Origin: a bacterium
GTDB taxonomy: Bacteria; Actinomycetota; Acidimicrobiia; Acidimicrobiales; Bin134
Direction: 5' to 3'
DNA length: 64,000 nt
Assembly: GCA_026705465.1 (NCBI GenBank)
Contig: JAPPAP010000004.1
Span: 146,337-210,336 of the forward strand
The translations under genes were made by a program, and so were the position numbers. Below the pieces are notes generated by a model. That model worked only from the letters and a program-made list of their open reading frames with translations, did no database searches and was not told where the DNA came from. Below are positions 1 to 64,000 of the stretch, piece after piece (the first letter of the stretch is position 1; every line of letters begins with the position of its first letter).

Positions 1-345
1 CCACCACGCAAAGGACGCCGCTTCGGCGGCAGCTCGCAACATCAGAAGCTGATGATGGCCAACTTGGTCGCGTCCCTGATTGCCGCCGAGGGCATCACCA
101 CTACCGAGGCCAAGGCCAAGGCCATGCGCCCGGTGGCCGAAAAGCTGATCACCAAGGCAAAAAAGGGCGGTCGGCACAACCACCGTCAGATCTTGGCTCA
201 GTTGGGCGACCCCGAGATCACCGACAAGCTGATGGTGGACATTGGCCCCCGCTATGCCAACCGGCCCGGTGGCTATACCCGCATCTTGAAGCTGGGACCC
301 CGCTACGGCGACAATGCCCCCATGGCCCGCATCGAGTTGGTTTAG
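1..345 (+). CDS. rplQ: 50S ribosomal protein L17 (5' end cut by window)
   Basis: This is ribosomal protein bL17 of the large subunit. Frame 1 is open from the first base and reads [16 protein letters not shown] before the first ATG at 52, which matches the conserved L17 start (G-R-x-F-G-G-S-S-x-H), so the true start lies a few codons upstream of the window. The middle carries the family's T-T-T-E-A-K-A and V-A-E-K-L-I-T stretches, and the tail G-P-R-x-G-D-N-A-P-M is typical. In bacteria the gene normally follows rpoA, and truA follows here 37 bases after the stop, as is common in actinobacteria. Confidence 0.97.
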
Positions 346-381
346 ATCAACAGGAGTGGGCAAAGGCCTCCCAAAGTAGCC

Positions 382-1131
382 ATGCGAGTCCGCGCCACGG
401 TCGCCTACGACGGAGGGCCGTTCCACGGATTCGCGGTTAACGAAGGAGTCCGCACAGTCGGCGGCGACCTCACCAAGGCCCTCACCCGGTGTCTGCGTCA
501 ATCAGTTGATCTGACCTGCGCTGGCCGTACCGACACTGGCGTCCATGCGTGGGGGCAGGTGGTGAGCTTCGACTCCCCCGAAGATGCCGACCTTCTCCGC
601 GTCCGCTCAGCGGTAAACCGCATGCTGGGCCCGGCCATCGTGGTCCGGGCTCTAGAGGCCGCTCCCGACAGCTTCGACGCGCGATTCGATGCCACCAGCC
701 GCACCTATCGCTACACGATTCTGAATCGGGAGGTGCCCGATCCGTTCTTGGCCGCCACGACCTGGCACCAGGCTCGCCCGCTGGATATCGGCAAAATGAA
801 CGTTGCTGCCGACGCCGTCGTGGGCCAACACGACTTCACGTCGTTTTGCCGCCGACAGCACACTGCCGATGGCGCGGAAAAATCCCGGGTGCGCGTGGTG
901 TATCGAGCTGGTTGGCAACCAGCCGATCAAGATCTATTGCGCTTCGAGATCGAGGCCTCCTCCTTCTGCCATCAGATGGTCCGCTCTATCACCGGGGCCT
1001 TGGTGGACATCGGCGTCGACCGCCGTTCTCCCGAGGCCATGGCCGTCATCCTGGCCGCCAAAGACCGCTCCGGCGTTCCCAACCTGGCTCCGCCCCACGG
1101 CCTTTGCCTCTGGTCGGTTTCCTACTCGTGA
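382..1131 (+). CDS. truA: tRNA pseudouridine(38-40) synthase
   Basis: TruA isomerises uridines 38-40 in the tRNA anticodon arm to pseudouridine. The protein has 249 residues, which is normal. The catalytic motif A-G-R-T-D-T-G-V-H-A is present with the nucleophile Asp51. The N-terminal A-Y-D-G-G-x-F-H-G-F and the C-terminal F-C-H-Q-M-V-R-S-I blocks are also family hallmarks. The ATG at 382 gives the usual short N-terminus. It sits 36 bases after rplQ and is probably transcribed with the ribosomal operon. Confidence 0.97.
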   Translation: MRVRATVAYDGGPFHGFAVNEGVRTVGGDLTKALTRCLRQSVDLTCAGRTDTGVHAWGQVVSFDSPEDADLLRVRSAVNRMLGPAIVVRALEAAPDSFDARFDATSRTYRYTILNREVPDPFLAATTWHQARPLDIGKMNVAADAVVGQHDFTSFCRRQHTADGAEKSRVRVVYRAGWQPADQDLLRFEIEASSFCHQMVRSITGALVDIGVDRRSPEAMAVILAAKDRSGVPNLAPPHGLCLWSVSYS

Positions 1132-1148
1132 AACACTCATTGGGGCAG

Positions 1149-1178
1149 TTGTCACTTCGCCGATTCGGGCCGTATCAT
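1149..1178 (+). promoter_or_regulatory. Promoter for rplM-rpsI
   Basis: A TTGTCA box (1149-1154) and a TATCAT box (1173-1178) are separated by 18 bases and lie 34 bases before the rplM ATG. This is a good housekeeping sigma-factor match and implies a short leader that contains the GAAGGAAAG ribosome-binding site. The assignment is by eye. Confidence 0.6.
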
Positions 1179-1212
1179 TGCCTTTCCCGGTATCGCGTCT
1201 GAAGGAAAGCCG

Positions 1213-1671
1213 ATGCCTACTTACTCTCCGAAAACCAAAGACATTGAACGCGCGTGGCATGTTGTCGATGCCGAGGGCCTCATCCTTGGTCGCATGGCCA
1301 CCGAGGTGGCTCGGGTGCTGCGGGGCAAGCACAAGCCAGAATTCACGCCTCATCTCGATACCGGTGACCACGTGATCATCGTGAATGCCGAGAAGGTGGT
1401 GCTCACCGGTAACAAGGCCGCCGACAAGCAGGTGTACCGCCATTCCGGCTATCCCGGCGGACTGCACCAAACCAGCTACGGACGGCTGCTGGAAACCCAG
1501 CCCGCTGAGGCTGTGCGCCGGACTGTGAAGGGAATGCTCCCCAAGAACCGCTTGGGCCGCCAAATGCTCCGCAAGCTCAAGGTTTATGCCGGTCCTGCCC
1601 ATCCCCATGAAGCCCAGAAGCCCCAGCCTTTGGAGATCGCCGGGGCCCGATCCCACATCGGAGATTCTTGA
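1213..1671 (+). CDS. rplM: 50S ribosomal protein L13
   Basis: This is uL13 of the large ribosomal subunit, 152 residues. The N-terminus (T-Y-S-P-K-x-x-D-I-E-R-A-W-x-V-V-D-A) and the core ([16 protein letters not shown]-x-K, then M-L-P-K-N-R-L-G-R) are diagnostic. A strong ribosome-binding site (GAAGGAAAG) precedes the ATG at 1213. The stop codon overlaps the rpsI start, so the two are translationally coupled, as is usual for this pair. Confidence 0.98.
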
Positions 1672-2063
1672 TGCCCGTTCCTCTGACCCAGGCCACAGGA
1701 CGACGCAAGCGGGCAGTGGCCCGAGTCCGGTTCCGCCATGGCACTGGCCAGGTAACCGTCAACGGCCGCCAAGCCGAGGACTACTTCCCCTCTCGGAGCC
1801 ACCGTATGGCGTACATGGAGCCTCTTCGGCTCACCAATACCGCCGAGGTTTACGACATCGACGTGAACATGCACGGCGGTGGGGCCAACGGGCAGGCCGG
1901 GGCCCTGCGGCTGGGTATCGCTCGGGGCTTGGTGGCCCTCGACCCTGAGCTGCGGGAAACCCTCAAGCAGGCGGGATTCCTGACCCGCGACGACCGCAAG
2001 AAGGAATCCAAGAAGTACGGCCTGAAGAAAGCCCGCAAGGCGCCTCAGTACTCCAAGCGCTAA
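1671..2063 (+). CDS. rpsI: 30S ribosomal protein S9
   Basis: This is uS9 of the small ribosomal subunit, 130 residues from the ATG at 1671. That ATG shares its A with the last base of the rplM stop. A TTG one codon upstream is possible but less likely. Family features are T-G-R-R-K-R-A-V-A-R-V near the N-terminus, G-G-G-A-N-G-Q-A-G-A-L-R-L-G-I-A-R in the core and the basic tail ending Y-S-K-R that reaches the P-site tRNA. Confidence 0.98.
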   Translation: MPVPLTQATGRRKRAVARVRFRHGTGQVTVNGRQAEDYFPSRSHRMAYMEPLRLTNTAEVYDIDVNMHGGGANGQAGALRLGIARGLVALDPELRETLKQAGFLTRDDRKKESKKYGLKKARKAPQYSKR

Positions 2064-2102
2064 GCGGAAGTCCTGCGGGCCCGTCTTTCACGGCTGAGTT
2101 CA

Positions 2103-3413
2103 GTGCTTCGCTTCGGAACCGACGGGGTTCGGGGTCGAGCCTACGAAGAGCTCTTTCCCGAGGATGTTGTCCGACTGGCCCAAGCAGCAGCCGAAGTTCT
2201 CGCCCCCAGCGGCCCGGTGGTTATCGGGCGTGACACCCGAGACTCCAGTCCCGATTTTGCCGCCGCATTAGCCGCCGGCTTCAGCGCGGTCGGAGTTTCC
2301 ACCATTGACATGGGGGTGGCCCCCACTCCGGCAGTGGCCTGGGCCGCAGCTCGAGCATGCATCCCAGGTGCCATGGTCTCGGCATCGCACAATCCTTGGT
2401 ACGACAACGGCGTCAAACTCTTCGGTGCAGACGGTCGAAAACTCGACGACGAGGTCCAAGCCGCCTTGGAATCGACACTGGACGATCCCGACCGCAGCAC
2501 AGTGCCCACGCTCGGTGCTCCCCGACGAACTACCGACGGCTCCGGACTGCTGCTGGAGTACCAAGAGGCGGTGGCTAGCACTGCTGGCTTTGATGGCCGC
2601 AACCTCTCTGTGGTGGTGGACGCGGCGAACGGCTCGGCTACCACCGCCCTCCCTGGTCCGCTCCAAGCTCACGATGTGACCGTTACCGTCATCAGCTCAT
2701 CCCCCAACGGCCGCAATATCAACCACAACTGTGGATCCACCCGTCCTGAGACGGTGGCTCAGGCCGTTCGCGAGCTGAATGCCGACTTGGGGCTCACTTT
2801 CGACGGCGATGCCGACCGGGTGCTGGCCGTAGACCACACCGGCGAACTGGTGGACGGCGACCAGATCATCGCCATCTGCGCCACCGACCTCCATGAACAG
2901 GGCAGGCTGCCGGGCAACACCGTGGTGGTAACCGTGATGACCAACCTGGGCTTTCACCGGGCCATGGCCCAGCGGGGCATCAACGTGGTGACCACCCCGG
3001 TGGGTGACCGTCACGTCTGGTCAGCACTTCAAGACGGCGACTGGGCGCTAGGCGGCGAGCAATCGGGTCATGTGATCTTCCCTTCCCTGGCCACCACCGG
3101 TGACGGCATGATCACCGCCCTGCAACTTCTGGAGGTGGTCGCTCGCCGGGGCCTACCGCTGGGAGAACTGGCCGCCGAGGTCATGACCAAGATGCCCCAA
3201 GTGCTGCACAACGTGGCTCTCGGCCCCGACCCAATAGACGAAAACCGCCTGGCGGCCGCCGTCGCCGCCGCCGAACAAGCTCTCGGCGCCAACGGCCGAA
3301 TTCTGGTCCGCCCCTCCGGCACCGAACCCGTCCTCCGCATCATGGTGGAAGCCGAGACACCACAGATCGCCGGTTCCATCGTCGCCGACGTCGCCGCGGC
3401 AATCAGCCAATAG
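2103..3413 (+). CDS. glmM: Phosphoglucosamine mutase
   Basis: GlmM interconverts glucosamine-6-phosphate and glucosamine-1-phosphate on the way to UDP-GlcNAc and peptidoglycan. The 436-residue protein begins with the classic L-R-F-G-T-D-G-V-R-G from a GTG start at 2103. The phosphoserine loop V-S-A-S-H-N-P, the Mg-binding D-G-D-A-D-R and the phosphate-binding R-P-S-G-T-E-P-V-L-R are all present. It lies 39 bases after rpsI. The GlmS relative that would supply its substrate is the next gene on the same strand. Its 3' end overlaps the convergent DUF2237 gene by 11 bases. Confidence 0.96.
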   Translation: MLRFGTDGVRGRAYEELFPEDVVRLAQAAAEVLAPSGPVVIGRDTRDSSPDFAAALAAGFSAVGVSTIDMGVAPTPAVAWAAARACIPGAMVSASHNPWYDNGVKLFGADGRKLDDEVQAALESTLDDPDRSTVPTLGAPRRTTDGSGLLLEYQEAVASTAGFDGRNLSVVVDAANGSATTALPGPLQAHDVTVTVISSSPNGRNINHNCGSTRPETVAQAVRELNADLGLTFDGDADRVLAVDHTGELVDGDQIIAICATDLHEQGRLPGNTVVVTVMTNLGFHRAMAQRGINVVTTPVGDRHVWSALQDGDWALGGEQSGHVIFPSLATTGDGMITALQLLEVVARRGLPLGELAAEVMTKMPQVLHNVALGPDPIDENRLAAAVAAAEQALGANGRILVRPSGTEPVLRIMVEAETPQIAGSIVADVAAAISQ

Positions 3414-3789
3414 TGGCGCGGTGGGCTTCGAGATCGCGGCGACTGACCCACTCAAGGGTGCGGGCGTGGGTGGCCTCCAGAATGACGGGAGGAGCGGCGC
3501 CCGCTTCGAGCGCCTCGGCCCAGCGGGAGGCGCACAGGCACCAGCGATCGCCGGGTTTGAGCCCGTCGAAGCCGATCTCGGGTTGAGGTGCCGATAGGTC
3601 GTTCCCGACCGAGGCCGAGAACGCCAAGAACTCCTCGGTCAGCACCGCGCACACCGTGTGAACCCCGAAGTCGCCGGTGTCGGTATTGCAGCATCCATCC
3701 CGAAACCACCCGGTGAGCGGGTCGTAGGAGCAGGGCTGCAATTCCTCGCCAAGCACGTTCTGGGCCACGAGCCCAGTCTGCCAGACCAT
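3403..3789 (-). CDS. DUF2237 family protein
   Basis: This 128-residue protein belongs to the DUF2237 (COG3651) family, judged from the pattern N-V-L-G-E-x-L-x-P-C-S, then G-W-F-R-D-G-C-C-N-T, H-T-V-C-A-V-L-T-E-E-F-L, G-D-R-W-C-L-C-A-x-R-W and A-P-P-V-I-L-E-A-T-H. The conserved cysteines suggest a metal or redox role, but no function is established that I know of. It lies on the minus strand between glmM and the glmS-like gene and overlaps the glmM end by 11 bases. Confidence 0.88.
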   Translation of the reverse strand: MVWQTGLVAQNVLGEELQPCSYDPLTGWFRDGCCNTDTGDFGVHTVCAVLTEEFLAFSASVGNDLSAPQPEIGFDGLKPGDRWCLCASRWAEALEAGAAPPVILEATHARTLEWVSRRDLEAHRATIG

Positions 3790-3871
3790 GCTCGATAGCG
3801 CGGGCTCCGGGGGCTCGGGCCATGGGTACCCGACAGGTCAATTCACAGACGAACCACTAGCCTTGGGGGAG

Positions 3872-6800
3872 ATGTGCGGCATTGTCGCGGTGGTCCGGCG
3901 CTGGTCACAGCGTGTTCCCCCGACCTCGGCCGAGGTCCTCGACCTTTTGAGCCCGGTGGTCGTGACCTTGCGCGACCTCAACGGCTCCGACAACCTGGCC
4001 GGACGCATAGGAGCCGCGGCTGACAACCTGGCCCAAGCCGACCGTCTGCTCCAGGGCACGGCCGGGCTCCACGCGCTGCTGGCAGAGAGGCCGTTGCGGG
4101 CCACCATTCGGGCCACGCTCAGCGAAATCGATCGGCTGATTGGCGGGCTGGAAGCCGACCTCGACCAATCGGGAAGCGATCGGGCCACTGAGGCGGTCAA
4201 TGCCGGGCTGATCCAGATGAAAGATGCTGTGTGGGCCATCGGCAACGACCGGCTCAAGACCGCTGACGCGGTGGCCGAGATAGCCGGACCAACCGCCAGT
4301 GCGGGAGCACTGGCGGCATTCAGCTCCGTGCAGATTGCCCTGTCGGCGCTCGACCGGCTGGAAGTCAGAGGTCGGGACTCGGCGGGCCTCCATCTGCTGG
4401 TCAGCGATCACACCCTTGACCCTGCCGATCCCGCTATAGCCACCGCGCTGGCCGAGCGAGCTGCTGATCCGCTGTTCCGTTCGGGATCGGTGCGCTGGGC
4501 CGAGGGCTGCTTGAGCTTCGTCTACAAGGCGGCGGCCGAGATAGGTGAGCTTGGCGACAATACCGCTGCGCTGCGAGCCGCCATTGCAGCCGACGAACTA
4601 CTGGCCGCCGCATTGGACGCTCCTGAGGCTTCTGCGGTCGTCATCGGGCATACCCGCTGGGCCAGCGTGGGCATGATCAACGAGGCCAACGCCCACCCGC
4701 TCAACTCCGAACTATCGGAAGGCCCCTCCCGGCCCTACACCATCGGCGCGCTGAACGGCGATGTCGACAACCACACCGATCTGGTGGCCGAGCACGCCCT
4801 GAGCCTGGATCCCGGCATCACCACCGATGCCAAGGTCATCCCCACGCTGTGGTCTGCCCGACTGAGCGGCTCAGACAGCGCCATCGACGCTTTCCGTCGA
4901 ACAGTGGCCGATCTCAACGGTTCAGTGGCCATCATCGGCCAGACCGCGGCCAACCCCGGCCAACTGCTTCTGGCCTTGCGAGGCAGCGGTCAGGCCCTGT
5001 ACATCGGCGCGGCCGAGGATGCCTACATCGTGGCCAGTGAGCCCTACGGCCTGGTGGAGCAGTCCAACCGCTATCTCCGCATGGATGGCGAAACCCCGTC
5101 AGATCCGCTGAACGCGGATGCCAGCCGGGGCCAAGTGGTGGTTCTCAACCGCGACCACGCCGGAGACCTAGACACTGTCCAGCGGTTGTCCTACGACAGC
5201 ACACCGCTGCCGGTTACCGACACCGATATCGCCGCGGCCGAGATCACCACCCGCGACGTCGACCGCCGGGGCTTCCGCCACTATTTGCTCAAGGAGATCA
5301 CCGAATCGCCCGAGTCTTTTCGAAAGACCCTGCGGGGCCGAATCGTCAGCACGCAGAGTGATCAGCGCACCCCAACCTTGGCGGTGAAGCTGGGGCCCGA
5401 GACGCTCCCCGACCACCTTGTGCAGCGTCTGGCCGACGGCCACATTGCCAACATCATGGTGATCGGCCAGGGAACCGCGGCGGTGGCCAGCCAAAGTCTG
5501 GCCCACTTCCTCCGCCACGAGTTGCCCGACCGGCAGGTCAGCTCCATTTTGGCCACTGAGCTCTCGGGGTTCGGCTTGCAGACCGACATGAGCGACACCT
5601 TGGTCATTGCCATCAGCCAATCGGGTACCACCACCGACACCAACCGCACCGTCGATCTCGTTCGGCGCCGGGGAGCAGCAGTCATCGCTATCGTCAACCG
5701 GCGCAACAGCGACCTGTGCGACAAGGCCGACGGGGTGCTGTACACCTCCGACGGCCGAGACGTGGAGATGAGTGTGGCCTCCACCAAAGCGTTCTACGCC
5801 CAAGTAGCCGCCGGCGTGCTGTTGGCCGTCGCCCTGGCCGACGCCGCCAACGGTGATCAGCCTGCTAACTCCCGACATCACGAGCGGCGCCAGCAACTGC
5901 TCTCGTCGCTGCGCGATCTTCCCGAGGCGATGACCCAGGTGCTAGACCTGCACAGCCGCCTTGCCGACATCGTCCGCCGCCACGCCCTCGGGCGGACCTA
6001 CTGGGCGGTGGTGGGCAACGGACTCAACCGGGTGGCCGCCGAAGAGGTTCGCATCAAACTCTCCGAGCTGTGCTACAAGTCCATCGCCTGCGATACCACC
6101 GAAGACAAGAAGCACATCGATCTGTCCTCAGAACCGCTCATTCTGGTGTGCGCCGCCGGGCTGTTCGATTCCACCGCCGACGACGTGGCCAAAGAAGTGG
6201 CTATCTTCAGAGCTCACAAAGCTGCCCCCATCGTGATCACCAACGGCACCGAAACCCGATTCGACGCCGCCGCGGAGGTGATCGCCACCCCAACCACTGC
6301 CTCCCCCGATCTGGCCTTCGTTCTGGCCACCATGGTGGGCCACCTGTTCAGCTACGAATCGGCCCTGGCCATCGACGAGCTGGCCCAGCCCTTGCGGGAG
6401 ACCCGGGCGGCCATCGAAGCCGAAGTGGCCGCCAGCGATGCCGACATCGACAGCCAGCAGCTATTGGAAACGCTCCGCTCTCAGTTCACCCCCTCGGCCC
6501 AGCAGTTTTTCCAAGATCTGCGCCAAGGCCACTACAACGGATGCCTCGAAGCCGGCACCGCCGCTGAGATGGCCTCCATGTACCGCTATGCGCTGGGCAT
6601 TGCTCCGCTTGATGCCTACCAACTGGAACGGGGTCGCGTGGGCACCCCCGCTGTGGTTTTGGAAGACCTCACCGCCATGCTCACCGTGGCGGTGGGCGAG
6701 CTAACCCGACCGGTTGACGCCATCCGCCACCAAGCCAAGACCGTCACCGTGGGAATATCCCGGGCCGAGGAATCGTTGCTCGAGCTGCCGCTTATTCGGG

Positions 6801-7336
6801 CTGCCCTTGACGCCGGCGCCTCCCGCCATCAGCTCAGTTACCAAACCCTGCGCACACTGACCGCTCTCAACCCCGCAGTTGCCGAAGTCACCGGGTACAT
6901 CCGCTACGGCATCAACGGCGATCCGGAAGCACCCAGCACCACCATCCATGTAATCGATCGGGGCGGTATCACTGTGGGTCTGGCCTCCCGAACCGAACGA
7001 GATCCCACCCTGCGGGGCAGCAAGCATTTGGTGGCCATCGAGCGACAGGTTCAAGCGGTTCGAGGACGCTCCGACGGCCGGACCATCGTGCTGATCCCCG
7101 AAGTCAAAGACCGCCAGACCACCGGGCTTACCCTGCTGCATGTGCGATTCCAGCCCACTCTCTCCCCAGAGACGGCCCAGCAGGTGTTGAAGGGCTACCG
7201 GAATCGATTTGCCGCCCTGCGCGATGAGGTCACCGAGACCGAACCTGACTTCCGCCTCGACCGACTGGGCGACATCACCACCGAAGATCTCCTATTGGAA
7301 CCGGTAACCGAGCTGGCCGACCGCTGGCGTCCATGA
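3872..7336 (+). CDS. glmS: Very long GlmS-type glutamine amidotransferase/SIS protein
   Basis: This is a relative of glucosamine-6-phosphate synthase, but it has 1154 residues instead of about 610. I place the start at ATG 3872 because this exposes Cys2 (M-C-G-I-V) as the N-terminal nucleophile and follows GGGGGAG; longer readings start 28 codons upstream. After the first strand there is an insertion of about 140 residues, then the amidotransferase core resumes (L-E-V-R-G-R-D-S-A-G near residue 160, H-T-R-W-A-S-V-G, N-A-H-P). SIS domain 1 (S-Q-S-G-T-T-T-D-T, V-A-S-T-K-A-F) lies at about 528-660 and SIS domain 2 at about 710-836. A stretch H-Q-A-K-T-V-T-V-G (Lys956) resembles the catalytic C-tail of GlmS, followed by about 190 more residues. 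The position after glmM supports a role in amino-sugar synthesis, although the SIS2 motif K-K-H-I-D-L-S differs from the usual E-L-K-H-G-P. Confidence 0.85.
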   Translation: MCGIVAVVRRWSQRVPPTSAEVLDLLSPVVVTLRDLNGSDNLAGRIGAAADNLAQADRLLQGTAGLHALLAERPLRATIRATLSEIDRLIGGLEADLDQSGSDRATEAVNAGLIQMKDAVWAIGNDRLKTADAVAEIAGPTASAGALAAFSSVQIALSALDRLEVRGRDSAGLHLLVSDHTLDPADPAIATALAERAADPLFRSGSVRWAEGCLSFVYKAAAEIGELGDNTAALRAAIAADELLAAALDAPEASAVVIGHTRWASVGMINEANAHPLNSELSEGPSRPYTIGALNGDVDNHTDLVAEHALSLDPGITTDAKVIPTLWSARLSGSDSAIDAFRRTVADLNGSVAIIGQTAANPGQLLLALRGSGQALYIGAAEDAYIVASEPYGLVEQSNRYLRMDGETPSDPLNADASRGQVVVLNRDHAGDLDTVQRLSYDSTPLPVTDTDIAAAEITTRDVDRRGFRHYLLKEITESPESFRKTLRGRIVSTQSDQRTPTLAVKLGPETLPDHLVQRLADGHIANIMVIGQGTAAVASQSLAHFLRHELPDRQVSSILATELSGFGLQTDMSDTLVIAISQSGTTTDTNRTVDLVRRRGAAVIAIVNRRNSDLCDKADGVLYTSDGRDVEMSVASTKAFYAQVAAGVLLAVALADAANGDQPANSRHHERRQQLLSSLRDLPEAMTQVLDLHSRLADIVRRHALGRTYWAVVGNGLNRVAAEEVRIKLSELCYKSIACDTTEDKKHIDLSSEPLILVCAAGLFDSTADDVAKEVAIFRAHKAAPIVITNGTETRFDAAAEVIATPTTASPDLAFVLATMVGHLFSYESALAIDELAQPLRETRAAIEAEVAASDADIDSQQLLETLRSQFTPSAQQFFQDLRQGHYNGCLEAGTAAEMASMYRYALGIAPLDAYQLERGRVGTPAVVLEDLTAMLTVAVGELTRPVDAIRHQAKTVTVGISRAEESLLELPLIRAALDAGASRHQLSYQTLRTLTALNPAVAEVTGYIRYGINGDPEAPSTTIHVIDRGGITVGLASRTERDPTLRGSKHLVAIERQVQAVRGRSDGRTIVLIPEVKDRQTTGLTLLHVRFQPTLSPETAQQVLKGYRNRFAALRDEVTETEPDFRLDRLGDITTEDLLLEPVTELADRWRP

Positions 7337-8745
7337 TCCCCATCGTCACTCCTGATGAGATGGCCGCAATCGACGCGGCCGCTCCTGAGCCGGTCGAGGA
7401 GCTGATCGAGCGGGCCGGCACTGCACTGGCCAGAGCCGCTCTGGACATGCTGGGGGGTGGCTACGGACGACGGGTGACTGTGCTGGCCGGGAAAGGCAAC
7501 AACGGCGCTGATGGACGGGCCGCTGCTGAATGGCTGCGACGGCGGGGCGTCCGGGTTGCCGTGATCGACGCATCCGATGCGCTTGGGTCGCTGCCTCCCG
7601 CCCACCTGGCCATTGACGCCGCCTTCGGCACCGGATTGAGCCGGCCCTATTCCCCACCCGTACCCGCACCTGCGCTCGACACTCCCCAACAGGCTGCTCC
7701 GATCCTGGCCGCCGATATCCCCTCCGGAGTCAACGGACTAACCGGCGAGATCCTGGGAGAACCCTGGACCGCAGACCGAACGGTCACCTTCGGCGCCCTC
7801 AAGCCCGGGCTGGTCCTCCATCCCGGCGCTCAGCACTGCGGCCAAGTCGCGGTGGCATCCATCGGACTCGACGTCTCGTCGACCCGTACCCACTTGGTCA
7901 CCGCCGACGACGTCAGTTCCTGGCTGCCGGTCCGACCAGCCGAGGCCCACAAGTGGCAGACGGCCTGTTGGGTCATCGCCGGATCGCCGGGCATGACTGG
8001 AGCGGCCCATCTGGCTGCCACCGCTGCATTGCGAGGCGGATCGGGCTACGTGCGGCTGAGCACTCCAGGTCTCGATGCTCTCGGCGTTTTGGCTGATGGC
8101 ACCGCACCCACCGAAGCCGTCGGCCACCCCCTTCCCGCCGACAACTGGGCCGATGCCATCGGCGCCGACGAGCAGTCCCGATTCCAGGCCATGGCGGTGG
8201 GGCCCGGACTGGGACGGCAACCGGCCACCGTCCAGTCCGTCCGAGAACTGGCCATCAACACCCCGCTACCCCTGGTCATCGATGGCGACGGCCTGTTCGC
8301 CCTCGGTCTCGAGGGCGCCGACGTGCTGGCCGGTCGCACTGCTCCCACTGTGCTCACTCCCCACGACGGCGAATACCGCATCCTGACCGGCGAGGCACCC
8401 GATCCCGACCGCTTCGCCGCCGCCCGCTCGCTGGCCGCGGCCACCGGGGTCCACGTCCTGCTGAAAGGCCCCACCACCGTGGTGGCCGATCCCGAAGGGA
8501 CCGCACTGGCGATTGCCAACGGCGATGCCCGGTTGGCCACTGCCGGGACCGGCGACGTGCTGGCCGGACTTATCTGCGGACTGCTCAGCGCCGGAACCGA
8601 GCCAATGAAGGCCGCGGCCAGCGCAGCTTGGCTTCACGGGCAAGCCGCCTGCATCCGTCCTCCCGGCGGAATGGCCGCGTCCGATCTGCTCCTTGCTTTG
8701 CCCCAAGCGTGGGAGGCCGCGACCCAACAGAAAGCCGCACCATGA
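7333..8745 (+). CDS. nnrD: Bifunctional NAD(P)HX epimerase / ADP-dependent NAD(P)HX dehydratase
   Basis: This enzyme repairs hydrated NADH and NADPH. The N-terminal epimerase (YjeF-N/NnrE type, residues about 1-190) shows G-K-G-N-N-G-A-D-G-R and A-D-I-P-S-G-V-N-G. The C-terminal kinase-like dehydratase (NnrD, about 200-460) shows G-S-G-Y-V-R-L, V-G-P-G-L-G, L-T-P-H-D-G-E-Y, K-G-P-T-T-V-V and A-T-A-G-T-G-D-V-L-A-G. It is 470 residues long and somewhat compact in the first half. Its ATG overlaps the glmS-like stop by ATGA, and its own stop overlaps alr the same way, so the three are co-translated. Confidence 0.94.
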   Translation: MIPIVTPDEMAAIDAAAPEPVEELIERAGTALARAALDMLGGGYGRRVTVLAGKGNNGADGRAAAEWLRRRGVRVAVIDASDALGSLPPAHLAIDAAFGTGLSRPYSPPVPAPALDTPQQAAPILAADIPSGVNGLTGEILGEPWTADRTVTFGALKPGLVLHPGAQHCGQVAVASIGLDVSSTRTHLVTADDVSSWLPVRPAEAHKWQTACWVIAGSPGMTGAAHLAATAALRGGSGYVRLSTPGLDALGVLADGTAPTEAVGHPLPADNWADAIGADEQSRFQAMAVGPGLGRQPATVQSVRELAINTPLPLVIDGDGLFALGLEGADVLAGRTAPTVLTPHDGEYRILTGEAPDPDRFAAARSLAAATGVHVLLKGPTTVVADPEGTALAIANGDARLATAGTGDVLAGLICGLLSAGTEPMKAAASAAWLHGQAACIRPPGGMAASDLLLALPQAWEAATQQKAAP

Positions 8746-9851
8746 GACCAACCTGGGCCGACATCAGCCTTCCGGCTATCGCCCACAATGTTGGGCTCTT
8801 GGCCGAGCTCGTCCATCCCGCCGAGCTGTGCGCGGTGGTCAAAGCCGATGCCTACGGGCATGGCATGGTCCCAGTGGCTCGAACCGCGGTGGACGCTGGC
8901 GCAAGCACCCTGGCCGTCGCCCTGGTGGACGAGGGCTGTCAACTCCGAGAGGCCGGGATCGACACCCCCATACTCCTCTTGTCGGAGCCCCGACCCAATG
9001 AGTTTGCCCAAGTGGTCGAATTCGAACTCGTCCCCACCGTGTACCAGGGTGAGGGCTTGGCGGCCGCCGCAGCAGCAGCAGCCGCCGCTGATGAGCGTCT
9101 GCCCGTCCACCTCAAAGTCGACACCGGCATGGCTCGGGTCGGCGCGCCGCCTGCTGAAGTCATGATGCTGGCCGATGCCATCGCCGACCGCGACACGTTG
9201 GAACTAGCCGGAGTATGGACCCATTGCGCGGTGGCCGACGAGCCCGACAATCCGTTTACCGCTTACCAGATCGAGCAGTACAACCATCTGCTGTCGCGTT
9301 TGCGCCTTGGCGGTCACCACGACTTTTGTCGCCACCTGGCCAACTCGGCAGTGGCTATGTTGCATCCTGCCGGTCGATTCGACATGGTGCGCTGCGGCAT
9401 TGCCATCTACGGCATTCCGCCGTCGCCGGCATTGGCCGGCTGCCTACCGCTTCAGCCAGCTATGACCCTGCGCACCGAGGTGGCCATGGTCAAGACTATC
9501 GCCGCGGGCACCTCGGTGTCCTACGGCCACCATTACACAGCCCCCGCCGACACGCAGTTGGCTACCATCCCCATCGGCTACGCCGACGGCTGGACTCGGC
9601 GCCTGGGTGTGAGCGGCGGCGAAGTGCTGATCGGCGGCCGCCGATGCCCCATCGCCGGGGTGGTGACTATGGATCAGACCATGGTGGACTGCGGCCTTGA
9701 CCACTCCGTGTCACCCGGCGACGAGGTGGTCCTTCTCGGGCGACAAGGCAGCGAAGAGATCACCGCCACCGAGATCGCCGAGCGCATCGACACCGTCGCC
9801 TATGAAATCGTCTGCCACCTCGGCCGACGAGTCCCCCTCCGCTTTTCCTAG
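8742..9851 (+). CDS. alr: Alanine racemase
   Basis: Alr is a PLP enzyme that makes D-alanine for peptidoglycan. The ATG at 8742, overlapping the nnrD stop as ATGA, gives 369 residues starting M-R-P-T-W-A-D-I-S-L, which is the normal N-terminus; the longer open frame from 8628 is not needed. The PLP lysine sits in V-V-K-A-D-A-Y-G-H-G. The other signatures are V-D-T-G-M-A-R-V-G, N-S-A-V-A, R-C-G-I-A-I-Y-G and the catalytic-Tyr block G-Y-A-D-G-W-x-R-x-L-G. An Ala-rich stretch (A-A-A-A-A-A) falls before the V-H-L-K-V-D motif. The stop abuts a convergent SDR gene. Confidence 0.96.
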   Translation: MRPTWADISLPAIAHNVGLLAELVHPAELCAVVKADAYGHGMVPVARTAVDAGASTLAVALVDEGCQLREAGIDTPILLLSEPRPNEFAQVVEFELVPTVYQGEGLAAAAAAAAAADERLPVHLKVDTGMARVGAPPAEVMMLADAIADRDTLELAGVWTHCAVADEPDNPFTAYQIEQYNHLLSRLRLGGHHDFCRHLANSAVAMLHPAGRFDMVRCGIAIYGIPPSPALAGCLPLQPAMTLRTEVAMVKTIAAGTSVSYGHHYTAPADTQLATIPIGYADGWTRRLGVSGGEVLIGGRRCPIAGVVTMDQTMVDCGLDHSVSPGDEVVLLGRQGSEEITATEIAERIDTVAYEIVCHLGRRVPLRFS

Positions 9852-10715
9852 CTAGCGGGACGGCGGTATCGCGTCGGGCAGTCCCACCGTGTACTCGGGA
9901 TTGGTCTCATTCATGATCGACTCGGTGCGGACCGCGATCCTCTCTTTGAAATCGGGATGAGGGAAAATCCAGAACTTGTCGTCGCGCACTGCGTCGAACA
10001 CCAACTCGGGGATCAGCGTCGGATCGGTGCCTTCATCGATGGCGTTAATCAGGGCCGTGTGGAAGGCAGCCGCTTCGACATCAGCCGACATAGGACCGCA
10101 GGTGTCATCGTAGGTGTCAGGCCGGTTGCGCTCCGCCCGGAAGATGCCCGTGGCCACCGGACCGGGGCATAGGCACGACACTCCGATCGGCGCCCCGATC
10201 ATGTCCAGTTCCCGATGCAGAGCCTCGGCAATGGCCACCGCCCCATACTTCGAAGTGGTATAGGGCCCGAGCAACCCTCCGGAGGTGAGACCGCCAACCG
10301 AGGCAGTGATCACCACGTGGCCATCTTCGCCTTTCTCCAGCATCCGGGGAATGAAACTGCGCACGCCATGGATCACCCCCCACAGGTTCACGTCCAACAC
10401 CCAGCGCCAGTCGTCCACCGTGTTCTCCCAGGTAAATCCACCGGTGAGCACGCCGGCGTTGAGGTGTACCAAATGGATCCCGCCGAACCGCTCCAAAGCG
10501 GCGTTGGCCAGTGCCTCATTGGCGTCGGGACTGGTTACATCGGTCAACATGAGCTGGGCGTTCTCCAAGCCGCCCACCGTCTCGGCTAGTCCGGCCTCGT
10601 CGATGTCGCCAGCAAGAACATGCATCCCCTCAGAGGCGGCTTTGCGCACCATGGCCCGTCCCATGCCACTTGCCGCCCCGGTTATCACCGCCACTTTCCC
10701 GGCCAAATCCCTCAT
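9852..10715 (-). CDS. SDR family oxidoreductase
   Basis: This is a classical short-chain dehydrogenase of 287 residues. It has the cofactor motif T-G-A-A-S-G-M-G near the N-terminus, an Asp after the second strand (A-G-D-I-D) that favours NAD(H), the N-A-G motif (H-L-N-A-G-V) and the catalytic Y-T-T-S-K with the upstream Ser of I-T-A-S-V-G. The substrate cannot be told. The C-terminal P-H-P-D-F-K-E-R-I resembles SDRs annotated in mycobacterial lipid or terpenoid contexts, which is only a hint. Its stop is directly adjacent to the alr stop. Confidence 0.9.
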   Translation of the reverse strand: MRDLAGKVAVITGAASGMGRAMVRKAASEGMHVLAGDIDEAGLAETVGGLENAQLMLTDVTSPDANEALANAALERFGGIHLVHLNAGVLTGGFTWENTVDDWRWVLDVNLWGVIHGVRSFIPRMLEKGEDGHVVITASVGGLTSGGLLGPYTTSKYGAVAIAEALHRELDMIGAPIGVSCLCPGPVATGIFRAERNRPDTYDDTCGPMSADVEAAAFHTALINAIDEGTDPTLIPELVFDAVRDDKFWIFPHPDFKERIAVRTESIMNETNPEYTVGLPDAIPPSR

Positions 10716-10786
10716 GTCAATTCCCTTCGCGGTTGTTCTTGAGCACCGACATCATGGCGCACCGAGCCGCTGTTTTCCCGGTCGTG

Positions 10787-11665
10787 TCAACCCACTGAGC
10801 GGATGGCTGTCTCCATCGCAGCCGCGGCCATGAGGCGAACCAGGCCGAAATCAGCCTCAATCTGTCCTGTCGCCGCCACCACCAGCGCGTCCCCGTCGCC
10901 GTCGGTATGAACCGGCAATAGCGCCCGGGCCATACCGCTGTGGCCGCTGCGGGCTACCCGGAAGCACCCCAGCTTGTCGAGCACCGCGTTGGTGGCGATG
11001 ACCCCAATGGTGGTATTGGCGCATGCCCCGTTGTCGTTGTTGTCGGCGAACGGATCGACAGAGTGATGCTCGTAGGTGCCGTCAGCCAGCGCCTGTTGCA
11101 CAGCACCATCGTTGATTTCCCCCGCTGCGTTCACCGCCACCAGCGCCCCCACCACCACATCGTCTACCTGAAGCAGAGCCCCGCCCAGTCCGCCAGGCCC
11201 GGTGTGCTCGGCTCCCCTCCACTTGTTCATCGTGGCCCCGGATCCAGCCCCCACCCGTCCCAGCGCCGGGAATTCTTCGTCTGCTGCTTGAGCGGCGGCG
11301 TAACCGGCATCGGCCCCAGGGCGCACCGAGCCGTCGCCCTCGGTCAGGTCATAAAGCGAAAGGCCCACCACAATCGGCACCCGCCCGCCCCGGGTCTCGA
11401 ACCCCCGGCCCTGTTCCTCACACCACTGCATCACCCCATCAGCTGCGGCCAAACCGAAAGCCGAGCCCCCCGACAACACCACTGCGTCAACGTTGCTCAC
11501 CGTCCGCTCGGGTGCCAACAGGGCAAAATCCCTAGTCGCCGGCGCGCCCCCCCGAATCTCCCCTGAGGCCGTTGTCCCTTCGGGAAGCACCACCACGGTG
11601 CACCCCGTGAGGGCCTCCTCGTCGGTCCAGTGCCCCACCAGCACGCCCCCGCCAACTCCCAGCAT
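10787..11665 (-). CDS. P1 family peptidase (S58, DmpA/NylC type)
   Basis: The 292-residue protein belongs to the S58 family of self-cleaving N-terminal nucleophile hydrolases, which includes L-aminopeptidase DmpA and the nylon oligomer hydrolase NylC. The start V-G-G-G-V-L-V-G-H-W-T-D, the block V-V-L-S-G-G-S-A-F-G-L-A-A-A-D-G-V and G-A-G-S-G-A-T are characteristic. The cleavage motif A-N-T-T-I-G-V-I-A-T-N-A is present, where the Asn-Thr bond would be cut to free the catalytic Thr. The physiological substrate is unknown. It lies 71 bases upstream of the SDR gene on the same strand. Confidence 0.9.
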   Translation of the reverse strand: MLGVGGGVLVGHWTDEEALTGCTVVVLPEGTTASGEIRGGAPATRDFALLAPERTVSNVDAVVLSGGSAFGLAAADGVMQWCEEQGRGFETRGGRVPIVVGLSLYDLTEGDGSVRPGADAGYAAAQAADEEFPALGRVGAGSGATMNKWRGAEHTGPGGLGGALLQVDDVVVGALVAVNAAGEINDGAVQQALADGTYEHHSVDPFADNNDNGACANTTIGVIATNAVLDKLGCFRVARSGHSGMARALLPVHTDGDGDALVVAATGQIEADFGLVRLMAAAAMETAIRSVG

Positions 11666-11718
11666 CCCAACGACGGTACCGCACCCTCACTGAACCGCGC
11701 ATCGGCTCGCGAGCCGGA

Positions 11719-12855
11719 TCAGTAGATGCCGGGAACGATCCGATAGGGAACTCGCTGCCGGTACTCGGCCCACTTCTCGGGGCCGTACTTGACGGCGCAA
11801 TGCCGGTCGTCCTGGTTCTGGCGAAGGAGAAACAACGCGATGACGTAGACGAAGTAGATCCATGCCCAGAGGTTGCCAAAGTGACCCCAGACCAGGGCGA
11901 TGGCGAGGCCGAAGCACCATTCGCCCATGTAGTTGAAATGCCGGGCGGCGCCCCAGAAGCCGCTGCACAGGATCTTGCGGTCGCCAGCCTCGATGACCTG
12001 TGGCGCGAACACCCCGAGAAACGTGCGGTCGGGCCAGCGCTTGAACGTGTATTTCTGCAAGCTTGCGCCGCGGGTGATAACCCATCCAAGGGCGTACAGC
12101 GCAGGGGCACCGATCAGCCACACCACGCGCCAGCCGCCTGAGAGCCCCGGGTCGGGATGGGCCGCCAGCCCCCACATCGGAATGATGAACACCCAGCCGT
12201 AGACGAAGAGCCCGCCCCAGAACAGCTTGAAGCCAAGCCGCTCGTGAATGATGTCGTACGTGTAGAGCATCGTCCGTTCGAAGATGAAGTAATCCAAGAC
12301 GTAGAAAGTGACGAATGCTGCGAACGCGAAAACGCCCGGATTGAGATCTGCAATGTTGTCGTGGTGCCACACTGCGCCGGACCACGCGTTGAGCGACAGC
12401 ATGGTTCCGCCGACCACGTAGAAGTACATCTTGAGGTCGAGGCGGCCGTTGAAGAACTGCATCTCGGGGGCCCGCCCGAACCACAAGGCAAGGAAACGGT
12501 TCTTGACCTCGCCTTCGGGCTGGGTGAACACCGCTATCGCGGTCAGGACGAAGGCGAGCACCGTTCCGCCGGCCACGGCGTACAGCGATGACCGATAGAA
12601 CCAGTCGCGCGGCATGCCGGTGAGCTCGAACCACCACAGGAGCTGGGCTGCCGCAAACACCAGCAGGCCGTTGAGGCGATAGCTGCGGGGCTGACCCGTG
12701 GCCGCGTCGACCACGTAGCCGGTTACGCGCTTGCCGGGCAGGATCATCTGGAGCACGACGAAGGCGGCCATCACGAACAGCGGTGTGAGGAATCCCAGCA
12801 CCGCCTCGCCCGCAGTCAACTCAGTCAGGTGCCCGACCCCGAGCCACTCGAACAT
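11719..12855 (-). CDS. ERG4/ERG24-type sterol reductase-like membrane protein (copy 2)
   Basis: This 378-residue polytopic membrane protein resembles the ERG4/ERG24 family of NADPH-dependent sterol C14, C7 or C24(28) reductases. The cytosolic signature S-G-F-W-G-A-A-R-H-F-N-Y-M-G-E and the C-terminal D-D-x-x-C-x-x-K-Y-G, W-x-x-Y and V-P-Y-R-I-V-P-G-I-Y blocks are the family marks. Many hydrophobic segments alternate through the protein. It follows a close paralogue by 39 bases and is preceded by GAGAGGAGG, so the two are one operon. No sterol-synthesis gene is visible in this window, so the substrate (sterol, other isoprenoid or fatty acid) is open. Confidence 0.82.
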   Translation of the reverse strand: MFEWLGVGHLTELTAGEAVLGFLTPLFVMAAFVVLQMILPGKRVTGYVVDAATGQPRSYRLNGLLVFAAAQLLWWFELTGMPRDWFYRSSLYAVAGGTVLAFVLTAIAVFTQPEGEVKNRFLALWFGRAPEMQFFNGRLDLKMYFYVVGGTMLSLNAWSGAVWHHDNIADLNPGVFAFAAFVTFYVLDYFIFERTMLYTYDIIHERLGFKLFWGGLFVYGWVFIIPMWGLAAHPDPGLSGGWRVVWLIGAPALYALGWVITRGASLQKYTFKRWPDRTFLGVFAPQVIEAGDRKILCSGFWGAARHFNYMGEWCFGLAIALVWGHFGNLWAWIYFVYVIALFLLRQNQDDRHCAVKYGPEKWAEYRQRVPYRIVPGIY

Positions 12856-12894
12856 CGTTGGCCTCCTCTCCGGTACCGCTTCAGCCGGTCGGCG

Positions 12895-14022
12895 CTAGAA
12901 GATGCCGGGGATGATCCGGTACGGAACTCGAGCCTGGTATTCGGCCCATTTCTCTTCGCCGTACTTCTCGGCGCAGACCTTGTCATCCTCGAACTGACGA
13001 GGAACGAAGAACGCAACGATAAACACCACGTACGTCCAAGCCCACAGATTGGAGAAGAGCCCAAAGGTCAGCGCCACGGCAATCCCGTACAGGCCTTCGC
13101 CGAGATAGCCGAAGTGCCGTGCTTTCCCCCAGAACCCGCTGCACAGAATCTTGCGGTCGCCGGCCTGGATGTACTCCGGCTCGATGATGCCGAGGAACTT
13201 GCGTTCGGGCCAGCGCTTGAACGTGTACTTCTGCATGTTGGAGCCGCGGGAGATCGTCCAGCCCGCCAAGAACAGTGCTGCACTGCCGATCAGCCAGAAA
13301 TACATCCAACCGCCTGAGATGCCTGGGTCGGCGAGTGGCGCCAAGCCCCACAGCGGCAGCACGAACATCCAGCCCCACACGAACGGCCCGCCCCAGACGA
13401 GCTTGAATCCGACGTTCTCGTGGATGAGGTCGTAGGTGTAGAGCTGCACCCGTTCCCAGACGAAGTAGTCGAAGATGTAGAAGCAGTTGATGGCTGCGTA
13501 GAGGAACAAGCCGGGGTTGGCATCGGCAACGTTGTCGTTGTGCCATGCGGCTGCGGACCATGCATTGAGCGACAGCATCGTGCCGCCCACGATGTAGAAG
13601 TACATCTTCAGGTCGAAGCGGTTGTTGAAGAATTGCATCTCTTGCGCACGTCCGAACCACCAGGCCAGCAAGCGGTTCTTCTGTGCGCCTTCGGGCTGGG
13701 AGAACACCACGATGGTGTTCGCGATGATTGCAATCACCACGCCGCCCGCTATTGCATACATGGTCGACCGGTAGAACCAGTCGCGTGGCAGCGCGAATGC
13801 CCACACGATGTGCGCAAGCACGAACACCGCCAATCCGTTGAGTCGGTATTTGCGGGGCTCGCCGGTCTCGCGGTCGGTGGCGTAGCCGGGCACGCGCCGC
13901 GCGGGCAGGATCATGTGCGCCACGAAGACCGCGGCGCAGACGAACAGCGGTGTAAGGAATCCCAGCACCACCTCGCCGCCGGACAACTTGAACAGATGGT
14001 CGATGCCAAGCCAGTCGATCAT
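12895..14022 (-). CDS. ERG4/ERG24-type sterol reductase-like membrane protein (copy 1)
   Basis: This is the first gene of the paralogous pair, 375 residues from the ATG at 14022, chosen because GAGGAAGGG precedes it and because the start M-I-D-W-L-G-I-D-H-L aligns with M-F-E-W-L-G-V-G-H-L of copy 2. The longer open frame back to 14685 lies on top of the glycosylase gene and is rejected. It shares S-G-F-W-G-K-A-R-H-F-G-Y-L-G-E, C-x-x-K-Y-G and V-P-Y-R-I-I-P-G-I-F with the sterol-reductase family, and the alignment with copy 2 runs end to end with high identity. A TATTCT box on the minus strand (14054-14059) may be its -10. Confidence 0.82.
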   Translation of the reverse strand: MIDWLGIDHLFKLSGGEVVLGFLTPLFVCAAVFVAHMILPARRVPGYATDRETGEPRKYRLNGLAVFVLAHIVWAFALPRDWFYRSTMYAIAGGVVIAIIANTIVVFSQPEGAQKNRLLAWWFGRAQEMQFFNNRFDLKMYFYIVGGTMLSLNAWSAAAWHNDNVADANPGLFLYAAINCFYIFDYFVWERVQLYTYDLIHENVGFKLVWGGPFVWGWMFVLPLWGLAPLADPGISGGWMYFWLIGSAALFLAGWTISRGSNMQKYTFKRWPERKFLGIIEPEYIQAGDRKILCSGFWGKARHFGYLGEGLYGIAVALTFGLFSNLWAWTYVVFIVAFFVPRQFEDDKVCAEKYGEEKWAEYQARVPYRIIPGIF

Positions 14023-14163
14023 GACCTGCGCCCTTCCTCGCTCTTGCCTGCGCAGAATACCAGTATTGCCGTCAGCGGCTTGGGACTGAGGCGCTCCGGC
14101 GGCGCAACACCCGCCCAAGTCCATATCTTGCGACTCCCCTATCGAATCTGCTGGTGGGGGGCG

Positions 14164-14169
14164 TATTCT
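14164..14169 (+). promoter_or_regulatory. -10 box for a leaderless glycosylase transcript
   Basis: TATTCT ends six bases before the GTG start at 14176, which places the expected transcription start at the start codon. No convincing -35 is seen. It is one of a series of such boxes in the window. Confidence 0.5.
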
Positions 14170-14175
14170 TGGCCT

Positions 14176-14739
14176 GTGACGTTGACGTTGGCCGAGGTTG
14201 CCGCTGAGGCGGCCAACTGCACCAAGTGCGGGCTGGCCCAGGGCCGGACGCAGGTGGTGTTCGGCATGGGCAACCCCAGTGCTGACCTCATGTTCGTGGG
14301 CGAGGGACCCGGTGCCGAGGAAGACAAGCAGGGTCTTCCCTTTGTGGGCCGCTCGGGCAAGCTGCTCGACCGGCTGATGGCCGAGGAAATCGGGCTGACC
14401 CGCGACAATTGCTACATCGCCAACGTCGTCAAGTGCCGTCCTCCCGAGAATCGAGATCCCAAACCCGACGAGATCGCCGCTTGCCGCCCGTGGCTGGAGC
14501 AGCAAGTCGAACTCATCGCCCCCCGAGTCGTGGTCACCCTGGGTAATTTCTCCTCCAAGCTGCTGATCGATACGAAGACCGGGATCACCAAGCTGCGAGG
14601 CCAGAGCTACCCGATGCCCAACGCCGACGCAGTGATCATCCCCACCTTCCACCCGGCGGCGGTGTTGCGGGGCGGCGGCCTCCAAGAGGCCCAGATGCGC
14701 TCTGATCTAGTCCGAGCCCGCACGGCGATGTCGGGATGA
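14176..14739 (+). CDS. Type 4 uracil-DNA glycosylase (iron-sulfur)
   Basis: This enzyme removes uracil from DNA. The 187-residue protein starts with a GTG at 14176; the open frame continues far upstream but that part is the shadow of the sterol-reductase-like gene. It has the family-4 motif 1, E-G-P-G-A-E-E-D, motif 2, F-H-P-A-A-V-L-R, and the Fe-S cysteine pattern beginning C-T-K-C-G-L and continuing with V-K-C-R-P-P-E-N-R and C-R-P-W-L. The stop overlaps the tsaE start by ATGA, so it heads the tsaE-tsaB-rimI-tsaD run. Confidence 0.93.
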
Positions 14740-15239
14740 TCCAAGCCCGCACTCGCTCCCCAGAAGACACGAAGAATCTGGCTGCTGCTATGGCCGAACT
14801 GGCCCAACCCGGCGACCTGCTACTGCTGGTGGGCGACCTGGGTGCTGGAAAGACCACCTTCACCCAGGGGTTCGCCGCCGCCTTGGGCATCAGCGAGCCG
14901 GTCACCAGCCCCACCTTCACCCTGGCCCGGGAATACCACGGAAGGTTGCTCCTCCATCACCTCGACGTCTTCCGCCTCGATCAGATCTCCGAAGTGCTCG
15001 ACTTGGGCCTGCCCGAACTGCTTGACAGTGATGGGGTCATCCTCATCGAGTGGGGTGACGCCATCCGTCAGGCCCTGCCCAACGACTACCTCGAGGTCGC
15101 GCTGACCTTCATCGAGGGTCAACCAGGCCCCCTTGACGAGCGGATGGTGGTCTTGACCCCAGTGGGGTCCGGATGGCAGGCCCGAGCCGATGACCTGACG
15201 GCCGCCACCGAGCCATGGCTGGAGGCTTCATCGCAATGA
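14736..15239 (+). CDS. tsaE: tRNA threonylcarbamoyladenosine ATPase TsaE
   Basis: TsaE is the P-loop ATPase that regenerates the TsaB-TsaD complex during t6A37 synthesis in ANN-decoding tRNAs. The Walker A motif G-D-L-G-A-G-K-T-T is near residue 33, followed by the family blocks S-P-T-F-T-L and H-L-D-V-F-R-L and by I-L-I-E-W-G-D. Its 167 residues are normal, with a slightly long C-terminus. It overlaps the glycosylase gene by four bases. In related actinobacteria it directly follows alr; here a 4.3 kb block of minus-strand genes intervenes. Confidence 0.95.
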   Translation: MIQARTRSPEDTKNLAAAMAELAQPGDLLLLVGDLGAGKTTFTQGFAAALGISEPVTSPTFTLAREYHGRLLLHHLDVFRLDQISEVLDLGLPELLDSDGVILIEWGDAIRQALPNDYLEVALTFIEGQPGPLDERMVVLTPVGSGWQARADDLTAATEPWLEASSQ

Positions 15240-15282
15240 GCGGATACATCTGGGCGACCCATCAATGGCTGGAGGCCCCGCC

Positions 15283-15972
15283 GTGTTGATTTTGGGCATC
15301 GAATCGGCCACCCAGCAGGTGGGATGCGCCCTTGGCGGGCACGAAGGGGTTCTGGCCTCGGCCCATAGTGCCCGGGGCCGCCGTCACGCCGAGACCATCG
15401 CCCCCCAAATCCAGTTCGTCACCCGCCAAGCTCGGGTCGAGCTGAGAGATGTGGGCTGCGTGGCCGTGGACCTCGGACCGGGCCTGTACACCGGTCTGCG
15501 AGTGGGCATCTCCAGTGCCATGGCAATGGCCTACGCCTTGGGGGTCCCGATGATCGGTGTGTCCAGCCTCGATCTGCTGGCCTTCGCCGTGCGCCATACC
15601 AATCGGGTGATCGTGGCGGCCATCGACGCTCGGCGCAGTGAGCTGTTCTACGCCTTCTATCGCCAGGTGCCCGGCGGGGTTCAACGGGTGTCGGATGCCC
15701 AAGTGGGCACCCCCGATGATCTGGCCTCCGAGCTGTTGGCCACCAGCGAAGAGGTGCTGTTGGTGGGCGACGGCGCCCGCCGCTACTCCGAGGTGTTCAA
15801 CCGGGTTCAGAAGACCGAGATCGCCGAGCAGGATCTGGCCCACCCCTCGGCCGCCTCGCTGGTGCAGCTGGCCCACGCCCGGGCGCTGCGAGAAGAATTT
15901 GTCAAGCCGTGGGAGCTGAAGCCGATATACCTTCGCGTTCCCGACGCTGATATCAACTGGAGCACGCGATGA
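15283..15972 (+). CDS. tsaB: tRNA threonylcarbamoyladenosine biosynthesis protein TsaB
   Basis: TsaB is the ASKHA-fold partner of TsaD in t6A synthesis. I choose GTG 15283 (229 residues, starting V-L-I-L-G-I-E-S-A-T) because GGAGG at 15271-15275 lies seven bases upstream and this is where family members begin. The ATG at 15265 would add six residues. The core shows G-P-G-L-Y-T-G-L-R-V-G, then G-V-S-S-L-D and D-A-R-R-S-E-L-F-Y-A. It is followed 16 bases later by rimI. Confidence 0.94.
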   Translation: MLILGIESATQQVGCALGGHEGVLASAHSARGRRHAETIAPQIQFVTRQARVELRDVGCVAVDLGPGLYTGLRVGISSAMAMAYALGVPMIGVSSLDLLAFAVRHTNRVIVAAIDARRSELFYAFYRQVPGGVQRVSDAQVGTPDDLASELLATSEEVLLVGDGARRYSEVFNRVQKTEIAEQDLAHPSAASLVQLAHARALREEFVKPWELKPIYLRVPDADINWSTR

Positions 15973-15988
15973 TCGTTGTTGCCATCCC

Positions 15989-16540
15989 ATGACTTTTGAT
16001 CCGATGATCGTTCCCATGACCCCTGATCACCTGCCCGAGGTCATGGCCATCGACGCCCAGTGCTACCCGATCCCCTGGTCCCGGGAGGTCTACGAATCGG
16101 AATTGGCCCGCACCGATGATCGGCTCTACGTGATAGCCCACCCCGACCGAGTCGTGGGTGATCCCAATGCCAAGAGCTTCGGCCCCGATCGAGTCGTCGG
16201 CCACGCCGGCGTGGCCTTCGAGGAGGACGAAGCCCACATCACCACCGTGACGGTGGCTCCCGACTGCCGCGGCCAAGGCATCGGCGCCCGGCTGTTCTTG
16301 GCTCTCGCCTTGGCCGCCCGCCGCCGCAACACGAGCCTGGCCTTGGAGGTGGCCGCCGACAATCCCTCCGCCCAATCCCTCTACCGGCGTTTCGGCCTGG
16401 CCCCCGTGGGCATTCAACGGGGCTACTACTCAAACATGGGCTTGTCGCCCGATGCGGTGGTGATGCGGGCCGACAACATCCACCAGCCCGACTATGCCGA
16501 TCGCCTGGTCAAGATCGCGGTAGAACTGGACTGCGCATGA
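15989..16540 (+). CDS. rimI: Ribosomal protein-alanine N-acetyltransferase-like GNAT protein
   Basis: This 183-residue GNAT-fold acetyltransferase fits RimI by sequence and by its place between tsaB and tsaD. The acetyl-CoA loop is V-A-P-D-C-R-G-Q-G-I-G, followed by the family's L-E-V-A-A-D-N and A-Q-S-L-Y-R-R-F-G-L-A-P-V-G block. RimI acetylates the N-terminus of S18 in E. coli; in actinobacteria the target range may be wider. It carries an extra segment around residues 45-60 between the first strands. The stop overlaps the tsaD start by ATGA. Confidence 0.92.
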   Translation: MTFDPMIVPMTPDHLPEVMAIDAQCYPIPWSREVYESELARTDDRLYVIAHPDRVVGDPNAKSFGPDRVVGHAGVAFEEDEAHITTVTVAPDCRGQGIGARLFLALALAARRRNTSLALEVAADNPSAQSLYRRFGLAPVGIQRGYYSNMGLSPDAVVMRADNIHQPDYADRLVKIAVELDCA

Positions 16541-17586
16541 CTGCTGAGGAATCCCCCCAAGAGAGTCCCGCCATTGTGCTGGGCATCGAGACCTCGTGCG
16601 ACGAGACCGCCGCCGCCGTGGTCTCTGGCCCATCCGACGTTCTCTCGTCGGTGATCAGCAGCCAGGTCGACCTACACGCCCGCTACGGCGGCGTGGTCCC
16701 GGAAATCGCCAGCCGAGCCCATGTGGAGTTGCTCACCCCAGTGGTTGCCCAGGCGGTGATCGAGGCGGGGCTCAGCGACCACGACGTAGAAGCGGTGGCC
16801 GCTACCTCCGGTCCCGGCCTGATTGGCTCACTCCTCGTAGGAGTCAGCGCGGCCAAGTCGCTGGCCCTGGTCTGGGATGTCCCCTTCGTGGCGGTGAACC
16901 ACCTGGAGGCCCATCTGTACTCCTCTTTCCTGGAGGAGCCTGACCTCGAGCTGCCAGTCGTGGTACTGCTGGTGTCCGGCGGCCACACCCTGCTGGTGCT
17001 GATGGAGGCGTTCGGGCGCTACCGGCTCATCGGCCAGACTCTGGACGACGCCGCTGGGGAGGCGTTCGACAAGGTGGCCCGCTTCATGGACTTGGGCTAT
17101 CCCGGTGGCCCCGTCATCGACCGCCTGGCCATGGACGGCAACCCTGAGGCCGTGGCCTTTCCCCGCCCCATGTACGACGACGGCTATGACTTCTCCTTCA
17201 GCGGCCTCAAGACCGCGGTGGTCAACCACGTGCGAAACAATCCCGACCTTGACGTGGCCGATGTTGCCGCGTCGTTTCAGGAAGCGGTGGTGGACGTGTT
17301 GATCCACAAGGCCCGCAAGGCCGCTGAAGAGTACAGAGCCAAGGGCTTGTGCCTCGCGGGCGGGGTGGCGGCTAACTCCTCCCTGCGAGAGCGCCTGCTG
17401 GATGCCTGCGTGGCCGCGGGTATCAGCGGGTTTCTGCCCAGCCGATCCATGTGTACCGACAATGCCGCCATGGTGGCTGCCGCCGGCTGGCAGCGGCTCC
17501 AACTCGACGGCCCCTCCCCGCTGGACACCGGCGCCGATCCCAACCTCCCCCTCCCTTTCATCCTGCCGACCGAACCGGCAGCCTGA
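16537..17586 (+). CDS. tsaD: tRNA N6-adenosine threonylcarbamoyltransferase TsaD
   Basis: TsaD transfers the threonylcarbamoyl group to A37 of tRNA. The 349-residue protein has the ASKHA nucleotide site (G-I-E-T-S-C-D-E-T), the metal-binding His motif region S-R-A-H-V-E, the blocks [11 protein letters not shown] and N-H-L-E-A-H, the loop V-S-G-G-H-T, and the late F-S-G-L-K-T-A-V and G-G-V-A-A-N motifs. It ends the t6A run 30 bases before the CIRCE element of groESL. Confidence 0.97.
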
Positions 17587-17616
17587 ATTGGCCTCAGGGC
17601 CACCCAAGCCCTACTC

Positions 17617-17643
17617 TTAGCACTCGCCTATTGAGAGTGCTAA
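17617..17643 (+). promoter_or_regulatory. CIRCE element (HrcA operator)
   Basis: TTAGCACTC and GAGTGCTAA flank a 9-base spacer, a perfect match to the CIRCE consensus. It lies 32 bases before the groES start. HrcA binding here would repress groESL until heat or misfolded protein titrates GroEL. The hrcA gene itself is not in this window. Confidence 0.95.
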
Positions 17644-17675
17644 AGCTCAAGTCAACCAACCATTTGGAGGCCAAG

Positions 17676-19618
<1,943 letters not shown>

Positions 19619-19651
19619 CCGTCTGGCCGCATCAACAACCCAAAGAACAGT

Positions 19652-19690
19652 CTGGGGGCTGCCATCGCGACCGAGCGGGGCGGCCCCCAG
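19652..19690 (+). terminator. Hairpin after groEL
   Basis: CTGGGGGCTGCC (19652-19663) pairs with GGCGGCCCCCAG (19679-19690) over 12 base pairs with one G-U wobble and a 15-base loop. There is no clear T-run, which is common for actinobacterial terminators. It probably ends the groESL transcript. Confidence 0.6.
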
Positions 19691-19765
19691 TTCATTCCCC
19701 GCCCCGAACAGTGGCGACCGGGCGGGGCCCCACCCTGGGGCGGCCTTGAACCTTCTCAGCGACGC

Positions 19766-20344
19766 GTGGACTTGGACCAATTGCGGACTGCGCTAGACGG
19801 CCGTCCCCAGTCGACTTGGGGCGACAGCCCGCCCACCGGCCACGAACATCGCTCGGCCGTGCTGGCGCTGTTGTACCCCGACGATGACGACGTCGGCGTG
19901 GTGCTCATTCGCCGGGCCCAGCATCTGCGCTCCCATAGCTGGGAGGTGGCCTTCCCCGGCGGCCGCCAAGAGCCCGGCGACGCCGACTTGCTCGACACCG
20001 CCAAGCGGGAGACCCGCGAAGAGATCGGTCTCGATCCCGACTGCGCCGAAATCATTGGCCAGATCGACCGCTACATCACCGTGGGCAGTCGGTCGATGGT
20101 CCATCCGTTCGTCGGGGTTCTGCCTAGTCGGCCTGCCGGTCTGATCCCTGATCCCGCCGAGGTAGAGCGCATTCTGATGGTTTCCACCGCCGAGCTGCTT
20201 TCCGACGAAGCCTGGCGGGAGGAGATCTGGCCCATCAGCGGCAACGACCGACCCATCACCTTCTTCGAGCTCCACGGCGACACCGTCTGGGGCGCCACCG
20301 CCGCCATGCTCCGCCAACTCCTCTCCATCGCCACCGCCCGTTGA
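19766..20344 (+). CDS. NUDIX hydrolase, CoA pyrophosphatase type
   Basis: This 192-residue NUDIX hydrolase resembles the NudL/CoAse branch, which splits CoA into 3',5'-ADP and 4'-phosphopantetheine. The family stretch L-I-R-R-A-Q-H-L-R-S-H, V-A-F-P-G-G-R and the metal-binding end of the Nudix box (R-E-T-R-E-E-I-G-L) are present, followed by the F-V-G-V-L block. The GTG at 19766 has no obvious ribosome-binding site. It stands alone between the groEL hairpin and the decarboxylase gene. Confidence 0.88.
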   Translation: MDLDQLRTALDGRPQSTWGDSPPTGHEHRSAVLALLYPDDDDVGVVLIRRAQHLRSHSWEVAFPGGRQEPGDADLLDTAKRETREEIGLDPDCAEIIGQIDRYITVGSRSMVHPFVGVLPSRPAGLIPDPAEVERILMVSTAELLSDEAWREEIWPISGNDRPITFFELHGDTVWGATAAMLRQLLSIATAR

Positions 20345-20401
20345 GAAATTCCCCGCCTTGGCCGGGCTACACCGCAAGACAGCGGGCACCGGTGGGCAAC
20401 A

Positions 20402-21805
20402 ATGACTGCCATGGCTGAGCGACCGAACCACATGAGCCCGGAGGAGTTCCGGCAGCGGGGCTACCAGGCGGTGGACTGGGTGGCCGACTACATGGCCCGG
20501 CTCGGCGACTTTCCGGTCAAGTCCCTGGTCGAGCCGGGCGATATTCGAGCCATGCTGCCCGCCGAGGCCCCCGAGCGTGGCGAGGACTTCACCGCCGTGC
20601 TGGCCGATCTCGACCGGGTCGTATTGCCGGGCATCACCCACTGGCAGGCCCCGGGATTCTTCGCCTACTTCCCGGCCAACGCCAGCGGACCGTCTGCGCT
20701 GGCCGACATGGTGTCCTCGGGCCTCGGCGCTCAAGGCATGCTGTGGGACACCGGTCCCGCGGTGACTGAACTGGAGCAGCACATCCTCGACTGGCTGGCC
20801 ATCGAGATGGACCTGCCCGAGAGATTCCGGGGCAATGGCGTCATCCAGGACAGCGCTTCCAGCAGCACGCTGTGCGCCATCCTCGCCGCCCGTCACCGGG
20901 CCGGCGGCATCGACGCCCTCCCCAGTCTGGTGGCCTACACCTCCAAACAGGCCCACTCATCAATAGTCAAGGGATTGCGAGTGGCCGGCATCCCCGCCGA
21001 ACGGGTGCGGTCCATCGCCACCACCCCGGACTACGCCATGCGGGCCGACCACCTGGCCTACGAGATCGTCCAAGACCGCAACGACGGCCTCGTCCCGTTC
21101 TTCGTGGCCGCCACCGTGGGCACCACTTCCACCACCGCCATCGATCCGGTGACCGAGGTGGGCTGGGTGGCATCCAACTTCGACGCCTGGCTGCACGTGG
21201 ACGCCGCTTTCGCCGGCGCTGCCGCCCTGTGCCCGGAAATGCGGTTCCTCAACGCCGGATTGGATGCCGCCGACAGCTATGTGTTCAACCCCCACAAATG
21301 GCTGCTCACCAATTTCGACTGCTCGGCCTTCTATGTGGCCGATCGAGCCGGCCTGAACGAGGCCCTGTCCATCACACCGGAGTATCTGCGCAATCCAGCC
21401 AGCGAGTCGGGAGCGGTAGTGGACTACCGCGACTGGCAGGTGCCTCTGGGGCGGCGCTTTCGGGCCCTCAAGCTGTGGTTCGTGCTGCGCCACTATGGCA
21501 TGGAAGGTCTGCGGGCCCACATGCGTCGCCATATCGCCTGGGCCGCCGAGCTCACTGGTTGGGTGGAGGCCGACAACCGATTTGAGCTGGCTGCCCCCAC
21601 CGTGGTCAGCCTGGTGTGCTTCCGCCATATCGACGGCAACAACGCCACCAGTCGGGTTCTGGACGCCGTCAACCAAAGCGGAAAGGCGTATCTCACTTCC
21701 ACCACCATTGACGATCAGCTCGTCCTCCGAGTGGCCATCGGCAGCCCCCAAACCGAGCACCAGCACGTGCGGGAGCTCTGGAATCTCATCCAATCTGCTG
21801 CTTGA
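20402..21805 (+). CDS. PLP-dependent group II (aromatic amino acid) decarboxylase
   Basis: This is a fold-type I PLP enzyme of the DOPA/tryptophan/glutamate decarboxylase family, 467 residues. The PLP lysine is in N-P-H-K-W-L-L-T. The cofactor Asp is in H-V-D-A-A-F-A-G, and the ring-stacking His lies in K-Q-A-H-S-S. The early block F-x-A-Y-F-P-A-N-A-S and the N-terminal pattern M-S-P-E-E-F-R-Q-R-G-Y-x-x-V-D-W fit the aromatic-L-amino-acid decarboxylase branch. Which amino acid it uses cannot be read from the sequence. A second ATG nine bases downstream (20411) is an alternative start. Confidence 0.88.
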   Translation: MTAMAERPNHMSPEEFRQRGYQAVDWVADYMARLGDFPVKSLVEPGDIRAMLPAEAPERGEDFTAVLADLDRVVLPGITHWQAPGFFAYFPANASGPSALADMVSSGLGAQGMLWDTGPAVTELEQHILDWLAIEMDLPERFRGNGVIQDSASSSTLCAILAARHRAGGIDALPSLVAYTSKQAHSSIVKGLRVAGIPAERVRSIATTPDYAMRADHLAYEIVQDRNDGLVPFFVAATVGTTSTTAIDPVTEVGWVASNFDAWLHVDAAFAGAAALCPEMRFLNAGLDAADSYVFNPHKWLLTNFDCSAFYVADRAGLNEALSITPEYLRNPASESGAVVDYRDWQVPLGRRFRALKLWFVLRHYGMEGLRAHMRRHIAWAAELTGWVEADNRFELAAPTVVSLVCFRHIDGNNATSRVLDAVNQSGKAYLTSTTIDDQLVLRVAIGSPQTEHQHVRELWNLIQSAA

Positions 21806-21823
21806 CTTCACCTCTCGCTTGAC

Positions 21824-21839
21824 GGGGATGTAAATCCCC
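21824..21839 (+). terminator. Short hairpin after the decarboxylase gene
   Basis: GGGGAT and ATCCCC form a perfect six-pair stem with a GTAA loop, 18 bases after the decarboxylase stop. No T-run follows, so it is only a weak terminator candidate. Confidence 0.35.
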
Positions 21840-21897
21840 CTGTAGCCGGTTCCAAGGCTTTAGAATTCTTGGTTTCCAATACAAAAGGGGCGTCGCG

Positions 21898-23061
21898 ATG
21901 GCCGAGGTTGAGATCGGGCTAGGCAAGACCGGACGGCGGGCGTACGGGTTTGACGACATCGCCATCGTCCCCACTCGCCGGACCCGCGACCCCGAAGATG
22001 TGAGCATCGCCTGGGAGATCGACGCCTACCGTTTCGATCTGCCCCTCATGGCCGCGGCTATGGACGGGGTGGTCAGCCCCGAGACTGCCATCGCCATCGG
22101 ACAGCTCGGCGGGGTGGGAGTGCTCAACCTGGAAGGACTCTGGACCCGCTACGAGGATCCCGAGCCGATCCTCGATGAGATCGCGGCCCAACCCCCGGAG
22201 AAGGCCACGCTGCGAATGCAGGAGCTGTACGCCGAGCCGATCAAGCCCGAACTGGTAGGAGAGCGCATCCGCCAGATCAAGGATGCCGGGGTGATTTCCT
22301 GTGCCTCGGTCACCCCCCAGCGCACCGAGCAGCTTGCCCCTTACATGCTGGCCGCCGAGCTCGACCTCATGGTCATCCAGGGCACAGTGGTCACCGCCGA
22401 GCACAAGTCCAAGAACCACGAGCCGTTGAACCTCAAGCAGTTCGTGCGCCGCCTGGAGATTCCGGTGATCGTCGGCGGCTGCGCCAGCTACGACGCCGCC
22501 CTGCACCTGATGCGCACCGGGGCCGCCGGCATCCTGGTGGGCGTCGGGCCGGGCCAAGCCTGCACTACCCGGGGCGTGTTAGGCATCGGCGTTCCCCAGG
22601 CCACCGCCATCGCCGACGCCCGGGGCGCCCGGATGCGTCATCTCGACGAGACCGGGGTGTACGTCCACATCATCGCCGACGGCGGGATGGCTACTGGCGG
22701 CGACATCGCCAAGGCCATCGTGTGCGGTGCCGACGCAGTGATGATCGGCTCCCCGCTCGCCGCCGCCCACGAGGCCCCCGGCCGGGGCCACCACTGGGGC
22801 ATGGCCACCTTCCATCCCACCTTGCCCCGCGGCGCCCGGGTGCAGACCACCCCTCGGGGCACGATAGAGGAGATCCTGGTCGGCCCGGCCAAGGAGAACG
22901 ACGGGCGCCTCAACCTGTTCGGCGGCTTGCGCACCTCCATGGCCACCTGCGGCTACGAGTCGCTCAAGGAGTTCCAGAAGGCCGACATCATGATCGCCCC
23001 CTCCCTGCAAACCGAGGGCAAGTCCCTCCAGCGGTCCCAGGGCATCGGGATGGGCCGTTGA
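21898..23061 (+). CDS. guaB3: GuaB3 family IMP dehydrogenase-related protein
   Basis: This 387-residue TIM-barrel protein is the CBS-less GuaB3 type found in actinobacteria and cyanobacteria, not the 500-residue GuaB. The sequence has the [10 protein letters not shown] start, [10 protein letters not shown], and the catalytic loop G-P-G-Q-A-C-T-T-R with the Cys that attacks IMP C2, then [13 protein letters not shown] dehydrogenase activity has been reported for a cyanobacterial GuaB3; the role here is inferred. guaA lies 25 bases downstream, so both steps of IMP to GMP are close together. Confidence 0.93.
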
Positions 23062-23086
23062 GCATGCCGACGGATTATCGGCGGCC

Positions 23087-24634
23087 ATGAATACAGCCAG
23101 CCGAATTCACCCGGTCTTGGTGGTGGATTTTGGGGCCCAGTACGCCCAGCTCATCGCCCGGCGGGTGCGAGAGGCCCACATCTACAGCGAGATCGTCCCC
23201 CACTCCATCAGCGCCGACGAGATCGCCGACCGCCAGCCCGGCGCGGTGATCTTCTCCGGCGGCCCCAAGTCGGTCCACGTCGAGGGGTCACCCCGCATCG
23301 ATCCTGATGTCTATCGCCTGGGCATTCCCATTCTGGGCATCTGCTACGGCGCCCAGCTCATCGCCGCCCAACTCGGCGGGGAGGTGTCCCGCACCGGCGT
23401 CGGCGAGTACGGCCGCACGGCCATGAGCGTGAGCCACCCCGGCACGTTGTTCAGCCCTGACGAGGACACCGAGCGTCCAGTGTGGATGAGCCACTTCGAC
23501 TCCATCTCCACCCCGCCCGACGGCTTTGTGGTCACCGCCTCCACCCCCCAAGCCCCCGTGGCCGCCCTGGAGAACCCCGACCAACGCATATTCGGCGTCC
23601 AGTTTCACCCCGAGGTGGCCCATACCCCCGGCGGTCAGGCGGTGCTGGAGCGCTTCTTGTACCGAGGCGCCGGCTTGGCCCCGTCGTGGACCACCGAGTC
23701 GTTCATCGACGAGGCGGTAGCCGCCATCCGCGCTCAAATCGGCGACGGGCGGGCGGTGTGCGGCCTGAGTGGCGGGGTGGACTCGGCGGTGGCCGCCGCT
23801 CTGGTTCATCGAGCGGTGGGACATCAGCTCACCTGCGTGTTCGTCGACACCGGCCTGATGCGCCAGGACGAAGGCCAGCAGGTGATCGACGCCTTCCGCC
23901 GCTCCCAGGGCATCGAGCTGATCGCTGTGAACGCCGCCGATCGCTTCTTCGACGCCCTGGTCGGGGTGATCGACCCCGAGGAGAAGCGCAAGATCATCGG
24001 CGAGCTGTTCATCCGCATCTTCGAGGAGGCCGCCAACCAGGTCGACGGAGCCGCCTATCTGGTGCAGGGCACGCTCTACCCCGACGTGATCGAGTCGGGC
24101 TCCGACTCGGCGGCCAAGATCAAAAGCCACCACAACGTGGGCGGCATCCCCGAGGAGATGGACTTCGAGCTGGTGGAGCCGCTGCGGGACCTGTTCAAAG
24201 ACGAGGTGCGGGCGGTGGGCCACGAGCTGGGCCTGCCCGACGAGATCGTATGGCGCCACCCCTTCCCTGGCCCTGGTTTGGGAGTCCGAGTGATTGGCGA
24301 GGTCACCCCGGCCAAGGCGGCTCTGCTGGCCCAAGCCGACGCCATCGTCCGAGCCGAGATCACCGCAGCGGGGCTGGAGCGGGAAATCTGGCAGGCCTTT
24401 GCCGTGCTGCCCGACATCCGCACCGTGGGCGTGATGGGCGACGAGCGGACTTACGGGCAGGTGGTGGTCATCCGGGCGGTGACCAGCGAGGATGCCATGA
24501 CCGCCGATTGGGCCCGGCTGCCCTACGAGCTGTTGGAGAAGATGTCGAGCCGCATCATCAACGAGGTGGACGGCATCAACCGGGTGGCCTACGACATCAC
24601 CTCCAAACCCCCCGGCACCATCGAATGGGAATGA
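23087..24634 (+). CDS. guaA: GMP synthase (glutamine-hydrolysing)
   Basis: GuaA aminates XMP to GMP. The class I glutamine amidotransferase domain (about 10-195) has the catalytic Cys in G-I-C-Y-G-A-Q and the His-Glu in F-H-P-E-V-A-H-T. The ATP-pyrophosphatase domain follows with S-G-G-V-D-S-A-V-A, and the C-terminal dimerisation domain ends [18 protein letters not shown], the universal GuaA ending. It has 515 residues, normal length. Confidence 0.98.
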
Positions 24635-24675
24635 GCGCAAGGAAGCTCCACACCTGAGAATCACGGCATAGACAC

Positions 24676-24705
24676 TTCACAATCACCACATAGTCTCCAT
24701 ATACT
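24676..24705 (+). promoter_or_regulatory. Promoter for a leaderless secreted-protein gene
   Basis: TTCACA (24676-24681) and TATACT (24700-24705) are 18 bases apart, close to the housekeeping consensus. The -10 ends eight bases before the ATG at 24714, so transcription should begin at or next to the start codon. Confidence 0.65.
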
Positions 24706-24713
24706 TTGTCGAT

Positions 24714-25499
24714 ATGGGGAAGGCTGGCAGAGCAAGAAACCGATCAACCGCTCGCGCGGTTGCAGTTTTCGCTGCTGGCATCGTTCTCGTGTCCGGGTTG
24801 GTTCTGGCAACTGGCGCGCAAGCACAGAGCGTGACGTGTACGGGAGGTGAATCCTCCCTCTCGATGTCGTGGAGCGGCGAGACGCATGTATTCCAGTACA
24901 CGGCGTATGTAAGAAATTCCTCGAACCAAGAAACATCGCAGATCTTGGATTGGAGGAGTGCTTCTGGGACCGCCTCGGTGACGTTCTCCTCATTGTCAGC
25001 GGACACCTACACCGTGTGGGTGGTCAAGCAAACCACTGACGGCTCGTGGATCAAGTTCGGGGAAACGACCTGCACGGTGACAGCGCCAACCGCCACGGCC
25101 ACCGCGACCGCCACGGCCACACCCACTTCGGTGGCGACGAGCGGGGCCGGCACCATCGGCTGCTCAACTGGCGCTTCTTCGATCACCGTGACGTTGGATC
25201 CTGAGACGGGGACGACCTCCTGGGAGGTGTTCGTGGAGCATTCCACGGGGTATCCGAGGATCGGGCAATTGACCAGTCGCTCATGGTCTCAGGCCCAGCT
25301 GGACATACTCAACAACGACGACCCCGACGACGATGCCGCGGTTCTCGCCCAAGGGCCCCAGGGCGACTTGTCGCTTTCGACCACGTTTACTGGGCTTGCT
25401 CAGGGCAGTTGGACCGTGGACGGCTATGCGACCATCTCCGGCCAAACCGAGCGGTCGACGCTCGCCAGCATCACCTGCACCGTGGCCGGCGGGTTGTAG
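24714..25499 (+). CDS. Secreted protein with Ala-Thr linker, function unknown
   Basis: I do not recognise this 261-residue protein as a named family. An N-terminal basic stretch and hydrophobic core ending L-A-T-G-A-Q-A-Q (about residue 38) look like a Sec signal peptide. Two domains rich in Ser, Thr and alternating hydrophobics follow, probably beta-sandwiches. They start with S-V-T-C-T-G-G-E-S-S-L and T-I-G-C-S-T-G-A-S-S-I and may be a duplication. Between them is a linker of repeated Ala-Thr pairs (about residues 122-142), typical of extracellular actinobacterial proteins. Three or more cysteines could form disulfides. It is likely to be transcribed without a leader. Confidence 0.75.
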   Translation: MGKAGRARNRSTARAVAVFAAGIVLVSGLVLATGAQAQSVTCTGGESSLSMSWSGETHVFQYTAYVRNSSNQETSQILDWRSASGTASVTFSSLSADTYTVWVVKQTTDGSWIKFGETTCTVTAPTATATATATATPTSVATSGAGTIGCSTGASSITVTLDPETGTTSWEVFVEHSTGYPRIGQLTSRSWSQAQLDILNNDDPDDDAAVLAQGPQGDLSLSTTFTGLAQGSWTVDGYATISGQTERSTLASITCTVAGGL

Positions 25500-25555
25500 C
25501 GGTCGCGGCATTACGCGGCTGTGCACAACGGCGGGAACGCTGAGCAAATCGGAAG

Positions 25556-26473
25556 ATGAACGCTGGCTTGAAGTTGGGGAAGATCGCCTTGGCTGTGCTC
25601 GCCGTCGCAGCCGCCGGTTTGCTGTCTGGAGCTGGCTGTAGCGATGACGCCGGCACTTTTGGTGGGGTGTCGGTGCCTTCGAAGTCTGATCCGGCGGCCT
25701 ACACGAAGTTCGTCGTGGACCAGGCCATCGCCCGCTATGAGGCCGAAGGGCTCGACGCCGCGCTGGCCCACTTCAATAGCCCAGCCAGCGTCGATGACCA
25801 GTGGTACGTGTTCGTCATCGACGAGAACGACACCGTGATTGGCCACTACGTTCCTGATCGGCGGGGTCTGGACGTCAAGGGCTGGGTGGGCACCGACATC
25901 AACGGCTACAACTTCGGCTCCGAGATGCTGGCGGCCACCGAGGCGGGCCGTTGGGTGCCCTACGTGTATGTCAACCCCATCACGGGAACCCTCGGCGATG
26001 AGGGCGCATTCGAGTTGAAGAACGCCTGGGTCGTCCGCCACGACGAGCTCCTGTTCGGCTCGGGCTGGTACATCAACACCGAGGAGTTCGTACCCCAGCT
26101 CATTGCCGAGTCGGCCGAGCACTTCCGCCGAGGCGGGCTAGAGGCCATTTTCGAGTTCTACAACGATCCCCAGGGCATCTCTGTCGGCCTCATTCCGACT
26201 GCGCAGTATTACAACAGCACCGACACGCTCGACGGATACTTCACCGGCATTATCGCCACCCCTGACGGCGAGATCCTGACCCATATAGACCCCACCTTCA
26301 TTGGAACCGACATCAAGGACCTGCTGGGTCCAGCCGTACGCAGCGCTACCCCCGAGGGCACCTGGATCACCGCCGACGACAACCCCGCCGACCAGGGTCC
26401 CCAGACCATGCGCTTCTGGGTCATGGACGTTGACGGCACCGTCATCGGCGCCGGCTGGTACAACGCGGGCTAG
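25556..26473 (+). CDS. Lipoprotein with two Cache-like sensor modules
   Basis: The first 27 residues form a lipoprotein signal with the lipobox L-S-G-A-G-C, so the mature protein should be anchored outside the membrane. The rest holds two related modules, about residues 45-185 and 188-302. Each starts with a helix (R-Y-E-A-E-G-L-D-A-A-L-A-H-F and H-F-R-R-G-G-L-E-A-I-F-E-F), then a stretch like V-F-V-I-D-E-N-D-T-V-I-G-H or I-I-A-T-P-D-G-E-I-L-T-H, and ends G-S-G-W-Y or G-A-G-W-Y. This pattern resembles single Cache domains that bind small ligands outside the cell. No kinase or chemoreceptor is attached. The stop overlaps the convergent KamA-type gene by four bases. Confidence 0.75.
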   Translation: MNAGLKLGKIALAVLAVAAAGLLSGAGCSDDAGTFGGVSVPSKSDPAAYTKFVVDQAIARYEAEGLDAALAHFNSPASVDDQWYVFVIDENDTVIGHYVPDRRGLDVKGWVGTDINGYNFGSEMLAATEAGRWVPYVYVNPITGTLGDEGAFELKNAWVVRHDELLFGSGWYINTEEFVPQLIAESAEHFRRGGLEAIFEFYNDPQGISVGLIPTAQYYNSTDTLDGYFTGIIATPDGEILTHIDPTFIGTDIKDLLGPAVRSATPEGTWITADDNPADQGPQTMRFWVMDVDGTVIGAGWYNAG

Positions 26474-27834
26474 GCCGCCCGTGTGGTGATGAGTTGCACC
26501 CGCTGAGGGGTGTCGGTCTTCATATTGTCCAACTCGTCGGTCCAGAAGAACTTCTCCTCGCCGAACGCCGGCCGCAGCTCATCCAGCCACGACGCCTCTT
26601 CGTCGTAAGCGGCAAAGAACAGCTTGTTCACCCAGTCGGGGTCGCGTCCCTGAACGAACTTGAGGGCCATCACCTTTTCGCCGCCGATCTCGGTGATGCC
26701 GTCCACCAGCACCTTGCCCGGGGTGGCCGACATCGACGGCCCCCGCCAGGTGCGGGCCAAACCCGACACCTGCTTATAGGCGTCGGTGTAGATCTGGTAC
26801 GCCTCCACCAACGGCACCTCGAAGTAGCGCTTGGCCCCGGTGTCGCGCTCCACGAACATGTAGTAGGGCACCGCTCCGAGCTGTACTTCGGTGGTGATCA
26901 TGTCGGCCCAGGCCCGAGCGCTGTCGTTCACGTGGCGGATCAGCGGGGCTTGGCAGCGCACCACCGCACCGGTCTCAATGATGCGCCGCAGCGCCTCTCG
27001 GGACGCGTCGGTGGCCAGCTCCACCGGATGTGAATAGTGGGCCATGATGGCCAGGTGGCGGCCCGAGGCCACGATCTCCTCGAACAGCCGCAGCAGATCG
27101 TCTGCCTCCTCGCCCTCGGTGAACTTGTAAGGCCAATAGGCCGGCGCCTTGGTGCCGAACCGGATGGTGCTGATCTCCAGGTCGTCGTCCATCAGCGGCT
27201 CGGCGTAGCGGCGGATGAGCTCGGTGCGCATGATCATCGGGTCGCCCCCGGTGAACAGCACATCCGACACCGTGGGATTCAGCTTTAGGTAGGCCACCAG
27301 CCGGTCGATCTCCTTGCTGGCGAACTTGAGGTCGTCGAGCTGCACAAACTGCGGCCACCGGAAGCAGTAGGTGCAGTAGGCGTGGCAGGTCTGGCCCTGG
27401 GTGGGGAAGAACAGCACCGTCTCCCGGTACTTGTGCTGTACGCCCTGCACCACCTCTTCCTCCAGGTACCCGGCGTTCATCTCCACCTGCCCGGCGGGGT
27501 GCGGGTTGAGGCTGAGCTGGATCTCGCGGGCGGCTGCCTTGATCTCGGCTTGCGGCGCCTCGGCTTTGATCATGTCGGCGATGCGGGTGAAATGCTCGGG
27601 GTCCAACATCCCCTCCTGGGGGAAGGTGAGCTGGAACATGGGATCGTCGGGCACGTTGTCCCAGTTGATCAGCTCCTCGCACACATAGTTGTTGGTCTTG
27701 AACGGAAGCACCGAGCCTACGACGCGGGTCACCATCTTCTGGTGGTCGCTCAGCCGGTCGAAGCCGGGGGTGTCCTCCAGGTTGCGGAGCTGGAAGGTGC
27801 GGAAGGTGTGCTGCTCGCCATTGCCGGTGCTCAT
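26470..27834 (-). CDS. KamA family radical SAM protein
   Basis: The protein resembles lysine 2,3-aminomutase. From the ATG at 27834 (preceded by GCGAGGAC) it has 454 residues; the frame open to 28002 is not needed. The 4Fe-4S motif C-H-A-Y-C-T-Y-C gives Cys150, Cys154 and Cys157, followed by F-T-G-G-D-P-M for SAM. The two Asp residues that hold the substrate's side-chain amine in Clostridium KamA do not seem conserved: the Y-Q-C-D region reads F-V-E-R-D and the V-V-D-A-P region reads S-M-S-A-T-P. A substrate other than lysine is therefore possible. The gene points away from the CrtC/AttH-like gene. Confidence 0.85.
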   Translation of the reverse strand: MSTGNGEQHTFRTFQLRNLEDTPGFDRLSDHQKMVTRVVGSVLPFKTNNYVCEELINWDNVPDDPMFQLTFPQEGMLDPEHFTRIADMIKAEAPQAEIKAAAREIQLSLNPHPAGQVEMNAGYLEEEVVQGVQHKYRETVLFFPTQGQTCHAYCTYCFRWPQFVQLDDLKFASKEIDRLVAYLKLNPTVSDVLFTGGDPMIMRTELIRRYAEPLMDDDLEISTIRFGTKAPAYWPYKFTEGEEADDLLRLFEEIVASGRHLAIMAHYSHPVELATDASREALRRIIETGAVVRCQAPLIRHVNDSARAWADMITTEVQLGAVPYYMFVERDTGAKRYFEVPLVEAYQIYTDAYKQVSGLARTWRGPSMSATPGKVLVDGITEIGGEKVMALKFVQGRDPDWVNKLFFAAYDEEASWLDELRPAFGEEKFFWTDELDNMKTDTPQRVQLITTRAA

Positions 27835-27941
27835 AGTGGGGTCCTCGCAGTCGAATTTTCTAGCTGTTAACTGGGTATACAACCGATGATACCAGTACCT
27901 CCGACCATCATCGGAAAGACGCGGTCTGCCACGATAGGCGG

Positions 27942-29072
27942 GTGCTAACCAAATTCGACGATTTCCCCATCCACCAGACCCCCGATCCCATCTCCACCCC
28001 ATCCACCGGGGAGAAGGATTTCTACGAGCGCTACTGGTTCAACGGCTACTCCAAAATCGGCGACATGTACCTCGGCGTGGGCACCGCCCGCTATCCCCAC
28101 CTCGGCATCCAGGACTGCGGAATCAGCATCGTCCACAACGGGGTGCAGCACGCCTTCCACGCCTCGGCCCGGGCCAATCCCGAGCCCTCGGACCTCGGCG
28201 TCGGCCCGTTCAACCTGGAGATCACCGAGCCCATGAAGGCCTGCCGCGTGGTGCTGGAACCCAACGACACCGACTTCGCCGCCGATCTCACCTTCGAAGC
28301 CCGCACCGCGGCCATTGAGGAGCCCCGCCATCACTGGTCCGACGGCAGCCGCCGGATCATGGACACCACCCGGTTCACCCAGTTCGGCCGCTGGCACGGC
28401 TGGATCGAGTACGACGGCCAGCGCATGGAGATCGACCGGACCGAGACCTACGGCACCAAAGACCGCTCTTGGGGCGTCCGCCCGGTTGCCGGCGGCGACA
28501 ACCGGGGCGCCCCCCAGGCGCCGCGGGCCATGGGGCTGTTCTTCTTGTGGGCCCCGCTGCACTGGGACGACATGTGCAGCCATTACCAGCTGTTCGAGGA
28601 CACCCTGGGCCGGCCCCGGTTCCACGTGGGGGCCTTCCTGCCCGCCTACGACTCCCTCGCTGACAACCCCGGCGTGGAGGACCCCGGCGTCGAGCCCATG
28701 CACCGCTTAGAGCACCAACTCGAGTTCGAGTCCGGCAGCCGCATGATCAAGAGCGCCACCTTGGCCATGACTTCGCTGGAAGACGACACCCGCCACGAAA
28801 TCACCTTCGAGAAGCAGTTCACCTACCGCATGAAGGGCATCGGCTACAGCCACCCCACCTGGTCGCACGGCGACTGGAAAGGCGAGCTGGCCATGGAATC
28901 GGAGCGCTGGAAGCTGGCCGACGTCGACGAGACCGCCTTCGAGAACCAGCACGTCCAGCACCTCATGAAGGTCCGCATGGGCGACCGCCAAGGCATCGGC
29001 GTCCTTGAGCAATCCATTTTCGGCCCCTACCGCCCCTACGGCCTAGAAGGCCACATAGCTCCCCCGAGCTAG
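27942..29072 (+). CDS. CrtC/AttH-like (DUF7064-type) protein
   Basis: This 376-residue protein from the GTG at 27942 looks like the lipocalin-like CrtC/AttH superfamily, which includes carotenoid 1,2-hydratases and many mycobacterial proteins of unknown role. Supporting features are the early Y-E-R-Y-W-F-N-G-Y, Y-L-G-V-G-T-A-R-Y-P, the central H-G-W-I-E-Y-D-G and the pattern T-K-D-R-S-W-G-V-R-P. No transmembrane segment or signal is seen. Carotenoid or lipid metabolism is a guess from the fold only. Confidence 0.65.
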   Translation: MLTKFDDFPIHQTPDPISTPSTGEKDFYERYWFNGYSKIGDMYLGVGTARYPHLGIQDCGISIVHNGVQHAFHASARANPEPSDLGVGPFNLEITEPMKACRVVLEPNDTDFAADLTFEARTAAIEEPRHHWSDGSRRIMDTTRFTQFGRWHGWIEYDGQRMEIDRTETYGTKDRSWGVRPVAGGDNRGAPQAPRAMGLFFLWAPLHWDDMCSHYQLFEDTLGRPRFHVGAFLPAYDSLADNPGVEDPGVEPMHRLEHQLEFESGSRMIKSATLAMTSLEDDTRHEITFEKQFTYRMKGIGYSHPTWSHGDWKGELAMESERWKLADVDETAFENQHVQHLMKVRMGDRQGIGVLEQSIFGPYRPYGLEGHIAPPS

Positions 29073-29126
29073 AAGCGACTGCCACGGCGAGGGCGTGGGG
29101 AACAACGACCTCACTCTCGAGGGTGT

Positions 29127-29146
29127 TGTTATACATATGTTGTACA
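29127..29146 (+). promoter_or_regulatory. Operator-like dyad before the first toxin-antitoxin pair
   Basis: The imperfect palindrome TGT-N3-ACATATGT-N3-ACA is centred at about 29136 and overlaps a TACACT box (29143-29148) that ends eight bases before the antitoxin ATG. Ribbon-helix-helix antitoxins commonly repress their own operon from such sites. Confidence 0.5.
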
Positions 29147-29156
29147 CTGGACGGGC

Positions 29157-29399
29157 ATGGGTATGAAGTTGATGGCCGTGCGGGTCGAGACCGAGCTATG
29201 GGACGCTGCCGCCCGCCGAGCCGAAGTATTGGGCACGTCGGTCTCAGAAGTCGTGCGGGAGGCGCTGCGCGAGGCAGTAACAGCCCGTCCGCTGGGCGAC
29301 CGCGTCGGCCTTCTCCGAGGCTCGATCCATGCCGACACCTCCGACGCCCCCCAACACGACTGGCTATCGGAGATACGCGCCCACAACTGGCGCTCGTGA
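29157..29399 (+). CDS. Ribbon-helix-helix antitoxin (VapB-like)
   Basis: This 80-residue protein has a short strand M-A-V-R-V-E, then two helices (E-L-W-D-A-A-A-R-R-A and S-V-S-E-V-V-R-E-A-L-R-E-A-V) as in Arc/CopG-type DNA-binding antitoxins, and a polar C-terminal tail for toxin binding. Its stop overlaps the start of a PIN toxin gene by GTGA, the normal toxin-antitoxin layout. The start at 29157 is probably leaderless. Confidence 0.85.
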   Translation: MGMKLMAVRVETELWDAAARRAEVLGTSVSEVVREALREAVTARPLGDRVGLLRGSIHADTSDAPQHDWLSEIRAHNWRS

Positions 29400-29827
29400 G
29401 CATCTGGCTGGTCGACACCGGGCCCCTGGTCGCCTACCTCGATTCCAGCGAGACCGAACACCACCATGTCGGTGACATCATCGACGGCTTCACCGGCGTG
29501 CTGGCCACAACAGCCGCAGTGGTAACCGAAACCATGCACTTTGTAAGCCGTGCCCGATACGGCGCCATTGCCATCAGCGAGTTCATCTCCCACAGCGGCA
29601 TGCAGGTGCACGGGATGTGCGAGCCTGCCGATATCCGAGCCGCCTCCGAGTTGATGCAGCGCTACGCCGACACCCCCATGGACTTCGCCGATGCCACCCT
29701 GGTGCTGCTAGCCGAGCGGCTGGCGGTGCCAGACGTCCTCACGCTAGACCGCAGGGGCTTCAACACCTACCGCCTGGCCGACGGCACCGCCTTCAACCCC
29801 GTCATCGAAGCCTTTAAGACAGCATGA
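29396..29827 (+). CDS. PIN domain toxin (VapC-like)
   Basis: This 143-residue PIN-domain protein is the likely toxin, a Mg-dependent ribonuclease. The acidic active site is visible as V-D-T-G near the N-terminus, V-V-T-E in the middle, and the later M-D-F-A-D-A and L-T-L-D-R-R-G-F blocks. The start is GTG 29396, overlapping the antitoxin stop; the frame continues upstream but only as a shadow of the antitoxin gene. VapC toxins usually cut tRNA or rRNA; the target here is unknown. Confidence 0.88.
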   Translation: MSIWLVDTGPLVAYLDSSETEHHHVGDIIDGFTGVLATTAAVVTETMHFVSRARYGAIAISEFISHSGMQVHGMCEPADIRAASELMQRYADTPMDFADATLVLLAERLAVPDVLTLDRRGFNTYRLADGTAFNPVIEAFKTA

Positions 29828-29845
29828 CTATGCAGTCAACCTCGA

Positions 29846-30409
29846 CTACGGGTTCTTCCAGTCGTCGGGATCGGTTTCTTGCTCGCCCTCAAGGCGGAGA
29901 TCTATTCCGTGGTATGAGGCGCATTGGGCGTGCCATGCGGCCCTAAGCTGCCTGTCCCGATACGCGCCCTGAGGGAATCCCTCCAGGCGGAGCGCGGCAG
30001 CCCAGCCGCGCTGGATCCCCGACGTATAGACGCCGAAGGCGGTGTCGAAGCCCGTCACCTCGCCCCCGTCATCGGTCCAAGTCCATGTGCTCCCCGCATC
30101 ATCGGCCTCCTCCAAGCACACCAGCCCGTCTGAATGGTCGCTGGGACGAACAGACAGCGGGCTCTGTGGCTCTGCAACAGGATCCTCAGTCACAATCGGC
30201 TCGGATTCGGGGACTTCCACCTCTATGGTCATCGGCGAGGATTGGTACCACCGACCCGCGTCTGCGTTTGGCGACACAAAGCGGGAGTCGGGAAGGACGC
30301 GCTCCCCGCCGTGTTCCAATCCGAATTCAATCCATCCGTTGGCGTGCTTGTAGGCGACGACTCTCACCTCCGCAGGCACGGAAATGGTTTGCGACAGCGC
30401 GAAACCCAC
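29846..30409 (-). CDS. Hypothetical protein, two-part, lineage-specific
   Basis: I do not recognise a named family for this 187-residue protein. It has a GTG start at 30409, preceded by CGGAG. The N-terminal half holds a compact unit (V-R-V-V-A-Y-K, I-E-F-G-L-E, R-V-L-P-D-S-R-F, G-R-W-Y-Q-S-S-P) that reminds me of repeated units in secreted actinobacterial proteins, without a reference to name. An acidic linker follows. The C-terminal part (about 95-180) contains two Cys and G-F-P-Q-G-A-Y-R-D-R-Q-L-R-A-A-W. No signal peptide is evident from this start. Confidence 0.55.
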   Translation of the reverse strand: MGFALSQTISVPAEVRVVAYKHANGWIEFGLEHGGERVLPDSRFVSPNADAGRWYQSSPMTIEVEVPESEPIVTEDPVAEPQSPLSVRPSDHSDGLVCLEEADDAGSTWTWTDDGGEVTGFDTAFGVYTSGIQRGWAAALRLEGFPQGAYRDRQLRAAWHAQCASYHGIDLRLEGEQETDPDDWKNP

Positions 30410-30567
30410 TCCGCAGGCCGACCCTACTGATGCAAATACACTAAAACTTACTCAAACATATGGTTCTTGCATTATACGGGTTCTCGCGGTAGGGTCAGGG
30501 CGTGGAGGGAGTGACCCCCGACATGGTTGTCGACGCCGATCTGACCCAGCCTCAATAATTGAAGTGC

Positions 30568-30573
30568 TACAAT
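30568..30573 (+). promoter_or_regulatory. -10 box before the second antitoxin
   Basis: TACAAT ends seven bases before the ATG at 30581 and overlaps the upstream ATG at 30572. It supports 30581 as a leaderless start. The -35 is not clear. Confidence 0.5.
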
Positions 30574-30580
30574 GAAGTAC

Positions 30581-30844
30581 ATGACAGAGGTGGGTATCCG
30601 CGCTCTCAAGCAGAACGCTTCCGCGGTGGTGGCCAAAGCAGCCGCAGGCGAGATCTTGACGATCACCAGCCGGGGACGGCCTGTGGCCCTGTTGACGCCG
30701 ATTCCCAAGTCGCGTCTTCAAGAGCTGGCCGATGCCGGCCTGGTGACAGAGGCCACAAGAGAGGTCGCTGATCTGCCCGATCCCATCGAAGGGCCGAGCC
30801 TGTCGGAGGTGCTCGCTGAAATGAGAGAGGGCGAACGCTACTGA
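30581..30844 (+). CDS. Phd/YefM-type antitoxin
   Basis: This 87-residue protein starts M-T-E-V-G-I-R-A-L-K-Q-N-A-S, the typical Phd/YefM opening, and continues with I-T-S-R-G-R-P-V-A-L-L-T-P, the usual dimer strand and DNA-binding surface. The acidic C-terminal half (D-L-P-D-P-I-E-G-P-S-L-S-E) would wrap the toxin. An ATG nine bases upstream (30572) would add three residues, but it lies inside the apparent -10 box. The toxin gene follows after one base. Confidence 0.87.
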   Translation: MTEVGIRALKQNASAVVAKAAAGEILTITSRGRPVALLTPIPKSRLQELADAGLVTEATREVADLPDPIEGPSLSEVLAEMREGERY

Positions 30845-30845
30845 G

Positions 30846-31247
30846 ATGGCGTTCTATGTCGATACCTCGGCATTGGTGAAGCTGGTTGCCGCCGAGCCCG
30901 AGACGCCGGGGTTCCAATCCTGGCGGGCCCAGCAACACCTAGATCTGGTGGCCGGCGACCTCGTGCGCACAGAGCTGCTGCGCGCCGCTCGCCGACTGAC
31001 ACCAGATCACGTTCGAACAGCCGCGGAAGTGCTTGCCTCAGTGCGGTTGTTCAGGATTGGAGAGCACATCTTCGAGCGGGCGGGACTCCTAGATCCGGCC
31101 TCCATGCGCTCCTTGGACGCCATTCACCTCGCCTCGGCCCTCGACCTCGGCCGCGACCTCGAAGGCATCGTCACCTACGACAACAGGCTGGCCGAGGCAG
31201 CCAAGCAAAACGCCATTCCCGTCATGTCGCCAGGAATAGACCGGTAA
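30846..31247 (+). CDS. PIN domain toxin (VapC family)
   Basis: This 133-residue PIN ribonuclease shows Y-V-D-T-S-A-L-V-K-L at the start, R-T-E-L-L-R-A in the middle, L-D-A-I-H-L-A-S-A and V-T-Y-D-N-R-L towards the end, which supply the acidic metal-binding residues. It pairs with the Phd-type antitoxin immediately upstream, whereas the other PIN toxin 1 kb away pairs with a ribbon-helix-helix antitoxin. Its stop lies 27 bases from that of a convergent SDR gene. Confidence 0.88.
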   Translation: MAFYVDTSALVKLVAAEPETPGFQSWRAQQHLDLVAGDLVRTELLRAARRLTPDHVRTAAEVLASVRLFRIGEHIFERAGLLDPASMRSLDAIHLASALDLGRDLEGIVTYDNRLAEAAKQNAIPVMSPGIDR

Positions 31248-31274
31248 CCCCCACCCTCCAGTTCTGCCTACGAG

Positions 31275-32030
31275 CTAGCGCAGGTAGGCGTCGCCGCCGT
31301 CGATGTTGACGGTGGTGCCGGTCATGTAGCTGGCGGTGTCGCTGCATAGGAAGGCGACCACCCGGCCGATGTCGACCTCGGCGTCTCCCACCCGCTTGAG
31401 GGCGAAGCGCTCCTGGAGGGCGGCGAAGCCATCGGGGTTGAACCCCTTCCAGTTCTCCATAGCCGGCGACATGGCCACCGGCATCAAGGTGATGGCCCGG
31501 ATGCCGTCGGCGCCCCATTCCATGGCCGCGGCCCGGGTGATCGACTGGATGGCCGACTTCACCCCGGCATACACCCCCATGCCGCTGGGATCGGTCTTGA
31601 GGCTGGAGCCCGAGCCCTGGTTGATGATCACCCCGCCGTCCTTGAGATACGGATGGCACATCCGCATGAAGCGGATGGAGGCCAGCGGGCCCGACGTCCA
31701 CGCCGACATGCACGCCTCGTCGGACACGTCCAGCAAATGCCCGTGGGGTACCTGCTGGGCGTTGTTCACCAGGATGTCGATGGTGCCGAAGTGCTCCACG
31801 GTTCGGTCCACGCAAGCCTGAATGTCGTCGGGCTCGTTCACGTCGCACACCAGCGCCAGGGCCGACCCGCCCCGCTCGGTGATCTCGGCCGCCACTGCCT
31901 GCACCTTCGACTCGGTGCGAGCCGCCACCGTGACTCCGGCCCCCTCGGCTGCCAGCGCCAGGGCGATCCCCCGACCCACTCCCTGGCCCCCGCCGGTCAC
32001 GATGGCCGTTTTTCCGTCAAGCATTCCCAT
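31275..32030 (-). CDS. SDR family oxidoreductase
   Basis: This is a classical short-chain dehydrogenase of 251 residues from the ATG at 32030, a start supported by a TAGTGT box eight bases away (32039-32044, minus strand); a GTG at 32042 would add four residues. The cofactor motif is T-G-G-G-Q-G-V-G-R-G. The A-A-R-T after strand two suggests NADP(H). The N-N-A-Q motif (Gly replaced by Gln) and the catalytic Y-A-G-V-K are present, and the C-terminus N-I-D-G-G is typical. Substrate unknown. Confidence 0.9.
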   Translation of the reverse strand: MGMLDGKTAIVTGGGQGVGRGIALALAAEGAGVTVAARTESKVQAVAAEITERGGSALALVCDVNEPDDIQACVDRTVEHFGTIDILVNNAQQVPHGHLLDVSDEACMSAWTSGPLASIRFMRMCHPYLKDGGVIINQGSGSSLKTDPSGMGVYAGVKSAIQSITRAAAMEWGADGIRAITLMPVAMSPAMENWKGFNPDGFAALQERFALKRVGDAEVDIGRVVAFLCSDTASYMTGTTVNIDGGDAYLR

Positions 32031-32084
32031 GGCGTCGAACACTATCCCGGCGAGTCGGGCAAACCACGGGCGACCAGCAATGAG

Positions 32085-32175
32085 CGGAGAGGGTGGGATT
32101 CGAACCCACGAACCACCTTGCGGCAGTTACTTCCTTAGCAGGGAAGCGCCTTCAACCGGACTCGGCCACCTCTCC
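32085..32175 (-). tRNA. tRNA-Ser (GCU anticodon)
   Basis: On the minus strand the acceptor GGAGAGG (from 32175) pairs with CCTCTCC, with discriminator G at 32085. The anticodon loop C-T-G-C-T-A-A gives GCU (AGC/AGU serine codons), a long variable arm is present, and the T-arm reads G-T-G-G-G-TTCGAAT-CCCAC. CCA is not encoded. The total is 91 bases. Confidence 0.95.
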
Positions 32176-32250
32176 AGGCCATCCCACCCTAGCGGCTCGC
32201 CGCTACGCCGGTCCCTTGGATTGCGGGGCAAACCCCTACGATCCAATGAC

Positions 32251-32895
32251 ATGACCCCCTTCGACATCGAAAATACCGATCGGCTGCTGTCCACCACTCG
32301 GTCGGTGCGGCGTCGGTTGGACTTCGACCGAGCAGTGGATCCCGACCTTCTGCGCGAGTGCGTGCGACTGGCTGCGTACGCCCCCAACGCCTCCAACGCC
32401 CAGGACTGGCGCTGGGTGATCGTGACCGACCCCGAGCTCCGGACGGCCATTGCCGACCACTATCGGGCGGGCATCGTCCCACCCATGCAAGAGCTTTTGG
32501 AGCGGCGACAAGCCGACGGGGATGCCGCTGGCGTCCGTCACTCCGAAGCGGTGCTCTATCTGGCCGAGCGATTCCACGAGGTGCCCGCCCTGGTCATCCC
32601 CTGCATCCGCGGCCAGCTCGATCCCGACATGGATTTCGCCTGGACGGCCAGCCTGTTCGGCTCGATACTGCCCGCGGTGTGGAGCTTCCAGCTCGCCCTC
32701 CACAGCCGGGGTCTGGCCTCCACCTTCACCACTGCCCATCTGCTGGCCGCCAACGAGGTGGCTGCCCTGCTCAACATTCCCGACGACTATCTCCAGATGT
32801 GCCTCATACCGGTGGGCTACCTGCAAGGCGACGACCTCAAACCCCCCGCCCGCAAGAACCCCGACGAGATCATCACCTGGAATCGCTGGGCGTAA
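32251..32895 (+). CDS. Nitroreductase family protein
   Basis: This 214-residue flavoprotein has the nitroreductase fold: the N-terminal S-V-R-R-R-L-D-F with A-A-Y-A-P-N-A-S-N-A-Q-D-W for FMN binding, the middle A-S-L-F-G-S-I-L-P-A-V-W-S and the C-terminal P-V-G-Y-L-Q-G. It would reduce nitro groups, quinones or a lineage-specific substrate with NAD(P)H. The start is ATG 32251, eight bases after a TACGAT box, so it may be leaderless. It lies between two tRNA-Ser genes. Confidence 0.88.
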   Translation: MTPFDIENTDRLLSTTRSVRRRLDFDRAVDPDLLRECVRLAAYAPNASNAQDWRWVIVTDPELRTAIADHYRAGIVPPMQELLERRQADGDAAGVRHSEAVLYLAERFHEVPALVIPCIRGQLDPDMDFAWTASLFGSILPAVWSFQLALHSRGLASTFTTAHLLAANEVAALLNIPDDYLQMCLIPVGYLQGDDLKPPARKNPDEIITWNRWA

Positions 32896-32938
32896 TCCGC
32901 CTCTTCAACACTGCTAGTCCACCACTAACCTCCCCCTT

Positions 32939-33025
32939 GGAGGGATGGCAGAGCGGACGATTGCAACGGCCTTGAAAGCCGTAGGGCCTTCCGGGGTCCC
33001 GGGGGTTCGAATCCCCCTCCCTCCG
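32939..33025 (+). tRNA. tRNA-Ser (UGA anticodon)
   Basis: The acceptor GGAGGGA pairs with TCCCTCC, with discriminator G at 33025. The anticodon arm C-G-G-C-C-T-T-G-A-A-A-G-C-C-G gives UGA (UCA/UCG codons). A long variable arm and the T-arm GGGGG-TTCGAAT-CCCCC complete a class II tRNA of 87 bases. CCA is not encoded. Confidence 0.95.
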
Positions 33026-33095
33026 CTCTACGGCTCTGGGCTTTCTTGTCAGATAGTTTGTATTTCGATGAGTCTTCTGCTCTGGGGGGGTGCGC

Positions 33096-33716
33096 GTGGC
33101 TGACAATGACGTGCGGCGCAGAGATTCGGATGAGACAACGACGCGGTTGTTGGATGCTGCCGCCGAGGTGTTTGTGGAACACGGCTATGACAAGGCGGTC
33201 ATCGCCGACATCGCGCGACGCGCCGGAGTGACCACAGGCGCGGTATTCGGCCGATGGGCCAACAAGAGCGAGTTGATGGCTGCAGCCGTTGACCACATCT
33301 TCGACCAGATCCTGCCTGACCAGAGGATCAAGCAGTTGGGCATCGACGATGTGCCGGTGACCGACATCTTTTCGGCGTGGGCCGCCAACATTTTGTCCGG
33401 CGACGAAACCCAAGACGTGATGGTGCAGGTATTCGCCAGCGCCCGCAACAACGACGCGGTGCGACAGCGCCTGCAGTGGTTCCTCGACGAGCAGGCCCAG
33501 CAAATTGCCCATCTCATCGACCGTGGCCGAATCGAGGTGGACTTCGACCCTGGCTACAGCACCGCGGCCGTCGCCTTGCTGATCCAGGCCGTTGGAGTCG
33601 GGATCCACTTGCTGCTCTCGGCCGGCCGGGACGAGCAACACATCCCCTCTGCCCAGGAATGGGAAACGCTCATCAGAGGCCTCTTCCACAGCCTGACCAC
33701 GCCACCACCCCAATAG
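33096..33716 (+). CDS. TetR family transcriptional regulator
   Basis: This 206-residue regulator has an N-terminal helix-turn-helix (L-L-D-A-A-A-E-V-F-V-E-H-G-Y, then I-A-D-I-A-R-R-A-G-V-T-T-G-A-V-F-G-R-W-A-N-K) and a helical ligand domain. GTG 33096 follows a run of seven G at a good ribosome-binding distance; GTG 33090 would add two residues. It converges on the CoA-transferase pair and could control it, the nitroreductase or the divergent ABC exporter, but no operator was found. Confidence 0.9.
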   Translation: MADNDVRRRDSDETTTRLLDAAAEVFVEHGYDKAVIADIARRAGVTTGAVFGRWANKSELMAAAVDHIFDQILPDQRIKQLGIDDVPVTDIFSAWAANILSGDETQDVMVQVFASARNNDAVRQRLQWFLDEQAQQIAHLIDRGRIEVDFDPGYSTAAVALLIQAVGVGIHLLLSAGRDEQHIPSAQEWETLIRGLFHSLTTPPPQ

Positions 33717-33794
33717 CCCAACGGGATCATTCGCCTCCCGCGACCGGCACCAAATCAAGTCGCTGCCCCCTAGCCGGAGTCGGGGGTGCTTCGG

Positions 33795-35006
33795 TCAAAT
33801 GATGCCGTCGGCTCTGAGAGCGTCCAGCTCGACGCTCGACATGCCTAGCGCGCTCGAAAGCACTTCGTCAGTGTGCTCACCGAGGCGGGGTGCGCCACTG
33901 GGGGCGGGAGGCGTTTCGCCCACCAGGCGGGGAAAGGGTGCCTGTTGGCGGACCGATCCGATGATCGGGTCCTGAACGGTGCAGATGTCACCTCTGGCCA
34001 GGACGTGCTCGTCGACGGCGAGGTCGGCCACGTTGTAGATCTTGCCTGCGGGCACATCGCAGGCGACGCAGCGTGCCTCGATGTCGTCGGCGTCTGCCTC
34101 TGAAACCCACTGGGCGACCAATGCGTTAATCTCGACCCGATTGCGGGCTCGAGCAGCAGCGGTGGCGAAGCGCTCGTCATCGGCCAGGTCGAGGCGGTCC
34201 ATAGCCCGGCACAGCCGTTCGAAGAAGACCTGGCTGCCGCCGACGATGTACACGTAGCGCGAGTCGCGGCTGGCGTAGTTGCCGATCGGGGCGGCGATGT
34301 CGAGACTGTCGGCCGAGCGGTTGCGGACCATGCCGAGGCGGTCGTAGGCGGCGATTGTCCACTCCATGATGCGCAACACGGAGCCGTACATGTACACGTC
34401 GATGACCCCGCCGGTTCCGGTTCCGCGGGCGTCGCGGTCATAGAGCTGGCTGGTGATGGCCTGAGCTGCGAACAAGCCGGTCAGGTAGCCAGCGATGTTC
34501 ACTCCCGGCCGTGCCGGAGGCCGATCGGGGTCGCCGGTGAGGTGCATCAGTCCGCTAAAGGCCAGCGCGTTTCCGTTGAGGCCCGGCTGCAACGACTTCG
34601 GGCCGTCTTGGCAGAAAACGCTGAAGCGGGCCGTCACCAGGCGGGGCGGAAGACGGGAAGGGTCGATGTCCCAGCGTTCGAGGGTGCCGGGGCGGAAACT
34701 CTCGCACACCACGTCGCTGGTGGCGGCCAGGGAACGGAAGATCTCCTGGCCTTGCGGACGGCGCAGGTCGATGGTCACCGACTTGCGGCCCCGGCCCTCC
34801 ACCGACCAGTAAAGGGAGTACAGCTCGCCGTCGTCTTCGACATAGGGGCCGAGTTCGCGCAGACGGTCGCCTCGAACGGGCTCCTCGATCTTGATGACTT
34901 CTGCACCCTGTTCGCCCAAGATCCCAGCGCAGAATGGGGCCGAGACTCGGGATCCCAAGTCGATCACTCGCAGCCCTTCCAGAGGGCGCCTCATCGAATT
35001 GCTCAT
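33795..35006 (-). CDS. Class III (CaiB/BaiF) CoA-transferase, catalytic Asp missing
   Basis: This 403-residue family III CoA-transferase shows the normal N-terminal L-E-G-L-R-V-I-D-L-G-S-R-V-S-A-P, the A-E-V-I-K-I-E-E-P block and the V-T-I-D-L-R-R-P-Q-G strand. At the place where active members carry the acyl-anhydride-forming Asp (pattern G-V-S-I-x-D-x), it reads G-V-N-I-A-G-Y-L-T-G, so the Asp is Gly; the neighbouring paralogue keeps it. Its start overlaps the paralogue's stop by ATGA. It may be the non-catalytic half of a heteromer or act in some other way. Confidence 0.85.
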   Translation of the reverse strand: MSNSMRRPLEGLRVIDLGSRVSAPFCAGILGEQGAEVIKIEEPVRGDRLRELGPYVEDDGELYSLYWSVEGRGRKSVTIDLRRPQGQEIFRSLAATSDVVCESFRPGTLERWDIDPSRLPPRLVTARFSVFCQDGPKSLQPGLNGNALAFSGLMHLTGDPDRPPARPGVNIAGYLTGLFAAQAITSQLYDRDARGTGTGGVIDVYMYGSVLRIMEWTIAAYDRLGMVRNRSADSLDIAAPIGNYASRDSRYVYIVGGSQVFFERLCRAMDRLDLADDERFATAAARARNRVEINALVAQWVSEADADDIEARCVACDVPAGKIYNVADLAVDEHVLARGDICTVQDPIIGSVRQQAPFPRLVGETPPAPSGAPRLGEHTDEVLSSALGMSSVELDALRADGII

Positions 35007-36205
35007 ATCACGTTTCGCTTTCTAAGAGCAGCAATCTGGGTTCCCGAGAGACTCAGCAAGCTCGAGAGCACCTCGTCGGTGTGCTCGCCCAACCGGGGAG
35101 CACCCGCAGGCACTGGAGGCGAGTCGTTGTCGAACCGGGGGAAGGGGGCCTGCTGGCGAACCGGACCGATGACGGGATCATCAACGGTGCACACATCACC
35201 GCGGGCGCGCACATGGTCGTCGGCAACCACGTCGGCCACGTCGTAGACGATGCTGACAGGCACACCGTGGCGACCGCAGCGCTCCTCGATGGTGGTCGCG
35301 TCCAACCCCGATGCCCATTCGGCAACGGCCTGGTTGACAGCCTCCCGGTTGCGACGCCGCGCCTTTGGCGTGGTGAAGCGCTCGTCGACCAGCAAATCGG
35401 GCCGGCCCATCGCCTCACAGAGACGCTCGAACACCATCTGGCGCACGGCAACCACACACACATAACGGCCGTCGCGGCTTTGGACGTTGTCGAGCGGCGC
35501 AGCGTTGTCCGATCGATTGCCTGTGCGCTGGCGCACCGAGTCCAGACGGTCGTAGGCCGCGATCGTCCACTCCATGATGCGCAACACCGATCCATACAGG
35601 TAGGCGTCTACAACGCCTCCGATTCCGGTGCCCCTGGCGTCGCGCTCATAGAGCAGGCTCGTCACGGCTTGAGCCGCGAACACGCCAGTCAGGTAGTCGG
35701 AAATGGAAAGGCCCGGCCGGATCGGGGGCTGGTCGGCATGCCCGGTGAGGTGCGTCAGTCCGGCGAAGGCGACGGCGTTGTGATCGAAACCGCTGTACAG
35801 GGACTTGGGCCCGTGTTGGCCGTAGAGGCTGATGCGGGCGGTGACCAGCCTCGGATCTAGCCGGGACGGGGCGATGTTCCAGCGCTCCAGCGTGCCGGGT
35901 CGGAAGTTCTCACACACGACGTCGGACACCGAAGCAAGACGCCGAAACAGATCCTGGCCCTCAGAGCTTCGAAGATTGATGGTCACCGACTTGCGCCCCC
36001 GGCCCTCCACTGACCAGAAGAGGGAGTAGAAGTTGCCATCATCATCAGCAGTGAAGGGCCCGTTCGTGCGGGTACCGTCGCCGCCAATGGGATCTTCGAT
36101 CTTGATCACTTCCGCACCCTGCTCACCCAGGATCCCGGCGCAGAACGGGGCCGCGATCCGAGTACCCACATCGAGCACCCTTACCCCGGCCAGAGGCTGC
36201 CTCAC
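35003..36205 (-). CDS. Class III (CaiB/BaiF) CoA-transferase
   Basis: This 400-residue CoA-transferase keeps the catalytic Asp in L-S-I-S-D-Y-L-T-G. It would move CoA between a donor thioester and a carboxylic acid through an aspartyl-CoA intermediate. It is the first gene of a two-gene operon, starting with GTG 36205 next to the AT-rich island, and its product aligns along its whole length with that of the downstream copy (for example A-P-F-C-A-G-I-L-G-E-Q-G-A-E-V-I-K-I in both). The substrates are not evident. Confidence 0.87.
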   Translation of the reverse strand: MRQPLAGVRVLDVGTRIAAPFCAGILGEQGAEVIKIEDPIGGDGTRTNGPFTADDDGNFYSLFWSVEGRGRKSVTINLRSSEGQDLFRRLASVSDVVCENFRPGTLERWNIAPSRLDPRLVTARISLYGQHGPKSLYSGFDHNAVAFAGLTHLTGHADQPPIRPGLSISDYLTGVFAAQAVTSLLYERDARGTGIGGVVDAYLYGSVLRIMEWTIAAYDRLDSVRQRTGNRSDNAAPLDNVQSRDGRYVCVVAVRQMVFERLCEAMGRPDLLVDERFTTPKARRRNREAVNQAVAEWASGLDATTIEERCGRHGVPVSIVYDVADVVADDHVRARGDVCTVDDPVIGPVRQQAPFPRFDNDSPPVPAGAPRLGEHTDEVLSSLLSLSGTQIAALRKRNVI

Positions 36206-36279
36206 CGGGGCCGCCGCCCTGTAGGTCTCCCCGCTCCTTTCGGGCTGGCAACTGCCGCAATTTCGTCTGTTTGAGATGT

Positions 36280-36530
36280 GCTATCAACTGCCACAGATGC
36301 TCACCTATGAAGAACTATAAGATGAAAAGAGAATAATGATAACTACAGGATGTCAAAGCAATAGAAGTTAATCACTCGATTTCGACACTTAAAAAGGGAA
36401 TGAAAACTATATATATTCTTGTTCATTTTCCCACCAATAGATCCATAAAAAGGTCAAAATATAAGTTTATAGTGACGCAAATATAAGCAAATTATAAACT
36501 ATCTTGATTGAGAGATACCATTACAGCGAC
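36280..36530. other. AT-rich intergenic island between divergent operons
   Basis: The 348 bases between the CoA-transferase operon and the ABC exporter operon hold no gene that I can support. By hand count the rows 36301-36480 are about 30 percent GC, against well over 60 percent in the surrounding genes. Runs such as CTATATATATT, TTATAAACTAT and AAAAAGG are present. The divergent position suggests promoters and a binding region for AT-preferring proteins, or a remnant of foreign DNA. No repeat pair or hairpin stands out. Confidence 0.7.
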
Positions 36531-36553
36531 ATCGCGTCGCCATCGCATATCCC

Positions 36554-38287
36554 ATGAGCCTGCGCCGACTCCTCAAGAGCCATCTGGCCCCCCACCGACG
36601 GGCCATCGTGCTCGTCCTCATCCTCCAAGCCGGTCAGACCACCACCGGACTGCTGCTGCCGGGGCTGAACGCCACTCTGATCGACGACGGTGTCCTCCTC
36701 GGCGATCAGTCGGTGATTTGGCGAATGGGAGGGATCATGCTGCTGGTCTCCTTCATCCAGGTGGTGCTGCTCACTGTGGCTGTCTGGTACGGGTCGGAGG
36801 TGGCTATGGCCTTCGGCCGAGACATCCGGCGCGACGTGTTCGACCGGGTCACCCGCTACTCCACCCGGGAGATCGGGCGATTCGGGACCCCGTCTCTCAT
36901 CACCCGCATCACCAACGACACGCATCAGATCCAAACGTTGACGGCGCTGGTGACAATCATGATGATCACCGCTCCGCTCACCATGATCGCCGGCACGGTT
37001 CTGGCCATCCGCGAGGACGCCGGCTTGTCGGTGCTGTTGTTTGTGGTCGTGCCTCTCGAGATTGTGGTGGCGGGCTCGATCATCGTCGCCATGAACCCGG
37101 CGTTCCAACAGATGCAGGAGCGCATCGATCGGATCAATGCCGTGCTGCGAGAGCAGATAACCGGCGTCCGGGTGGTGCGGGCCTTCACCAGGGAGCCAAC
37201 CGAGAGCGCCCGATTCGCCGAGGCCAACCACCGCCTCACCGAGTCCTCACTGCGAGCGGCTCGGCTCATGGCCGCGGTGTTCCCCGCGGTCACCCTGCTG
37301 GTGAACCTGTCCAGCGTGGCCCTCTTGTGGATCGGGGCCGATCGGATCGAAGACGGATCTACCCAGATCGGGTCGCTGGTGGCCTATCTCACCTACCTGC
37401 TCCAGATTCTCCTCGCCGTGACCATGGCCGCGTTCATGGTGTCGATGATCCCCCGAGCGGCGGTCGCCGCCGAGCGCATTGTCGAAGTGCTCGACACCGA
37501 GTCGTCGGTGGAGCCCCCGTCCGTCCCGGTGCAGGAATTCACCCGGCCGGGGACGGTGGAGTTCCAAGAAGTGGGCTTTCGATATCCCGGCGCTGAGCAT
37601 CACGTGCTCGAAGGCATTTCGTTCTCTGCCGTCCCCGGCGAGACCACCGCCATCATCGGGTCGACGGGCGCGGGCAAGACCACGCTGTTGACGCTGGCCG
37701 CCCGGCTGGCCGACGCCAGCTCCGGGCGGGTTTCGGTGGGCGGAATCGATGTCCGCCGACTCGACCAGGCCCTGCTGTGGGGCGCCATCGGCTACGTGCC
37801 CCAGCGGGCCTATCTGTTCAGCGGCACGGTGGCCTCCAATCTCCGCTACGGACGACCCGAGGCCACCGACGAGGAACTGTGGGAGGCCTTGGAAGTGGCC
37901 CAGGCCGCGGGCTTCGTCCAGACGATGCCCGAAGGGCTCAAGAGCCGCATTGCCCAAGGGGGCACCAACGTGTCCGGCGGCCAGCGCCAACGGCTGTCCA
38001 TCGCCCGGGCCCTGATCGCCCAACCGGCGGTTTACCTGTTCGACGACTCCTTCTCCGCCCTCGACCTCGCCACCGAAGCTCGACTGCGCCAAGCCCTCGA
38101 ACCTCGCACCCGTAATGCCGCCATTTTGGTCGTGGCCCAGCGGATCTCCACCATCGAGACCGCTGATCAAATCATCGTCCTCGAAGGCGGAATCGTGGTC
38201 GGCCAGGGGCGCCACAACCAGTTGGTGGACACCTGCCCGACCTACGCCGAGATTGTCTCCTCCCAGAGAGGAGGTGAGGCGGCATGA
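36554..38287 (+). CDS. ABC exporter subunit with degenerate ATP site (first half)
   Basis: This is a fused transmembrane/ATPase half-transporter of 577 residues. Six hydrophobic segments fill about 1-310. The ATPase domain has Walker A G-S-T-G-A-G-K-T-T near residue 370 and the signature V-S-G-G-Q-R-Q-R-L-S. Walker B ends Y-L-F-D-D-S-F-S-A-L-D near 495, so the catalytic Glu is replaced by Asp. That change marks the degenerate-site subunit of heterodimeric exporters such as TM287/TM288. It starts at ATG 36554 beside the AT-rich island and overlaps the partner gene by ATGA. Confidence 0.92.
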   Translation: MSLRRLLKSHLAPHRRAIVLVLILQAGQTTTGLLLPGLNATLIDDGVLLGDQSVIWRMGGIMLLVSFIQVVLLTVAVWYGSEVAMAFGRDIRRDVFDRVTRYSTREIGRFGTPSLITRITNDTHQIQTLTALVTIMMITAPLTMIAGTVLAIREDAGLSVLLFVVVPLEIVVAGSIIVAMNPAFQQMQERIDRINAVLREQITGVRVVRAFTREPTESARFAEANHRLTESSLRAARLMAAVFPAVTLLVNLSSVALLWIGADRIEDGSTQIGSLVAYLTYLLQILLAVTMAAFMVSMIPRAAVAAERIVEVLDTESSVEPPSVPVQEFTRPGTVEFQEVGFRYPGAEHHVLEGISFSAVPGETTAIIGSTGAGKTTLLTLAARLADASSGRVSVGGIDVRRLDQALLWGAIGYVPQRAYLFSGTVASNLRYGRPEATDEELWEALEVAQAAGFVQTMPEGLKSRIAQGGTNVSGGQRQRLSIARALIAQPAVYLFDDSFSALDLATEARLRQALEPRTRNAAILVVAQRISTIETADQIIVLEGGIVVGQGRHNQLVDTCPTYAEIVSSQRGGEAA

Positions 38288-40179
38288 ACCAGGACAATCC
38301 GAGCGAAGACATCCCCGACGACGACAGTCAAGACGAGGAGGACCAAGAAGCCCTACAGACATATGGCCGTGAGGCGCTGCGTTACTCCGGCCGCATGAGC
38401 GCGCCGATGCCCGCGGAGACCAGTCGCAACTTCCGGGGCACCGTCCGCCAACTGGCCAAGATCACTGGGCGAGAATCCCCGATTCTGATCTTGGTCATAG
38501 TGCTGGCGGTGATGAGCGTGAGCTTGACGGTGATCGGCCCCTGGCTCCTCGGCGGCGCCACCGACATCATTGTGACCGGGGTCCGCGAAGGTGGCATCGA
38601 CACCGAACGGCTTCGGGATCGGCTCCTGACCATCGGCGGGGTGTTCGCCCTGGCGTGGGCGCTGGGCCACGTCCAGAACTATCTGCTCAGCGGAGCCCTC
38701 CAGCGATCGATGTTCCGGCTTCGGGAGACCATCGAGGCCAAGCTCCACCGCCTTCCCCTCTCCTACGTCGACCAGCACGCCAGAGGCGACCTGCTCAGCC
38801 GGGTGACCAACGACATCGACAACCTCTCCCAGAGCCTCCAGCAGACCATCAACCAGATGCTCACTGCCGTGTTGACCCTCATCGGGGTGACGGTGATGAT
38901 GCTCACGGTCTCTCCCTTGTTGGCGCTGGTGGCCTTCGTAACCGTTCCACTCTCGGTTGTCGCCACCCGGATCTTCGCCACTCGAGCTCGACCCCGGTTC
39001 CTCCGGCAGTGGCGCACTACTGGCACGCTGAACGCCCAGGCCGAAGATGTGGTTAGCGGACACGCCATCGTCACCGCCTTCGGACGCCAGCACCAGGAAC
39101 GCCAGCGGTTCGCCGATGAGAACGCCAAGCTCTACGACTCCAGCCGAGCGGCCCAGTTCCTGTCGTCGGCCATGCAGCCGGTGATGATGCTGATGGGCAA
39201 TCTCCAATTTGTGTCCGTCGCCGTCGTCGGCGGGCTGCGCATCTCCAGCGGGGCCATCACCATCGGCGACATGCAGGCCATGATCCAGTACACCCGGCAG
39301 TTCGCCATGCCCGTTCAGCAGGTGGCCTCGATGGCCGCCACCTTCCAATCGGGCATCGCATCACTGGAACGGGTGGTGGAGCTGCTCGAAGTCGACGAGA
39401 TCAGCGCTGATCCCCAACCGGCCCTCCATCCGCCGCCCACTCGGGGACGGGTGGCGTTCGAAGAAGTCCATTTCTCCTATGAGCCCGAAAAGCCCCTCAT
39501 CACCGGGCTCGACCTCACCGCCGAGCCGGGCCAAACGGTGGCCATCGTCGGCCCCACCGGCGCCGGCAAGACCACGCTGGTGAACCTGCTGCTGAGGTTC
39601 TACGAGCTCGACGGCGGCCGGATCACCCTCGACGGAGTCGACATCACCGCCATTCCCCGCCGAGAGCTGCGGTCGAAATTCGGGATGGTGCTCCAAGACA
39701 CCTGGCTATTCGGCGACACCATCTGGGAGAACCTTCGCTACGGCAATCCCGACGCCACCGACGCCCAGATCATCGAGGCCGCCCGGGTCACCTATGTGGA
39801 CCGCTTCGTCCACTCGCTGCCCCATGGCTACGACACCGTGATCAACGATGAGGGCGACAATATCTCCGCCGGTCAGAAGCAGCTCCTCACTATCGCCCGG
39901 GCCTTTCTCGCCGACCCGGCGATCCTCATTCTCGACGAGGCCACCTCGTCGGTAGACACCCGCACCGAGGTACTGATCCAAGAGGCTATGAACGCCCTGC
40001 GGGCCGACCGCACCAGCTTCGTGATCGCCCACCGGCTGTCCACCATCCGCGGCGCCGATGCCATTGTGGTGATGGACGGCGGCCGCATCGCCGAACAGGG
40101 CTCCCACGACGAACTATTGGCCCGCGGCGGCCCCTACGCCAACCTCCACGCCGCCCAATTCGCCGGCCAAGCCACCTGA
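38284..40179 (+). CDS. ABC exporter subunit with canonical ATP site (second half)
   Basis: This is the 631-residue partner half-transporter. An acidic N-terminal tail of about 60 residues precedes six hydrophobic segments. The ATPase domain has Walker A G-P-T-G-A-G-K-T-T near 421 and Walker B L-I-L-D-E-A-T-S-S-V-D with the catalytic Glu near 549. The signature is I-S-A-G-Q-K-Q-L-L, weaker than S-G-G-Q. In the dimer this signature would face the partner's Asp-type Walker B, making one degenerate and one active site. The likely function is multidrug or lipid export. Confidence 0.92.
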   Translation: MNQDNPSEDIPDDDSQDEEDQEALQTYGREALRYSGRMSAPMPAETSRNFRGTVRQLAKITGRESPILILVIVLAVMSVSLTVIGPWLLGGATDIIVTGVREGGIDTERLRDRLLTIGGVFALAWALGHVQNYLLSGALQRSMFRLRETIEAKLHRLPLSYVDQHARGDLLSRVTNDIDNLSQSLQQTINQMLTAVLTLIGVTVMMLTVSPLLALVAFVTVPLSVVATRIFATRARPRFLRQWRTTGTLNAQAEDVVSGHAIVTAFGRQHQERQRFADENAKLYDSSRAAQFLSSAMQPVMMLMGNLQFVSVAVVGGLRISSGAITIGDMQAMIQYTRQFAMPVQQVASMAATFQSGIASLERVVELLEVDEISADPQPALHPPPTRGRVAFEEVHFSYEPEKPLITGLDLTAEPGQTVAIVGPTGAGKTTLVNLLLRFYELDGGRITLDGVDITAIPRRELRSKFGMVLQDTWLFGDTIWENLRYGNPDATDAQIIEAARVTYVDRFVHSLPHGYDTVINDEGDNISAGQKQLLTIARAFLADPAILILDEATSSVDTRTEVLIQEAMNALRADRTSFVIAHRLSTIRGADAIVVMDGGRIAEQGSHDELLARGGPYANLHAAQFAGQAT

Positions 40180-40206
40180 GCGGCGCCGAGCCAGGCGGAG
40201 ACAAAC

Positions 40207-40294
40207 TGGCGGAGGGGGTGGGATTCGAACCCACGGTGACTTGCGCCACACACGCTTTCCAAGCGTGCCGATTCGGCCGCTCTCGCACCCCTCC
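40207..40294 (-). tRNA. tRNA-Ser (GGA anticodon)
   Basis: On the minus strand the acceptor GGAGGGG (from 40294) pairs with CCCCTCC, discriminator G at 40210, and CCA is encoded (40207-40209). The anticodon arm C-A-C-G-C-T-T-G-G-A-A-A-G-C-G-T-G gives GGA (UCC/UCU codons). It has a long variable arm. It precedes the SRP RNA and dnaX. Confidence 0.95.
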
Positions 40295-40347
40295 CGGAGC
40301 ACCGAAATTTACCGCAACCCGGCGGGCAGACCTGAACCAGTTGCCGC

Positions 40348-40353
40348 TATCCT
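40348..40353 (+). promoter_or_regulatory. -10 box for SRP RNA
   Basis: TATCCT ends about ten bases before the predicted 5' end of the SRP RNA hairpin. A matching -35 is not obvious. Confidence 0.4.
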
Positions 40354-40363
40354 GTTGCCATCT

Positions 40364-40517
40364 GGGCCGTGTGCCCGGTTTGGAATGTGATGGTCGGGTC
40401 CTGTGCAACGCCAGCCCGTGAACCGAGTCAGGGCCGGGAGGCAGCAGCTCTCAGCGGATCCTGGGGTGTGCCGCAGACCGCCTGGCCATCACTTTCGAGA
40501 CCGGGATCACACGGCCC
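40364..40517 (+). ncRNA. ffs: Signal recognition particle RNA (4.5S type)
   Basis: The apical domain IV core is recognisable: G-A-G-T-C-A-G-G-G-C-C-G-G-G-A-G-G-C-A-G-C-A-G with the symmetric and asymmetric loops that bind Ffh. The flanks pair over a long rod: GGGCCGTGTG at 40364-40373 matches CACACGGCCC ending at 40517, and the next roughly 20 bases on each side pair with a few wobbles. This gives a hairpin of about 154 bases, longer than E. coli 4.5S RNA. The position before dnaX is usual in actinobacteria. The ends are set by the outer stem only. Confidence 0.88.
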
Positions 40518-40587
40518 AACTGATTCTGCCCAACTGATTCCGCCTGTCTGAGCCTCATTGTCACTCAGCCTGAGTAAAGTCGGCGCA

Positions 40588-42447
40588 ATGGCCAATCAGG
40601 CGCTCTATCGACGGTATCGGCCGGGCTGCTTCGCGGAGCTGCGGGGGCAGGAGTCCGTCGTCCGAGCCCTCCAAAACGCGGTTCAACAGGGGCGGGTCGG
40701 CCACGCCTACTTATTCAGCGGGCCCCGGGGCACCGGCAAGACAAGTACTGCCCGCATCCTGGCCAAAGCCCTCAACTGCACCGACTTGGGCGACGACGGT
40801 GAGCCCTGCGGCAAGTGCCAGTCATGCCTGGACATCGCCAACAACACCTCCTACGACCTCATCGAGTTGGACGCCGCCTCCAACAACAAGGTGGACGATG
40901 TCCGCGATCTCATCTCCCGGGTGGCGATGGGCTCTCCCGGCCAAGCCAAGGTGTACGTACTGGACGAGGTCCACATGCTCACCCCCGGCGCCGAGAACGC
41001 CCTGTTGAAGACGCTGGAGGAGCCCCCAGATCATGTGGTGTTCGTGCTGTGTACCACCGAGCCCCACAAGGTGGTGCCCACCATCCGCAGCCGCACCCAG
41101 CATCTGGAGTTCAACCTCATCGATGGCGACGTACTGGCCGACCACGCCCGCTGGGTGGTGGAGCAGGCCGAGCTAGAGGTGGATGACGAGGCCATCGACC
41201 ACGCCGTGCACCGCGGGGCTGGATCAGCTCGGGACACTCTGTCTGCCCTCGACCAGATCGTGGCCGCCGGCGGAGTTGCCGACCGGCTCGACGCAGTGGA
41301 CGCCATCATCGCAGCCTTGGCCAGCCAGGACTATGGCCCCGCGTTCGTCGCGGTGAACGAGGCCTTGCGGTCCGGTAGGGAGCCAAGGATCATCGGCGAG
41401 GCTCTCCTTGATCGACTCCGCAACGCCTTTTTGAGCGCGATGGGCGCCGACTTGAGCCATCTCACCGACGCCCATCAAGAGAGCGCCCGCGCCACCGCAG
41501 CTCAGATTCCTCCGGCTGGGCTCACCCGGGCTCTGGAAGTGCTGGGCGCGGCTCTGGTGGATATGCGTCAAGCTCCCGATCCCCGGGTGGACTTGGAAGT
41601 AGCGCTGGGACGACTCACCCGTCGTGACCTCGACACCGACATCAGCGCCTTGCTGGAGCGCGTCGAGCGCATTGAACGCCATGGCCCGCCGTCCTCCGTC
41701 TCCTCGACGGGTAGCGCCGATTCTGCCCCTATTCCTGCGGACTCGTCGCCGAGCCGACAGAGCAGCGGTCCCACCAGCGGACACGAGCGGGCCCGCGCTG
41801 CTATCGCCCAAATCCAGGCCAAACAGACCACTGACACCGAACCACGCCCGACAGCATCCGCCGTACCGGATGCCGAGTCCGGCGCGGCCCCGGCATCGGA
41901 TCGGGCCCCGCGGCCAACACTGGGAGCGGTACGAGCCGGCACAGCGCCCGCGGCCTCACCAAGCACTCCAGAGGCTGCCGAAACCGCTACCGATCATGTC
42001 GATGTATCCCTGCCCAGCCGCGATGAGATGGTCATCGCCTGGGCCGATGCCATCCTGGGCAATCTTCCAAACCGAGTCCGGGTCCGTTTCCAAGCTGGCC
42101 GGTTCATCGCCAACGATGCCCGCAGCGTGGTGTTCGCCCTACCCGACAAAATCCACCTGAACCGCTGCGAGGAAGTCCGCGGTGCGGTGGATGACGCGCT
42201 TCGGGACCACTTCGGACGACCAGTGCCGTTGCGCCTCTCCATCGACGACGCCAGCACCGCACCTCCTCCCGACCTTCAGTCGGCGCCGACGCGCTTCGCC
42301 CACGATGAAGCCGAGGCCGTTGACCCCGATGAGTTGATGGACGAGGAGACTGTCACCAAGGAGGCCATTTCCAATCTCATGGCCGCGTTCCCCGACTCTG
42401 AGCTGGTCACCTTCGACCCACCAGCTGCGAGCAGCCAGCAGGGATAA
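40588..42447 (+). CDS. dnaX: DNA polymerase III subunits gamma and tau
   Basis: DnaX is the AAA+ motor of the clamp loader. From ATG 40588 ([12 protein letters not shown], the normal start) it has 619 residues; the frame opens ten codons earlier. It shows Walker [10 protein letters not shown], the four-Cys zinc module (C-T-D, then C-G-K-C-Q-S-C), Walker B V-L-D-E-V-H-M-L and sensor S-R-T-Q-H. A proline/alanine-rich linker leads to a tau-like tail. TAAAGT (40575-40580) ends seven bases before the ATG, so the mRNA may be leaderless. Confidence 0.96.
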
Positions 42448-42449
42448 CC

Positions 42450-43070
42450 GTGGACAGCGCCAGCAGTGTCTATGCCGCCCCGGTCCAGGTACTGATCGAC
42501 GAACTGGGCCGCCTGCCCGGTATTGGCCCCAAGTCGGCTCAGCGCATCGCCTTCCACTTGTTGAAGGTGTCCGAGCAGGACGCCGTGAGGTTGGCCGATG
42601 CCATCAAGGAAGCCAAGGTCCGAATCCAGTTCTGCCAGCGGTGCTTCAACATCAGCGAGCACGCCGAATGCGAGCTGTGCTCCGACCACCGCCGCGATCC
42701 GGCGGTCTTGTGCGTCGTAGAGGAGCCCCGCGACATTGTCGCCTTGGAGAAGACCCGGGAGTTCCGAGGCCGCTATCACGTGCTCGGCGGGGCCATCAAC
42801 CCCATCGAGGGCATCGGCCCCGACCAGCTCCGCATCAAAGAACTGCTCGCCCGAATCGACGACGAGAACGTCGCTGAGGTCATCTGCTGCACCAACCCCA
42901 ACATCGAGGGCGAGGCCACTGCCATGTACCTTGCCCGCCTCATCGAGCCGCTCGGGGTGGCAGTCACCCGCATCGCCAGCGGCCTGCCGGTAGGCGGCGA
43001 TCTGGAATACGCCGATGAGCTGACTCTCAGCCGCGCCTTAGAGGGCCGTCAGCCTCTTTCCGCTGGCTGA
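42450..43070 (+). CDS. recR: Recombination protein RecR
   Basis: RecR works with RecO and RecF in RecA loading at gaps. The 206-residue protein has the N-terminal helix-hairpin-helix ([11 protein letters not shown]), the C4 zinc finger (C-x2-C-x8-C-x2-C, starting Q-F-C-Q-R-C-F-N-I), and the Toprim domain (V-V-E-E-P-R-D, then [10 protein letters not shown]). GTG 42450 begins two bases after dnaX, the usual dnaX-recR pairing. Confidence 0.97.
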
Positions 43071-43099
43071 CTGCGAAGTCAGGCCCGAAACGCAAGACA

Positions 43100-43151
43100 C
43101 CGCCTTAGCGAGCCGGGCGGGGGGCATTGGGAACCGGCACGCATAAGGCGG
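43100..43151 (+). terminator. Terminator-like hairpin after recR
   Basis: CCGCCTTA (43100-43107) pairs perfectly with TAAGGCGG (43144-43151), with further inner pairs (GCG with CGC, CCGG with CCGG). A T-rich stretch (CGCTTGTTTGTTG) follows on the plus strand. It probably ends the dnaX-recR transcript. The next 60 bases are AT-rich and hold nothing else I can name. Confidence 0.55.
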
Positions 43152-43219
43152 CGCTTGTTTGTTGCAATTACATTACAAAAATGACGAAAGGAAGTCAAGT
43201 CATATCTTGTCTGTAACAA

Positions 43220-44398
43220 TCAAACTTGAATCAGCAGGGCGTCTCCTTGGCCCCCGCCGCCGCACAGAGCGGCCGCTCCCAGACCTCCACCCCGGCGGCG
43301 AAGCTCGTGCAACAGCGTGAGAACGATGCGGTTTCCGCTAGCTCCGATGGGGTGACCCAGAGCGATTGCCCCGCCATTCACGTTCACCACGTTGTCGGAG
43401 ACCCCCAGATCGGCCATCGATGCCAGTGCTACCGCGGCGAACGCCTCATTGATCTCGAAGAGATCCACGTCGTTCAGGCTCCGGTCGGCCGACTTGAGCG
43501 CTTGGAAGATGGCCCGCGACGGCTGGGTGAGCAGCGAGGGATCAGGCCCAGCCACCTGGCCGTAGCCCACATAGGTGCCCAACGGCTCTACTCCGAGTCG
43601 CTCGGCCCGCTCCCGGCTGGTTACCACCAAGGCGCTGGCCCCGTCGGAGATCTGCGAGGCGTTGCCCGCGGTGATGTTGCCCGACTCGGCAAATGCCGGC
43701 CGCAGCCGGCCCAGCGACTCGGCGGTAGCATCCGGTCGCACGCCCTCGTCTGCCGCCAAAATCACCGGATCGCCCCGGCGCTGGGGCACTTCCACTGGCA
43801 CCATTTCGTCGTCGAACAGCCCGGAGGCGGCTGCGGCTACGGCCCGCTCATGCGACTGTGCCGAAAAGGCATCCTGAGGTTCGCGGGGCAACCCGCTCGA
43901 CGCCGCGTACTTCTCCGTGCCCGTCCCCATGGCGCAGCGGTCGAAAGCGCAGAACAGCCCGTCGTACATCATGGAGTCCACCAGATCTCCGTCGCCCAGC
44001 CGGTACCCCTCCCGAGCTTTGGTCAACAGATAGGGCGCCTTGGTCATCGACTCCATACCCCCGGCTACCACGATCTCGGCATCGCCAGCGGTGATCATCT
44101 GGTGGGCCAAATAGACGGTGTTGATACCTGACAGGCACACCTTGTTCACCGTGGTGGCCGGCACCGTCATCGGTATGCCCGCCCCCACCGCTGCTTGGCG
44201 AGCCGTGGCCTGGCCTTCCCCGGCCAGCAGCACCTGGCCCATGAACACGTAGTCCACCTGTTCGGGGGCCACCCCCGCTCGCTCCAGCGCGGCCCGGATG
44301 GCCAGCGCGCCCAACTCGGTTCCCTGAAACGACGTCAACCCGCCCGACATCTTTCCGATGGGCGTGCGGGCCCCGGCCAGAATCACCGTCTCGCTCAT
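43220..44398 (-). CDS. Acetyl-CoA acetyltransferase (thiolase)
   Basis: This 392-residue thiolase starts at ATG 44398 (M-S-E-T-V-I-L-A-G-A-R-T-P-I-G). The nucleophilic Cys is in N-K-V-C-L-S-G-I, and the other active-site residues are in N-E-A-F-A, G-H-P-I-G-A-S-G and C-G-G-G-G-Q-G. It condenses two acetyl-CoA or cleaves acetoacetyl-CoA; which direction applies is not clear. The 113-residue upstream extension open to 44737 overlaps the exonuclease gene and is rejected. Confidence 0.95.
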   Translation of the reverse strand: MSETVILAGARTPIGKMSGGLTSFQGTELGALAIRAALERAGVAPEQVDYVFMGQVLLAGEGQATARQAAVGAGIPMTVPATTVNKVCLSGINTVYLAHQMITAGDAEIVVAGGMESMTKAPYLLTKAREGYRLGDGDLVDSMMYDGLFCAFDRCAMGTGTEKYAASSGLPREPQDAFSAQSHERAVAAAASGLFDDEMVPVEVPQRRGDPVILAADEGVRPDATAESLGRLRPAFAESGNITAGNASQISDGASALVVTSRERAERLGVEPLGTYVGYGQVAGPDPSLLTQPSRAIFQALKSADRSLNDVDLFEINEAFAAVALASMADLGVSDNVVNVNGGAIALGHPIGASGNRIVLTLLHELRRRGGGLGAAALCGGGGQGDALLIQV

Positions 44399-44448
44399 TG
44401 CTTCCCCTTGTTGATTCGCCACAGTTCCCCACAGGATACGGTCAGGAT

Positions 44449-45324
44449 GTGCGGGTCCACCTGGTCGATGGGACATATGAGCTGTTTCGGTATCACTTCT
44501 CCCCTGGCAACCGCGACCCCGAGTTCGGCGCGGCCCGAGGAGTGGTCCACAGCATGCTCCAACTGCTTGACGACGGGGCCACCCACGTGGGAATAGCCAC
44601 CGACCAGGTGATCGAGTCGTTCCGCAACGAGCTGTGGCCCGGCTACAAGACCGGCGAGGGAGTGCCGCCGGAACTGATGGGCCAATTCCCCTTGGTTGAA
44701 GAGGCGTTGGCCGCAGCCGGTTTCTGTGTATGGCCAATGGGGTACCACGAGGCTGACGACGCCCTCGGCGCTGCCGCCAAGAAGGCCGCTCTCGACCCCG
44801 AAGTGGAGCAGGTGTTGATCTGCACGCCCGACAAAGACCTGGCCCAGTGCGTAACCGAAGACGGTCGCATCGTGCAGTACGACCGCCGCCAGCAGAAGCT
44901 CATCGACCACGACGGGGTGGTGGATAAATTCGGGGTGGCCCCCGAATCCATTCCCGACTACCTGGCCCTGGTGGGCGACACCGCCGACGGCTTCCCCGGC
45001 CTGCCGGGCTGGGGGGCCCGCTCCACTGCCACGGTGCTATCTCACTACCGCCATTTGGAGAACATCCCAGACGCCGTAGGCCAGTGGGAGGTCAGCATTC
45101 GGGGCTCGGCCAAGCTAGCCACCACCCTGGCTGAGAACCGGGAGCTGGCCTTGTTGTTTCGCCGTATTGCCACCATCGACGACGCCGCTCCGACCTTTGA
45201 CCAACTCGAAGACCTGGCCTGGGCTGGCCCTACCCCCGAATTCCCCGAGATAATCGGGAGACTGGGAGGCGACCACCTCATCGAGCGAGCAGAGAAGCTG
45301 ACAGCCCGGATTGGACACGGCTGA
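44449..45324 (+). CDS. 5'-3' exonuclease (PolA N-terminal type, stand-alone)
   Basis: This 291-residue protein corresponds to the FEN-like 5' nuclease domain of DNA polymerase I without the polymerase. GTG 44449 follows a TACGGT box by six bases and starts V-R-V-H-L-V-D-G-T-Y-E-L-F-R. The metal-binding acidic residues occur in L-V-D-G, H-E-A-D-D-A and T-P-D-K-D-L. The helix-three-turn-helix is near L-V-G-D-T-A-D-G-F-P-G-L-P-G-W-G. It would act in flap or RNA-primer removal. NMO follows after 14 bases. Confidence 0.9.
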   Translation: MRVHLVDGTYELFRYHFSPGNRDPEFGAARGVVHSMLQLLDDGATHVGIATDQVIESFRNELWPGYKTGEGVPPELMGQFPLVEEALAAAGFCVWPMGYHEADDALGAAAKKAALDPEVEQVLICTPDKDLAQCVTEDGRIVQYDRRQQKLIDHDGVVDKFGVAPESIPDYLALVGDTADGFPGLPGWGARSTATVLSHYRHLENIPDAVGQWEVSIRGSAKLATTLAENRELALLFRRIATIDDAAPTFDQLEDLAWAGPTPEFPEIIGRLGGDHLIERAEKLTARIGHG

Positions 45325-45338
45325 AAGGAAAACCAGAT

Positions 45339-46475
45339 ATGCGTACTGCGGTCACCGAGATGTTTGACATCGAGTTTCCGATCCTGGCCTTTACCCATTG
45401 CCGCGATGTGGCCGCCGAGGTCAGCCGAGCCGGCGGATTGGGTGTGCTGGGCGTTGTCGGACACACCGAGGACGATCTGGAAACCGACCTGGCCTGGATC
45501 CGGGAACAGGTCGGCGACCGTCCCTTCGGCGTCGATCTTGTCGTTCCCGCCCGCTACGAGGGTGTCGAACAGGGCGGACTGGACGTCGAGCAGGCCCACT
45601 CGCTCATCCCCGACGAGCACCGGCAATTTCTCGACGATTTGCTTGAGCGCTACGACGTGCCGCCACTGCCATCCGACGACGGCGACCCGCGGGACTGGGG
45701 TCCTGCCGCCCCGCTGTCGGGCCGCCGCGCCGGTCGCCAGCTCGAGATCGCCTTGGCCTACGAGCCTGCCCTGGTGGCCAACGCGCTAGGCCCGCCTCCC
45801 CCGGAGATGATCGCCCAGGGCCACGCTGCCGGAGCCAAGGTGGCCGCCCTGGCTGGCCGAGCCGCCCACGCCGAGCGCCATGTGGCCGCGGGCGTCGACC
45901 TCATTGTCGCTCAGGGATACGAGGCCGGCGGCCACACCGGGGAGGTGGGATCGATGGTGCTTATCCCCGAGGTGGTGGATGCGGTGGCACCGGTGCCGGT
46001 ACTGGGCGCCGGAGGCATCGGCCGAGGACGCCAAATGGCCGCAGCCATGGCACTGGGCGCCCAGGGGGCATGGTGTGGCTCAGTGTGGCTTACCACCGAG
46101 GAGGCTGAAACCCACCCCGCGGTCAAGCAGAAGTTCCTGGCTGCTGGATCGTCTGACACCGAGCGGTCCCGCACTATCACGGGCAAGCCAGCCCGGATGT
46201 TGCGCTCAGCCTGGACCGAGGAATGGAACCGGTCCGACACCCCCGACCCGCTGCCCATGCCCTTGCAGATCATGCTGACCGGTGAGCCCCGCCGCCGCAT
46301 CGACCGGGTGGCCCACCACCCCGGGAGCGGCGCCGAGAAGCTGACCAACTACTTCGTCGGCCAAATCGTGGGCTCCATGAATCAATCTCTCCCTGCCCGC
46401 CAAGTGGTCTACAACCTGGTTGAAGAGTTCATCGAGGCTGTCGAGGGCCTCACCGCTCAACTCGAAGACGGATAA
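45339..46475 (+). CDS. Nitronate monooxygenase family protein
   Basis: This 378-residue FMN TIM-barrel protein resembles nitronate monooxygenases and 2-nitropropane dioxygenases. It has the A-G-G-L-G-V-L-G start region, the phosphate-binding A-G-G-I-G-R-G and the motif V-A-Q-G-Y-E-A-G-G-H-T-G. A strong ribosome-binding site (AAAGGAAAA) precedes ATG 45339. The real substrate may be another oxidised small molecule. Its 3' end overlaps the convergent LOG-family gene by 19 bases. Confidence 0.9.
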   Translation: MRTAVTEMFDIEFPILAFTHCRDVAAEVSRAGGLGVLGVVGHTEDDLETDLAWIREQVGDRPFGVDLVVPARYEGVEQGGLDVEQAHSLIPDEHRQFLDDLLERYDVPPLPSDDGDPRDWGPAAPLSGRRAGRQLEIALAYEPALVANALGPPPPEMIAQGHAAGAKVAALAGRAAHAERHVAAGVDLIVAQGYEAGGHTGEVGSMVLIPEVVDAVAPVPVLGAGGIGRGRQMAAAMALGAQGAWCGSVWLTTEEAETHPAVKQKFLAAGSSDTERSRTITGKPARMLRSAWTEEWNRSDTPDPLPMPLQIMLTGEPRRRIDRVAHHPGSGAEKLTNYFVGQIVGSMNQSLPARQVVYNLVEEFIEAVEGLTAQLEDG

Positions 46476-47032
46476 AGCAGCTCCAAAGCCCTATCAATCG
46501 AAGCCGCCCGCCGAATGATCCCCGCCTTCTCCTGTTTCACAAACCCAAGCTCAATAATCTGATCAAAGAATCCAACTAACGGCTTCCAAAACCCGTCTTC
46601 GTCCAGCAAAACCACCGGCTTGAACCGACCACCCTCGTGAAGCCCCAGTTGTGTCCATGTGGCGGCCTCGAACAGCTCCTCCATCGTCCCCAATCCGCCG
46701 GGCAGCGCACAGAACCCGTCGGACAGCGAGTACATGAGCTGCTTGCGCTCGTGCATGTCGTTCACTAGGTGGAGCTCGGTCAGCCCCTGATGGGCTACTT
46801 CGATCTCGTCCAGGAAATTCGGAATTACCCCGATCACTTCGCCGCCCTCGGCCATGGCCGCGTCGGCGATAACCCCCATCAGTCCAATCCGGCCGCCGCC
46901 GAACACAACTCCAATCCCCTCGGCGGCCAGCCGTCGGCCCAATTCAGCTGCGAGCGCAGCGTGATTCGGCTCGGTGCCCAGCGACGAGCTGCAAAAAACC
47001 GCCACCCGCCGTTGCCCTTCTTCCAAAGTCAC
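46457..47032 (-). CDS. LOG family (TIGR00730) nucleotide-processing protein
   Basis: The 191-residue protein carries the P-G-G-L-G-T-M-E-E motif and the F-G-G-G-R-I-G-L-M-G block of the LOG family, whose members release free cytokinins from riboside monophosphates or hydrolyse related nucleotides. I use the GTG at 47032 because family members begin just before the R-V-A-V-F-C-S-S strand; a TTG at 47059 would add nine residues. In bacteria such as Mycobacterium the family makes cytokinins; the role here is not known. Confidence 0.88.
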   Translation of the reverse strand: MTLEEGQRRVAVFCSSSLGTEPNHAALAAELGRRLAAEGIGVVFGGGRIGLMGVIADAAMAEGGEVIGVIPNFLDEIEVAHQGLTELHLVNDMHERKQLMYSLSDGFCALPGGLGTMEELFEAATWTQLGLHEGGRFKPVVLLDEDGFWKPLVGFFDQIIELGFVKQEKAGIIRRAASIDRALELLYPSSS

Positions 47033-47143
47033 GAGAGTGAGGCTACCCACCCCCCTCAAATAAACGGGGACAAATTGATGCTAGTGGCAACGCCCAGGTC
47101 AGAGGCCAGATGAAGTGTCACACCCCCGTGAGATCATGACGAT

Positions 47144-47563
47144 ATGACGGAGACGAAAAAGACATCGAGCAAGCCCTATCGCCAAGACATGACGCTAGTC
47201 GAGCCTTTCGCCGGACCAATCGTGGTCGACGAGACTTGCGCTGTTGGTCGAACCAAGAGCAGAAACACCGGAGTCCGTCGTCAGCGCTCCTCAGGCTGTG
47301 GCTCGGTGGACAAGACCGCCATGGTCAGCGTGAAAGACGGGGTCAGCGACCGTGTGGCCACTACCTTGGTAATCAACGCCGATATGGCGACTCTTCAAAG
47401 TTTCGCCACGGACCACGCGGAAATGGACGCGATGATCTACGCCAACGATCACAAGGCATGTCGAGGACTGCCTCGTCACGCCACCGTCTGCCACTCAGTA
47501 TCCGAGGTCGACAAAAGCATGATTGGCCAGCGGTTCCAGCCCTCCAAGTTGGCTGCACCATGA
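47144..47563 (+). pseudogene. IS1595/ISXO2-type transposase remnant
   Basis: The 139-residue product matches the middle of an IS1595-family DDE transposase: G-P-I-V-V-D-E-T-C with the first catalytic Asp, K-T-A-M-V-S-V-K-D, R-V-A-T-T-L-V and an altered Y-A-N-D-H-K-A where Y-x-D-x-x-x-A-Y is expected. The N-terminal zinc-ribbon part and the C-terminal N-H-S-x-G-E-Y and E-S-F-W region are missing or replaced (H-S-V-S-E-V-D). With about 300 residues expected, it cannot transpose. No terminal inverted repeats were found. It stays open and overlaps the methyltransferase ATG by four bases, so it is read in the same operon. Confidence 0.75.
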
Positions 47564-48459
47564 GGCTGGCGTCCTTCTTTGCCGGAATTGGCGGTTTCGA
47601 TCTGGGATTTGAGCAGGCTGGCTGCTCGGTCGTGTTCCAATGCGAAATTGATCCCCATTGCCAGATGGTGCTGCGCCGCCACTGGCCCGACGTGCCTCTG
47701 CACGACGACATCACCACGCTGCAACCCGAAGGGATACCCGATGCCGACATATGGAGCGCAGGCTGGCCTTGCCAAGATGTCAGCTCAGCCAATGCTCAAC
47801 GAACAGGAATCAACGGAGAGCGAAGCGGACTGTTCTTCACTCTCATGGACTTGGCTGACCAAGTTCGCCCACAGTGGCTCCTTCTCGAAAATGTGCCGGG
47901 CCTCCTATCTGCCGATAAAGGCTCCGCTTTTGAAGCGGTTATCGACAGGCTTGAAGCGAGCGGGTATCTGGGGGGTTGGGCGACGTGCAACACTCTCGAC
48001 TTCGGCCTGCCCCAAGACCGAAAACGAGTTGTCATTGTCGCAAGTCTTGGAACCGACGGTGCCTATCAGGTCATTGCTGACTGCTGCGAATTGTTCGGGG
48101 ATCATCCGCAGGGAGGTGAAGAACAATCGAGAGGTCCCTCCACCGCTGCTGGCAGCGCTGGAGGAAACGATCCGATTGTGGTGCAACGTAGGGGAGGCTT
48201 CGGGTACACCCGAGGATCGAGTGTTTGCCCCACGCTACGTGCCCAAACCGGACGACATCAGGGAGGCCATTCAGACCGACCGATACTTTGTGGCACGCAA
48301 TTTGACGTGGAGAGAATGGGAGCGGCTGATGGGCTTTCCGGACGATTGGACGGTCGTAGAGGGCGACTGATAGGCAACGCTGTAGCTGTGCCTGTTGCAC
48401 AGTGGTTTGCCGAGAAGATCAGCGCCATACACCATGCCTCCCAGTCATGTAACGCCTAG
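47560..48459 (+). CDS. C5-cytosine DNA methyltransferase (possible frameshifts near 3' end)
   Basis: This 299-residue enzyme methylates cytosine C5 in a short DNA site. Motif I (F-A-G-I-G-G-F-D-L-G-F), motif IV with Cys71 (G-W-P-C-Q-D-V-S-S-A), motif VI (L-L-E-N-V), motif VIII (Q-D-R-K-R-V) and motif X (I-G-N-A-V-A-V-P-V-A) are in this frame, as is the target-recognition stretch G-G-F-G-Y-T-R-G with P-T-L-R-A-Q-T-G. Motif IX (L-T-W-R-E-W-E-R-L-M-G-F-P-D-D-W) instead lies in the next frame at 48302-48352, so two compensating frameshifts seem to have scrambled about 22 residues. The ATG 47560 overlaps the transposase remnant, and the 3' end overlaps the HNH gene. Confidence 0.88.
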   Translation: MRLASFFAGIGGFDLGFEQAGCSVVFQCEIDPHCQMVLRRHWPDVPLHDDITTLQPEGIPDADIWSAGWPCQDVSSANAQRTGINGERSGLFFTLMDLADQVRPQWLLLENVPGLLSADKGSAFEAVIDRLEASGYLGGWATCNTLDFGLPQDRKRVVIVASLGTDGAYQVIADCCELFGDHPQGGEEQSRGPSTAAGSAGGNDPIVVQRRGGFGYTRGSSVCPTLRAQTGRHQGGHSDRPILCGTQFDVERMGAADGLSGRLDGRRGRLIGNAVAVPVAQWFAEKISAIHHASQSCNA

Positions 48460-49180
48460 TCCGCATCCTCTCACGACATCACAGCGCGACAAAGAAATCG
48501 ACACAATCGTTCAAGGCTTCGTCACTAAGAGTCAGGCCAACCGCGACATTTATCGCGCGATCTTGGAGTGTGTGTTGCCGCTTGGGGCGGGGGTTCCAGG
48601 ACCGATTGTGGCTCGCGACGAATTGCGTCAAGCTGTCGAGAAGATCAAGCCAGGTTATAGAGATCCGTTTCGCCGTGTGCGAGAGCTTCAGGGTGAAGAG
48701 GGCTTGTCCGGACTAGTCAAAGACGGCAACAAGTACCAGTTGAAGTACACCGACATAGACGCGAAACGGGAACCGAGAAGAGCAGTGTCGCAACAAACGG
48801 TCCAGAAGTTGGTGCATAACCAGGGCGAACGGTGCACGGTATGCAGCAAAGAAATCAGTGCCGAAGACACCAGGATCGATGTGGATCACCGCGTTCCCCG
48901 TCTTCGCGGCGGTACCACCCACGAAACCAACCTGCAAGTGCTATGCAGGGAATGCAACATCGCCAAGTCCACTCAGTGCAATGGCTGCGACTTGATCTGC
49001 CGAACCTGTGGATGGGCACACCCTGAGAAACATCGACTGCTCAAGCTCGAACCCGAGTTGGTACTGCAGGTCAATAGGGAGGCCAGCAGATCCAAGAAGG
49101 AAACCCCCGATCAACTGGCAAACCGCCTCCTGAGCGAGTCTCTCGACCAACTACGGAGGAGTCTCCAGGACCAAGAGTGA
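48434..49180 (+). CDS. HNH nuclease, predicted restriction partner
   Basis: This 248-residue protein has a winged-helix-like N-terminal part (Y-R-A-I-L-E-C-V-L-P-L-G, then F-R-R-V-R-E-L) and an HNH module: Cys134/Cys137, the catalytic D-H-R at 151-153, N166, and Cys171/Cys174 with N-I-A-K. More Cys follow (182, 185, 189, 192) and may bind a second zinc. ATG 48434 overlaps the methyltransferase end by 26 bases. The placement makes it the likely restriction endonuclease of a type II system, which is inference from context and fold. Confidence 0.82.
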   Translation: MPPSHVTPSPHPLTTSQRDKEIDTIVQGFVTKSQANRDIYRAILECVLPLGAGVPGPIVARDELRQAVEKIKPGYRDPFRRVRELQGEEGLSGLVKDGNKYQLKYTDIDAKREPRRAVSQQTVQKLVHNQGERCTVCSKEISAEDTRIDVDHRVPRLRGGTTHETNLQVLCRECNIAKSTQCNGCDLICRTCGWAHPEKHRLLKLEPELVLQVNREASRSKKETPDQLANRLLSESLDQLRRSLQDQE

Positions 49181-49285
49181 GCGGTCTGAGCGGCTCCAGC
49201 AGCAAATGATGCCGGAGCCAAACTCGGATACGCCCGAGTGCGTCTCCTGAGCCATCGTCACCAGCGCCCTTTTTTGGATAGGGGG

Positions 49286-49852
49286 TTAGTTGAGGCGGGT
49301 GACGGTGTCGCCGGTGTGGATGGTGCCGGGTTGGATGACGCGGGCGTTGATGCCCCGGAGATTGAGGGCTCGGCCGGCGGGGGAGTTGACGAAGCGGAGG
49401 GCGTCAAGGCCGAATCGGGCGGAGAACTTGCCGCAGCCGGTATGAGGTTCGGCGGTCACCTCGATGACGGCTTCGCCCATGGCAAGTTGGGTGCCAGCAG
49501 GAAGGGTTTCCAAGCTGATGTCCAGATCGACGTAAAGCTGATCACCAGCTAGGGCCCACCGTTCGATGGGTCCGGCTATCGCAGCAGCCGTGCGAGCGTT
49601 CATGATGTTGATCTGGGCATCAATCAGCGGCCCGCCGTCGGGTGTCTTGCTCGAGCCCCGCTGGTTCCAGGTGTCCCCGACCAGGCCCTCCTCCAAGCTG
49701 AGTTGGCCGGTCTCCAGCACCTCCCTCTCGTCCACCGCAGGGCGGCGAACGATCAACTCGAGGGTGCCGTGGTCGACAGGTGCTTGGCGGATGTGATCGA
49801 GGGCGGCTTCCAGTTCCTCGGGCGTGCGGTGTCGGGCCGAGTCTGCTGTCAT
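49286..49852 (-). CDS. MOSC domain protein
   Basis: This 188-residue protein has the MOSC (molybdenum cofactor sulfurase C-terminal) fold, with the conserved Cys in H-T-G-C-G-K-F-S-A-R-F-G and the downstream L-N-L-R-G-I-N-A-R-V motif. Stand-alone MOSC proteins handle sulfur for metal clusters or reduce N-hydroxylated compounds. Its start overlaps the stop of the carboxylase epsilon gene by ATGA, so it is the third gene of that operon. Confidence 0.87.
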   Translation of the reverse strand: MTADSARHRTPEELEAALDHIRQAPVDHGTLELIVRRPAVDEREVLETGQLSLEEGLVGDTWNQRGSSKTPDGGPLIDAQINIMNARTAAAIAGPIERWALAGDQLYVDLDISLETLPAGTQLAMGEAVIEVTAEPHTGCGKFSARFGLDALRFVNSPAGRALNLRGINARVIQPGTIHTGDTVTRLN

Positions 49853-50043
49853 CGCCTTAGGGATTGGCGTTGGCGGCGGGTCTTAGCGGGCTCAGTCCAC
49901 CAGCGGCCGCTGAACCGCCAGCGAGAGGCAGAGGGAGCAGAGGCCTCATCGATAACTGGCCGAGGCCAGAGGGCCTCGTAGGCGGCCAATATGGCAGCTA
50001 CCTCGGCATCGGTGGGCTGCGGGGAGATGGCGACGATGCTCAT
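49849..50043 (-). CDS. Acyl-CoA carboxylase epsilon subunit
   Basis: This 64-residue protein fits the small epsilon subunit that stabilises actinobacterial acetyl/propionyl-CoA carboxylases: a helix around P-T-D-A-E-V-A-A-I-L-A-A-Y and a short W-R-F-S-G-R-W end. The position 58 bases downstream of the beta subunit gene supports this. Epsilon subunits are poorly conserved, so context carries much of the call. Confidence 0.8.
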   Translation of the reverse strand: MSIVAISPQPTDAEVAAILAAYEALWPRPVIDEASAPSASRWRFSGRWWTEPAKTRRQRQSLRR

Positions 50044-50101
50044 TGCGCTGTTCTAACTGGTCCTATCTGCCCAGCCGGAATGATTTTCCCGAAGATCAGA
50101 A

Positions 50102-51658
50102 TCAAAGGGGGATGATTCCGTGCTTGCGGGGGAGCAGCTCTTCTCGTTTGGAACGCAGCATCTCGAAACCGGAGATCACCAGACGCCTAGTGTCGGCGGG
50201 GTCGATCACGTCATCGATGTAGCCCCGCTCGGCGGCGATGTAGGGGTTGGCGTAGCGCTCGGTGTAGTCGTCCACCAGTTCGGCCCTACGGGCGACTGGA
50301 TCGGCGGCCGACTGGAGTTCGCGGCGGTAGATGATCTCCACTGCCCCCTGCGGACCCATCACGGCCAGCTCAGCGCCCGGCCAGGCGAACGACAGGTCGG
50401 AGCCCACCGACTTGGAGTCCATCACCACGTAAGCCCCGCCGTAAGCCTTGCGGGTGATGACCTGGATGCGGGGCACGGTGGCCTCGCAATAGGCGTACAA
50501 CAGCTTGGCCCCGTGACGGATAATGCCGCCGTGTTCCTGGTCGACACCGGGCAAAAAGCCGGGCACGTCCACCAGGGTCAGCAACGGGATGTTGAAGGCG
50601 TCGCAGGTCCGTACAAACCGGGCCGCTTTGGACGATGATTCGATGTCCAGCACTCCGGCCAGCACCATCGGCTGATTGCCCACCACGCCTACGGTGTAAC
50701 CGTCGAGTCGGGCGAAGCCGCACACGATCGACTGGGCCCAGTGGGCGTGGTACTCCATGAACTCTCCGTCGTCCACCACTGCCTGGATCACCTGGCGCAT
50801 GTCGTAGGGGAGGTTGGGGCTGTCAGGCATGATGTCGCGCAGCTCGGGCGTGAGCCTCTCGGGGTCATCGGAGGCGTCGACCTGCGGAGGCTCCTCCAGG
50901 TTGTTGGGCGGAAGGTGGCTGATCAGGTAGCGGACCTCGTCAAGCACCTCCTCCTCGGTCTGACCCACGAACGTGGCCACACCTGATTTGGTGGAGTGCG
51001 AGCGGGCTCCACCCAGGTCCTCCAAGGTGACCTCTTCGCCGGTGACCGTCTTCACCACGTCGGGGCCGGTGATGAACATGTGGGATTTCTCGGCCACCAT
51101 GAAAACGAAATCGGTCATAGCCGGGCTGTACACCGCCCCGCCGGCGCACGGCCCCAGGATCACGCTGATCTGGGGGATGACGCCGGAAGACTTGACATTT
51201 CGGTGGAAGATGCCGCCGTAGGAGTCGAGCGACACCACCCCCTCTTGAATGCGGGCACCAGCGCCGTCGTTGAGGCCGATCATGGGGGCACCCACCGACA
51301 AGGCCAAGTCCATCACCTTGTGGATCTTCTCGGCGAACACTTCTCCCAGCGCACCGCCGAACACGGTGAAGTCTTGGGCGAACAGGAACACCTTGCGGCC
51401 GTCGATGGTGCCCCAGCCGGTGATCACGCCATCGGTGTAGGGCCGCTCTTCGATACCACTGTCCAGCGCCCGATGGCGGGCCAGCATGTCGAGCTCGTGG
51501 AAGGAGCCGTCGTCGAGCAGATACTCGATGCGCTCCCGGGCCAGCATCTTGCCCTTCTCGTGCTGGCGGTCGACCGCCCGCTGGGGGCCGGCGTGGAGGG
51601 CTTCGTGCTTGCGGCGCTCTAGGTCGTTGAGACGATCTTTCATCGAGTGCTCGGCCAT
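50102..51658 (-). CDS. Acyl-CoA (propionyl/acetyl-CoA) carboxylase beta subunit
   Basis: This 518-residue carboxyltransferase moves CO2 from biotin to acyl-CoA. The N-terminal half has G-A-G-A-R-I-Q-E-G-V and the oxyanion G-P-C-A-G-G-A-V-Y-S-P, and the C-terminal half has V-P-G-F-L-P-G and R-K-A-Y-G-G-A-Y-V-V-M. The residue after G-G-A-Y, Val here, is known to influence acetyl versus propionyl choice in Streptomyces enzymes (Asp or Ile there), so specificity is uncertain. A TAGCCT box ends nine bases before the ATG. The biotin-carrying alpha subunit is not in the window. Confidence 0.93.
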   Translation of the reverse strand: MAEHSMKDRLNDLERRKHEALHAGPQRAVDRQHEKGKMLARERIEYLLDDGSFHELDMLARHRALDSGIEERPYTDGVITGWGTIDGRKVFLFAQDFTVFGGALGEVFAEKIHKVMDLALSVGAPMIGLNDGAGARIQEGVVSLDSYGGIFHRNVKSSGVIPQISVILGPCAGGAVYSPAMTDFVFMVAEKSHMFITGPDVVKTVTGEEVTLEDLGGARSHSTKSGVATFVGQTEEEVLDEVRYLISHLPPNNLEEPPQVDASDDPERLTPELRDIMPDSPNLPYDMRQVIQAVVDDGEFMEYHAHWAQSIVCGFARLDGYTVGVVGNQPMVLAGVLDIESSSKAARFVRTCDAFNIPLLTLVDVPGFLPGVDQEHGGIIRHGAKLLYAYCEATVPRIQVITRKAYGGAYVVMDSKSVGSDLSFAWPGAELAVMGPQGAVEIIYRRELQSAADPVARRAELVDDYTERYANPYIAAERGYIDDVIDPADTRRLVISGFEMLRSKREELLPRKHGIIPL

Positions 51659-51760
51659 TGTGGTGACAGGCTACATGGGGATGGCTGTTTTCGTGACGTT
51701 GGGCTTTCTGTCGCTACCACCCCCTGACAGGACCCGCCAGCCTGCCGGAGGATCACGTTC

Positions 51761-52447
51761 CTAGCGAGGCCACGGCGCAGACGGCTGCTTCACTACCTCC
51801 TTCAGCCTGCTCAAATACTCACTGCGAGGAATCTCCACCGCCCCCAAGCTCCGCAAGTGCTCCGTGGCCCACTGCACATCCAACAGCCGAGCCACACCAC
51901 CGTGATTCAACCTCCCCACCAGCGACACCAATGCCACTTTTGACGCGTCGCGATCAACGTGAAACATCGATTCTCCAGCAAACAGGCCACCGATCGATAC
52001 CCCGTAGAGCCCGCCCACTAGCTCTCCGTCCTCCGACCACGCCTCCACGCTGTGGGCCCACCCCAGTTTGTGCAGCCGCACATAGGCATCCCGGATATCC
52101 GGTGAGATCCACCCGTGGGGGCGCTCGATCGTCCGACAGGCGTCGATGACGTCGGCGAAGGCCACATCGGCGGTGATTCGATACCGGCGCAGCGAGCGGC
52201 GCAGCGAGCGGGTTACCCGCAGCTCATCGAGGGGAATGACTCCCCGAGGGTCGGGCGACCACCACCCCAGCTTGTCGGTGCGTCCCAAGGGCATGGGAAA
52301 CAGGCCGGCCTGGTAGGCAGCTAGCAGCGTGCCTGGGGCCAAGTCGGCCCCCACCGCTACCAAACCATGCTCATCAGCAGTCTCCGCAGGCGGAAACTCC
52401 CACTGGCTGGGCTCGGGGCGGTATCGACCATTTGGCCTCACCCCCAT
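51761..52447 (-). CDS. aat: Leucyl/phenylalanyl-tRNA--protein transferase
   Basis: Aat adds Leu or Phe to proteins with N-terminal Arg or Lys, marking them for ClpS/ClpAP. The sequence has F-P-P-A, H-G-L-V-A-V-G-A-D-L, A-Y-x-x-G-L-F-P-M, W-W-S-P-D-P-R-G-V-I-P and, later, G-L-Y-G-V-S-I-G-G-L-F-A-G-E-S-M-F, all family hallmarks. I use ATG 52447 (228 residues) because GGGGCAGAG precedes it; GTG 52459 would add four residues. Confidence 0.96.
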   Translation of the reverse strand: MGVRPNGRYRPEPSQWEFPPAETADEHGLVAVGADLAPGTLLAAYQAGLFPMPLGRTDKLGWWSPDPRGVIPLDELRVTRSLRRSLRRYRITADVAFADVIDACRTIERPHGWISPDIRDAYVRLHKLGWAHSVEAWSEDGELVGGLYGVSIGGLFAGESMFHVDRDASKVALVSLVGRLNHGGVARLLDVQWATEHLRSLGAVEIPRSEYLSRLKEVVKQPSAPWPR

Positions 52448-52482
52448 ACTCTGCCCCACCCAATGCTGTGGGGGTGGAGCGA

Positions 52483-53955
52483 CTAGCCGGATTCTTCGAT
52501 GGTGACCGAGTTGACGATGACCTGAGGGCTCGGTGCCCCGCCCAGCCGATTGCCGGGCTGGTCCTCGTGGCTGGCCAAGATGGCTTCGGCTACCGCCAAG
52601 CTCTCGCCGTCCATCTGGCCGAACACCACGTAGGTACCCTGGTTGTTGAGCAACGCGGTGTTCTCGTTAACTGCGAAGAAAAACTGGGCGCTGGCGCTGT
52701 TGGGCGCCGCCGTGCGGGCCATCACGATTTGGCCCGGCTCGTAGGTGAACCCCGATCCCTCATCGGGAATGGTGTAGCCCGGACCGGGATCAGACGGGGA
52801 GTTGGTGTGGGGTGCCCCGCCCTGAATGATGCCGATGCCCGGGTCGGTGCGGAACAACAGGGTGTCGTCGTAGTAGTGATACCGGGCCAGCACCGCGAAG
52901 TTGTTGGCCGTTATCGGTGTGTTCACTACATCGAGGGCGATTCGCATCTCCCCCGCGGTGGTGTCGAACACCGCGGTGTACTGCTTGCCCGTGTCCAGGC
53001 ACATGGGCTGGGGACCGTCAAAATCGAGAACCTGGGGTCCCGATCCGTCAGCTGGTGGACATCCGCTCAAATCAATGCTCCCTTCAGGAGTGGGGTCGGT
53101 GGTTTGTATATCGATTGAGTTAATGATGACCGCCTCTGAGGGCCGTCCTCCGAAGGCGGTGTCGGGATTATCGACGTGAAGAGCCAAGGTGTCCAGCACT
53201 ACCGCCAAGCTGCCGTCGGAAATCCGGCCCAGCACTGTCAGCCCTGATACTGAGAGGGATGGCTGGGACCCGTCTTCAGCCAACAAAAGGAACTGCCCGG
53301 TCGTTCCCCCTTCAGCCGACCATAGAAGCTGACCGGCCTGGTAGTCGACCGAATCGCCCGACTTGACGGTGAATCCCGGCCCAGGATCATCGGGGCCGTT
53401 GGTGTGGGGCGATCCTCCCTGGATATAACCCCCGGTGGGATCGGTGTAAAAGATGGCAGTTCCGTCGTAGTAGTCATAGCCGGCCAGCACCGCAAAGGCG
53501 TTCACCGCCTCGGGGTTGGTCTCCTGGTCAAGCGCCACCCTGATCGTCCCCAATCCGGTGTCGAACACTGCGGTGTACTCAAGTCCTGGGTCGAGGCACT
53601 GGCTCGGTGCCGACTCGAATGATGTGACCCGAAATGCCGGTCCCGCCGAATCGGGGCACGGAGTAACTTCCCCGCTCAACTCCCCACCGGGCGCCGGAGG
53701 CGGGGGAAGGTCGGGAAAGACCCCCGCTGCTTCGCCTTCAGCGGACTGGTCGACAGGCTCGTTTGTCTGGCTTCCCCCGTTGCCATCGTCTCGAGCCCAT
53801 AGCCAAAGAATCACCACCGCCACCACAATGGCCAGCACGATCAAGGCAACCCGTACCCCCCGAGACCGGATCCGGCCTCGGGTTGCGGTCACCTTGGCCC
53901 GCTGCTGGGCAACCTGTCGGTGCGCTCGCTGGCGCTCTCTCTTGTCGGTGGCCAT
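52483..53955 (-). CDS. Membrane-anchored protein with two degenerate cyclophilin domains
   Basis: From ATG 53955 the protein has 490 residues; the open frame to 54342 overlaps lysC and is rejected. A basic N-terminus and one transmembrane helix (V-A-L-I-V-L-A-I-V-V-A-V-V-I-L-W-L-W, about 35-52) are followed by a Pro-rich linker and two cyclophilin-like domains (about 125-300 and 325-490). Each shows Y-T-A-V-F-D-T, N-x-F-A-V-L-A, the Y-Y-D pair, I-Q-G-G-x-P-H-T-N and D-P-G-P-G-(F/Y)-T. The usual catalytic F-H-R and the first domain's Q-F-F are altered, so peptidyl-prolyl isomerase activity is doubtful, especially for domain 1. Confidence 0.82.
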   Translation of the reverse strand: MATDKRERQRAHRQVAQQRAKVTATRGRIRSRGVRVALIVLAIVVAVVILWLWARDDGNGGSQTNEPVDQSAEGEAAGVFPDLPPPPAPGGELSGEVTPCPDSAGPAFRVTSFESAPSQCLDPGLEYTAVFDTGLGTIRVALDQETNPEAVNAFAVLAGYDYYDGTAIFYTDPTGGYIQGGSPHTNGPDDPGPGFTVKSGDSVDYQAGQLLWSAEGGTTGQFLLLAEDGSQPSLSVSGLTVLGRISDGSLAVVLDTLALHVDNPDTAFGGRPSEAVIINSIDIQTTDPTPEGSIDLSGCPPADGSGPQVLDFDGPQPMCLDTGKQYTAVFDTTAGEMRIALDVVNTPITANNFAVLARYHYYDDTLLFRTDPGIGIIQGGAPHTNSPSDPGPGYTIPDEGSGFTYEPGQIVMARTAAPNSASAQFFFAVNENTALLNNQGTYVVFGQMDGESLAVAEAILASHEDQPGNRLGGAPSPQVIVNSVTIEESG

Positions 53956-53962
53956 TGCCCGC

Positions 53963-53968
53963 AATCTA
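53963..53968 (-). promoter_or_regulatory. -10 box of the cyclophilin-like gene
   Basis: On the minus strand TAGATT ends seven bases before the ATG at 53955, which fits a leaderless transcript. No clear -35. Confidence 0.45.
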
Positions 53969-53973
53969 GAACC

Positions 53974-54026
53974 ACAACCACTTGAGTGCCTATCAGCCAA
54001 AAAACTCGAATAACAACCACTTGAGT
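53974..54026. repeat. 14-base direct repeat in a divergent promoter region
   Basis: ACAACCACTTGAGT occurs exactly at 53974-53987 and again at 54013-54026, 39 bases apart. The second copy ends in TTGAGT, the apparent -35 of lysC. The placement between the divergent cyclophilin-like gene and lysC suggests binding sites for a regulator. Confidence 0.65.
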
Positions 54027-54048
54027 CGCAACCAAAGGCCGGTAGCTT
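54021..54048 (+). promoter_or_regulatory. Promoter of lysC (leaderless)
   Basis: TTGAGT (54021-54026) and TAGCTT (54043-54048) are 16 bases apart. The -10 ends seven bases before GTG 54056. Confidence 0.6.
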
Positions 54049-54055
54049 GTGTCTC

Positions 54056-56582
<2,527 letters not shown>

Positions 56583-56593
56583 TGCGGCTCTGT

Positions 56594-57436
56594 TTACTCG
56601 ATAGGAGGACCGATCACGGTGACCCGATGCATGAAGCGGCGTCCTTCGCTCCAGTCGGGAACCGCGGCATGCTGCACTGCCCGGTTGTCCCAGATGGTAA
56701 GGGTTCCCGGTTCCCACTTCACCCGGCACTGGAACCGAACGCTGGCGATGTGGTCCCACAAGAATTCCAGCAACCAGCGGCTCTCTGCGGGATCCATGCC
56801 CTCGATAGCCACGGTGAACTGCGAATTCACATACAACCCCCGGCGGCCGTTGTGCGGATGGGTGTGAACTACCGGATGGGCGTTTTCTACGTCGTCATGC
56901 TCATGGCGGGGCTTGTCCCAGTGGCGCTTGTAAGTGCCCTGCGGGCCGAAGGTAGCCGTGCTGGAATGCACCGCTCGTAGCCCTTCCAACCGTTGCTGCC
57001 ACTCTGGTGACAGGCCTTCGTAGGCCGCTTGAGCACTGGTGAACAGGGTGTCTCCGCCCACCGGCGGCACCTCGAAGGCATACAGGAACGACGCCAGTGG
57101 TGGCGCAGCTTCGAAAGACGCGTCGGCGTGCCATTTCAGCACCTTGTTCATCTCGGTGGTATCCAAAACCAGGATCTCAGGATGCTCGGGCATGTTGACC
57201 GCGAAAGGGTGGGTATGCAGCGACCCGAAGATCTCGCCGATCGCCTTGTGCTGAACAGGGGTGAGAGCTTGACCTCGGATAGCGATCACCCCATAGGTGA
57301 ACAGCAGCTCCCTCAACCGCTCATGCCAAGCCGGGTCACCCAAGTGTTGAGCTAGATCGACGCCCTCCACATAGGCTCCGACGACCCCGGTTATCGGTGT
57401 GACTTTCAGATCTTCGGCAACCACGGTCAAAGCCAT
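56594..57436 (-). CDS. TauD/TfdA family Fe(II)/2-oxoglutarate dioxygenase
   Basis: This 280-residue oxygenase has the iron-binding W-H-A-D near residue 102, the distal His in Q-H-A-A and the 2-oxoglutarate-binding Arg in F-M-H-R-V-T. The blocks G-G-D-T-L-F-T-S-A and G-R-R-G-L-Y-V-N are typical of TauD relatives, which hydroxylate taurine, sulfonates, 2,4-D or small acids. The substrate cannot be told. GGGAGGAAC precedes the ATG. The SDR gene 14 bases upstream probably works with it. Confidence 0.92.
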   Translation of the reverse strand: MALTVVAEDLKVTPITGVVGAYVEGVDLAQHLGDPAWHERLRELLFTYGVIAIRGQALTPVQHKAIGEIFGSLHTHPFAVNMPEHPEILVLDTTEMNKVLKWHADASFEAAPPLASFLYAFEVPPVGGDTLFTSAQAAYEGLSPEWQQRLEGLRAVHSSTATFGPQGTYKRHWDKPRHEHDDVENAHPVVHTHPHNGRRGLYVNSQFTVAIEGMDPAESRWLLEFLWDHIASVRFQCRVKWEPGTLTIWDNRAVQHAAVPDWSEGRRFMHRVTVIGPPIE

Positions 57437-57450
57437 GCCGTTCCTCCCAC

Positions 57451-58239
57451 TCAGAGACGATAGCCCCCGTCCACGCTAATCACTTGTCCGGTGATGCCCC
57501 CGCCCGCTTCCGAGGCCAATAACACGGCCATCGGGGCCAGTTCTTCAGGTTCGAGAATGCGGCGCTGAGCGCTTTCGGCGTGGGCGTCAGCCTCAGCCTG
57601 GGCCGCGGTGATCCCCTTGGCTGCGGCCAGCCTTTCAAAATCCACCAATGCGGTGTTGGTCCACCCCGGACAGAGACAGTTCACGGTGATCCCGTACGGT
57701 GCCGCCGACATGGCCAACTGCTTGGTCAGTCCTACCAACCCGTGTTTGGCTGCGGTGTACCCCACGCTGGCCGCCGCTCTCTTGGAGGCACCCGAGCCGA
57801 TGTTGATGATGCGGCCGTAGCCCTGCTCCCGCATGGGGCCAAGCGCCTCCTGGCTGGTCCAGAAGGCCGAGATGAGGTTCAGCCGAAGCGTGGCCATGAA
57901 GGGCTCGGCACTCCCCGAGAACGGGTCGTGATTTCCCCCCGACGAACCCCCCACGTTGTTCACCAGCACGTCCACTCGCCCGAACTCGGCCACAGCGGCC
58001 CGAACCGGTGACCGGGCCTGGTCTTCGTCGGCGGCGTCCGCCACCACGGCTAGCCCCCGGCTGCCGGTGCCTTCAATCTCGGCAACGACCGCATCAAGCT
58101 GTTCCTGTGTCCTAGACGACACCACCACTGTCGCCCCCACCTGGGCCATTCCCAGCGCTATGGCCCGGCCGATACCCCGACCACCGCCGGTGACTACTGC
58201 GACACGGTCTTGTAGGGCCGATTGCCCAGCCTCTTGCAT
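57451..58239 (-). CDS. SDR family oxidoreductase
   Basis: This 262-residue classical SDR has T-G-G-G-R-G-I-G-R, S-S-R-T (NADP preference), N-N-V-G-G, the catalytic Y-T-A-A-K with upstream Ser, and the C-terminal V-D-G-G-Y. ATG 58239 is chosen over a TTG at 58248 because a TAGATT box (58247-58252, minus strand) ends seven bases before it. An 11-base perfect inverted repeat spans the start codon. It heads the SDR-TauD-MazG run. Confidence 0.9.
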   Translation of the reverse strand: MQEAGQSALQDRVAVVTGGGRGIGRAIALGMAQVGATVVVSSRTQEQLDAVVAEIEGTGSRGLAVVADAADEDQARSPVRAAVAEFGRVDVLVNNVGGSSGGNHDPFSGSAEPFMATLRLNLISAFWTSQEALGPMREQGYGRIINIGSGASKRAAASVGYTAAKHGLVGLTKQLAMSAAPYGITVNCLCPGWTNTALVDFERLAAAKGITAAQAEADAHAESAQRRILEPEELAPMAVLLASEAGGGITGQVISVDGGYRL

Positions 58240-58250
58240 GCTGGGCAATC
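58220..58250 (-). promoter_or_regulatory. Perfect inverted repeat spanning the SDR start codon
   Basis: GATTGCCCAGC (58220-58230) and GCTGGGCAATC (58240-58250) are exact inverted copies separated by nine bases that contain the ATG. One arm overlaps the TAGATT -10 box. It could be an operator placed over the transcription start, or, with a longer transcript, an RNA hairpin with the AUG in its loop. Confidence 0.7.
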
Positions 58251-58285
58251 TACAAGTTCACCTGGCTCGCGGCTTACACGCTCAG

Positions 58286-60421
58286 CTAACTGTCGTCACA
58301 CCCGTTCGCCTCGGTCTCGGCCGTGGCGTCGCCCGCTTCGGACCATGGGGTGTGCAGATCGCCGACATCGGCCCGCACTCGCACCCAATACTGGAGACCG
58401 CATTCCACGTTATCGATGGTGACGGAATTGGTGGCAACTGTGCCCGTGTAGGTGAACCAGGAACCCGTGTCACGGAAGAACGGATCCTGATACTCCACGA
58501 TGTAACCGTCCGCCCCGGTCACCGCAGGCCATGTGACCGTAAGTTGAGGAGCGTTGTTGGCATCCAGGCTGGATGTCACTGTGGTAGCCCAGCTGGTTGG
58601 AATCGTGACCGCTTCGGCAATGTCAGACCAAGCGCCGTACGTATTGTCGCTGGTGTCTGAGCACGTGTCGTTATCGGCCACTCCTCGCACCTGGAATTCA
58701 TAGGCGGAATTGGCATCCAGCCCCGTGACCGTTCTGCTGTCCGCTACTGCCTCGAGGTCCACCGGTCCGTCAAAGTTCGTTCCGAAGATCCCTTGGAAAT
58801 TGGTTCTGAACTGGCCCTTCTCGTCGTCAGTGGCCTCGTCCCACACATTTTCGTAGAAAAATGCGACATAGTCGTCTTGGGTGGGACAAGACAGTCGTGA
58901 TGACCAACTGCTGCTGTCCTTCTTGCGATATTGCAGCTCAAAGGCATGCGCTCCGCTGGCGTAGGTCCAGTCCACATAGATCGAGCTGCTGGACTCGATG
59001 CGCAAGAAGGTGATCTCTGGCTTGCCTATGGCATTGCCCGTCTGTCCCACCACGGTCTCCGTCCAGGGAGTCGCGGTGGTGGCGTTGGCGGCTCGAACCT
59101 TGACCTCATACTTCGTGTTGGCAATTACCTGGGTGAGGTTGATTGACAGCTTTTGACCCGCCGGATGGTCCGCCGGCGGGTAGTAGACCGACTGGATGTA
59201 CACATGGGAACCCAGCTTCCAGTACTTCCTGCCCTTGAGCATTTGGCTGGAGTCCCTGAGCTCTGCGCCCCACCAAATGTCGTAGCACGCTGACCCTGGC
59301 ACAGGATCCCATTCAACGGTGATCTTGCCGTTAGCTGCGGGAAGATTGCCGCCATCGCGTCCAGAGACTTCTAGATTCTGCGGCGCTGTGCCGGTATCGA
59401 AGGTGGCGCGGGAATCCGTGCACTTTGTGGGGTCTGCCAAGGCCGGGGGCTCCTCCGTACTGCCATCGGCCTCGTCGTCAACTTCATCAATCGGTGTGGG
59501 CACCTCGGTGGGTGGTGGCGGTGGAGGAGGTGGCGGTGGTGGAGGAGGGGGCGGTGGAGGAGGTGGCGGTGGTGGCGGCGACAGCGGAGGGGGCGGTGGT
59601 GGCGGAGGGGGCTCGCTGTTCACCTCGGGCACAACTGTCGGCTGCGGAGGATCCGGCTCTCGGAGATCAACACAGGCGTCGGCGGCCTCGGCCGTCGGCT
59701 CACCGTAGCTTTCGGCCACCGTCCGGCATTCCTGTTCTAAGAACTGATCGAATAAGCCCGATTGCTCTTCGGACAAGCGTTCCAGTGCCCACTGCCGCGC
59801 CACGGTGGCTCGCTTTGTACCGTAAGACGAGCACAAGTCAGCTACACCGTCATCATCGGAGTCATGCCCATAGAGCCGAGGCCCGTCAAAGGAGAAGTTG
59901 ACGCAGAAATCGCGCCCTGTGATCACTGGACCCGAAAAGAACACCGTGGGGTTGATTGGCAGGGTCGGCAGCAGTGGTGGCGCATTCAGCGGACGGCGCT
60001 CCCCGGCCCGGTAGCCCGCACAGTCATCGGTTGACTCGGCCTCGGCATCGCCGTAGGTCTCGGCTACGTTTTGGCATTCTTCATTGAACAATTCTGCAAA
60101 CCGGCCGAACTGACGACGGGCCAGTCGTTCCATAGCCAGCTGGCTGGCGATCGCTTCCCGCCGAGAACGAGGTAGCGAGCAGGTCTCAGCCACACCATCC
60201 TTATCGTCGTCGTGGGCAAAAGTTCTTTGACCGCCCAAACTGCGGTACCAGCAAAACCCTGGACCATCTATCACCGGCCCGGAGAAGAACAACTCCGGAT
60301 TCTTGGGAGGTGGAAGGGGAGATGGACGCGGCTCTTGGGCCAGAGCGCTTACCGCTACAAGCGTGGTAGCAACAATCGCCACCACCGAGACAAGCATCGG
60401 GATCGTTTTGTGGACAGGCAT
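58286..60421 (-). CDS. Large secreted protein: duplicated Cys/Ca-type module, polyproline, FN3 domains
   Basis: The 711-residue protein begins with a signal peptide ending S-A-L-A-Q (about 29). Two copies of a four-Cys module follow (about 40-125 and 150-240), each with F-F-S-G-P-V-I, an EF-like H-D-x-D-x-D-G-V-A stretch and an E-R-L helix. Next come nine and then 23 prolines, an acidic linker, and three fibronectin type III-like domains (about 345-465, 465-600 and 605-705), with N-T-K-Y-E-V-K-V-R-A, S-A-Y-E-F-Q-V-R-G-V and C-G-L-Q-Y-W-V-R-V-R-A. No anchor is seen at the C-terminus. Likely roles are adhesion or binding of polymers outside the cell. Confidence 0.85.
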   Translation of the reverse strand: MPVHKTIPMLVSVVAIVATTLVAVSALAQEPRPSPLPPPKNPELFFSGPVIDGPGFCWYRSLGGQRTFAHDDDKDGVAETCSLPRSRREAIASQLAMERLARRQFGRFAELFNEECQNVAETYGDAEAESTDDCAGYRAGERRPLNAPPLLPTLPINPTVFFSGPVITGRDFCVNFSFDGPRLYGHDSDDDGVADLCSSYGTKRATVARQWALERLSEEQSGLFDQFLEQECRTVAESYGEPTAEAADACVDLREPDPPQPTVVPEVNSEPPPPPPPPPLSPPPPPPPPPPPPPPPPPPPPPPPTEVPTPIDEVDDEADGSTEEPPALADPTKCTDSRATFDTGTAPQNLEVSGRDGGNLPAANGKITVEWDPVPGSACYDIWWGAELRDSSQMLKGRKYWKLGSHVYIQSVYYPPADHPAGQKLSINLTQVIANTKYEVKVRAANATTATPWTETVVGQTGNAIGKPEITFLRIESSSSIYVDWTYASGAHAFELQYRKKDSSSWSSRLSCPTQDDYVAFFYENVWDEATDDEKGQFRTNFQGIFGTNFDGPVDLEAVADSRTVTGLDANSAYEFQVRGVADNDTCSDTSDNTYGAWSDIAEAVTIPTSWATTVTSSLDANNAPQLTVTWPAVTGADGYIVEYQDPFFRDTGSWFTYTGTVATNSVTIDNVECGLQYWVRVRADVGDLHTPWSEAGDATAETEANGCDDS

Positions 60422-60461
60422 AGCACTCTCGTGCCGAGCACCCGTCCTTGCCCCGTGCGTC

Positions 60462-60486
60462 AGCTATCAGCACTATAGTGATAGCT
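60462..60486. promoter_or_regulatory. Nested palindromes upstream of the secreted FN3 protein
   Basis: AGCTATCA (60462-60469) and TGATAGCT (60479-60486) are perfect inverted repeats, and they enclose the ten-base palindrome CACTATAGTG (60471-60480). The site lies about 40 bases before the FN3 gene start and includes TATAGT on the minus strand, so it is a candidate operator over a promoter. Confidence 0.55.
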
Positions 60487-60562
60487 ATTACTTAAAACGG
60501 CGATCCCCCAAAATCTGAGTGGACCTGGGACTTGATTCTGTTTTCGCTCCAGTTGCCTGCGC

Positions 60563-60952
60563 TTATCCGAAGGCGATCGTCCGATGGGCCAATTTCCACC
60601 CGTCGCCGGTACGCACCAGCCGATCCTGGTATGTCCCGAACAGCGCAACCGAAGGCTCCGTGGCGGTGTTCACCCAAAACTGCCAATAAGCATCAGATGC
60701 GGCCTCATCACCGTCCACTACCACCGACTGTGTGGCAATCACGTGTCGCGTATTGCTCCCCGGCCCGACCGTGCCGGCCGCTCGCCGCTCTATGGCCCCC
60801 GCCAAGAGGTTGTCTCGTCCCTGCAACTCTCCTCCCGGCATGTCCCAACGAGCGTCGTCTGTGAACAGGTCCACGTACTCGTCCAAGTCCCCGTCATCGG
60901 CCAACATCGCCACCCGAGCCACCACATTCCGGATCGCCATTTCATCACTCAT
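60563..60952 (-). CDS. SnoaL-like (NTF2-fold) protein
   Basis: The 129-residue protein starts at ATG 60952 (M-S-D-E-M-A-I-R-N-V-V-A-R); the frame open to 61159 only shadows an intergenic stretch. It has the SnoaL/NTF2-like pattern: helices followed by Y-V-D-L-F-T-D-D-A-R-W-D-M, then strands T-R-H-V-I-A-T, A-Y-W-Q-F-W-V and W-K-L-A-H-R-T. Family members are small cyclases, isomerases or binding proteins. No partner is obvious. Confidence 0.85.
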   Translation of the reverse strand: MSDEMAIRNVVARVAMLADDGDLDEYVDLFTDDARWDMPGGELQGRDNLLAGAIERRAAGTVGPGSNTRHVIATQSVVVDGDEAASDAYWQFWVNTATEPSVALFGTYQDRLVRTGDGWKLAHRTIAFG

Positions 60953-61173
60953 GCCCGAGAGACTAACCACCACCCCCACTCCTCTCTCAAAAAACAGGGG
61001 GTGACAACAGGCAGGTGGGCGGCGGGGTGCAAGACGGTAGGCAAAGGTGTGGCGGTGGGTGGCCCGGCTCAGGGCGCCCGCCGCCCGCAGGACACGAGGA
61101 CGGCGGGCTGGGCCGGGACAGGACCCGCCGCCCACCGGGGGATGTTCAACCCAAACCAACTAATCTCAACCAC
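60953..61173. other. GC-rich intergenic region between divergent genes
   Basis: This 221-base stretch separates the SnoaL-like gene from the amidohydrolase. It is strongly G-rich on the plus strand. It holds a possible hairpin in which CGGCGGG (about 61103) faces CCCGCCG (about 61127), and near its right end a TAATCT box at 61161-61166. I see no gene in it. Confidence 0.5.
61161..61166 (+). promoter_or_regulatory. -10 box of the amidohydrolase gene
   Basis: TAATCT ends seven bases before ATG 61174, consistent with a leaderless mRNA. The -35 is unclear. Confidence 0.5.
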
Positions 61174-62862
61174 ATGCACGATCTCGTCATCCGCGCCGGA
61201 ACAGTCGTCGACGGCACAGGCCAACCAGGATTCACCGCCGACATCGCCATCGACGACACCACCATCACCGAGATCGGCAACAACCTCGGCCCAGGCCGCC
61301 AAGAACTAGACGCCGACGGCCTCCTCGTCACCCCCGGCTTTGTCGACATCCATACCCACTATGACGGCCAAGTCTCCTGGGATCCCGACATCACCCCATC
61401 GGTGTGGCACGGCGTGACCACAGTGGTTATGGGCAACTGCGGGGTGGGCTTTGCCCCGGTACGTCCCGGCTCAGAGGAATGGCTCATCGGTCTGATGGAG
61501 GGTGTCGAGGACATACCTGGTGCCGCTCTTGCTGAAGGCATCGAATGGGAGTGGGAGAGCTTCCCCGAGTACCTCGACGCGGTCGAGCGCAAGCCCCGCA
61601 CCATTGACGTGGCCGCTCAGGTACCGCATGGCGCACTCCGGGCCTACGTCATGGGAGAGCGGGGTGCCGACCACAACAACCACCCCACCGGCGATGAAAT
61701 CATCGAGATGGCCCGGCTGGCTGCTGAAGGCGTGGCCGCAGGCGCGGTGGGATTCACCACCAGCCGCACCATCAATCACAGGACAAAGGCCGGCGAGCAC
61801 ACCCCGAGCCTTACCGCCGGTGCATCCGAACTGTGGGCGATCGCCGAAGCAGTGGGCCAAACCGGCAAGGGCGTGTTCGAGATGGTGGGCGACTGGGTGG
61901 ATTTGGACGCCGAGTTCGACCTTGTCGCCGAGATGGCCCGGCGCAGCGGCCGCCCGCTGTCCATGACCATTGCCGTGCCCGACACCCGACCCGATCTGGG
62001 CCACCAATTGCTCGATCGCATCACGCAAGCCAACGCCGCGGGCATCCCGTTGCGGGCCCAGGTGGCCAGCAGGCCGATAGGGGTGCTTGTGGGCCTTCAA
62101 TCCACCTATCACGCCCTCTTGTCCTGCCCCGGATATCGCCAGTTCGCCTCCCTCGACCTCCCGGAGAGAGTGGCCCGCTTGCGCGAGCCCGAGGTGAGAA
62201 CTCGCCTGGTGGCTGAGCTAGCCGCCCAGCCCGTTCACACCTTCAATCAGATCGACAAGCTCTTCCCACTGGGCGAAGCCCCCGACTACGAACCCTCGCC
62301 CGAGACCAGCATCGCCGCCGATGCCGCCCGACGCGGGGTCGATCCCCATGAGGCCCTGTACGACACGCTGCTCGCCCGGGACGGCACCGAGCTGATGTAT
62401 ATCCCCGTGATGAACTACGCAGACGGCGACTTCGAACTCACCAGGGAGATGCTCACCCACCCGCTCAGTGTCCCGGGTTTGGGAGATGCCGGTGCCCATG
62501 TCGGGTTTCTGTGTGACGGCAGCATGCCCAGCTTCTTGCTTTCCCACTGGGGAAGAAATCGAACCCGGGGCGAGACCATCCCGGTCGAGCAACTCATCAA
62601 GTGGCAGTGTGCCGACACCGCAGCGTTGGTGGGGTTCAACGACCGGGGCACGCTGGCTGCTGGTCAAAAGGCCGACATCAACCTCATCGACTTCGAGCGG
62701 CTCAGCCTGCAAGCCCCGGAAATGGTGTTCGACCTGCCTGCCGGCGGGCGACGCCTGATCCAAAAGGCCAGCGGCTTTGTCGCCACCTTGGTCGCCGGCC
62801 AAGTAGTGCAGGCTGACGGAGAATTGACCAGCACCCGGCCAGGTCGTCTGGTCAGGAGTTGA
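61174..62862 (+). CDS. D-aminoacylase-type amidohydrolase
   Basis: This 562-residue metal-dependent hydrolase belongs to the amidohydrolase 3 branch with N-acyl-D-amino-acid deacylases. The start [13 protein letters not shown], the metal motif [23 protein letters not shown] and the C-terminal [16 protein letters not shown] are clear. Near 440 it reads G-L-G-D-A-G-A-H-V, where active members keep the Asp. The substrate may be an N-acylated amino acid or a cyclic amide. ATG 61174 is chosen; the earlier frame lacks family sequence. Confidence 0.9.
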
Positions 62863-62914
62863 ACAACTACCAGAACACACAAGACCCCCCATTTGTCTTG
62901 GAAATGACTGCTTG

Positions 62915-62946
62915 AGTCCGATAGTTGCACTTCCAACTATCGGACT
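62915..62946. terminator. Perfect 13-pair hairpin between amidohydrolase and mutase
   Basis: AGTCCGATAGTTG (62915-62927) and CAACTATCGGACT (62934-62946) pair perfectly around a six-base loop. It lies 52 bases after the amidohydrolase stop and just before the mutase -10 box. It may end the upstream transcript or act as an operator for the mutase; no long T-run follows. Confidence 0.6.
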
Positions 62947-62953
62947 TCCTTGA

Positions 62954-62959
62954 TAGACT
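62954..62959 (+). promoter_or_regulatory. -10 box of the acyl-CoA mutase gene
   Basis: TAGACT ends six bases before ATG 62966. The TAG within it is also the in-frame stop that limits the start of the mutase. Confidence 0.5.
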
Positions 62960-62965
62960 GCTCCC

Positions 62966-64000
62966 ATGGTCGAGACCATGTCGGGAGTCCCGCTCGACCC
63001 TTCATACGGTGACGGGTTGCAGCCGGGTGAATTCCCCTACACCCGTGGACTGCATTCCACCGGGTATCGCAGCAAGTTGTGGACCATGCGCATGTTTGCC
63101 GGATTCGGAACCGCCACCGACACCAACGCTCGATTCCACGCTCTGCTTCGAGCAGGCGGAACCGGCCTATCCACTGCTTTTGACATGCCCACCCTCATGG
63201 GCCGCGACTCCGATCACGAGTGGTCGGTGGGTGAGGTAGGTCGGGCCGGAGTAGCCGTAGACACTCTGGCTGACATGGAGGATCTCTTCGCCGGTATCGA
63301 GTTGGACAAAGTCACCACTTCGATGACCATCAACGGGCCGGCTGCCATCCTCATGGCTATGTACGTCGCAGTGGCCGAGAAGGGTGGCGTGCGCCGGGCC
63401 GACCTCGGCGGGACTATTCAGAACGACATCCTGAAGGAATATCAAGCCCAAAAGGAGTACATCTTCCCGCCTCGCCCCTCGGTGCGGTTGGTCACCGACT
63501 TAATCCGGTTCACTACTGCGGAGATGCCCCGCTGGCATCCCGTTTCCATTTCTGGGTATCACATCCGCGAGGCAGGATCGACCGCGGCCCAGGAGCTGGC
63601 CTTCACCTTGGCTAACGGCTTTGCCTATGTGGAGGCTGCCGTGGCCGCCGGACTCGATGTGGACGACTTCGCCCCCCGTCTCTCGTTTTTCTTCAACGCC
63701 CACAGCGATTTCTTCGAGGAGATCGGCAAGTTCCGGGCCGCCCGCCGCATTTGGGCCACGTGGATGAAGGACCGCTACGGCGCCACCAATCCCAGGTCGC
63801 TCATGTGCCGCTTTCACACGCAAACCGCAGGCGTCTCCCTTACCGCCCAACAACCTGAGAACAACATCGCCCGGGTCGCTGTCCAGGCCCTTTCCGCCGT
63901 GCTGGGCGGCACCCAGAGCCTGCACACCGACTCCTTCGATGAAGCCTTGGCTCTGCCCACTGAGAAAGCCGCCCGCATTGCCCTCCGTACCCAGCAGATC
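62966..64000 (+). CDS. B12-dependent acyl-CoA mutase large subunit (3' end cut by window)
   Basis: The first 345 residues of a methylmalonyl-CoA mutase family protein are present; the frame is open at the window end, and an in-frame TAG nine bases before ATG 62966 fixes the start region. Family blocks are [31 protein letters not shown] and [11 protein letters not shown]. The substrate-determining Tyr and Arg of methylmalonyl-CoA mutase are replaced by Phe44 and Gln162, the pair used by isobutyryl-CoA mutase. The N-terminus is some 40 residues shorter than in classical enzymes. The B12-binding part would lie beyond the window or in a separate subunit. Confidence 0.9.

What the first reader, a model, noticed from the sequence alone, without database searches (positions are those of the whole stretch)
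47144..49180. Compact locus: transposase remnant, C5 methyltransferase and HNH nuclease with overlapping reading frames
The three reading frames overlap in series (4 and 26 bases). The methyltransferase and HNH nuclease look like a type II restriction-modification pair. The transposase piece keeps one catalytic Asp but has lost both ends, yet it stays open and in the same operon, as if retained as a leader or small protein. The nuclease has an unusual winged-helix plus HNH plus extra Cys layout.
Basis: partly seen in the sequence, partly recalled or inferred. Interest (0 to 1): 0.6.

Follow-up and report, generated by a model that had tools for sequence, protein, structure and literature searches.

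The report
Methyltransferase with hidden overlapping second gene
This bacterial DNA restriction-modification locus contains a methyltransferase whose last essential piece is encoded by a second, unannotated gene read from the same DNA in another frame, and the same trick turns out to be common in phage methyltransferases.

Summary
The three open frames are real and placed as described. The cytosine-C5 methyltransferase frame (alpha, 47560-48459) is incomplete: it has motifs I-VIII and X, but motif IX lies in the +1 frame, inside a hidden 159-codon gene (beta, about 47891-48370). This is not decay or assembly error: a sister species carries the same two-frame arrangement at the same site, with substitutions falling on beta's wobble position, and a full-length gammaproteobacterial homologue shows it too. 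The motif partition is that of M.EcoHK31I, a known two-chain enzyme. The locus most likely makes an alpha/beta methyltransferase plus an HNH restriction nuclease: a type II R-M system of unknown target. The nuclease is under purifying selection, and relatives with the same layout sit beside C5 methyltransferases elsewhere. The transposase piece is a degenerate IS1595-type remnant; its leader role is unproven. Following beta outward showed that overlapping +1-frame genes are widespread: 68 distinct phage alpha genes have motif IX only in beta (0 beta-frame stops, 295 expected), and many ordinary phage C5 methyltransferases carry a conserved +1-frame gene under strong synonymous constraint. I found no paper describing this breadth.

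The parts
47144..47563 (+). Degenerate IS1595/ISXO2-type transposase fragment (139 aa) whose stop overlaps the methyltransferase start as ATGA
   Evidence: PF12762 E 1.8e-5, NF033547 E 7.8e-7; 58% identical in G759 with same ends, catalytic residues not conserved; no other copy in its own genome
47560..48459 (+). Alpha chain of C5-cytosine DNA methyltransferase (299 aa): motifs I-VIII, target recognition region and motif X, no motif IX in this frame
   Evidence: PF00145 E 8.6e-49 over residues 1-162 only; motif positions; 92% identical in G759; full-length homologue L219 E 2.1e-64
47891..48370 (+). Beta chain: hidden gene in the +1 frame inside alpha (159 aa from ATG 47891; start inferred), carries motif IX at its C-terminus
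   Evidence: 94% identical in G759; wobble-position switch; 0 stops vs 4.3 expected in alpha codons 101-269, P 0.0035; same ATG position and similar length (160 aa) in L219
48296..48352 (+). Motif IX (RNLTWREWERLMGFPDDWT) in the beta frame
   Evidence: PF00145 profile positions 271-296 matched by the +1 frame; motif scan
48373..48393 (+). Motif X (GNAVAVP), back in the alpha frame
48434..49180 (+). Putative restriction endonuclease (248 aa): N-terminal winged-helix-like region, HNH domain, extra Cys cluster
   Evidence: PF01844 E 7.5e-10; PADLOC REase_II PDLC03478 E 6.9e-13; dN/dS 0.27 against G759
48833..48973 (+). HNH domain (residues 134-180) with zinc-type CxxC pairs
   Evidence: PF01844 residues 134-180
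48977..49009 (+). Extra Cys cluster C-x2-C-x3-C-x2-C (residues 182-192), kept in G759
   Evidence: alignment

Best explanation
A compact type II restriction-modification locus. The modification enzyme is a cytosine-C5 methyltransferase made of two chains translated from overlapping frames of one DNA stretch. Alpha carries the catalytic core, the target-recognition region and motif X. Beta, in the +1 frame, carries motif IX and a conserved helical hairpin. The chains would assemble into one active enzyme, as in M.EcoHK31I. The HNH protein would cut unmodified copies of the same site. Shown: the frames, the motif partition and the conservation of both frames. Inferred: translation of beta, assembly, activity and target site, and coupling of alpha's translation to the upstream transposase remnant through the ATGA overlap.
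For: Motif IX only in the +1 frame, motif X back in the alpha frame. Same arrangement without indels in sister species G759 at the same site. Substitutions: 18 of 19 at alpha codon position 3 before 47850, then 16 of 24 at alpha position 1 (beta's wobble) in 47851-48290, Fisher P 1.6e-5; 10 of 12 in 48085-48170. Zero beta-frame stops vs 4.3 expected. Gammaproteobacterial L219: alpha 38% identical over residues 1-290, motif IX only in a 160-aa +1 ORF starting at the equivalent ATG, 0 stops vs 5.7 expected. M.EcoHK31I has the same partition: only motif IX is on the small chain (PMC3404938). Nuclease relatives lie beside C5 methyltransferases, two with Vsr-like genes.
Against: No expression, assembly or activity data. 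Only one sister species for the window-level substitution test, and divergence is low in places. The inferred beta start has no obvious ribosome-binding site. The HNH family pairs elsewhere with ordinary single-frame methyltransferases, so its partnership here is inferred from gene order and conservation.
Confidence: 0.8

Rival explanations
1. The methyltransferase is a decaying gene with two compensating frameshifts that throw motif IX out of frame; nothing is read in the +1 frame.
For: It stands beside a degenerate transposase fragment; the alpha segment between the two phase changes reads poorly as a methyltransferase.
Against: Same frames without indels in a sister species; motif IX core unchanged in the +1 frame while alpha changes there; wobble switch; homologue in another phylum with the same split; 68 phage genes with the same split.
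Confidence: 0.06
2. Assembly or sequencing errors created the two frame changes.
For: The genome is a 40-contig assembly and the phase changes lie near short homopolymers.
Against: The same frames occur in a separate species differing at 68 positions across the gene and in L219.
Confidence: 0.02
3. One chain is made by two programmed ribosomal frameshifts (alpha to beta and back), so that motif IX is joined into a single protein.
For: It would give a canonical motif order.
Against: Beta is conserved as a +1 frame far upstream of motif IX, over alpha's motifs VI-VIII, where a shifted product would lose the catalytic core; no slippery site was identified, though none was searched for systematically; two shifts would be needed.
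Confidence: 0.05
4. The methyltransferase is solitary and the HNH gene is an unrelated nuclease next door.
For: The HNH domain also resembles IscB, Cas9 and PtuB HNH domains; many HNH relatives are not beside methyltransferases.
Against: Both genes are kept together with overlapping ends in two species and the HNH gene is under purifying selection; relatives with the same layout lie beside C5 methyltransferases.
Confidence: 0.12

Closest known systems
M.EcoHK31I (two-polypeptide C5 methyltransferase, YGGCCR)
   Same: Large chain with motifs I-VIII, X and target-recognition region; motif IX only on a small chain (PMC3404938). From memory, its small chain is also read from an alternative frame within the large gene (Lee et al. 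1995, not held).
M.AquI (split C5 methyltransferase)
   Same: Naturally two chains (PMC3404938).
   Different: M.AquI separates motifs I-VIII from IX-X; here motif X stays on alpha.
PHROG_1008 and PHROG_16143 ('DNA methyltransferase' of phages)
   Same: They match +1-frame ORFs overlapping C5 methyltransferases; PHROG_1008-type proteins end in motif IX like the window's beta.
   Different: The window beta is shorter, did not match PHROG_1008 at E up to 1 and matches PHROG_16143 only weakly (E 0.074).
HNH type II restriction endonucleases (PADLOC REase_II PDLC03478)
   Same: HNH domain with zinc-type Cys pairs next to a C5 methyltransferase.
   Different: Specificity unknown; extra Cys cluster not examined beyond the sister species.
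IS1595/ISXO2 transposases
   Same: ORF1 matches the DDE domain.
   Different: Truncated at both ends, catalytic Asp residues substituted, no other copy in the genome.

Membership tests
M.EcoHK31I-type two-chain C5 methyltransferase | Large chain has motifs I-VIII and X but not IX | tested here: met
M.EcoHK31I-type two-chain C5 methyltransferase | Motif IX encoded on a second, smaller polypeptide | tested here: met
   Motif IX in a 159-codon +1 ORF under selection; the polypeptide itself was not observed
M.EcoHK31I-type two-chain C5 methyltransferase | Both chains needed for methylation | not testable with these tools
   Needs expression of alpha, beta and both
M.EcoHK31I-type two-chain C5 methyltransferase | Sequence homology to M.EcoHK31I and YGGCCR target | not tested
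Type II restriction-modification system | Methyltransferase and nuclease genes adjacent and inherited together | tested here: met
   Both in window and G759 at one site; 14 other genus genomes have the flanking genes adjacent
Type II restriction-modification system | Nuclease cuts the site that the methyltransferase protects | not testable with these tools
   No biochemical data
IS1595 transposase (functional) | Intact DDE catalytic residues and full-length domain | tested here: not met
   Pfam score below cut-off, truncated; first Asp lost in G759, second substituted in both

The most novel reading that the evidence does not exclude
Overlapping +1-frame genes inside cytosine-C5 methyltransferases are a general, largely unrecognised class in phages and bacteria. 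Many ordinary phage C5 methyltransferases (including P1 Dmt) carry a conserved beta protein in the +1 frame that acts as a methyltransferase partner. In a large subclass, to which this window belongs, motif IX has moved onto beta, so that the enzyme is obligately two-chain.
Probability: 0.6. Interest if true: 0.85.

Novelty: new variant of a known kind. Interest (0 to 1): 0.72.

Why it matters
Standard annotation sees one methyltransferase here and would call it truncated or miss the second gene. If beta is a real subunit, many phage and bacterial methyltransferases are misannotated, cloning alpha alone would give inactive enzyme, and synonymous recoding of such genes would break a hidden gene. 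It also offers a large set of overlapping coding sequences in prokaryotes for studying how a second frame is born and kept.

Tried and rejected
Frameshift decay and assembly error were the first hypotheses and were dropped after the sister-species comparison. Early tblastn hits of the +1 frame in plasmids and phages were first treated as a by-product of alpha homology; codon-level tests showed real constraint. A different C5 methyltransferase family used as a control lacks the signal: third-position differences stay near 0.7 through most of the gene, apart from one 20-residue block with raised synonymous identity. A search for phage loci with the +1 protein but no methyltransferase frame found none among the 74 examined; all had both frames open. 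The neighbour of L219 gave no clear Pfam or PDB match, so no specificity could be borrowed. Foldseek of the phage +1 protein gave nothing significant. A DNA search for an E. coli relative found none. Open-access literature searches found no description of the general class.

Full report
OBSERVATION. The three frames are present as described: 47144-47563, 47560-48459 and 48434-49180, overlapping by 4 and 26 bases. Family searches name them an IS1595-type transposase fragment, a C5 DNA methyltransferase matched only over its first 162 residues, and an HNH nuclease. The window lies in a 3.1 Mb, 40-contig genome.

GENOMIC SETTING. In the genus, the LOG-type gene (46457-47059, minus strand) normally sits directly next to the acyl-CoA carboxylase gene: 14 genomes show the two adjacent within the fetched stretch. 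Only the window and one other species, G759, have the transposase piece, methyltransferase and HNH gene beside the LOG gene. The locus is poorer in G+C (57%) than the window (64%), as expected of an acquired island.

THE HIDDEN GENE. Motif IX of the methyltransferase (RNLTWREWERLMGFPDDWT, 48296-48352) is in the +1 frame, while motif X (48373-48393) is back in the main frame. The +1 frame is open from about 47579 to 48370. In G759 the main frame is 92% identical over all 299 residues without a gap, and the +1 frame from ATG 47891 is 94% identical over 159 residues. The 68 substitutions between the two species change phase: before 47850, 18 of 19 are at the main frame's third position; in 47851-48290, 16 of 24 are at its first position, which is the third position of the +1 frame (Fisher P 1.6e-5). 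In 48085-48170, 10 of 12 are at that position: most of these changes are silent in the +1 frame and alter residues in the main frame. Around motif IX the main frame changes several residues while the +1 motif core is unchanged. The +1 frame has no stop where synonymous shuffling predicts 4.3 (P 0.0035). So both frames look to be under selection. I call the main product alpha and the +1 product beta. The start at 47891 is inferred: it is the ATG nearest the point where the phase changes.

AN INDEPENDENT CASE. A search of 321 genomes from the class of a Gallionellaceae genome found one full-length alpha homologue, L219 (E 2.1e-64, residues 2-291). It too has motif IX only in the +1 frame, in a 160-residue ORF whose ATG is at the same place in the motif ENV, with 0 stops against 5.7 expected. 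The closest relatives with all motifs in one frame, L007 and L047, are ordinary enzymes.

WHAT IT WORKS LIKE. M.EcoHK31I is a C5 methyltransferase of two polypeptides: the large one holds motifs I-VIII, X and the target-recognition domain, and only motif IX is on the small one (PMC3404938). That is the partition seen here. From memory, not from a held paper, its small chain is also read from a second frame of the same gene. I therefore infer an alpha/beta heterodimer. Its target site cannot be inferred.

THE NUCLEASE. The HNH gene evolves under purifying selection (dN/dS 0.27). Relatives in L004, L015 and L017 share an N-terminal winged-helix-like segment and HNH domain and lie beside C5 methyltransferases, in L015 and L017 with a Vsr-like gene. 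Their methyltransferases appear, by reading the sequence, to be ordinary single-frame enzymes. This supports, but does not prove, a restriction role. Most other HNH hits were Cas9-like or stand-alone HNH proteins.

THE TRANSPOSASE PIECE. It is 58% identical between the species with the same ends, but the first catalytic Asp is lost in G759, the second is substituted in both, and substitutions are nearly even over codon positions (34/35/39; dN/dS 0.53). Random placement of the same substitutions leaves the frame open in 14% of trials. There is no second copy in the genome. A role as a leader for coupled translation is possible because of the conserved ATGA junction, but unproven.

WIDER CLASS 1: ORDINARY PHAGE ENZYMES. 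Codon alignment of 68 C5 methyltransferases (67 from viral contigs fetched with an alpha-frame query, plus the query) shows synonymous codon identity at 1.0-1.3 times expectation over most of the gene, rising to 2.2-2.8 times at reference residues 151-210 and falling to about 1.1 from residue 211. At residues 181-195 the codon-position differences are 0.45, 0.12, 0.15, the signature of the +1 frame. Stops in the +1 frame are common up to column 55 and again from about column 217; in the block between, 31 were observed against 208 expected, and no column in it had stops in more than 10% of sequences until the common stop at 217-218. Of 74 loci fetched with the +1 protein, all have both frames open. 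P1 dmt matches at 53% identity in the +1 frame and has no annotated gene there. No Pfam family was found for the five members scanned, and no NCBIfam family for the 69 scanned; PHROG_16143 matches 67 of 69. AlphaFold gives a confident C-terminal helical hairpin (pLDDT about 95) and a poorly predicted N-terminus; the window beta shows the same hairpin. A different C5 family lacks the signal.

WIDER CLASS 2: MOTIF IX ON BETA. PHROG_1008 ('DNA methyltransferase') hits five loci in the same class of genomes, each a +1 ORF overlapping a methyltransferase frame and ending in a motif IX-like stretch. A viral scan with one of these found at least 598 relatives. Among the 80 kept there are 68 distinct alpha genes: 67 have PCQ, 56 a recognisable motif X, none a recognisable motif IX in the alpha frame, and the beta frame has 0 stops against 295 expected. 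My first automatic scan of these loci missed most alpha frames because its motif VI pattern was too strict (they have ENS, not ENV). Some phage records annotate both frames (for example 'DNA-cytosine methyltransferase (x2)'), so the ORFs have been seen by gene callers; I found no paper that explains them, in a library limited to open licences.

VERDICT. The finding is real and richer than its first reading: not only an R-M locus with overlapping genes, but one whose methyltransferase is itself two overlapping genes. Shown: frames, motif partition, dual selection, homologues. Inferred: translation of beta, heterodimer, restriction activity, target. The wider classes are shown at the sequence level only; beta's function in class 1 is unknown, but the presence of motif IX on beta in class 2 suggests that beta binds alpha.

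Noticed in passing
L054 and L056-L135 (phage C5 methyltransferases); P1 dmt in L276: Ordinary phage C5 methyltransferases carry a conserved +1-frame gene of about 155 codons (peptide ..SLSDILETGxVPxRYFLSxxACxGILRRAEKRGKxLP..) with strong synonymous constraint.
   Followed up: yes
L280-L284 and L285-L364: PHROG_1008-type +1-frame proteins, many ending in LNPxWVEWLMGWPxGW, overlap alpha genes that lack motif IX.
   Followed up: yes
window 49286-51658: The carboxylase, small ORF and MOSC genes are inverted as a block relative to G759 and other genus members.
   Followed up: partly
L013 and L016: HNH hits in genomes of the same order lie in open frames of about 1100 residues that read as Cas9-like proteins.
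   Followed up: no
L015 and L017: HNH relative, Vsr-like gene and C5 methyltransferase form a cluster in two genomes.
   Followed up: partly
L325: One phage contig has the beta motif (LNPDWVEWLMGW) and a motif X-like sequence (LKAIGNGQCP) in a single open frame, with the -1 frame closed: possibly a fused form or a frame error.
   Followed up: no
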